From a virus, in the IMG/VR virus record IMGVR_UViG_3300017951_000080, positions 1 through 29,094 of that record: DNA of 29,094 nucleotides, one strand, 5' to 3'. Shown piece by piece: positions 1-29,094 of this stretch; the first letter of the stretch is position 1; each line of letters starts with the position of its first letter. The position numbers were made by a program, and so were the translations under genes. The notes beneath the pieces were generated by a model. That model had not been told where the DNA came from. It saw only the letters and a program-made list of their open reading frames with translations, and made no database searches.

Positions 1-329
1 ACTGATTCCAATGCTTTGATTGCAGCCAATGCATCTTTCTTAGCCATCTTGAGTTCTCTATCTCTCATCTTCTCAACAGCTCTTGCAATCATTTGAAGTC
101 TTTTCTTCTTATCAGCGGCTGACATTTTTTCATCTACTGATTCGTTTGCAATTCTTAAAGCAGCTTTGACAGCTGGATGGTCACCTAATCCTTTTTCTAT
201 CTTCTCAATTTTTTTATAGGCTCCGGTCATATTACCACCCATATCGAGAGCAATCGATATAGCCATTTGAAGCTTCATCTTAGGAGAAGTTGGCTTAAGC
301 ATTTTTTCTCTTAATTGTCTAAATTTCAT
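1..329 (-). CDS. Partial Lys-rich helical protein, 3' end beyond the window
   Basis: Only the first 109 codons are visible; the gene runs off the left edge without a stop. It starts at ATG 329 with a good ribosome binding site (AGAGGAAAATAAAG before the ATG), three bases after the stop of the upstream cytidylyltransferase-like gene. The protein begins MKFRQLREKML and is rich in Lys, Ala, Met and Glu, with long stretches that look helical and no recognisable catalytic motif. It is the last visible gene of the late block read from the promoter near 4800. Its N-terminus carries an LRE that could be a remote match to the (I/L)xE prohead protease site seen in the four preceding proteins, but the match is too weak to rely on. 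A head-associated or scaffold-like role is possible from context only; I do not recognise the family. Confidence 0.7.
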   Translation of the reverse strand, partial: MKFRQLREKMLKPTSPKMKLQMAISIALDMGGNMTGAYKKIEKIEKGLGDHPAVKAALRIANESVDEKMSAADKKKRLQMIARAVEKMRDRELKMAKKDALAAIKALES

Positions 330-331
330 CT

Positions 332-1726
332 TTATTTTCCTCTTACTTTCGCGGCTAAGTCCTTATCGGCTTTACCCCATGTTCCTGATGATTTTGTTAC
401 GAAAGAATTAACTCTTGCTAATCCCCATTGTACTGCAGTTGTACCAGGTCTATGACCTGTTCTCCAAGCTGCAACACCTCTGTTAAAAACTTGTTTTAGT
501 ATACCTAATGGCATACCACTTTTGTCCGCCTTTTTCTTTAAAGCTGCATCGGTATCAGCTTCTTTTACCATGAAATCTTCAAAGGTTAAATGGTCAGCCA
601 TTTCACCGTACATTTGTTTAAATTTCTTGGTATGCTTAGATGGTTTCGTCTTTGCAGTTTTATCACCAGGGGCTGGTTTATATGCTGCTGGATTATCGTC
701 ATCCATCTTAGTTTGTTTATTAAATTGTGCTTGTCTTTTATCCTGTGTAGATTGACCTAAACCTTTATGGTACGCTTTATTTCTTTTTTGTGGTTTTTTA
801 TTCTCTTTTTTAGTTTTAGCGTGTGGATGTCCTACAATTCCTGAGTGAGGAGTATCTTTTAGAAATCTATTCAGAGCTTTTGCTGTCCCGAAGTCTCCTG
901 CTCCACCCTCTTCTGCGAGCTCTACGGAGTCCAGCCAATATCTTTTTCTTATGTCGTTGCTTTCTACCATTACGTAATTCGAACCGCATACGATGATTCT
1001 CCCTTTTTCGTTATTTTCTTTTATTCTAACAAGGTCGCCGACTTTAAAGAGACTTCCTTCGATATACTCTTCACGAGTTTGTGAGACTGGAGGTAATTCA
1101 ATATGTTGCCTAAAAGAACGTGACTCAGTGAGTCCCATTCCTTTTCTAACTGCGTTGAATAAGCCAGAAGTATCCTTAAAGCCGGACGGTAATCCTTTAG
1201 CAAAACCTGCTAGGTCGTTTTGTTGAGCGAATGCTCTCATTTTTGAGGCCGACATGCCCGATGCTCCTTCAGCATCTGGGTCACGTTCACCTGCGGAAAC
1301 TACGTTTATTTGCTCAAAATTATAGAATCCATGTCTTCCTTTTTCTCCATTGTACTTCTGTAATAGTGTATCAAATTCTATTACTCTATCGGAACCGACA
1401 ACCATTGTGACTTTTACAAAGCCTTGGTCATAGAGTAATGTGACTATATCGAATACTGTACGTATGTTCTTATCTCCCATAATAGCTCTTGCATGTTTAG
1501 GAAACATTTTACGTACGAACTTTATTTTATCTTTAAATTCTAATGGATTCTTTTTTGAGTCTTGTGACTTGGATGTATATATGCGATAAGCACCAGAACG
1601 TGCTTGTTTTTTCACTGCATCAAAGAGCTTTTCATGCCCTATGGTTGGAGGGTTATACCTCCCGAATGTAAATGTGACTTCTTTCGTTGATTCAGTTAAA
1701 AAGTCACTAAATGATTTTATTGACAT
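332..1726 (-). CDS. Cytidylyltransferase-like nucleotidyltransferase with KOW-like and C-terminal phage domains, CTS-like N-terminus
   Basis: A 464-aa, three-part protein. Residues about 17-170 form a HIGH-type nucleotidyltransferase domain: GRYNPPTIGH at 22-31 is the (T/G)xFxPxHxGH-type motif, VGSDRV lies near 110-115, and SASKMR at 159-164 stands where ISSTxxR is expected. Such domains join a nucleotide to a phosphorylated substrate; the substrate here is unknown. Residues about 227-255 (FKVGDLVRIKENNEKGR) resemble a KOW/SH3 barrel. After a Lys-rich low-complexity linker, residues about 390-464 form a compact domain (AWRTGHRPGTT, NSFVTKSSGTWGKAD) that recurs in marine T4-like phage proteins, probably DUF5824. 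The N-terminus MSIKSFSDFLTES resembles the T4 capsid-targeting peptide and ends in an LTE site for a gp21-type protease. Translation likely starts at ATG 1726 behind GAGG. Confidence 0.8.
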   Translation of the reverse strand: MSIKSFSDFLTESTKEVTFTFGRYNPPTIGHEKLFDAVKKQARSGAYRIYTSKSQDSKKNPLEFKDKIKFVRKMFPKHARAIMGDKNIRTVFDIVTLLYDQGFVKVTMVVGSDRVIEFDTLLQKYNGEKGRHGFYNFEQINVVSAGERDPDAEGASGMSASKMRAFAQQNDLAGFAKGLPSGFKDTSGLFNAVRKGMGLTESRSFRQHIELPPVSQTREEYIEGSLFKVGDLVRIKENNEKGRIIVCGSNYVMVESNDIRKRYWLDSVELAEEGGAGDFGTAKALNRFLKDTPHSGIVGHPHAKTKKENKKPQKRNKAYHKGLGQSTQDKRQAQFNKQTKMDDDNPAAYKPAPGDKTAKTKPSKHTKKFKQMYGEMADHLTFEDFMVKEADTDAALKKKADKSGMPLGILKQVFNRGVAAWRTGHRPGTTAVQWGLARVNSFVTKSSGTWGKADKDLAAKVRGK

Positions 1727-1744
1727 TTATATCCTCGGTTCCCA

Positions 1745-2986
1745 TTAGCCAGGATTGTCCCAGCCCTTTATAATATCTGGCGAAAAGTTATTGGTAGAAA
1801 ATTCTAATCTATCAACTAACTTTACCGCTCCACCTTCCGTACGGTCTATAGCTACAAAGCCCTCAGGGCCGGTGACTTTAAACCCGGATTTAGTTTTTAC
1901 AAACGTATCAATATTTGATAACGTCTTTAGTTTATTTATAATAATTAGTTTTGCATCTGTGACTAAAGTGTGTAAAATAAACACTTGTTCAAGGATTCCT
2001 AGGTTTTTCTCAGAAAAAAACTCTAATAGTTTATCCCTTTCACCTTCTTTTTTACCTCTACCTTTAGGTGTTTTTAACTTAGATATTTGTTTTGCATATC
2101 TTTCATTTACAAATTTAATTAATCCTTTTGCGTGTTTCTTAGGATCTGATATTCTTTCACCTCTTCTCACAGCTGTATTGTTATATATGTTTACTACTAA
2201 ATTTAATTCTTTATTGTTTTCTAATTCTTTTAATACAGGTGCTTCTACTTTTCTAAATACTGAACCTGCTTGTGATAGTAAACCATTTAATTCTTTTGTT
2301 GTACTTGAATCTAGTAAAGCTTTACCTGAAACATCAGGATATGTTGCATCAACCATCCAAACTGCAGATGTTTTCTTTAATCCTGTGGCTATTGATTTAC
2401 CAAAGGATGCTTTCATATTTTCAAATTTAGTACCTGTATACATTGTATGCCATACTATTCCTATCTTAGCTTTTGCTATTTTCTTTGCTAATGGCGTACC
2501 AAAAGGTATAGCATAAACGATAGTATTAGGATGGAAAGTAATATGTCTAACTCCATTTATTTTCTCCGCTTTTAAATCACTTGCTTCAAACATAAAGTCA
2601 CCTTGTATAACACCTCTTATACCAACATCCTTTAAATTATCAAAAGCGAGTTTTAGTTTTTTATTTAAATCACCTGATGTATCAGCATCGATATCAGCAT
2701 GATTCTTATAAACTTTTGGATTCTTTGCAAATATACCTTTTTTGGCTACAAAGAATTGACCATCTTCTGGGTCTATACCTGCGAATACGGCGGGGGCTCC
2801 GTCCCATTTGACAGAAATGTCCACAGGTGCTTTTGCATTTCCGCTCAACATATCCCTCAATGACCTTAGCGCTAGGATAGCTTGGCGAGCCCCCTTAACT
2901 CCACCGTCTAAGATTAAATCCTCAATATGCGTCATATGAGTATTCTTAGCTTCGGTTATGTAGTTAAGGTTTTTAAAACTTTTCAT
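1745..2986 (-). CDS. Ligase-like covalent nucleotidyltransferase (KWDG motif), CTS-like N-terminus
   Basis: A 413-aa protein that appears to carry the motif series of the DNA/RNA ligase nucleotidyltransferase fold: KWDG at 60-63 (motif I, lysine to be adenylylated), GDFMFE at 129-134 (motif III-like), EGFV at 375-378 (motif IV-like) and VKLV around K389 (motif V-like). The spacing to motifs IV/V is longer than in most ligases. Related unnamed proteins exist in cyanophages (I think DUF6267). It could join or nucleotidylate nucleic acid; activity is inferred. The ATG at 2986 is preferred over an in-frame TTG at 3016 because it begins the peptide MKSFKNLNYITEA, which resembles a capsid-targeting sequence with an ITE protease site. 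The gene overlaps the phosphatase gene by 14 bases, as expected in a late operon. Confidence 0.75.
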   Translation of the reverse strand: MKSFKNLNYITEAKNTHMTHIEDLILDGGVKGARQAILALRSLRDMLSGNAKAPVDISVKWDGAPAVFAGIDPEDGQFFVAKKGIFAKNPKVYKNHADIDADTSGDLNKKLKLAFDNLKDVGIRGVIQGDFMFEASDLKAEKINGVRHITFHPNTIVYAIPFGTPLAKKIAKAKIGIVWHTMYTGTKFENMKASFGKSIATGLKKTSAVWMVDATYPDVSGKALLDSSTTKELNGLLSQAGSVFRKVEAPVLKELENNKELNLVVNIYNNTAVRRGERISDPKKHAKGLIKFVNERYAKQISKLKTPKGRGKKEGERDKLLEFFSEKNLGILEQVFILHTLVTDAKLIIINKLKTLSNIDTFVKTKSGFKVTGPEGFVAIDRTEGGAVKLVDRLEFSTNNFSPDIIKGWDNPG

Positions 2987-3635
2987 AATCCATAAATTGC
3001 ATAATCTTATGAGCAAGTTCTATACCTGCATCATAATCTGATGGGTAATGTAAACCAGCTATTACTCTTCCATATCCACATATTTTAGCACCTCGGATTA
3101 ATTCATCTTTATGCTCAGGATACTTTTTGCTATAATGTAATGCAATTATCATTGGCTGCATAGAGTGTCCTGATGGATATGCTGGTGTTTTAGCTGTTCC
3201 TGTTTTAAATCTATTTAAAACTTTATTATATAAATCTGCTACTTGATATGGTCTAGGTCTGTTAAAATGATTTTTGTAATGTCGAATAATTGGTGAACAT
3301 TGTTTCTCAATATATTCTATTACATCCTCATCAAACTCTAAACCATTTTTTCTCATGTGTTCTTTAATATAGTATGATGCATCTTTATCACAGTTTTTGT
3401 AATCCTTTTTCTGTTGGTCAGTAGCTCCTTCAACAGCTGCGATTACAGCATCTATTTCTCTGTCTTCTCTTGGAGGTGATGGTAATATAATTCTTTGCCA
3501 ACCATCTTTCCAAATTTCCATATCATCATAATCAGGTTTTTTTAAATCATCCTGAGATTTAAAAACTAAATGTTTTAACGCGCTGTCTGGGCGGTCATCT
3601 AGTCTTGCTTCTCTTATGAATCCTTTAAAGTTCAT
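2973..3635 (-). CDS. PAP2-type / class A acid phosphatase-like protein, CTS-like N-terminus
   Basis: A 220-aa protein with all three signature motifs of the PAP2 / vanadium haloperoxidase / class A acid phosphatase superfamily: K121-x6-R128-P129 (KNHFNRPRP), PSGH at 154-157, and R190-x5-H196-x3-D200. H196 would be the phospho-accepting histidine. There are no obvious membrane spans, so this is a soluble phosphatase, unlike membrane lipid phosphatases; the substrate (nucleotide, phospholipid head group or polyphosphate) cannot be read from the sequence. It has no secretion signal; instead the N-terminus MNFKGFIREAR looks like a capsid-targeting peptide with an IRE site. Start and upstream stop share ATGA at 3632-3635, so translation is coupled to the nuclease-like gene. 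Confidence 0.85.
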   Translation of the reverse strand: MNFKGFIREARLDDRPDSALKHLVFKSQDDLKKPDYDDMEIWKDGWQRIILPSPPREDREIDAVIAAVEGATDQQKKDYKNCDKDASYYIKEHMRKNGLEFDEDVIEYIEKQCSPIIRHYKNHFNRPRPYQVADLYNKVLNRFKTGTAKTPAYPSGHSMQPMIIALHYSKKYPEHKDELIRGAKICGYGRVIAGLHYPSDYDAGIELAHKIMQFMDYEKF

Positions 3636-4759
3636 GAACGATGGTACTCTTTATCGATATCAAATAATTTTATAAATTGTTCTGTTGCAAACCACTTTCC
3701 TTCTTCACCTCTTGTACATATTACATAATTTCCAGGTTTTGTTGAACCTCTTATTGATAACCCAGCAGTTAATTTACCAGCATATTTAGATGCCATGTGT
3801 GAATTTTTTATTATTTGTTGTATCATATCTGGCTTTTTAGGTACATCACCACCATAGAACATATTGGCTGAACCTTCTCCATTTACACCAAATTTAATAT
3901 TACCTGTTAATACTTCCATAGCTTGAGCTGTACTTAAAGGCGGACCATAGTTGAATTTTTTTGCAATAAAGCCAGCAACATTTGGTGTTTTAGTTGTAGT
4001 ACCACCAATTTTACCTGTTTCATTTAGTTCTTTTAATATACCATTAATTAAATCTGATGCTCTTTTTTTACCATATATTTGTTCCCATCTTGCTGGTAGC
4101 ATCCAATTTTCAAAGTATGTAGCATTAATTGATTTTAAACTGTACTTTAACATATTGGTTTTAAATCCAGCTAAAGTTTTATCTAATACAACTGTCACAT
4201 CAGTTTTTGGATTACCACCACCAGACCAATCTTTTTCAGGTGCACGTAATTCTGTTATTTTATATTCTTTACCCTTATATTCAAATTGCCAATTATCTCC
4301 CGAACCTTTAATCCAAGCTTCAGTAAACTGTCCTTCATGGCCATGGCCTGCTTTAAATGGTTTGAATACATTTGGATTTATTTTATCGTTTAGGTCAACA
4401 GCCATAACCTCTACATTTTTACCACTAGGTTTGAGTATTTTATTTAGATGAATTAAGAAATCTTGACCAGTATATCTTCTATATTTTCTATCAACTAATT
4501 GGCATCTAATAGCATCTGACCGTCCAACTTTAGTAATATATTTAACTTCTCTATCCATGATTTTTAATTGAGTACCTTTTTTTAAGGTTTCATCCATAGG
4601 TGTACCATCCATTTGATAGAGTTCAGCTGGTTTTTCTAATTGAAATATTTCTGTTTTTCCAAGCTCAACATATTGTTTGAATGCTCCATGTGAACCACTA
4701 TAACTAGTGGTAGAACCTTGTAAGCTTGCTTCGTATATAAAACTTTTGAATGATTGCAT
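3632..4759 (-). CDS. Putative PD-(D/E)XK-like nuclease, CTS-like N-terminus
   Basis: A 375-aa protein without a family I can name. The N-terminus MQSFKSFIYEA is the closest match in the window to the T4 capsid-targeting peptide MKTYQEFIAEA, with an IYE cleavage site. Residues 140-210 resemble a restriction-endonuclease fold: GHGHEGQFTEAW (E147 as motif I), then NPKTDVTVVL (D187) and YSLKS (K209), an arrangement like D-xn-(S/E)xK in type II enzymes. The nuclease call is inferred from this pattern only. It is the first gene behind the TATAAATA late promoter at 4796-4803, with a GGGGA ribosome binding site about 10 bases before the ATG, and starts the coupled block of packaged-looking enzymes. 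Confidence 0.7.
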   Translation of the reverse strand: MQSFKSFIYEASLQGSTTSYSGSHGAFKQYVELGKTEIFQLEKPAELYQMDGTPMDETLKKGTQLKIMDREVKYITKVGRSDAIRCQLVDRKYRRYTGQDFLIHLNKILKPSGKNVEVMAVDLNDKINPNVFKPFKAGHGHEGQFTEAWIKGSGDNWQFEYKGKEYKITELRAPEKDWSGGGNPKTDVTVVLDKTLAGFKTNMLKYSLKSINATYFENWMLPARWEQIYGKKRASDLINGILKELNETGKIGGTTTKTPNVAGFIAKKFNYGPPLSTAQAMEVLTGNIKFGVNGEGSANMFYGGDVPKKPDMIQQIIKNSHMASKYAGKLTAGLSIRGSTKPGNYVICTRGEEGKWFATEQFIKLFDIDKEYHRS

Positions 4760-4795
4760 TGAACACAGTCCCCATATAAATTAAGTTATCATAAC

Positions 4796-4803
4796 TATTT
4801 ATA
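4796..4803 (-). promoter_or_regulatory. T4-type late promoter L1 (TATAAATA)
   Basis: An exact TATAAATA, the T4 late -10 element used by gp55-directed RNA polymerase, lies 37 bases upstream of the ATG at 4759. No -35 is expected or seen. It would drive the block of head-associated genes from 4759 to the left edge. Confidence 0.75.
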
Positions 4804-4808
4804 CAAGT

Positions 4809-4991
4809 TTATGCGTCAAAGAATGGGTTAGGACGAATATTTCCCATATTATCGTAGGAAATTATTTTAGCTTCGTGTAATTTATCTATCGTATTGGAAG
4901 CACCTTCTCTTAAACCTAGCTTATAAGCACGTTTGCTAGAGTACCATATTAGTATTCCTAAACATACTAGTTGAATTAAGAACATTTCCAT
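4809..4991 (-). CDS. Small single-span membrane protein (60 aa)
   Basis: Residues about 3-17 (MFLIQLVCLGILIWY) form one hydrophobic span followed by a positively charged stretch (SSKRAYKLGLREG) and a polar tail, so this is probably an inner-membrane protein with its C-terminus in the cytoplasm. The start codon shares TAATG with the stop of the 56-aa gene upstream, so it is probably translated by coupling. It is the last gene before the late promoter L1. Function unknown. Confidence 0.65.
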   Translation of the reverse strand: MEMFLIQLVCLGILIWYSSKRAYKLGLREGASNTIDKLHEAKIISYDNMGNIRPNPFFDA

Positions 4992-5161
4992 TAGATTAAT
5001 TCTCTTGTAAGATTCGTATCGTATCCTTTTTTCTGCATACCAAGTTGAAATAAAATAGCTTCTTGTAATTTAGCAAATGTATATTCTATCTTATTAATAT
5101 GTTTATCATAGAACGTTACTTTGAAACATGGTATTTTAGCTTTGTTCGTAGATGTAGACAT
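4991..5161 (-). CDS. Small hypothetical protein (56 aa)
   Basis: A 56-aa frame beginning MSTSTNKAKIPCFKVTFYDK and ending LTRELI. It fits the gene chain: its start overlaps the end of the 99-aa gene by 26 bases, and its TAA shares TAATG with the start of the downstream membrane protein. The sequence KVTFYDKHINKIEYTFAKLQEAILFQ looks like a small alpha/beta fold. No family recognised. The overlap on both sides is the main evidence that it is real. Confidence 0.55.
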   Translation of the reverse strand: MSTSTNKAKIPCFKVTFYDKHINKIEYTFAKLQEAILFQLGMQKKGYDTNLTRELI

Positions 5162-5435
5162 CGTATCTCTCCGCTTTGCTTAATGGTAAAGACCTATCAT
5201 AAGCTCTAGGATGCCTTCCTTCAGCTCTTGCAACTGAAGCTCTTGGACCTCTACCCTGGCACTTAACTCTGTACCTAGGAAACTTCGAATTGAATGGATT
5301 TCTATAAGAACTTTGTTCATTTCTTTTAGCTTCCATATTAATAATCTTAACTGCTTTTCTGATGTTTTCCAACTCAAGCATATCGCCAGCACATTCAACG
5401 TGGGCTGTCATCACGTAATTTTGTGAACCTCTCAT
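5136..5435 (-). CDS. Hypothetical basic protein (99 aa)
   Basis: A 99-aa protein with an N-terminal helical half (DMLELENIRKAVKIINMEAK) and an Arg-rich second half (RYRVKCQGRGPRASVARAEGR) that could contact nucleic acid. It starts at ATG 5435 in a TAATG overlap with the preceding gene. A 72-residue frame on the same strand inside it is a shadow. No catalytic motif seen and no family recognised. Confidence 0.6.
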   Translation of the reverse strand: MRGSQNYVMTAHVECAGDMLELENIRKAVKIINMEAKRNEQSSYRNPFNSKFPRYRVKCQGRGPRASVARAEGRHPRAYDRSLPLSKAERYDVYIYEQS

Positions 5436-5674
5436 TATAACTCCTTTATTTGTTTGAGATATTTATTTACTTCAGCTTCGCTTAAATGACCTATCACATC
5501 GTTAGTAATAGGTGTATCATAACAAAGCTCTCCATTTTCTAAAACAGCTAATTCCCATAGTCCTTTTGAAAATCCATAAGAACCTTGATGCATGATAACT
5601 GAAGCACCATACCCGTTATCAAATTCATAAACCTTTTGGACTCCACCGTTATGTGAATTAACTTCTTTTAGCAT
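5435..5674 (-). CDS. Hypothetical protein (79 aa)
   Basis: The ATG at 5674 is chosen over an in-frame TTG at 5701 because AAGGAG lies eight bases before it and because it forms a TAATG with the preceding gene's stop. The protein (YEFDNGYGASVIMHQGSYGFSKGLWELAVLE) looks like a short beta-rich domain with conserved-looking Gly and aromatic residues, followed by a helix (SEAEVNKYLKQIKEL). Small proteins of this kind are common in T4-like marine phages. Function unknown. Confidence 0.65.
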   Translation of the reverse strand: MLKEVNSHNGGVQKVYEFDNGYGASVIMHQGSYGFSKGLWELAVLENGELCYDTPITNDVIGHLSEAEVNKYLKQIKEL

Positions 5675-5982
5675 TAATGACTCCTTAATCTTCCGTTGCA
5701 AAAGACACCTTCGAAAAAGTGTTGATTGAAAAACTCTTCGATGTCATCTTCAGCAGGACCTGTGTTAGTTCTAATTTCTGTATCTCTTAACCACATGCTT
5801 AACCATGCTTGGTCTGTCTTTTTATCCATATCGACCTTTGATGTAAGTAATTTAAACTCATGTTCAGTGAGTTCAATTTCTAAAGGGATGGTTGTAGCAA
5901 TATGTTCGAACTTAGCTGTATAAACATCTGGTTTCATTTCCTCAGTTTTTCCAGTAATTGGATTCATAATAAATTTTTTCAT
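5674..5982 (-). CDS. Hypothetical protein (102 aa)
   Basis: An acidic protein with an alternating strand/helix pattern (KFEHIATTIPLEIELTEHEFKLL) and a C-terminal helix rich in Asp and Glu (AEDDIEEFFNQHF). AAGGAG lies eight bases before the ATG at 5982. It is coupled to both neighbours by TAATG overlaps. No family or catalytic motif recognised. Confidence 0.65.
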   Translation of the reverse strand: MKKFIMNPITGKTEEMKPDVYTAKFEHIATTIPLEIELTEHEFKLLTSKVDMDKKTDQAWLSMWLRDTEIRTNTGPAEDDIEEFFNQHFFEGVFCNGRLRSH

Positions 5983-6098
5983 TAAGCTCTCCTTTCAACT
6001 AATCTTCTTTTAATTTCATCTCTAGCTTTTTGCTTATGTTCTGCATTAAGCTGGCTTTTTCTTTTTTCCGTTAATGGAAATTGGATAACATTTTTCAT
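5982..6098 (-). CDS. Microprotein (38 aa, basic)
   Basis: A 38-aa frame, MKNVIQFPLTEKR...RRLVERRA. A strong ribosome binding site (TTGGAGGT) precedes the ATG, and both ends use TAATG overlaps with the flanking genes, so it is very likely translated. The product is highly basic and helical after residue 10, which would suit binding to RNA, DNA or a phage enzyme. No family recognised. Confidence 0.6.
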   Translation of the reverse strand: MKNVIQFPLTEKRKSQLNAEHKQKARDEIKRRLVERRA

Positions 6099-6367
6099 TA
6101 CGCCACCTCCAAGATTGAAAGTGGAGCATTGAATCTAGTATCGTTAATAAGAATTGTAGCCCATGAACGTCTGATATCTAGAATTTCAGCTTTTTCTTTT
6201 CCATTTTTGCTGTTGCAAATAACTGTATCACCAACTTTTAAAGTTGCTCTGGCTTTTCTAGATAGTTCATTTTTCAGAAATGCTCTTCTGATTTTAAGTG
6301 AAGCGATAACATTGTTCATGTCTTTCATGTTATCGATTTTGTTAATTTCATTTATCAATTTATTCAT
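6098..6367 (-). CDS. Small KOW/SH3-like protein (89 aa)
   Basis: Residues 1-42 form a charged helical segment (IASLKIRRAFLKNELSRKAR). Residues 43-89 look like a small beta barrel: LKVGDTVICNSKNGKEKAEILDIRRSWATILINDTRFNAPLSIL, the VGDxV pattern of KOW/SH3-like nucleic-acid- or protein-binding domains. It is the first gene behind promoter P1, with AAGGAG seven bases before the ATG, and leads a chain of six small genes ending at 4809. Function unknown. Confidence 0.65.
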   Translation of the reverse strand: MNKLINEINKIDNMKDMNNVIASLKIRRAFLKNELSRKARATLKVGDTVICNSKNGKEKAEILDIRRSWATILINDTRFNAPLSILEVA

Positions 6368-6399
6368 AATTTAACTCCTTATTTTTTGAATATATGTAT

Positions 6400-6428
6400 A
6401 TTATAACACGTTCTTTTGAAAATGTAAA
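6400..6428 (-). promoter_or_regulatory. Sigma70-type phage promoter P1
   Basis: TTTACA (6428-6423), 17 bases, TATAAT (6405-6400), with an A-tract just upstream of the -35. The base before the -10 gives TGT, an extended -10. It drives the small-gene chain starting at 6367. Confidence 0.85.
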
Positions 6429-6441
6429 CGGTTTTTTTCAA

Positions 6442-6549
6442 TTAATTTCCTGCAATAAATGGAATAGTTAGCATTCCAATAAATATTAATAGAAACTCTA
6501 AATCTAATAGGTCGTGCCTAATTATAAAATCTTTAAATTTATTGTTCAT
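6442..6549 (-). CDS. Membrane microprotein (35 aa)
   Basis: A 35-aa frame, MNNKFKDFIIRHDLLDLEF followed by a hydrophobic span (LLIFIGMLTIPFIAG). Its ATG overlaps the stop of the 70-aa gene as TAATG, the junction type used repeatedly here, and it ends just before promoter P1. A single-pass membrane peptide is likely. No family recognised; too short for homology arguments. Confidence 0.5.
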   Translation of the reverse strand: MNNKFKDFIIRHDLLDLEFLLIFIGMLTIPFIAGN

Positions 6550-6761
6550 TATTGAGGGCCCTCAGGTAATTCTTCAAATCTTTTATTAACAAGTTTTTCA
6601 ATAACTTTGTCTCTATCAGTAAGAGCAACTCTTTCGTCGAATGAATCGCAAAGACCTGGTTTCATTCCACCTTCTAATTCTCTTAATATAGAACCTGTAC
6701 CCATTTCTGAGACCTCATCGAAAAGTCTTTCGAGGATTTGTTGGTTTATGTGATGTGACAT
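6549..6761 (-). CDS. Hypothetical acidic protein (70 aa)
   Basis: A 70-aa, Glu-rich, mostly helical protein (QQILERLFDEVSEMG, DRDKVIEKLVNKRFEEL). It is the first gene behind promoter P2, with AAGGAG before the ATG at 6761, and is coupled by TAATG to the membrane microprotein downstream. No family recognised. Confidence 0.65.
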   Translation of the reverse strand: MSHHINQQILERLFDEVSEMGTGSILRELEGGMKPGLCDSFDERVALTDRDKVIEKLVNKRFEELPEGPQ

Positions 6762-6793
6762 TTAAAACTCCTTATTTTTTAAATTATAGTTCT

Positions 6794-6822
6794 ATTATAC
6801 ACCGTTTTTACGTAAATGTAAA
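6794..6822 (-). promoter_or_regulatory. Sigma70-type phage promoter P2
   Basis: TTTACA (6822-6817), 17 bases, TATAAT (6799-6794), preceded by AAAAAAACCG. It lies in the short gap after the 2OG oxygenase gene and drives the gene starting at 6761. Confidence 0.85.
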
Positions 6823-6847
6823 CGGTTTTTTTAAAAGTTTACACAAT

Positions 6848-6880
6848 TGTTACGTTCTTGTAACGTTCCTGTAACGTTCT
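6848..6880. repeat. Three tandem 11-bp repeats with AACGTT core
   Basis: TGTTACGTTCT, TGTAACGTTCC and TGTAACGTTCT follow one another without gaps. Two copies contain the palindrome AACGTT. The last copy overlaps the TAG stop of the 2OG oxygenase gene, and the array lies just upstream of the A-tract of promoter P2, so it may be a protein binding site. No function is known to me. Confidence 0.6.
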
Positions 6881-7436
6881 AAGATTTCGGTGGTAGTTGA
6901 ACGTAAGATGATATCACGTACTTAGGTCCTGATGTAGGTGTGACTCCTCTATGAGGATATAAGAAGTTAGGTGGAAAACAAACGACTGAACCTCTTTTCG
7001 CTGGATTGCTGATTATTTCATCACCAATAGCAAATTCTGTTTGTCCGCCTTCTTCGACATCATTTAAATACCAAAACATTACTAATAATCTTTTACCTGT
7101 TTCAGCTGATGCTGAATCAATATGCCAATTAAAGTACCCATCGTTTGGTTCATACTTTTTTATTCTTGGAGCTTCATAAGCTAAATCTTGTGGCCAAAAA
7201 GCTTTTGTATAATCTCTATAACTTTCAGCTATCCTTTTGGCTTTGAATAAAAATAGTTCTCTAAATGATTCGAACTTAGGAGATTCGAATATATTAATTT
7301 CATTAAATTTCATGAGAGTATCGTTTCTTTGCTCTACATGATTTGGACTTTTATTATATGTATCAATTAAGATTTCACACGAGGTTTCATCTAAAACGTC
7401 GTCAAATACTACAATATAATCTTCTAATGATTTCAT
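6879..7436 (-). CDS. 2OG-Fe(II) oxygenase (prolyl 4-hydroxylase-like)
   Basis: A 185-aa enzyme of the 2-oxoglutarate/Fe(II) dioxygenase fold, which hydroxylates a target using O2 and 2-oxoglutarate. The iron ligands are visible: H105-x-D107 in NWHIDSA and H162 in YPHRGVTP, with K172 in GPKYVISSY as the 2-oxoglutarate-binding base. The YLNDVEEGGQTEF stretch is typical of the prolyl 4-hydroxylase-like branch found widely in marine myophages. The target is unknown: protein is most likely by family, but a role on modified DNA bases cannot be excluded given the hydroxymethylcytosine genes elsewhere in the window. It starts at 7436, just after terminator T1, with only a weak ribosome binding site; no dedicated promoter was seen. 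Confidence 0.85.
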   Translation of the reverse strand: MKSLEDYIVVFDDVLDETSCEILIDTYNKSPNHVEQRNDTLMKFNEINIFESPKFESFRELFLFKAKRIAESYRDYTKAFWPQDLAYEAPRIKKYEPNDGYFNWHIDSASAETGKRLLVMFWYLNDVEEGGQTEFAIGDEIISNPAKRGSVVCFPPNFLYPHRGVTPTSGPKYVISSYVQLPPKS

Positions 7437-7444
7437 AATTCTTT

Positions 7445-7474
7445 AAAAAAATGCAGGGTTTTTACACCCCGCAT
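7445..7474 (-). terminator. Intrinsic terminator T1
   Basis: On the minus strand a 9-bp stem ATGCGGGGT / ACCCTGCAT (one G-T pair) closes a 6-base loop and is followed at once by six Ts. It ends the bS21-uvsX-gp41 operon after the small membrane gene. Confidence 0.85.
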
Positions 7475-7498
7475 TCATCACATTATATAGTTTTTATG

Positions 7499-7681
7499 TT
7501 AAACTTGTGGTTTAACCAAGGTGTAAATACCATAAATGAGTCCTACCCATGCTCCCCACCAAACTAAATCTCCTAAAAGAAGTAGTGATAGTGAAATAGC
7601 AACAAGTAAAGCTCCGTCCCAGGATGTCCTTTCGGAAAATCTGGCTAGTATCCAATCCTTAACTGAACTAAGCATGTTCAT
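7499..7681 (-). CDS. Small two-span membrane protein (60 aa)
   Basis: After a short polar start (MNMLSSVKDWILARFSERTS), residues about 23-57 form two closely spaced hydrophobic segments (GALLVAISLSLLLLGDLVWW, AWVGLIYGIYTLV). It is the last gene of the operon that contains uvsX and gp41 and is directly followed by terminator T1. Similar short membrane proteins occur in marine T4-like phages. Function unknown. Confidence 0.65.
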   Translation of the reverse strand: MNMLSSVKDWILARFSERTSWDGALLVAISLSLLLLGDLVWWGAWVGLIYGIYTLVKPQV

Positions 7682-7690
7682 ACATTTCTC

Positions 7691-9082
7691 CTATATTTTA
7701 AAGTCGGCAAAGGTATCGGGATTCTCCCTTTCACCAAACTTGTTTATTGGTTTGTCCGGAGTCATATCATTCATAATATCTGACTGCGCGGACTCCTCCA
7801 CATCATATAATTTCATGCGGGAACGATCGATGCCAATAACGAATCTTCGATATTTGGTTGGATCGTTATATCTATTTTTCAATTGCTTTACCATCATTTG
7901 ACCTAACTCATCTAGTTCCTCTGTTGATATCAGAGCAAACATTAAATCAGCTGTCGCTGGTAAACCAAATGATTCAGATGTATCCTCTAGTCCAAGGTCT
8001 GTATTACTATATCCCGCCCTTGTTGTCTGCGTTGCAGAAACTATTGGTACATTGAACTCTACTGCCAAACCACGTAGCTCTTCAGCTATTGCTTTGACAT
8101 AACTATATGTATTTATACTTCCACCTAACCCACGCATACGGCTAGAGGAACAAATATTTAAATAATCTACAAAAACCATATCAGGTTCAAAGTTTTTCTT
8201 TAATTTTAATTCATTTAACAAAGCTCTAAAATGACCAGTATGTGCTGAGCCAGTTGGATACTCTTTTACAATTAGTTTTCCAATAGAACCTTTTGCAATC
8301 TTTTCAATCTTTTCATTAAACACTTTTTGTGGTAATGAACTAAGTTGCTCTATTGGAATGTTCATTAGATTAGCATCCACTCTCTCGGCAATTCTTTCTT
8401 CAGCCATTTCCATTGTGATATACAAAACGTTCTTACCTTGTTCTAATGCTGATGCTGCCATATGACACATGAATAATGATTTACCCACACCCGTACCCGC
8501 GAGCGCGATGTTAAGTGTTTTGTTTGGTAAACCGCCTTTTGTAATTTTATTAAAGTAATCTAAATCAAAAGGTATTCTTGCTTCCTTATGGTTATAAAAG
8601 TCAAACCTTTCATCACTATTATCAATATAATCATGACCTATTTGTTGGTCAAAGGAAACTCCAAGAGCATCAGATAATAATTCAGGTATAGCACCTTCAG
8701 ACCTGATGTCATCTTTTCCATCGATTATTTGAATTGATTCCATGATAGCATTATATATGGCTTTCTCTTTACACCACTTTTCAGCTTCTTGGATTAGATA
8801 TTCTGTATCAATATCAGATTTTTCTCTTATAGCATCTATGAGATGAGAACTATTATTAAGTATATCTTCTGGAGCATTTACTTTTCTCAATTCCAAATCA
8901 AGTACTTTTGATGTTGGTAATCGATTATGCTTTGCAACGAATTTAACAATTAAATCAAAAACATTCTTATGTGAACCTTCAAAATATTCGGGTTTTAAAT
9001 AAGGTATAACTCTTCTACAAAAATCTTCGTTATTAAGAAGATGATTCAGTATCTGAGTTGGTAGTTGATTCGTCGTTTCCAA
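7691..9082 (-). CDS. 41: Replicative DNA helicase gp41 (DnaB-like)
   Basis: The 5'-3' replicative helicase of T4-like phages, a hexameric RecA-fold motor that unwinds the fork with the primase. The N-terminal domain (ILNHLLNNEDFCRRVIPYLKPEYFEG) matches the start of T4 gp41. Walker A is AGTGVGKS at 195-202, Walker B lies in PDMVFVDYLNIC near 300, and the DnaB-type stretch SATQTTRAGYSNTD follows. At 463 aa it is close to T4 gp41 (475). The start is TTG 9082 behind AGGATAGGAA; no ATG is near. It overlaps the 118-aa gene by 50 bases. The C-terminus TFADFKI has Asp-Phe at the same distance from the end as the clamp-type tails discussed in the findings, which may be chance. Confidence 0.92.
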   Translation of the reverse strand: METTNQLPTQILNHLLNNEDFCRRVIPYLKPEYFEGSHKNVFDLIVKFVAKHNRLPTSKVLDLELRKVNAPEDILNNSSHLIDAIREKSDIDTEYLIQEAEKWCKEKAIYNAIMESIQIIDGKDDIRSEGAIPELLSDALGVSFDQQIGHDYIDNSDERFDFYNHKEARIPFDLDYFNKITKGGLPNKTLNIALAGTGVGKSLFMCHMAASALEQGKNVLYITMEMAEERIAERVDANLMNIPIEQLSSLPQKVFNEKIEKIAKGSIGKLIVKEYPTGSAHTGHFRALLNELKLKKNFEPDMVFVDYLNICSSSRMRGLGGSINTYSYVKAIAEELRGLAVEFNVPIVSATQTTRAGYSNTDLGLEDTSESFGLPATADLMFALISTEELDELGQMMVKQLKNRYNDPTKYRRFVIGIDRSRMKLYDVEESAQSDIMNDMTPDKPINKFGERENPDTFADFKI

Positions 9083-9389
9083 TTCCTATCCTCGCTATGT
9101 TATTTTGTTGTCCCCACTCAAGGGAATCCATTATTATATATCTAAGTACATCGCCTAAGTAATTTTTAAACGATTCATCTTCATTTAGTTCATCGACTGT
9201 ATGGTCGGCAGGGTCTAACACTGTATAATTGAATGATAGCTTACCTTGATCGTTTTGAGTATCTTCTTCAAAACTTACAGTACCATAAGTCATAATCACA
9301 TCCTTGTATTTGCCTTTAGCAAATTTAACACCAGTCATTGGGTGATTGGCATTCTCTACAAAGGTGTAGTGTGATTCGTCAATTTTCAT
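9033..9389 (-). CDS. Conserved-type hypothetical protein between uvsX and gp41 (118 aa)
   Basis: An acidic protein with a beta-rich centre (KDVIMTYGTVSFEEDTQNDQGKLSFNYTVLDPAD) and a helix (FKNYLGDVLRYIIMDSLEWG), followed by a Ser/Thr-rich acidic tail that overlaps the gp41 start. T4-like marine phages often carry a small unnamed gene at this place. Its start shares TAATG with the uvsX stop. Position suggests a helper of recombination or helicase loading, but nothing in the sequence proves it. Confidence 0.75.
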   Translation of the reverse strand: MKIDESHYTFVENANHPMTGVKFAKGKYKDVIMTYGTVSFEEDTQNDQGKLSFNYTVLDPADHTVDELNEDESFKNYLGDVLRYIIMDSLEWGQQNNIARIGIGNDESTTNSDTESSS

Positions 9390-10444
9390 TACTCTCCCTC
9401 TATTTCAATATCAAGGTCAACTTCCAATAATGGCTTATGACCTATTGAGTAATAAGTTTTTACGAACTCTTTGAAATCAGTATCCTTTAAGATTGGGTCC
9501 CAGAACTTTTTATTAAGAGTATCTTTTTCTCTTACCTTTGGTTGTACAACCTCACCTGTTTCTCTATCAACTCTTGCGTACCAACCTACGTTTGGTTTAG
9601 TGACATACCCACCAGCAAGAGCAACTTGTAGTAATCCAGAGTATGGTTGTATTCCACCTTCCCATGATACACTTACTGGTATCTTGGATTGCTCTTTTAC
9701 AAACCTTGATTTTTCTACTTTAATTACAAAGTTATAACCTGATACTTCAGTACCTGCTTTTACTTGTTGCCTTCCAATAATCCAGATATTATCAGCTGAG
9801 TAATAAATACCTGTACCGCCACCAACAACATCTCTTGGGAATAATCCTATTTCCTTGTATGTATGGTTAACGGCGAGTAAAGGGACGTTCTTCATTGTTA
9901 AATAAGGAGTGACCATTCTGAACAGTCCCTTTAAGGCCTTCGCTCTCGACATATCCGCAACAGATTTTTCATTGAGCGCATCTTCTAACTCTTTTTTACT
10001 TGCTAAATTACCGATAGAATCTATTACGATAACTACTTTATCTTCTCTATCGATTGCTTCTAATTGATTTACTAAATCAAATTTTAATTGTTCTACATCA
10101 GTGATTGGTGTATGTAATACTCTACTTGTATCAATTCCAAATGATTCAAAATAATTTTGTGGTGAACCAAACTCAGAATCATAGAATAACATAACTGCAT
10201 CTTCGTACTCGTCCAAATATGCTGCACCCATCAGTAATGCAAACGATGTTTTAAAATGTTTTGATGGACCAGCTAAAACGGTTAGTCCACTTGATAATCC
10301 ACCATCCATATCTCCAGATAAGGCTACGTTCACCATTGGAACGTTAGTCGGTATGACATCTTTATCCTTGAATAGCATTGAATCCGCTAACACATCTGTT
10401 GTAGATACTCTACTATTCTTTTTTAATTTATCCATTACGCCCAT
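9389..10444 (-). CDS. uvsX: RecA-like recombinase UvsX
   Basis: The strand-exchange protein of T4-like recombination-dependent replication; it coats single-stranded DNA and pairs it with duplex DNA. Walker A is GPSKHFKT at 59-66 (the SxxFKT form typical of phage UvsX), and Walker B lies in DKVVIVIDSIGNL. The N-terminal part (MDKLKKNSRVSTTDVLADS) resembles T4 UvsX. The start is ATG 10444, behind a near-perfect AAAGGAGGT; the longer in-frame reading back to 10504 lies inside the bS21 gene and is rejected. The product is 351 aa (T4: about 390). It follows bS21 by one base and is transcribed from P3. Confidence 0.95.
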   Translation of the reverse strand: MGVMDKLKKNSRVSTTDVLADSMLFKDKDVIPTNVPMVNVALSGDMDGGLSSGLTVLAGPSKHFKTSFALLMGAAYLDEYEDAVMLFYDSEFGSPQNYFESFGIDTSRVLHTPITDVEQLKFDLVNQLEAIDREDKVVIVIDSIGNLASKKELEDALNEKSVADMSRAKALKGLFRMVTPYLTMKNVPLLAVNHTYKEIGLFPRDVVGGGTGIYYSADNIWIIGRQQVKAGTEVSGYNFVIKVEKSRFVKEQSKIPVSVSWEGGIQPYSGLLQVALAGGYVTKPNVGWYARVDRETGEVVQPKVREKDTLNKKFWDPILKDTDFKEFVKTYYSIGHKPLLEVDLDIEIEGE

Positions 10445-10445
10445 A

Positions 10446-10697
10446 TTAATACCTCCTTTCTGGTCTAAGTTGCATGGTTTTTTCTTTTTTTCTCCAACGT
10501 GCAATTGCTTCCTTTTTTATACGTTGGCGTTTTTGATTAGGCTTTTCGTAATATTCTCTTTTACGAACTTCTTGTACAATGCCAGCCCTTTCGCATTGTT
10601 TCTTAAATTTTCTCAAAGCAACATCAAATGGCATTGGCTTAGCCGGACGTTTATCTTTGGGATGCCTCTTACGAGGTCTTAAATCTACACTTGGCAT
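10446..10697 (-). CDS. rpsU: Phage-encoded ribosomal protein bS21
   Basis: An 83-aa homologue of bacterial 30S protein bS21. The core [23 protein letters not shown] followed by [14 protein letters not shown] is the standard bS21 sequence, including the conserved FKK/EKP pattern. A basic N-terminal extension of about 22 residues ([15 protein letters not shown]) precedes the core. bS21 sits near the anti-Shine-Dalgarno end of 16S rRNA and affects initiation, so a phage copy could exchange into host ribosomes and favour phage messages. Phage bS21 is known from some pelagiphages and giant phages. It is the first gene behind promoter P3, with AGGAG before the ATG at 10697, and so should be made early together with UvsX and gp41. 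Confidence 0.93.
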
Positions 10698-10730
10698 ATA
10701 TTCACTCCTATATTTTTCATAAGTATATCT

Positions 10731-10759
10731 ATTATAACATAAAATCAGTTAATTGTAAA
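10731..10759 (-). promoter_or_regulatory. Sigma70-type phage promoter P3
   Basis: TTTACA (10759-10754), 17 bases, TATAAT (10736-10731), preceded by AAAAAAACAG. It drives bS21-uvsX-gp41. The -10 supplies the TAA stop of the methyltransferase-like gene, and the spacer encodes that protein's C-terminal residues. Confidence 0.85.
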
Positions 10760-11928
10760 CTGTTTTTTTCATATTCGTACGTTCTTTTTTTATTGTCAAT
10801 AAGCATGTAAGGTGTTTCAATCAAATCTACTTTGTTATCAAAATAAGCTAATAGATTCTCAACCATATCTTCAGCAGTTTTTACTGGTACGTTCTGACAT
10901 ATATGATTGATTTGATTGCTCACTAAGTTCATGTCTTCTGGTAAATGCATGATTCTCATTGATTCTCTAACTGTTAAGTATCTATCTTCGTATGGATGGC
11001 ATGTTTGAACTGGTAAATGACCTACAAAAGCTCCAATATAATTCTTAGCCCATGTGGTAGTTCTTCTCATAACATTACCACCTGACTTTATTTTCTTATT
11101 CATTCTATCTATGATATTATAATGTCTTTCATGTCCTTGTTCTTTTAACCAAGGTAAAAGGTTATCATATGAATCGTTATCTTCAATATAATCAAAACAA
11201 TTATTTGAATGTTCTAAAGTATCGTAAAATTCTCTATGGTTTATACCACCATGTAGCTCTTCAAGTATGTATCTATAGAAGGGCAAATCAGATGGAGTAT
11301 GTTGATTTGGTAGATAATTCATTGGATCTGCCTCAGATCGAGGCCCAGAGGTGATTACTGATTCAATTCTTTCGTTAGGCCAACGGTTTACATAGGGTAA
11401 TAATGGTGCCTGATGCCCTTTAAAAAAGAAATAAAATGTTCTATCTCTGATTTGACTATACCCTTGTACTAATGATTTGGTCTTCAGAAGTACAAAGGTA
11501 TAACCATACTGCTCCCCTATTTTTCGTAGTTTCTCTACTACAGGTACACCGGTCTTTTGTGCCAACCTTGGTGCATTCTCTCCCCAAAAAACTCTTGGTT
11601 CTATTTTACCTAAAACATAATGTGCTGTTTCGTACATCCAATTATTTGCTGGTTTATCAGCAGCTGAATGAGTTGATAGTGTGGATAAACCTGCGCATGG
11701 ACAAACTGTATTGACCATATCTACTTTCTTTGGTTTATGGTTTTTGTTCTCATCTAAATGTATATAATCTCCTTGCCAACCTTTTTGTCTAATGTAGTTT
11801 ATATAATGAGAATCGTTTGGTTCAAAATCTGAATATGATAAAACTTCCTCTGGCATTTGACCATTGAGTTTATTCATAACTGCTATGCTTTCACCACCTA
11901 TTAATGGTACAATACTACTGTATTTCAT
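10732..11928 (-). CDS. DNA cytosine-5 methyltransferase-like protein
   Basis: A 398-aa protein with the C5-methyltransferase motif order: an N-terminal [12 protein letters not shown] in place of motif [10 protein letters not shown] with Cys78 as the expected nucleophile (motif IV), WGENAP at 115-120 (ENV-type motif VI), SQIRDRTF at 158-165 (QxRxR motif VIII) and [17 protein letters not shown] (motif IX/X-like). Motif I departs from DLFxGxGG, so AdoMet use is not certain. In a phage that makes hydroxymethyl-dCMP, C5 of cytosine is already occupied, so its role is puzzling. It could act on the host, on residual cytosine or by a changed reaction. It ends in SLQLTDFML, a tail encoded by promoter P3. 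It overlaps the NTase-kinase gene by 14 bases. Confidence 0.8.
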
Positions 11929-13408
11929 TCATCACCTTTGTTAACATTCTTGTTTGTCTTTCCACGTCATCGTAATGTAGTGGTATACAAGTTGCAAGTA
12001 ATAGTAATCCACCCATAAGTATTTGGTCCTTTGGTAGATTATATTCATCTAACTTTCTTACAAATAAATCTTTTACGTATTCATTGTGTGGAACGTCAGC
12101 AACAATAGCGTTATAACCATAGTAGCAATCATGAGCTAACTTAGCCCAGTCATATATGTTATCACCCATTGTTCCATGCCAACTACCATACTTTCCTCTT
12201 GGGTCTAATAATTTAAACTGGTCTGTTTGTTGATTATATAGAATGTTTGCTAAATGTAAATCACCATGCATTCCATTTATTGGTGAAGTGTGTAGATAAA
12301 CTTGTTCAGCCATTTCATGTAATTGAGCTACTTTCCAAGCTTCCATTACATTATAGAACTCATGATTTAATCTTTCTTCGGTTTTATCAACCCACATCTT
12401 TTTTGAATTCTCACTAAAGCTATCAATCAATCCTTCATCTTCAACTGGATTATTAAAATATTTTAACTTAATTCTAAATATTCTATCCATAATATAATCC
12501 CAATGTGACTCAGGCATATTTTCATATAACATCAAATCACTAAGTAATGTACCACTTTCATATGACATAATTAATTGAGTTGGATGTTTTAATATTCTTG
12601 GTACGAACATTGATTGCTCATCGTTTAAACATTTATACCAATACTTTTCGTTTTGTAATGTTTCCCTTGAATGTTTATCATGATAATCTGGTAATTTTGT
12701 AATGGTTCCAAGCTCTGGATTAAATTCCAAATTATTAAATGCTCTTGCTTTTCTATTCAATAGCGATGCACAGGTTTTATAGTATGTTGGCAGATCACCT
12801 ATGTCGTACCATTCCTTAGTAATATATTGGCTAAAGTTTCCATAAAGTTCTAGTGCACCTGAGATATCGTAGGCCCTACTTTCATTGAAAGCCTGTTTAG
12901 CTCTCATACCTTCGCTAAATGAATATAGGCCAACTAAAGCATTTGCATTTGGTATTGGCTTTTCTGGTTTATTATAATATTTAGTACCATCCCACATACA
13001 CCAAGCTGATTGATTATCAACTTCTTTTGTAAGTAAAAAGTTTGTACCCAATGGCATATCTTTTTCTAATATAATCGCATCACCTAACCATACAACAACT
13101 GGTTTTAATGGATTGGTCAATGCGTTTATTCCAATCTTAATTGCATCTCTTGGTCCATCAAAAGATGGTTGATTAGCAAACCTTACCTTGGGATGTTTTA
13201 CAGCACAATACTCTCGGATATCCGTATACTTTCCATCAACCACGACTATTTCATCAACGCTGCCATTGACTGCCTCTATTATATAGTCTAGGCAAGGTTT
13301 ACCATTTACACGTACCATAACCTTCGACGTGCCAGAAGATAGAGGTCTTAGTCTTGTTGCTGCTCCTGCAGCAGGGATAACTAAATTGAATCCATTTTGT
13401 TTGTCCAT
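11915..13408 (-). CDS. Sugar-nucleotidyltransferase / APH-type kinase fusion
   Basis: Two enzymes in one 497-aa chain. Residues about 8-230 form a nucleotidyltransferase of the RmlA/LicC type: PAAGAATRLRPLSSGTSKVMV, with VVVWLGDAII as the metal-binding region, which joins NTP and a sugar- or alcohol-phosphate into an activated donor. Residues about 255-497 form a choline/aminoglycoside kinase fold: HGDLHLAN at 381-388 (catalytic loop), LLDPRG with D402 (metal) and YDWAKLAHD. Together they could phosphorylate a small polyol or sugar and activate it with a nucleotide. The neighbours (HAD phosphatase, two glycosyltransferases) suggest that the donor decorates phage DNA, though a surface-glycan role is the alternative. 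The true substrate is unknown. It overlaps the HAD gene by 28 bases. Confidence 0.82.
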   Translation of the reverse strand: MDKQNGFNLVIPAAGAATRLRPLSSGTSKVMVRVNGKPCLDYIIEAVNGSVDEIVVVDGKYTDIREYCAVKHPKVRFANQPSFDGPRDAIKIGINALTNPLKPVVVWLGDAIILEKDMPLGTNFLLTKEVDNQSAWCMWDGTKYYNKPEKPIPNANALVGLYSFSEGMRAKQAFNESRAYDISGALELYGNFSQYITKEWYDIGDLPTYYKTCASLLNRKARAFNNLEFNPELGTITKLPDYHDKHSRETLQNEKYWYKCLNDEQSMFVPRILKHPTQLIMSYESGTLLSDLMLYENMPESHWDYIMDRIFRIKLKYFNNPVEDEGLIDSFSENSKKMWVDKTEERLNHEFYNVMEAWKVAQLHEMAEQVYLHTSPINGMHGDLHLANILYNQQTDQFKLLDPRGKYGSWHGTMGDNIYDWAKLAHDCYYGYNAIVADVPHNEYVKDLFVRKLDEYNLPKDQILMGGLLLLATCIPLHYDDVERQTRMLTKVMNEIQ

Positions 13409-13755
13409 TTAACAAATTCCTCCAAGTTCATTGCTTTATCATCTACGTAATATGTTCCTGAGTAAGGTTTACCCCATACTAATTCATCGTATGGTACATC
13501 ATATCTTTCCAACCAATCGGTTGTTATCTTACCTACATCTTCTATGATTTTCTCTATATCGCCATTATGTGTTAACATTCTTCTGGCAGTTAATAAAATA
13601 ATATGGAACCCTAAATTCTTAAGTACTCTCATACCTTTGATTACCTTATTATTAGGTAGTGCGTTTCCATATTTTTGTTGTGCATCTTGATAGTTGTGAT
13701 TTGTAAAACAAATCGTATCATCTATATCGATTACTATTGTTTTTTTCTTATCCAA
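13381..13755 (-). CDS. HAD-superfamily phosphatase, capsule-biosynthesis type
   Basis: A 124-aa HAD hydrolase. The nucleophile motif is DIDDT at 10-14 (D10, D12), motif II is in LLTAR, and motif III/IV is GKPYSG...YYVDDKAM. Short HAD proteins with this DIDDTICFTNHNY start occur in bacterial capsule gene clusters beside nucleotidyltransferases, where they remove phosphate from an intermediate. It starts at TTG 13755, because no ATG is near and GGAGG lies seven bases before it. That ribosome binding site is inside the last codons of the AGT-like gene, whose end it overlaps. Probably works with the fused nucleotidyltransferase-kinase next door. Confidence 0.82.
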   Translation of the reverse strand: MDKKKTIVIDIDDTICFTNHNYQDAQQKYGNALPNNKVIKGMRVLKNLGFHIILLTARRMLTHNGDIEKIIEDVGKITTDWLERYDVPYDELVWGKPYSGTYYVDDKAMNLEEFVKWTNKMDSI

Positions 13756-15103
13756 AGAAATCCTCCAAACTAGTTGTATTTAAATCTTTCATCTTAGTAT
13801 GTACAATTCTTTTCTTCTTTTCGAAATAACTTAATTGTTGTTCTATAACTTCTTTTGCTCCAAATGCTGGGATGTGATTATTAAAAATATCCATGAAAGT
13901 ATCTATAGAAGTTATTCCAAAGCATTTTTCAAGTAATTGAGTCACTGACATTTTGTCTGTTTGCTTTCCAACTGTCTCTATATGTTTTAACATAGGTGGT
14001 ATTACATTAGATGCATCAGCTTCCTGATAGAGGAACTCAATACCGTCCGCCAAATAGTTGGCATATAACATTTCATTATTTGCTAACTCATGAATTCTAT
14101 CTCTGGTTTCTTCTAGATTATTTCTATCTGACCAAATGGCAATATCATTCTTTATAAATGCTTTACCCTTTTCATCGATATTATTTTCACCATAATCTTT
14201 ATCAAATACTGGAACTGTACCTACAGCAATTATTTCCATTTGAGCATATTCAAACCTATCACCATAGTTGTGTCTTTCCTTTGGAAGGTTATAACCACTA
14301 TAACCAAACAATGAGTTTGATATTAGGTTCATACCATCTTCATATTCATAAGGACCAAAGCTTTCACATATATCACTATCATAATTATAACCATTAAACT
14401 TATCTGTCCAGTTAGTGATATCAATAATATCAAACTTAGCACCAATAGACCTTTCAATACCATGAATAGAATAATGGAAATCTTTATCTAAGTTAAACAT
14501 TTCAACCATTCTTTTTGGGTCCTTCATAGTTGTCCAACGACTTGCGTATATACAACTTCTTCTTTTATCTTTAAATGGAACCCAATACTTCTCGTAATCA
14601 GAAACAGTAAATGGTAATTTCATACGAGCAATCCTTTCGCCAAGTTTCTTATCAGTTAGAATACTTGATATATCTTTTGCGTAAGATGTTTCTGTTGAGA
14701 AGTTAAATATAATATCACATGCATTTGCAATAGGTATGTGCATTGGTATTCTATCAAAATTCATTCTTTTAATCTCATGCATCATACCAACAAGAATTGG
14801 TTTCTCTATTTTAAGAACTAAATCTTCAAAGAAACTTTTAACTGTTGTTTGTTTGTGTAATGGACTTGGATAAGAATTAAGCATAACAATATCATAATTG
14901 TCATTTAACTTTTTAGCTACCTCAGGTATTTCTTCAGCTTTGAATGAGATGGAATCTTTTATATGTCCACCTGAGCGAGTAAATCCACGTTCTTGTAAAT
15001 CATATACGTCCACATCATCAGGCATATATCTTTGGAATTCATATCCAAACTTTTCTACTCCGCAGCCATCCAGGCCTTTTCCAAATACTATTGCAATTTT
15101 CAT
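13748..15103 (-). CDS. T4 AGT-like DNA glucosyltransferase (GT-B fold)
   Basis: A 451-aa protein that resembles T4 alpha-glucosyltransferase along its length: GKGLDGCGVEKF at the start (T4 has ARGLEGCGVTKF), RGFTRSGGHIKDSISF (T4: KSFTRTSSHDHKSF), RWTTMKDPKRMVEMF, IHGIERSIGAKF and GTVPVFDKDYGENN (T4: GTIPVFWKSTGENL). AGT transfers glucose from UDP-glucose to 5-hydroxymethylcytosine in DNA. About 50 extra residues lie at the C-terminus, ending in SLEDFFG, which is identical to the end of this phage's DNA polymerase; T4 AGT has been reported to bind the gp45 clamp. The ATG at 15103 has no ribosome binding site and lies only about five bases after the expected start of P4 transcripts. The sugar used here is not known. 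Confidence 0.88.
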   Translation of the reverse strand: MKIAIVFGKGLDGCGVEKFGYEFQRYMPDDVDVYDLQERGFTRSGGHIKDSISFKAEEIPEVAKKLNDNYDIVMLNSYPSPLHKQTTVKSFFEDLVLKIEKPILVGMMHEIKRMNFDRIPMHIPIANACDIIFNFSTETSYAKDISSILTDKKLGERIARMKLPFTVSDYEKYWVPFKDKRRSCIYASRWTTMKDPKRMVEMFNLDKDFHYSIHGIERSIGAKFDIIDITNWTDKFNGYNYDSDICESFGPYEYEDGMNLISNSLFGYSGYNLPKERHNYGDRFEYAQMEIIAVGTVPVFDKDYGENNIDEKGKAFIKNDIAIWSDRNNLEETRDRIHELANNEMLYANYLADGIEFLYQEADASNVIPPMLKHIETVGKQTDKMSVTQLLEKCFGITSIDTFMDIFNNHIPAFGAKEVIEQQLSYFEKKKRIVHTKMKDLNTTSLEDFFG

Positions 15104-15114
15104 ATATTAGTTAT

Positions 15115-15143
15115 ATTATATCATAAAATCAGTGATTTGTACA
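15115..15143 (-). promoter_or_regulatory. Sigma70-type phage promoter P4
   Basis: TGTACA (15143-15138), 17 bases, TATAAT (15120-15115), preceded by AAAAAAACAG. It drives the AGT-like gene and those downstream. The -10 supplies the TAA stop of the GT-A gene. Confidence 0.82.
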
Positions 15144-15955
15144 CTGTTTTTTTCTAAATCTTTCACGTGCTTAGGTACACCTTTTGGTATAACCTTTAGG
15201 TTGATTTTTCTATTGTGTGTTTTGTCTTTAAGATTGACAAGTGTAATGTGTCTTGGATATAGATTATGTAAGTCATAAGCAGCTTGTTGCATCACGTCTG
15301 CCTTACGTGCGGACGCGTTACCGCCTTCTTTTTCTTTTCCAATAATTAGTTGCCATTTAGTAATAAAGAAATTATTATATCCTTTTTCAATAGCTCCACA
15401 AAATGCTGCTATATCTTCGTAGTATCTTACTTTAGTATAACCCAAATCATCAGCTGTAAGTTTTTCTAAATTAATAAAAGAACTAAAAGCACCCCAACGA
15501 TTTAATCCTATGGGAAATATATCTTTACCTTTTGGAAATGTTGCAGTTGCGATTACACCAAATGGCATATCTTCAAGTAATCCAATTGAATAATTTATTA
15601 GTTCATAGAACGAATCTTCTGATAGTTCTTTCTCTTTAATTACATAATCCTTTTCTTCTGTAATATGACAAGGTACTATCTTTATATCATCATCCATCAT
15701 CCAAATCTTTTCACCAGCAAAATGTTCACATATCGCATGTCTTTTTTCTGGTATGCCTGAATCTTTAGGTACGTTAAGTGGAACTACTTCTACGCCTGGG
15801 TAATCAAGTGGAATACTTTTATAACGTTCCATTTCAGATACTTCTCTTCTGATACAAACGTAAACTCTTTTGTAAAAACTTTCAGGAATCCATCCATTTT
15901 CCAATGCATCTATTTTACCATCAGGTCTTTTATATGTAGGTATAACTATTTTCAT
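15116..15955 (-). CDS. GT-A fold glycosyltransferase
   Basis: A 279-aa glycosyltransferase with a GT-A (GT2-like) N-terminus, MKIVIPTYKRPDGK, and a metal-binding DDD at 88-90 in IWMMDDDIKI. KRHAICEHFAGEK before it fits the nucleotide-sugar binding helix. It lies directly before the AGT-like gene and in the hydroxymethylcytosine gene group, so it may add a first or second sugar to the modified base; T2 and T6 also use a second transferase. The start is ATG 15955, sharing ATGA with the stop of the membrane protein gene; an in-frame TTG six bases upstream is less likely. The C-terminus SVQITDFMI is encoded by promoter P4 and resembles the end of the methyltransferase-like protein. Confidence 0.8.
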   Translation of the reverse strand: MKIVIPTYKRPDGKIDALENGWIPESFYKRVYVCIRREVSEMERYKSIPLDYPGVEVVPLNVPKDSGIPEKRHAICEHFAGEKIWMMDDDIKIVPCHITEEKDYVIKEKELSEDSFYELINYSIGLLEDMPFGVIATATFPKGKDIFPIGLNRWGAFSSFINLEKLTADDLGYTKVRYYEDIAAFCGAIEKGYNNFFITKWQLIIGKEKEGGNASARKADVMQQAAYDLHNLYPRHITLVNLKDKTHNRKINLKVIPKGVPKHVKDLEKNSVQITDFMI

Positions 15956-16251
15956 AACCAAAGGAACTCAATTAAATTTCTAATTAACAATGCTAATCCT
16001 ATTCCGTTTAACATAATAAGTGCTCTGTCTCTCCAAATAACTGATACGATTAACCATAAGAATATTCCAATAATTGATAACACTAAATCGTAAAATTGAA
16101 AATCAGGTATTCCTCTCATTGACATAGCAACAAGTACGAATGCTGATGCTATCCATTTTACATACCAATCAACTGTATATTTTGGAGTTGCACTTTTATA
16201 TATACGTTTAGAATTTTCTATTTCTTCTGGACTAAACTTCTGTGAAGTCAT
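15952..16251 (-). CDS. Three-span membrane protein (99 aa)
   Basis: After a polar N-terminus (SPEEIENSKRIYKSATPKYTVDWYVKW), three hydrophobic segments follow: about 34-46 (IASAFVLVAMSM), 54-70 (YDLVLSIIGIFLWLIVSVIW) and 78-97 (LIMLNGIGLALLIRNLIEFLWL). A similar gene is frequent in T4-like marine phages but has no known role. AGGAG precedes the ATG; its start lies inside the deaminase gene's end and its stop is coupled to the GT-A gene by ATGA. Confidence 0.75.
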   Translation of the reverse strand: MTSQKFSPEEIENSKRIYKSATPKYTVDWYVKWIASAFVLVAMSMRGIPDFQFYDLVLSIIGIFLWLIVSVIWRDRALIMLNGIGLALLIRNLIEFLWL

Positions 16252-16672
16252 AATCTACTCCTGCCTCTTTAAATATTTCATTTGTTTTTCCTATTGCTTC
16301 GACCCATCTGTCTGGAGTTCCTTCTGATACAGCAACCACTCTTGATACTCCAGCTTGTATAATACCTAAAGCACAATCACCACAAACTGGTAAACCATAT
16401 ATGTAAAGTGTCGAATCTCTTAATGATATTCCATTCTCAGCTGCGTTATATATGCAATTCATTTCAGCATGTACCACATATTGATATTTTGTTTCTCTAT
16501 CGTTATATCTTTCTTCAGTATCTTCAATACCTTTAGGAAATCCATTATAACCTGTAGCTAGTATTTTTCTATCTCGTACAGCGATAGCACCTATTTTTCT
16601 ACTTGGGTCTTTACTCCATGTAGATATTTCATATGCAATACCAAGAAATCTTTTATCCCACTTATTTAACAA
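16232..16672 (-). CDS. cd: dCMP deaminase
   Basis: A zinc enzyme that turns dCMP into dUMP, feeding thymidylate synthesis; in a hydroxymethylcytosine phage it also lowers the plain dCMP pool. Zinc ligands are H68 with E70 as the proton shuttle (VHAEMN) and C97/C100 in PVCGDC, with the standard start NKWDKRFLGIAYEISTWSKDPSRKIGA. I place the start at TTG 16672, 10 bases after GAGAGG, because it gives the usual family N-terminus (LNKWDKRF). ATG 16690 is the alternative; both lie inside the 3' end of the dCMP hydroxymethylase gene. The product is 146 aa. Confidence 0.9.
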   Translation of the reverse strand: MLNKWDKRFLGIAYEISTWSKDPSRKIGAIAVRDRKILATGYNGFPKGIEDTEERYNDRETKYQYVVHAEMNCIYNAAENGISLRDSTLYIYGLPVCGDCALGIIQAGVSRVVAVSEGTPDRWVEAIGKTNEIFKEAGVDYDFTEV

Positions 16673-17339
16673 GATCGAAGTGCCTCTCATAAACATGTAA
16701 GTTTTGAACTTGCCAATAGATATTACCACCAGATTTTAAAGGATGTCCACCAAAATATAAAGCTTTTTCAAGTTGTTCCAATACATACTTTTGCCAAGCA
16801 TAATCATTCTTATAACCAAACACTACATCATTACTTCTCATTTGAACTACACAATGCAACTGTTCATCACGAATATAATATGTCACAGCGTTAGTACATA
16901 TAAAATCATTCTTATCATTTTCTTTATACTCATGCCAGATACTTGGCCTTTGATAAATCATTGATGCTCTACGTGAGTCTGGATTATCAGTTAGTTCTCT
17001 TAAAACTTTATCGTATTGTTTGAAATACTTCTTACCATAGATTAGATGACCATAATTAGAATTGATTTCACCATGTACATTAGCAGAATACTGCCAAGCT
17101 TGAGGTGGTTCTCTATCTCCTTCGGGATAGATATCAGTAATGTTTGTTGACCTAGATTTATACCAATTGATTTCAGCTTTAATATAATCTTCATTGGGTT
17201 TGCCGAATATTGATTCTTCATCAGCAACAAATGATGCACCAATCATTTCAATTGTTTTTGCACCAGTCTTATCGGTAGTAAAGTTTTCTTTTTCTAACTC
17301 ACTAATAAAATGTTTTCTTATATCAGCTACTTTCATCAT
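16662..17339 (-). CDS. 42: dCMP hydroxymethylase (gp42)
   Basis: Makes 5-hydroxymethyl-dCMP from dCMP and methylene-tetrahydrofolate, the first step toward hydroxymethylcytosine DNA. It matches T4 gp42 closely: DKTGAKTIEMIGASFVADE, EINSNYG, NPDSRRASMIY and MRSNDVVFGYKNDYAWQKYV. The catalytic Cys148 (DFICTN) and Asp179 (KNDYA), which separates gp42 from thymidylate synthase, fall at the same residue numbers as in T4. The product is 225 aa (T4: 246), lacking only the T4 C-terminal tail after LHVYERHFDLVK. The first codons are ATGATG; either could serve. It overlaps the Nmad1 gene upstream by 17 bases. Confidence 0.95.
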   Translation of the reverse strand: MMKVADIRKHFISELEKENFTTDKTGAKTIEMIGASFVADEESIFGKPNEDYIKAEINWYKSRSTNITDIYPEGDREPPQAWQYSANVHGEINSNYGHLIYGKKYFKQYDKVLRELTDNPDSRRASMIYQRPSIWHEYKENDKNDFICTNAVTYYIRDEQLHCVVQMRSNDVVFGYKNDYAWQKYVLEQLEKALYFGGHPLKSGGNIYWQVQNLHVYERHFDLVK

Positions 17340-17655
17340 TATTCACCGGTTGATTGAACATATCTCTACTAGGGTCTTGGCCTTCCATTTTACCACGAAG
17401 ATATGCTACACAAAATGATGCATAATTGATTAAGTCTTTGTATGAATCTTCCAGGGATTCAAAGTTTGGTTCTTTACCTGACTCAAGCAAAGATGTGGCA
17501 CGTATTAGTTTACCTAAACATGCATCATGTAAAGTATCAATACCTCTACGATAATGCATCGCTTGTGTTATTGTACTCTTATCACTTTGGTAATCTTGAG
17601 ATTTTCTAGCTTGTAGCTCTGCACATTCTTGCAGGACTTTCATACTTTCTTTCAT
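17323..17655 (-). CDS. DUF1599 / nucleotide modification associated domain 1 protein
   Basis: A 110-aa helical protein: ELQARKSQDYQSDKS near residues 12-26, MHYRRGIDTLHDACLGKLIRATSLL in the middle and LEDSYKDLINYASFCVAYLRGK near the end. This is the pattern of DUF1599 (Nmad1), a domain named for its frequent presence beside DNA-base-modification genes in phages. Here it lies directly upstream of and overlaps gp42, which supports that role. Its reaction is not known. It is the first gene behind P5, with GGAG before the ATG at 17655. Confidence 0.78.
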   Translation of the reverse strand: MKESMKVLQECAELQARKSQDYQSDKSTITQAMHYRRGIDTLHDACLGKLIRATSLLESGKEPNFESLEDSYKDLINYASFCVAYLRGKMEGQDPSRDMFNQPVNNDESS

Positions 17656-17675
17656 AATTTACTCCATAATTATCT

Positions 17676-17704
17676 ATTATATCACATTTCATTGCAAATG
17701 TAAA
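17676..17704 (-). promoter_or_regulatory. Sigma70-type phage promoter P5
   Basis: TTTACA (17704-17699), 17 bases, TATAAT (17681-17676), with the extended element TGA. It drives Nmad1, gp42, the deaminase, the membrane protein and the GT-A gene. Confidence 0.85.
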
Positions 17705-17705
17705 C

Positions 17706-17918
17706 TTATTTTTCTCTAACATTTTTAATAGGAATTGACATTCCTTGTACCCAGTTTTCAGCTGTATTTTCAGCATATAGTTCTGAGTAGTCATGTAGTT
17801 TTGTTGTTGCTTCAAAATCAGTACCTTCAAATAAATCGACTTCCCATCCATTCTTAGCCAAATAAACTTTTGCCATTCTATTTCCTTGTTGATACTGATG
17901 ATGTAATTCTCTATCCAT
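17706..17918 (-). CDS. Hypothetical protein (70 aa)
   Basis: A 70-aa protein (NRMAKVYLAKNGWEVDLFEGTDFEATTKLHDYSELYAENTAENWVQG). The alternating pattern and the WxxG-type end suggest a small alpha/beta fold. It follows the AEP-primase-like gene by eight bases, with AGGA before the ATG, and ends two bases before promoter P5. An overlapping 81-residue frame on the same strand is rejected as a shadow. No family recognised. Confidence 0.65.
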   Translation of the reverse strand: MDRELHHQYQQGNRMAKVYLAKNGWEVDLFEGTDFEATTKLHDYSELYAENTAENWVQGMSIPIKNVREK

Positions 17919-17926
17919 AATAAATC

Positions 17927-18844
17927 CTATATGTTATTTCTAAATACGAACTCTATAGCTCGTTCTGCTTCTTTTTCTATATCTCTTTTAGCATACCAGT
18001 TGCCAGTGTCTGAATCCAGTTGTCTGCATAAGTATTCAATCTCTTTTGCTGTGATTGGATAACCTTTTGACATTGCGTTACCAGCAGTACTAACCATGAT
18101 TTGATATAGTTTTGCATACCAACCTGTATCAGATATCGATTTGTATTCTTCAATCTGTTTACGATTAACAAATGGACAATCATCATAATTATTCCAAGAG
18201 TAGTTAGTATTATTTAATTGATTTTTTCTATGTTCGATTAATCCTTTTTGTATTGCATCAGGTAATCTATTGAAAAATCCTTCCTGTCTGTTTACGTATG
18301 GATGCTTACCCATTATTTCTATTGGGTCCATTTGTTTTCCTTCATGAGTAAAGATAAAATTAAAAGCATCTTTATATTGATTAGGAATATAATACATACG
18401 AGATAAATCTTTTGTTTGAGCATCGGATACTTCCAAGAACTCTTTATTTAAAGCATACCAAAAGTGTTTGATATCATCTTTGAGAACTGGATATTTTAAA
18501 TCAAATACTAAACGAAACTTTGGTGACTCTTTTGTAGATGATGCTGTTGAATAGCAAATATACTTATAGTCAGGATAAGTTTTTTCAATTGTTCTTATAT
18601 CACCTTGGAACGTATCAACATCTAAAGCTGCCCAGCCACCCCAACCAACAACATTATCATTTGCTCTTGTTGTATTTGGTTCATATGTGGCAGGTGATAT
18701 GAGAGGAGCTTCTTGTTTTGTAGGATACTTATCATCACTAGCTAACTTATATAACACACCAGCAAACTCATCAAAAGAACTATAATCCATTCTCTTATGA
18801 GTTTTGTTATCGTATATGTTATCAAATATCGTTAAGCTTACCAT
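17927..18844 (-). CDS. Archaeo-eukaryotic primase (AEP)-like protein
   Basis: A 305-aa protein with features of the AEP/PrimPol fold: LDVDT with D75 and D77 as metal-binding pair, then YSTASSTKESPKFRLVFDL near 98-116, where AEP proteins carry the second motif and a conserved Arg. A helical C-terminal part (EIEYLCRQL, NWYAKRDIEKEAERAIEF) resembles the domain that often follows viral AEP cores. The gp61-type TOPRIM primase of T4 was not seen in this window, so this could be the primase partner of gp41, or an accessory priming or repair enzyme. AGGAAATC precedes the ATG, which lies in the MazG gene's end. The call rests on motifs only. Confidence 0.55.
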   Translation of the reverse strand: MVSLTIFDNIYDNKTHKRMDYSSFDEFAGVLYKLASDDKYPTKQEAPLISPATYEPNTTRANDNVVGWGGWAALDVDTFQGDIRTIEKTYPDYKYICYSTASSTKESPKFRLVFDLKYPVLKDDIKHFWYALNKEFLEVSDAQTKDLSRMYYIPNQYKDAFNFIFTHEGKQMDPIEIMGKHPYVNRQEGFFNRLPDAIQKGLIEHRKNQLNNTNYSWNNYDDCPFVNRKQIEEYKSISDTGWYAKLYQIMVSTAGNAMSKGYPITAKEIEYLCRQLDSDTGNWYAKRDIEKEAERAIEFVFRNNI

Positions 18845-19223
18845 GATTTCCTATATGACTTGGTGCTTCCCAATCTTCTGGCTTTGCCAAATCAGGTACT
18901 CCAAGTGGGTTTGGTCTTGATTCTTTTATTCCTACATACTTTTGCATATTAGCTTTTAGTACTTCATCCCAAGCTTTGTATGGGTCAACACCATAAGCAT
19001 CGAGTGTACCAATAGCAACAACACACAAATCAATGAGACCATCAACAATCTCTTCAGCATCTTTACGCCTGTAAGCTGCCTGGGTTTCATCCAACTCTTC
19101 CTGTAAAAATTCAATTCTAAACTTAAGAAACTCTCTTAGTTTTTCTGGATTAGCATCAACCCAATCACGAGTTTGATACTTGGTTTGCATGTCATGAATA
19201 TCTTTTACCCAGTCTTTGCTCAT
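18822..19223 (-). CDS. MazG-like nucleotide pyrophosphohydrolase
   Basis: A 133-aa protein of the all-alpha NTP pyrophosphohydrolase superfamily, which cleaves NTPs or dNTPs to NMP and PPi. The metal-binding pattern is visible: EFLQEELDETQ followed by AEEIVDGLIDLCVVAIGT. The C-terminal NPLGVPDL-KPEDW segment occurs in phage versions. In T4, gp56 of the same superfamily destroys dCTP so that hydroxymethyl-dCTP is used; this gene is the best candidate in the window for that job, which is an inference. Its ATG shares ATGA with the Sm-like gene, with AGGA upstream. Confidence 0.82.
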   Translation of the reverse strand: MSKDWVKDIHDMQTKYQTRDWVDANPEKLREFLKFRIEFLQEELDETQAAYRRKDAEEIVDGLIDLCVVAIGTLDAYGVDPYKAWDEVLKANMQKYVGIKESRPNPLGVPDLAKPEDWEAPSHIGNHGKLNDI

Positions 19224-19501
19224 ACTATAATGTCCTTTTTAGGTGTCATGATTTTAGAGCCAACGCCTTTTACTTGGTCCACTAATGAATCCAAAGGCTC
19301 AACAATAAACATAACAAATTGTTTATCAATTGACACACCATTCTTTGCTTTGGTATATGGCATAAAAGGAATGAATCCAATCTTACCAGGTTCCGGTGCA
19401 AATAAAGCATGACCATTTTCAATAGTAATTTGATTTTCAGTTTCAGTCACTTGACCAATAACTTCTTCTCCATTACTTAATCTTACTAATTTATATTCCA
19501 T
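19220..19501 (-). CDS. Small Sm-like beta-barrel protein (93 aa)
   Basis: YKLVRLSNGEEVIGQVTETENQITIENG is the strand pattern of an Sm/LSm-type barrel (xxVxLxxGxxxxGxV). It continues with a proline-rich stretch (GFIPFMPYTKAKNGVSI) and a second beta part (FVMFIVEPLDSLV). Related unnamed proteins are widespread in T4-like marine phages. An RNA- or protein-binding role is possible; none is proven. It is the first gene behind P6, with AGAGGAA before the ATG, and is coupled to MazG. Confidence 0.65.
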   Translation of the reverse strand: MEYKLVRLSNGEEVIGQVTETENQITIENGHALFAPEPGKIGFIPFMPYTKAKNGVSIDKQFVMFIVEPLDSLVDQVKGVGSKIMTPKKDIIV

Positions 19502-19520
19502 ATTTTTTTCCTCTTGGTAT

Positions 19521-19549
19521 ATTATAACACATTTCTGTGCAAATGTAAA
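19521..19549 (-). promoter_or_regulatory. Sigma70-type phage promoter P6
   Basis: TTTACA (19549-19544), 17 bases, TATAAT (19526-19521), extended element TGT. It overlaps the 3' end of the UDG-like gene and supplies its TAA stop. Drives the Sm-like, MazG and AEP genes. Confidence 0.82.
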
Positions 19550-19863
19550 TAGCTATTTAATTTATTTACAGTATCAATCTCAGTTTGTGGATTGTTCCAT
19601 TGCCTGTTCAATCTACTTGGATGTGGTATCTTACAATGTTCAACACCTAATCTGTTTAGATATTCAGAGGCTACATTTCCTAAAGCCACTATGTGAGAGT
19701 ATTTATACGACTGTTCTACAGTAAATATAACCTTATCTTCTAAGTCATATATATTAGTCCAATCATAATCTTCTTTAATCCAACCACTTACACGATTCCA
19801 CGTGACTGATTTAGATTTATCTACTAAACCTGGTTTCTGTCCTACAACTAATATCCTAGCCAA
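19522..19863 (-). CDS. Uracil-DNA-glycosylase superfamily-like protein (113 aa)
   Basis: A short protein with the two ends of the UDG fold: ILVVGQKPG at 4-12 (like the GQDPY loop) and PHPSRLNRQW near 80-89 (like the HPSPLS loop), with SHIVALGNVASEYL between. The usual catalytic Asp is replaced (GQKPG), so it may be a non-catalytic or altered member, for example a DNA-binding relative or one acting on another base. It starts at TTG 19863, behind GGAGG that lies inside the last codons of the polymerase gene. The last residues (SYLHLHRNVL) are encoded by promoter P6. Confidence 0.6.
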   Translation of the reverse strand: MARILVVGQKPGLVDKSKSVTWNRVSGWIKEDYDWTNIYDLEDKVIFTVEQSYKYSHIVALGNVASEYLNRLGVEHCKIPHPSRLNRQWNNPQTEIDTVNKLNSYLHLHRNVL

Positions 19864-22378
19864 AGAAATCCTCCAAGCTTGCTACTTCCTCATGCTTCCA
19901 ACCAACTGCTTGCAACACAGGTTCGATTGGGTCAAGGAATGTCTTTTTAAATTGTGTATCGTAATCAATGTACTTATGTAATCCAAATTCATCGGGTAAG
20001 TAATCAGAGAAAGCAATAACATTCTCATGAATTGGATTTGGAATGCGTAAGTATACGAACTTGATTTTATCGCCATTTTGAATGTAAGGATATTTCTTTT
20101 GTAGCGATAAGTTATTAACTTGATGATTGAATAGTAATGACCCGCGTACGTGCATAGGCGTACCTTTTTTATAGATACTATTTGCATCCTTGAACTCACG
20201 AACCTTTGTGACTCCACGTGGGAATGCAATTTCATCGGGTGGTAATGTTTTGAAATGATTTTTAAATTGTTCGATTGCCTGTTGAGTTTCCTTTTCATCT
20301 TTTTGGATGATTACCTTGAACAAAGCTTTCAATGCTTCTCGGCATGGTTCAGGTGTACTAGATTTGATTGCTTCAATTCCCATGATTTTTAACTTAGGCG
20401 TTTTATATCTTACACCCTCGTTGTCATGTACGTTTAAGATGTAGCGTTTTTTGGCTGTCCATATTCCTCTATCAGCTATAGCTTCCCTTTTCATAACCAT
20501 GCGATTTGATACACCACCAAGAATATCAAATAAGTTATCGTAGGATTTAGCCAGTTCAGGCTCAAGCATTTCATTAGCAACTTTATCTAAGAAGTCAATA
20601 GGATTCTCAGGTTTAAACTGATCGATTACATCTCCTAGGCGTACATACAAACTATCTGTATCGATGGCAACGACATAGTCTTTTCTTGTATTCGTTTTGA
20701 GCACTCGATTAAGGTAGGAGTTAAGTGCATATTCGGCCCATCGTATTGTAAGCTGTCCGGTAAGGGTAATTGCTTCAGCGATTCGTTGGTCGAAGAAACG
20801 AAAATATCTGTTGCCAAGAGCACCATAGAGAGAATTAAGCAGGATTTTAATAGCAACCTGTCTGTTCTCGGCAATTGCAATATCCCTTTCGATTTGGTAT
20901 AGTTTTTGTTTATCATCTTTATCCACCTTTTCCTTTTCATTTTGAGCATCAATCATTTGCTTTTTGATTCCTACCCTTTCATTATACATCTCATCAATAA
21001 TCATTGGAAGTATTCCAACTTTCTTAGTTGTGAAGTGTTGGCCATTTGCAGCTACACACTCACCTTCAAACTTTTCCATTTGTACATTTGGATTTGCTAG
21101 CATATCTTCAATATCAACTTTACTTACCCTTCCATTCAATATTGTCTCAGGTGACATATTGTATTGCATAATAATAGAAGGATATAGAGAGTTTAAATCA
21201 AAACTAACCATGTGATTATGTATTCCAACTTGAGGTTCTTTTACAAAACCGCCAGGATAGAACGTTTTAGTTTTATCCTCAGCAAATGGTATTATAATAT
21301 TATGTTCATATAGTTTCCTAAAGATAATCGTATCCCAGATTGCTGTGGTGCCAAACGTGTCATTGTAGTTCACTCCACCTTTGTATGCCATAGTTAAACA
21401 AAGAGTAATTAAACCAAGTTTATCTTCGATCCTGTCGACCAACTCAACGTCCTTTATATTATAGTCAATAAATTTTTGGAAGTTATGTTGATATAAGGTA
21501 TGCAAAGAGCCATACTCTTCGTAGGATAGTTTCTTCTCTCCAAGTACTACATGAGCAATGTGGTCCAACTTATAAGATTCCTGAGGACCATAAGAATATC
21601 CAAACTTTTTAAATAGGTCAAGGTAATCTAAATTAGAAATACCTTTGAGTTCGTAGGCAGTTTGAGTTCTACCCATCGTAGTTATTTCTCTACGTTCAAT
21701 CATACTCCAAGGTGATAGCCTTTTTACGTATGGCTCACCAAGAAGTTTATGTATTCTGTTTACGAGGTAAGGTATATCAAAGAACCTAGTATTCCAACCG
21801 GTCACCACATCTGGTGAGTGAGAACCTGAGGACCAATGTGTTATGAAGTTGACCAAGAGGTCAGCCTCGGATTCGTAGCTTTTATAAACTACCCGGTTGG
21901 TTTTCATTAATGATTTGCTTACGTCATAGGTGCCGAGACCCCACACATAATATGTATTGTCGATATTATTTTTAATCGTAATCGCAGTGATTTGATTATC
22001 AGCTTTGTCTGGCTCGGGGAAGCCATCATCCGACGCAACCTCGATATCAATCGTAGTGACATTTACTTTGTTACGATCGAATTCGATTTGACCTGGAAAA
22101 TGGTCATTGATGAAAGCCGAAATATATCGAGTGTTTCCAAAGATATGGAGCCCGGCGGTGTGTTTGTTCGTTTGAACCCATTCATTTGCAGATCGCATAG
22201 AGTCAAAACTCATCTTACCAACTGGAGTACCATCCAAGGCTTTCCAATTTGTAGGACGATTCGTACTCACGAATAGTGAGGGTTCGTATTTAATTTTTTC
22301 TGAGATTCGTTTATTGTGGTCATACCCACGGAGGAGTATCATATTACCATAACGACTTACATTAGTATAAAACTTCAT
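19856..22378 (-). CDS. 43: DNA polymerase gp43 (family B)
   Basis: The replicative polymerase with 3'-5' proofreading. The exonuclease motif is DIE at 111-113 (TTIDIEVASDDGFPE), and the polymerase motifs follow in order: FDLNSLYPSIIMQYN (motif A), KILLNSLYGALGNRYFRF (motif B) and AIDTDSLYVRLG (motif C). At 840 aa it is somewhat shorter than T4 gp43 (898). The C-terminus SLEDFFG stands where T4-type polymerases carry their clamp-binding peptide, and is shared with the AGT-like enzyme. MKFYTNVSRYGN is the usual start of this family; the ATG at 22378 has no ribosome binding site and lies about three bases after the expected P7 start, so the message may be nearly leaderless. In T4, RegA represses gene 43 translation. 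Confidence 0.96.
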   Translation of the reverse strand: MKFYTNVSRYGNMILLRGYDHNKRISEKIKYEPSLFVSTNRPTNWKALDGTPVGKMSFDSMRSANEWVQTNKHTAGLHIFGNTRYISAFINDHFPGQIEFDRNKVNVTTIDIEVASDDGFPEPDKADNQITAITIKNNIDNTYYVWGLGTYDVSKSLMKTNRVVYKSYESEADLLVNFITHWSSGSHSPDVVTGWNTRFFDIPYLVNRIHKLLGEPYVKRLSPWSMIERREITTMGRTQTAYELKGISNLDYLDLFKKFGYSYGPQESYKLDHIAHVVLGEKKLSYEEYGSLHTLYQHNFQKFIDYNIKDVELVDRIEDKLGLITLCLTMAYKGGVNYNDTFGTTAIWDTIIFRKLYEHNIIIPFAEDKTKTFYPGGFVKEPQVGIHNHMVSFDLNSLYPSIIMQYNMSPETILNGRVSKVDIEDMLANPNVQMEKFEGECVAANGQHFTTKKVGILPMIIDEMYNERVGIKKQMIDAQNEKEKVDKDDKQKLYQIERDIAIAENRQVAIKILLNSLYGALGNRYFRFFDQRIAEAITLTGQLTIRWAEYALNSYLNRVLKTNTRKDYVVAIDTDSLYVRLGDVIDQFKPENPIDFLDKVANEMLEPELAKSYDNLFDILGGVSNRMVMKREAIADRGIWTAKKRYILNVHDNEGVRYKTPKLKIMGIEAIKSSTPEPCREALKALFKVIIQKDEKETQQAIEQFKNHFKTLPPDEIAFPRGVTKVREFKDANSIYKKGTPMHVRGSLLFNHQVNNLSLQKKYPYIQNGDKIKFVYLRIPNPIHENVIAFSDYLPDEFGLHKYIDYDTQFKKTFLDPIEPVLQAVGWKHEEVASLEDFFG

Positions 22379-22387
22379 AACATGTAT

Positions 22388-22416
22388 ATTATATCACAGT
22401 TCACGGCAAAAGTACA
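22388..22416 (-). promoter_or_regulatory. Sigma70-type phage promoter P7
   Basis: TGTACT (22416-22411), 17 bases, TATAAT (22393-22388), preceded by AAAAAAACAG. Placed directly after terminator T2, it restarts transcription for gp43 and the UDG-like gene. Confidence 0.82.
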
Positions 22417-22426
22417 CTGTTTTTTT

Positions 22427-22458
22427 AAAAAAAAGTGTGGGGGAAGTTTCCCTCCCCC
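22427..22458 (-). terminator. Intrinsic terminator T2
   Basis: On the minus strand an 8-bp stem GGGGGAGG / CTTCCCCC closed by a GAAA tetraloop is followed by ACAC and eight Ts. It ends the late Hsp20 cassette just before promoter P7. Confidence 0.88.
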
Positions 22459-22476
22459 GCATGATTATTGTTGACC

Positions 22477-22617
22477 CTAGAGATTTACAGTTGATAACCA
22501 CATTAAAGCAGGTGCTAATCCTAAGATTCCTACCATTATTGCCGTCATCTCTAAAAAATCTATGAGGGTCTTACCAACGTCATCATACTTATCCATTAGG
22601 ATTAAGATTGATTTCAT
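22477..22617 (-). CDS. Small membrane protein (46 aa)
   Basis: A 46-aa frame, MKSILILMDKYDDVGKTL, followed by a hydrophobic segment (FLEMTAIMVGILGLAPALMWL). GGAG lies eight bases before the ATG. It sits between hsp20 and terminator T2 and so is probably expressed late with Hsp20. No family recognised. Confidence 0.55.
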   Translation of the reverse strand: MKSILILMDKYDDVGKTLIDFLEMTAIMVGILGLAPALMWLSTVNL

Positions 22618-22669
22618 TTTGTTCTCCAGTAAATTTGTTTATTACATACCTACTGGGTTTTCGCTGATA

Positions 22670-23125
22670 CTAGCCTTTCAAATATTGCTTTTTCTTTGAT
22701 GCCCCAGCAGACCCTATTTCGATCTTTCTAGGACGCTTCTCTTCTGGAAGTTCTACTCTAGCATACACTACTAGTATTCCATCCGTCAAATCAGCACCGT
22801 CGATTACAACAAATTCTGAGAGTCGAAAAGATTTCTCGAATTTGCGGGACGATATACCTTTAAATGCAAAGTCTCGCTCATCTTTACCCATCTCACCAGA
22901 GACCTTTAGGATGCCATCTTTGACTTCTACATTGATGTCACCTTCTTTGAATCCAGCTACAGCTAACTCGATTAAGAATTTCTCTTCATCGATTTTAACT
23001 ATATTGTGTGGTGGATAATTATCTGTTCCAGACCTGGCACTTTGATGAATCCTTTCTAAGTCTTCGAATAAAGTATCAAATCCGACGAATAGTGAACGAG
23101 GCACGTTCAAGTTATTTCTTACCAT
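22670..23125 (-). CDS. hsp20: Small heat shock protein (Hsp20 / alpha-crystallin family)
   Basis: A 151-aa Hsp20 chaperone that holds unfolding proteins. The N-terminus (LFVGFDTLFEDLERIHQ) resembles IbpA, and the alpha-crystallin domain spans about 40-135: YPPHNIVKIDEEKFLIELAVAGF, VKDGILKVSGE, ISSRKFEKSFRLSE and the G-x-L motif DGILVVYARVELPEEKRPRKIEI. The C-terminal I-x-I is IEI. Hsp20 is a frequent core gene of marine T4-like phages and is thought to help virion assembly. A late promoter (23188-23195) lies about 60 bases upstream, and terminator T2 follows, which supports late expression. Confidence 0.93.
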   Translation of the reverse strand: MVRNNLNVPRSLFVGFDTLFEDLERIHQSARSGTDNYPPHNIVKIDEEKFLIELAVAGFKEGDINVEVKDGILKVSGEMGKDERDFAFKGISSRKFEKSFRLSEFVVIDGADLTDGILVVYARVELPEEKRPRKIEIGSAGASKKKQYLKG

Positions 23126-23187
23126 TTTTATTTCCTCCTATAATAGCAAGGTTGTGGGAACCGGTCCAATACCGCATTCCTCGATTA

Positions 23188-23195
23188 TATTTATA
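23188..23195 (-). promoter_or_regulatory. T4-type late promoter L2 (TATAAATA)
   Basis: An exact TATAAATA, 63 bases upstream of the hsp20 start, in the short gap between the regA-side microprotein and hsp20. Confidence 0.72.
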
Positions 23196-23222
23196 CTAGT
23201 TGTTACGCCAGTTTAAATAAAT

Positions 23223-23327
23223 TCATTTAGTAGTTTGCATGTTAAACAATTTAACTACTTTGTTTATTCTGCCTGCTTTCATAAGTTTATGAAAATCTTT
23301 CCAGGCTCTTTTAATTTTTTTCTCCAT
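23223..23327 (-). CDS. Basic microprotein overlapping regA end (34 aa)
   Basis: A 34-aa frame, MEKKIKRAWKDFHKLMKAG..., strongly basic and helical, starting inside the last codons of regA with AGGAAA about nine bases before the ATG. The overlap is usual for this genome. No family recognised; it could be a short peptide of the regA operon. Confidence 0.4.
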   Translation of the reverse strand: MEKKIKRAWKDFHKLMKAGRINKVVKLFNMQTTK

Positions 23328-23745
23328 TATTGCTGTTTCCTATATTGTATTTAGGGCACAGCTCCCATTGAGTTTTTTCCTTAAAAGGAATCACCTTGAT
23401 TTGTCTCAATGGCGCTAAATCTTTTGCTACCTCTGGGTTAACTATATTAATAAGTCCCCAATCGGCTAGTAGAGTTGCGATTGTATTTCTACGTTGTACA
23501 TCATTTTCTATAAGGTTTGATGGCTTACCATCTAATAAAAATAGTTCCTTAAAATGTACAATAAAATATCTACCTTGCTTATGCAAGATGTGACATGATT
23601 GGAATAGTTTGTTGTCCTTTCTTGAGGCTACTCCAATTCGTGTTAAAGTTTCTCTGATTTTGAGAAAGTCATCGGGCTCATTCAACGTTACTTCTAACAT
23701 ATCAGCCGGAACCCAATTCTTGATTTCGTTATTTTGTTCTTCCAC
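23311..23745 (-). CDS. regA: RegA translational repressor
   Basis: An RNA-binding protein that shuts off translation of early phage messages by covering their initiation sites. LEVTLNEPDDFLKIRETLTRIGVASRKD, QSCHILHKQGRYFIVHFKELFLLDG, RRNTIATLLADWGLI and KYNIGN match T4 RegA throughout. The frame starts at GTG 23745, with AGGA upstream, giving 144 aa; ATG 23700 would align with the T4 start (122 aa) but has no ribosome binding site. It overlaps the end of gp62, the same order as in T4 (44-62-regA-43). Confidence 0.95.
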   Translation of the reverse strand: MEEQNNEIKNWVPADMLEVTLNEPDDFLKIRETLTRIGVASRKDNKLFQSCHILHKQGRYFIVHFKELFLLDGKPSNLIENDVQRRNTIATLLADWGLINIVNPEVAKDLAPLRQIKVIPFKEKTQWELCPKYNIGNSNNGEKN

Positions 23746-24109
23746 CTTTCAATCCTTTTCTTTTCAACTCTTCTATTTGTGCATTATTAAATAATTCTAA
23801 AACGGATTTAGCTTTATCGTTGCTATACCCATAATGTTGTTTAATGAGTTCTAGGTTATCGATGTCCTGTGGCTTTATCCACTTAGACCATCTTTTCTTT
23901 TTCTTAATTATATTTATAAAAAAATCGAATTGAAGGCGATGGTCTAGGTGATGATAACGGTTCATTTCGTTAGCATATAGCACAGTATCGTTAAAAAACG
24001 AAAAGTTCCTATTGATTATAAAAGGAGTGTACCCTTTTTCAGCTACATCATCAACCATGATATCTTTCTTAGTATCATTGATTGATTTAATATATTCAAA
24101 GGGATTCAT
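23729..24109 (-). CDS. 62: Clamp loader small subunit gp62
   Basis: The partner of gp44 that completes the ATP-driven loader placing the gp45 ring on DNA. The sequence follows gp62: NPFEYIKSINDTKKDIM, YTPFIINRNFSFFNDTVLYANEMNRYHHL, LQFDFFINIIKKKKRWSKW. At 126 aa it is shorter than T4 gp62 (187), as is common in marine relatives. The start at ATG 24109 overlaps the 3' end of a small coiled-coil frame. A TATAAATA at 23911-23918 lies inside this gene and is probably chance. Confidence 0.93.
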   Translation of the reverse strand: MNPFEYIKSINDTKKDIMVDDVAEKGYTPFIINRNFSFFNDTVLYANEMNRYHHLDHRLQFDFFINIIKKKKRWSKWIKPQDIDNLELIKQHYGYSNDKAKSVLELFNNAQIEELKRKGLKGGRTK

Positions 24110-24248
24110 TTTTATAACTACTCAATTGTGATTGCTGTTTTTTAACTACTTCGTTCAACTCAGTAATCCGTACTTGCGCATCATGTAATTGCTTTTGTAA
24201 TTCCATCACGTTGTTCTTAAGAACTTCTATTTCTATATCTTTACTCAT
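24096..24248 (-). CDS. Coiled-coil protein between gp44 and gp62 (50 aa)
   Basis: A 50-aa frame, MSKDIEIEVLKNNVMELQKQ and onward, with hydrophobic residues in heptad spacing (I, V, L, V, L, L, V, I, L, V) from residue 5 to 43, so a single coiled coil. It shares TGATG with the gp44 stop and overlaps the gp62 start by 14 bases. T4 has no gene here, so it is an insertion into the clamp-loader operon. It may be a small partner of the loader; no family recognised. Confidence 0.55.
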   Translation of the reverse strand: MSKDIEIEVLKNNVMELQKQLHDAQVRITELNEVVKKQQSQLSSYKNESL

Positions 24249-25183
24249 CATTTAAATTCTACTCCTGCCATAATTTCAGTTAGACACGCAACCATATTGA
24301 GTTCGTGGTCAGCCACAAAGCTGTCCTTGTACTGATAATCAGCAAGTATCAATATAAGTTGAGGTATCGACTGAGGGTTAACATATTCAGTTGAACTATC
24401 GTATATCTTACGAAACATCGCAGCAGGTTCGATATCGATATTATCTGCCACCCATTGTCTCATCTTACGAAAGTCTTTTAACTTAAGATGACTCATAAGG
24501 TTTCCAACTGAAACATCATTTACGTTGACAAGTATACCAGAGTCAATACTACCTGATACACCATATCGTTGTAATTCATTTATTGTTCTACGAAAATCTG
24601 GAAAGTATTTCATAATCAGTTCAGCGAGAACTGGTTGCTCATAACTTACGCCTTCAGTTGTAAGTATATGCTCAAGCCTTTCCATCATACCCGCAGCAAT
24701 CGTTTGTTTTTGTCCTTTAGGAATACCAAACTCAATTACACTACACCTTGAATGTAATGGTTCAATTATCCTATTCTTAAAATTACACGTAAGTATAAAC
24801 CTACAGTTTGCTGAGAACTCTTCAATAAATCCACGTAAAGCGGGTTGGGTGGATTGGGGATTTAGATAGTCTGCTTCATCTAAAATAACCACCTTGTATC
24901 CACCCTCTAAACTGACCGAGCTTGCAAATTGCTTAATCTTATTCCTGAGGGTATCAATTCCTGACTCTTCCGAGCCATTGATTATTATATAATCTAAATT
25001 TAACTCTTTACACAGTGCTTTTGCTACTGTTGTTTTTCCGGTTCCTGCAGTGCCCGTTAAGAGCATGTTTTGCAGTTCCTTTTGTTTTAATATTTGACCA
25101 AAATCTTTTTTAAGCTGTGAGGGCAGTATACAATCTGACAGCGTAGACGGCCTATATTTTTCAACCCATAAGTGTTCTTGCAT
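24248..25183 (-). CDS. 44: Clamp loader large subunit gp44 (AAA+)
   Basis: The ATPase subunit of the clamp loader. WVEKYRPSTLSDCILP is the standard start, Walker A is GTAGTGKTT, Walker B is VVILDEADYL, and the arginine-finger SRC motif is HSRCSVIEF. The real start is ATG 25183, behind GGAGGT and in a TAATG with the gene upstream; the longer reading from TTG 25198 is rejected. The product is 311 aa (T4: 319). It works with gp62 and gp45 and with the polymerase encoded downstream. Confidence 0.95.
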   Translation of the reverse strand: MQEHLWVEKYRPSTLSDCILPSQLKKDFGQILKQKELQNMLLTGTAGTGKTTVAKALCKELNLDYIIINGSEESGIDTLRNKIKQFASSVSLEGGYKVVILDEADYLNPQSTQPALRGFIEEFSANCRFILTCNFKNRIIEPLHSRCSVIEFGIPKGQKQTIAAGMMERLEHILTTEGVSYEQPVLAELIMKYFPDFRRTINELQRYGVSGSIDSGILVNVNDVSVGNLMSHLKLKDFRKMRQWVADNIDIEPAAMFRKIYDSSTEYVNPQSIPQLILILADYQYKDSFVADHELNMVACLTEIMAGVEFK

Positions 25184-25440
25184 TATAGTACCTCCCAAGC
25201 TTCAACTGTATCTAATCTAAAAGACCTCCAAGCATCTTTATCTAATGACCATACTGGAAATGCTTCCATGGCATCAGGCGAATAATCTATCTTTGTTGTT
25301 ATTTCGTTTTCTTTTAAAATAGTTTCGTTTAGAGTACAAGGCATTATTCTTAGTTCCTTTGTATCTATTTTTCTGAATGAAACTTTTACTACTCCATTTT
25401 TTAAAGCCTTGAGTAGGTCGGCTCTCTCACTTGTTTCCAT
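25183..25440 (-). CDS. DUF2693-like SH3-fold protein (85 aa)
   Basis: LKNGVVKVSFRKIDTKELRIMPCTLNETI followed by PVWSLDKDAWRSFRLDTVEAWEVL is the pattern of DUF2693, a small barrel domain common in phages (a short beta domain with a conserved W-R-S-F-R motif). It starts at ATG 25440 behind AAGGAG, just after terminator T3, and couples by TAATG to gp44. Role unknown; its place suggests a tie to replication. Confidence 0.75.
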   Translation of the reverse strand: METSERADLLKALKNGVVKVSFRKIDTKELRIMPCTLNETILKENEITTKIDYSPDAMEAFPVWSLDKDAWRSFRLDTVEAWEVL

Positions 25441-25452
25441 AATATACTCCTT

Positions 25453-25480
25453 AAAAAATTGAGGGGAGTTTCACCCCTCA
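25453..25480 (-). terminator. Intrinsic terminator T3
   Basis: On the minus strand a 7-bp stem TGAGGGG / CCCCTCA with a 7-base loop is followed by six Ts. It ends the late cassette carrying the 92-aa acidic protein. Confidence 0.82.
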
Positions 25481-25483
25481 TCA

Positions 25484-25762
25484 TTATTCAGCTGCTTCTT
25501 CAACAGGTGCTTCATCAACTGTAGGGACTGCTCCCTCTGGCGCTTCACCTTCTTTAGGTGCGACTGAGTTAACGAATGCTACCACTCTATTTCTCAATCC
25601 GCCAACGGCTTCAAGCTCTGGGCCTTCAAAACCGCCACGTCTAGAACAGATATCAATTATCTGTACTACAGTTGCTAAATCCTGAATTGAAAGTTGAGGC
25701 TGTTCACCACCTTCTACCGGTGCATCAACTGCTTCTTCAGCTACTTTCACTTCTTCTGACAT
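25484..25762 (-). CDS. Acidic hypothetical protein, late cassette (92 aa)
   Basis: Acidic, Pro/Ala/Glu-rich ends (EEVKVAEEAVDAPVEGGEQ, PKEGEAPEGAVPTVDEAPVEEAAE) surround a helical core (LSIQDLATVVQIIDICSRRGGFEGPELEAVGGLRNRVVAFVNSV). The late promoter L3 lies upstream and terminator T3 directly follows, so it forms its own late unit inside the clamp/clamp-loader cluster. AGGAGG precedes the ATG at 25762. Similar proteins are found beside gp45 in marine T4-like phages, I believe. Function unknown; a virion role fits late expression. Confidence 0.75.
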   Translation of the reverse strand: MSEEVKVAEEAVDAPVEGGEQPQLSIQDLATVVQIIDICSRRGGFEGPELEAVGGLRNRVVAFVNSVAPKEGEAPEGAVPTVDEAPVEEAAE

Positions 25763-25791
25763 AACGTCCTCCTATAGGTTTTAGACTATTA

Positions 25792-25799
25792 TATTTATA
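25792..25799 (-). promoter_or_regulatory. T4-type late promoter L3 (TATAAATA)
   Basis: An exact TATAAATA, 30 bases upstream of the 92-aa gene's ATG, overlapping the gp45 stop codon. Confidence 0.75.
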
Positions 25800-26490
25800 C
25801 ATGAAATTCTGAGTTTTTCTCTAATGCAATAAAATATTCAATAGGATAATTACTATTGGTCCAGTTAGAAATTAGCTTAGATGATATACTTACAAAGTAA
25901 TCACCAGGCAATAGTTTCAAGTTAGGAATACTTATTACAAAATTAAACTCATTCTTACATGAATTGTCTCTATCTACTTCAACACTAAACGAGTTAGAAG
26001 TAGCATCTCTACTATCGGAAACTGAAGCAGTGATAACTCCATTTTCTCCAGATAGTTCTAGTTCAGTATGACCGAGAACAGCTGCAGCTTTTCTTACTTG
26101 ATTCATTACATCTTCAGTAAGATTAATACCAACTTCAGCTTCTGGCATACTAATATCTTTTTGCGGTGTTGTGAGAATATCCCTTTCAGCATAGAAGTAT
26201 TTTATCTTTTGCTGATTAGGAAGCTTACATCCACCGACTGTATTGCTAATTAAAACAGACTTTTCTTCAAAATTAAGTTGAGGATTTTCAATAAGACCAT
26301 ATACTGACAAGAACTCGTTTAAATCATATATTCCAAACTCTTGTGGAAAGTCTTCAACAATTTCAGCTTTCGCCATAATTGTTTTAGCTTCCGATATGGT
26401 ACTTAACCTTTGACCCGGTTTGAATACCAAGTTAGGATTAATTGTAGCAAAGTTTTTTAACACACTAAGTGTATCATCAGATAGTATCAT
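25795..26490 (-). CDS. 45: Sliding clamp gp45
   Basis: The ring that holds the polymerase on DNA and, in T4, activates late transcription. LSDDTLSVLKNFATINPNLVFKPGQ matches the T4 start, followed by FGIYDLNEFLSVYGLI, and NEFNFVISIPNLKLLPGDYFVSI near the C-terminus. The product is 231 aa (T4: 228). The start is ATG 26490, with GGAG six bases before it. The ATG at 26502 cannot be the start of a normal message, because it lies only about three bases from the expected P8 transcript start and overlaps the GGAG. The gene is the hub for the tail motifs described in the findings. Confidence 0.95.
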   Translation of the reverse strand: MILSDDTLSVLKNFATINPNLVFKPGQRLSTISEAKTIMAKAEIVEDFPQEFGIYDLNEFLSVYGLIENPQLNFEEKSVLISNTVGGCKLPNQQKIKYFYAERDILTTPQKDISMPEAEVGINLTEDVMNQVRKAAAVLGHTELELSGENGVITASVSDSRDATSNSFSVEVDRDNSCKNEFNFVISIPNLKLLPGDYFVSISSKLISNWTNSNYPIEYFIALEKNSEFHV

Positions 26491-26511
26491 ATTTTTCTCC
26501 ATAATTATACT

Positions 26512-26540
26512 ATTATATCACAGTTCCACGTAAATGTACA
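26512..26540 (-). promoter_or_regulatory. Sigma70-type phage promoter P8
   Basis: TGTACA (26540-26535), 17 bases, TATAAT (26517-26512), preceded by AAAAAAAG. It drives gp45 and overlaps the end of the PD-(D/E)XK gene, whose TAA stop it supplies. Confidence 0.85.
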
Positions 26541-26977
26541 TTCTTTTTTTCAGTATAGTTAAATCCATTCCATACGTAATACGAATGTAATCTATAATGT
26601 GGACTATCATTTTCATGGTCATTAATAAAAATAACCGCTGCATCAGGTGTAGGCTTTTCCCATTTGGTTAAAGTCCTATGCCTTTCATTTAAACGTTGTA
26701 CGACCGATGGAACGTATTGTGGTATCTTAGTCACTTTGACTTCTATCCAATTTCCATCAGGATCGATTACATCATTAAATGTTTCTTCATTGTCTTGCCA
26801 ACCTTCATGTTGTAAAAGGAACCATTCAGCAAAATGACCAACTCTTACGTCGTTCTCTACTTCTTCTAATTCCCTTCCATGTCTGGTAGATTCTTTTCCA
26901 TGAATTAGTTTTGCTTCAGCTTTGACTCTCTCTTCGAAAGCCTCTGTTCTGTAGTCCTCTCTATTAAATTCTATCAT
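26513..26977 (-). CDS. PD-(D/E)XK nuclease-like protein
   Basis: A 154-aa protein with the restriction-endonuclease-like core: E51 in VGHFAEWFLL (motif I), D72 in DVIDPDGN, and E79-V-K81 in WIEVKVTK (D-x6-ExK). A short, charged N-terminus precedes it. The enzyme may cut host DNA, repair phage DNA or process replication structures; the target is unknown. The last residues (NVHLRGTVI) are encoded by promoter P8. The start overlaps the next gene by 14 bases. Confidence 0.72.
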   Translation of the reverse strand: MIEFNREDYRTEAFEERVKAEAKLIHGKESTRHGRELEEVENDVRVGHFAEWFLLQHEGWQDNEETFNDVIDPDGNWIEVKVTKIPQYVPSVVQRLNERHRTLTKWEKPTPDAAVIFINDHENDSPHYRLHSYYVWNGFNYTEKKNVHLRGTVI

Positions 26978-27245
26978 GTTCGTTTAATGCTATTATTGCA
27001 TAGTGCAAAACTTTCATCAGATCCTTACGTGAATCATCATGAGTTCCTTTTTTACCATACCTTTGTGCATATTTAAGAATATTACCAATGGCAAAACCAA
27101 TACCATGTCCACAGTCCGATATAAATTCAGTTGATTGAAACTGATTTTTTGAATAGTGTCCATCGTATGTTTTATCGATATACGCCTGGAGCTCTTTGAT
27201 GAGAGCTCCTTCGTTAAATTTGTAATTTATTTTTTTATTAAACAT
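26964..27245 (-). CDS. DUF3310-like protein (93 aa)
   Basis: CGHGIGFAIGNILKYAQRYGKKG-type core (GxxIGNIxKYxxRxGKKG, then RKDLMKVLHYAIIAL) as in DUF3310, a small phage domain often found beside nucleotide-metabolism genes. Helical and compact. The gene lies two bases after the 152-aa gene and overlaps the nuclease gene. Function unknown. Confidence 0.7.
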   Translation of the reverse strand: MFNKKINYKFNEGALIKELQAYIDKTYDGHYSKNQFQSTEFISDCGHGIGFAIGNILKYAQRYGKKGTHDDSRKDLMKVLHYAIIALNEHDRI

Positions 27246-27247
27246 CT

Positions 27248-27706
27248 TTATCCTACTTTACTATTTGCTTTAGGTTTTTTTCCAACGGCTTCTTCATATC
27301 TAATAATATGTTTTGCTTCTAAATCAGCTGTATTTTGATAACACATTTCTTTACCAGATGAAAAATTAACCATTTTACCTTCAGCTAATCTGACATACAA
27401 TCTTGGATTTTTACCTTTATATAACTCATCAAACACTAAAGTCATATACGTATTGGGGTGTTGATGTCTATATCTATTTAACCTACCAATAGTGTCTCTA
27501 TCGCTTTGACCAAATTTTAAAATTTCATTTTCAATAGCGAAGAAATAGTTTAGTGGTTGATTTAAATCTAGTTTATTCATTTCCCAAAAATATTCTAACT
27601 TTTTAGTATTATTTCTTGTAGTAGATTTTTTAATACGTGCTGCTAAAGTATATGGCTCATCAATATAATCTGATGAGCTCCAATACTCTGGATTAGATGG
27701 TATCAT
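27248..27706 (-). CDS. Hypothetical protein with GIY-YIG-like stretch (152 aa)
   Basis: Residues about 55-85 (FFAIENEILKFGQSDRDTIGRLNRYRHQHP) resemble the second half of a GIY-YIG/T5orf172 nuclease core (xxKxGxTxxxxxRLxxY), but the GIY part and the catalytic Arg/Glu cannot be confirmed. The N-terminus (NPEYWSSSDYIDEPYTLAARIKK) and the C-terminus are unlike anything I recognise. It starts inside the end of the CobS-like gene (overlap of 14 bases). Confidence 0.6.
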   Translation of the reverse strand: MIPSNPEYWSSSDYIDEPYTLAARIKKSTTRNNTKKLEYFWEMNKLDLNQPLNYFFAIENEILKFGQSDRDTIGRLNRYRHQHPNTYMTLVFDELYKGKNPRLYVRLAEGKMVNFSSGKEMCYQNTADLEAKHIIRYEEAVGKKPKANSKVG

Positions 27707-28895
27707 TAAAATCTTCCTCTGTATCGACTTCTTCTACTTCCGGAGCACCATGGATTGATGGGTCATCGGCTACGACTTTGGAATATAAATCCAAGAATGC
27801 AGCTTTTGTATCTTCATCAAACCTTGAGATACATAGGTCAATTGCTTTATCAACCTTTCCGAAGATTGCATATGTTTGTACGATATGGCAAAGTCTTCTA
27901 GTTGAAATAACTTCATCTACACCATCATCGTAAAAAGTTTTTCTTATGATGTCAGCCCATACTACTAAGTTTTGAGCTAACTCATCGGCAGTAAAATCTC
28001 CACTAGCATTTGATGGAATGTATTTATCCATGTGCTTTAGTACGATTCTCTTTTCCACGTTAATTGATGGAAACTGTTGGTCAACTGAAACAGTAAACCT
28101 TTCCAAGAAAGCTTCATCAATAATTGAAGCTGCTGTAAATCTTCCATCGTCTGAACCTTTACCTTTTGTATTGGCTGTGGCTATAACATTAAATCCATCA
28201 GCAGGCTTAACAACTTCTCCAGTCTTTTTAACCAGAACAGGTTTGCCTTCGAGGATTCCTTGTAGACACATAATTTTATTTGTAGCTCTATCAATCTCGT
28301 CCAGTAGAAGGATAGCACCATTTTCCATCGCTTTAAGAACTGGGCCTTTGGCAAATACGGTTTCTCCATTAACAAGTCTAAATCCACCCAATAAGTCATC
28401 CTCATCAGTTTCAGGATTGATTTGAACTCTTATGAATTCTCTACCAAGCTTAGCACAAGCTTGTTCAACCATGAAGGTTTTTCCATTGCCGGAAAGACCA
28501 CTGATGTAAGTTGGATAGAACATACCAGATTTGACAATCTTTACGATGTCATGGTAATTACCCCAAGGTACGAATGTTTTATCAACTGAAGCAAATGTCT
28601 TTTCATCATTTACAACTGATTGAACCATTCTAGCTGCAGTGATTGGAGCAGCTTGTACAGCGGGTTGAACCTCATCTTCTCTGAGAGGTACGATTAGACC
28701 AGCCAAATCGTAAGTACCGATTTTGACTCTATTGTCAGCATCAAAGATAGGACCGTAGTCTTTTCCTTTGTAGCCAAATGAGAGCCCAACATCAACGATT
28801 TGTTGTTTTCTAAATTGGGTTTGGTCAGGATATCTCGTTGCGAGTTCCTTTAAGATTACCTCGGTTTGAGGCTTGAGATTTTTCACGTCATTCAT
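27693..28895 (-). CDS. cobS: CobS/MoxR-like AAA+ ATPase
   Basis: A 400-aa AAA+ protein. Walker A is GLSGNGKT at 133-140, Walker B is ILLLDEID near 184-191, sensor 1 is ATANTKGKG and the arginine-finger region is AFLERF. The sequence (INPETDEDDLLGGFRLVNGETVFAKGP) is that of the CobS branch common in T4-like cyanophages and pelagiphages. CobS is the ATPase of cobalt insertion in B12 synthesis, but no CobT partner is visible here, so the phage protein may remodel another complex. It is the first gene behind P9, with AAGGAG before the ATG. The N-terminal 110 residues contain a separate domain (YPDQTQFRKQQIVDVGLSFGYKG). Confidence 0.88.
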   Translation of the reverse strand: MNDVKNLKPQTEVILKELATRYPDQTQFRKQQIVDVGLSFGYKGKDYGPIFDADNRVKIGTYDLAGLIVPLREDEVQPAVQAAPITAARMVQSVVNDEKTFASVDKTFVPWGNYHDIVKIVKSGMFYPTYISGLSGNGKTFMVEQACAKLGREFIRVQINPETDEDDLLGGFRLVNGETVFAKGPVLKAMENGAILLLDEIDRATNKIMCLQGILEGKPVLVKKTGEVVKPADGFNVIATANTKGKGSDDGRFTAASIIDEAFLERFTVSVDQQFPSINVEKRIVLKHMDKYIPSNASGDFTADELAQNLVVWADIIRKTFYDDGVDEVISTRRLCHIVQTYAIFGKVDKAIDLCISRFDEDTKAAFLDLYSKVVADDPSIHGAPEVEEVDTEEDFNDTI

Positions 28896-28916
28896 AATAT
28901 AATACTCCTTATTTTT

Positions 28917-28991
28917 TTATATACTATCTATTATACACCGTTTTTCTGCATTTGTAAACGGTTTTTTGCAATTATTTTCACTTTTTTTCAT
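28917..28991 (-). CDS. Possible microprotein running through P9 (24 aa)
   Basis: MKKSENNCKKPF...IIDSI begins with a TAATG overlap at the stop of the preceding partial gene, the junction type used by eight gene pairs elsewhere in the window. Against it, the frame is very short and lies across promoter P9, so its codons may only reflect the promoter. Confidence 0.25.
   Translation of the reverse strand: MKKSENNCKKPFTNAEKRCIIDSI
28930..28958 (-). promoter_or_regulatory. Sigma70-type phage promoter P9
   Basis: TTTACA (28958-28953), 17 bases, TATAAT (28935-28930), preceded by AAAAAACCG. It drives the CobS-like gene and the three genes after it. Confidence 0.85.
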
Positions 28992-29094
28992 TAAGCAACA
29001 ATCCTTCCAAAATTGGTTAACAATACTTTGTTGTTCTTTTTGGACTTACTGTGCTTTTTGAAAGCTGCAGTTATTTGTCCTTTTGTAGCACCTG
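28991..29094 (-). CDS. Partial gene, C-terminal 33 residues only
   Basis: An open frame enters at the right edge and ends at TAA 28991-28993. The visible residues read GATKGQITAAFKKHSKSKK and then NNKVLLTNFGRIVA: basic, with a helix followed by a strand-like end. The family cannot be told from this fragment. It lies upstream of promoter P9, so it belongs to a separate transcription unit. Confidence 0.55.
   Translation of the reverse strand, partial: GATKGQITAAFKKHSKSKKNNKVLLTNFGRIVA

Follow-up and report, generated by a model that had tools for sequence, protein, structure and literature searches.

N-termini resembling the T4 capsid-targeting sequence mark a probable enzyme cargo of marine T4-like phages

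Why should four consecutive phage genes with unrelated products begin with nearly the same short peptide? The question arises from a 29 kb virus fragment (29,094 nucleotides, IMG/VR record IMGVR_UViG_3300017951_000080; hereafter the window), in which a sequence-only reading had likened four N-termini to the capsid-targeting sequence (CTS) of T4 and proposed that the phage packages the proteins in its head and delivers them with its DNA. T4 itself is an example of a phage whose proteins enter the cell together with its DNA; for T4-like phages of the ocean, we know of no account of which proteins enter in this way.

All four ORFs lie on the minus strand and were recovered, together with their N-termini, at the positions first proposed. 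They encode a 375-aa protein with an SH3-like and a PD-(D/E)XK-type nuclease-like domain (gene 4, 3632 to 4759), a 220-aa PAP2 or class A acid phosphatase-like protein (2973 to 3635), a 413-aa DUF6267 protein with ligase-like nucleotidyltransferase motifs (1745 to 2986), and a 464-aa cytidylyltransferase-like (NMNAT-like) protein with a C-terminal DUF5824 (332 to 1726). Gene 4 and the PAP2 gene share an ATGA overlap (3632 to 3635), the PAP2 and DUF6267 genes overlap by 14 bases (2973 to 2986), and an 18-base gap separates the DUF6267 gene from the cytidylyltransferase gene beginning at 1726; since neighbors overlap or nearly touch, the four genes likely form one operon. The set sits after genes for a gp41-type helicase and UvsX, and the window contains no head genes.

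The sequence-only reading had also placed the set behind a late promoter, and this holds: the element TATAAATA (4796 to 4803, minus strand) lies 44 bases upstream of the gene 4 ATG. Its count alone was discarded as evidence, with seven occurrences in the whole window against 5.4 expected and hence no over-representation. Among related loci, the first tagged gene was preceded by the element, at a distance of no more than 120 bases, in 43 of 94 distinct cases; the corresponding figures were 2 of 158 for later tagged genes and 75 of 1021 for untagged genes on the same strand. This distribution fits a late-controlled operon placed among replication genes, and by such sequence evidence the genes appear to be expressed late, like those of T4-type CTS cargo.

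With a slash marking the position after the Glu, the N-termini read MQSFKSFIYE/A in gene 4 (4730 to 4759), MNFKGFIRE/A in the PAP2 gene (3609 to 3635), MKSFKNLNYITE/A in the DUF6267 gene (2951 to 2986), and MSIKSFSDFLTE/S in the cytidylyltransferase gene (1691 to 1726), all on the minus strand. Three of the four match the core pattern directly, and the DUF6267 tag carries a two-residue insertion (FKNLNYITE); T4 IPI likewise has a stretched tag, MKTFKEF...TITE/A. In AlphaFold models, pLDDT was below 50 for residues 1 to 36 of gene 4 and residues 1 to 17 of the DUF6267 protein, and the tag is predicted to be disordered in both. Elsewhere in the window, one additional match to the pattern (MSHHINQQILERLFDEVSE, in the ORF at 6549 to 6761) looks like chance, since of the 15 proteins in its family just 1 has it.

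Behind the tags, the mature parts of the four proteins are unrelated to each other. The PAP2 protein matched Pfam PF01569 (E = 2e-9) and, in the PDB, the acid phosphatases PhoC and PhoN (E down to 1e-11), class A acid phosphatases being its nearest solved relatives; the catalytic motifs KxxxxxxRP, PSGH, and SRxxxxxHxxxD that characterize this class are intact. The ORF at 332 to 1726 was assigned to the cytidyltransferase families PHROG 3041 and 395 (E down to 1e-102), with DUF5824 at its C terminus (PF19141, E = 3e-17). The DUF6267 protein matched PF19782 (E = 1e-104), and its homologs conserve KWDG, EGFV, and VKLV, which recall the motifs of ligase-type nucleotidyltransferases; Foldseek returned no match at E < 0.001 for this protein, with ligases and capping enzymes recurring among the low matches. 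PHROG 455 covers both the DUF6267 and the cytidylyltransferase regions, and the two are therefore fused in some phages. Gene 4 probably encodes a PD-(D/E)XK nuclease, based on the PADLOC REase_II profile (E = 2e-8, residues 158 to 232) and its motifs. Its homologs share invariant GHGHE, GNPKTD, SLK, and NATxxENWM motifs, with D187 and K209 invariant, and the N-terminal part of its AlphaFold model is SH3-like; Foldseek gave weak matches only, to SH3 and SH3b domains, with HinP1I and MspI among the low ones, and a Pfam search found no family. Because Foldseek gave no significant match, the enzyme assignments of gene 4 and the DUF6267 protein draw on motifs and the one PADLOC profile. By tblastn, gene 4 and the PAP2 gene had no match in the phage collection, nor did gene 4 in plasmids.

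Whole-family alignments of the DUF6267, cytidylyltransferase, PAP2, and gene 4 proteins, built without using the motif, revealed which positions of the tag are maintained. Position 4 (F/L), position 7 (Y/F), position 8 (I/L), and position 10 (E) were conserved in all four families, shifted by two in the cytidylyltransferases, while positions 2, 3, 5, 6, and 9 varied, as did position 11 except in gene 4. By family, the residues were F/L, F/Y, I, and E at positions 4, 7, 8, and 10 in 15 gene 4 homologs; F/L, Y/F/H, I/L, and E (0.99) in 103 DUF6267 homologs; and F (1.00), Y/F (0.98), and E (0.94) in 77 cytidylyltransferases. In T4 IPIII, the first 10 residues suffice for packaging, and genetic analysis tied residues 4 and 7 chiefly to targeting and residues 8 and 10 to processing (reviewed in PMC9026906). 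The window tags carry both pairs, and this coincidence of conserved positions with functional positions of T4 is the strongest of the arguments from sequence. Loss of the peptide from relatives that keep the enzyme domains had been named as the observation that would speak against packaging; the tag was instead kept in 15 of 15 full-length gene 4 homologs and in 20 of 24 PAP2 homologs, and in the DUF6267 and cytidylyltransferase families nearly all homologs retain its key positions. The PAP2 homologs L051, L053, and L055 to L058 lack a full tag, and other PAP2 relatives retain it (e.g., MRRLKQFITED, MKRFRKHIKED) though the linker behind it is about 12 residues shorter.

The proposal that the tags carry the (I/L)xE motif cut by the gp21 prohead protease is supported, with the Glu at position 10 conserved throughout the family alignments. 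A near relative of 128 kb (G001) encodes a gp21 that shares 70% identity with the C48C1 protein, and the homology-inferred cleavage site of gp23, NYISE/A, is nearly the same as the tag of the DUF6267 protein from that genome, NYLSE/A. In many tags the Glu is followed by D, E, Q, or K instead of A, which makes it uncertain that all tagged members are cleaved.

We scrutinized 124 related loci, comprising the window and IMG/VR loci found via gene 4, PAP2, and DUF6267, for the core [FYL]xx[FYLH][ILMVF]xE within residues 2 to 16; the 1677 genes were called as simple ORF picks. The core occurred at 302 of 1677 first starts (18%), whereas only 39 internal methionines out of 6218 (0.63%) were followed by it, an enrichment of about 29-fold; since the loci were selected via tagged families, 18% is not a genome-wide rate, and the contrast holds within loci. 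The tag was found on tens of families: 51 families, defined as blastp clusters of which some may be distantly related, had at least one tagged member and about 22 had two or more, with about 10 single matches expected by chance from the control rate. Conversely, 24 families with at least five members each, 349 proteins in total, contained no tag at all. Most of the other tagged proteins had no clear family in Pfam. In a 50 kb T4 control, the pattern matched only ipII and ipIII among 77 genes. In G001, it marked gene 4, the DUF6267 protein, and the cytidylyltransferase, as well as a HAD-like phosphatase and a small basic protein; a further match, to a 56-aa ORF, is dubious, and none fell on the head and replication genes recognized by homology. 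Cytidylyltransferases of the jumbo phages RaK2 and MIJ3 and of phage XG4 lack the tag, which therefore seems to have been added within the marine T4-like phages. Among cultured relatives, Methylophilales phage Melnitz and Pelagibacter phage HTVC008M have a tagged cassette.

Tagged proteins, the cytidylyltransferase among them, appear in virion mass spectrometry data published for relatives (PMC10665884, PMC3037559). The virion proteome of S-CREM2, a distant relative, has been published (PMC10665884), and tags were found on its SAM hydrolase (MKDFDSFLEE), ORF13 (MKDLHSFLTE), APH/ChoK-like kinase (MKRFDAFLTE), ORF136 (MQTFSMFFSE), and cytidylyltransferase (MKNFSSFLTE), while its Cas9-like nuclease has LRFASFMAE after 17 residues. 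The T4-position pattern occurred within the first 16 residues of 5 of 28 nonstructural virion proteins, 0 of 24 structural proteins, and 1 of 167 undetected proteins (Fisher P = 2e-4). A narrower F-anchored form, picked after the data were seen, gave 5, 0, and 0 tagged proteins in the same classes (P = 4e-5). Restriction to proteins of at least 70 residues gave P = 0.003, and search windows of up to 30 residues weakened the contrast owing to chance matches. About 22 of the 28 nonstructural virion proteins are untagged, and many of these may be tail proteins. The authors weighed encapsidation and named no signal, and noted that nonstructural virion proteins could be contaminants of CsCl purification (PMC10665884). 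The S-SM1 genome encodes one convincing tagged protein, the cytidylyltransferase T4-GC190 (MKKFSAFLNE/A), and it was detected in virions. DUF6267, PAP2, and gene 4 proteins are not mentioned in the accessible text of the S-SM1 and S-CREM2 publications.

The motif is short and the four genes share one operon, so coincidence or distant homology of the four proteins might be suspected; we regard this as scarcely credible, as the same four positions are conserved in front of unrelated domains and the core is strongly enriched over internal methionines. Nor is it at all probable that the common start is a feature of expression or recombination, such as leader codons or the exchange of cassettes at gene starts, with no targeting role. 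The clustering of tagged genes behind a late promoter would be expected if that were so, but codons at identical tag residues of unrelated neighbors agreed in 538 of 870 cases, compared with 468 expected from codon usage. A match only slightly above chance indicates that the tag is kept at the protein level, and the same test rejects recent copying of the tag as DNA. The tag is also found far from the cassette, on a RimK-like ATP-grasp protein of phage Melnitz and on the SAM hydrolase and Cas9-like protein of S-CREM2, and in the latter phage it is associated with virion proteins.

An alternative that accepts targeting deserves more weight, although we consider it unlikely: the tag could bring proteins into the prohead core for a task in head assembly or DNA packaging, as core, scaffold, or capsid maturation factors, and not for delivery to the host. 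T4 IPIII influences head assembly (PMC9026906), and in one related genome (G002) a tagged 331-aa protein is encoded between the portal and protease genes, where core proteins sit. Unlike core head genes, however, the cargo families are replaced quickly even among closely related phages, and many consist of enzymes whose catalytic motifs are intact.

We therefore favor, with a probability of roughly 0.8, the joint reading that the shared N-termini are a CTS of the T4 kind and that the four proteins are loaded into the prohead, cut by a gp21-type protease, and ejected with the genome. Most likely, tagged proteins are cargo of the prohead core that gp21 processes; the tag is probably a mark of proteins carried within the virus particle, which may enter the host along with the DNA. 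Under this reading, the four proteins would be made late in infection from one operon and would dock onto the prohead core through the aromatic residues 4 and 7, and the capsid shell would close around them. The protease would then cut after the Glu of (I/L)xE and release mature enzymes that remain in the head beside the DNA. When the virion infects a new cell, the enzymes would leave the head together with the genome and act ahead of phage gene expression, most likely in shielding the incoming DNA and in host takeover by the phosphatase, ligase-like protein, NMNAT-like enzyme, and nuclease. The label of a nucleic-acid and nucleotide toolkit is plausible and suits some members, yet not a cargo of tens of families, several without known function.

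The T4 CTS concept for diverse internal proteins and Alt is already known, and the claim that no such set had been described was too strong, as the T4 internal proteins and Alt form one. Common to IPI, IPII, IPIII, Alt, and the proteins described here are an N-terminal peptide of about 10 residues with aromatic residues at 4 and 7, Ile/Leu at 8, and Glu at 10, unrelated mature parts, late genes, and a gp21-type protease, here encoded by relatives of the window phage. The T4 CTS is cut by gp21; here cleavage and ejection are predicted. Unlike in T4, the phages with the tag are Kyanoviridae-like marine phages, the cargo is mostly larger (200 to 700 aa), and the operon lies behind the gp41 helicase gene. 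The Dar proteins of P1 and the ejection proteins of SPN3US and phiKZ are also packaged in the head, with activity in the newly infected cell either proposed or demonstrated, and in the giant phages SPN3US and phiKZ the N-terminal signals are removed by the prohead protease; compared by description only, these systems use other sequence signals and belong to other phage families. A further comparison is with the cyanophage virion proteins, namely S-SM1 T4-GC190 and the S-CREM2 SAM hydrolase, kinase, cytidylyltransferase, and Cas9-like protein, which bear the same tag and include a homologous cytidylyltransferase; the publications mention no targeting signal for them and allow for contamination. 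A review of T4 had moreover suggested the CTS as a general loading route for T4-like phages (PMC9026906; also PMC3012670), and earlier work had described cytidylyltransferases from cyanophage virions with no targeting signal named. In the open literature that we searched, no such signals were described for cyanophages, pelagiphages, or methylophages. What would be new is a CTS-type signal general in marine T4-like phages, with large enzymes of tens of families as cargo and a dedicated, exchangeable operon.

It is reasonably likely that marine T4-like phages, which rank among the most abundant viruses of the sea, load tens of unrelated enzymes into the head by means of a single N-terminal address that is portable and cleavable, and that they keep an operon of exchangeable cargo genes behind the one for the helicase. 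If so, the tag would allow capsid-delivered effectors to be predicted from sequence. Checked against published proteomics, it already yields a candidate list of a SAM hydrolase, a nuclease, a phosphatase, ligase-like and NMNAT-like enzymes, a kinase, and tens of proteins of unknown function, and the activities of marine phages during the first minutes of infection would become directly testable.

The window segment 10732-17339 encodes a DNA hypermodification set made up of a C5 methylase, an NTP-transferase fusion, AGT-like and TAGT glycosyltransferases, a dCMP deaminase, and a thymidylate synthase-like enzyme, a gene content that suggests glycosylated bases derived from 5-methylcytosine. The C-terminus of the DNA alpha-glucosyltransferase-like protein (AGT; 13748-15103, TTSLEDFFG) was near-identical to that of the phage DNA polymerase (19856-22378, VASLEDFFG), and further ORFs with similar C-termini were found in other relatives. 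The SLEDFFG-type end looks like a sliding-clamp-binding peptide carried by a DNA-modifying enzyme. A second C-terminal peptide, resembling a clamp-binding motif, was common to the C5-cytosine methylase (10732-11928, final 10 residues) and the TET-associated glycosyltransferase (TAGT; 15116-15961, NSVQITDFMI).

The full N-terminal capsid-targeting-like tag was missing from PAP2 (class A acid phosphatase-like) homologues at six loci of related phages (L051, L053, and L055-L058), whose frames had only a short M(F/Y)I(E/K)E at the start. This may be what is left of a decayed tag, or the enzyme may have a different lifestyle in these phages. In the related genome G002, the portal and prohead protease genes flank a tagged 331-aa protein (L155 17737-18732, corresponding to G002 57737-58732; MKNFKDLVSE/V, the slash denoting predicted gp21-type cleavage). 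In T4, the core proteins gp67/gp68 occupy the counterpart position. A RimK-like ATP-grasp protein of phage Melnitz (L006 82-1131), encoded outside the cassette, the operon of tagged genes behind the gp41 helicase gene, was also tagged (MTQKFSQFITE/E) and is a candidate delivered protein-modifying enzyme. In S-CREM2, the Cas9-like nuclease ORF12 (L012 7704-10313) has the tag LRFASFMAE/A after 17 residues and was detected in virions by mass spectrometry (PMC10665884). A Cas9-family nuclease may be carried in the phage head.
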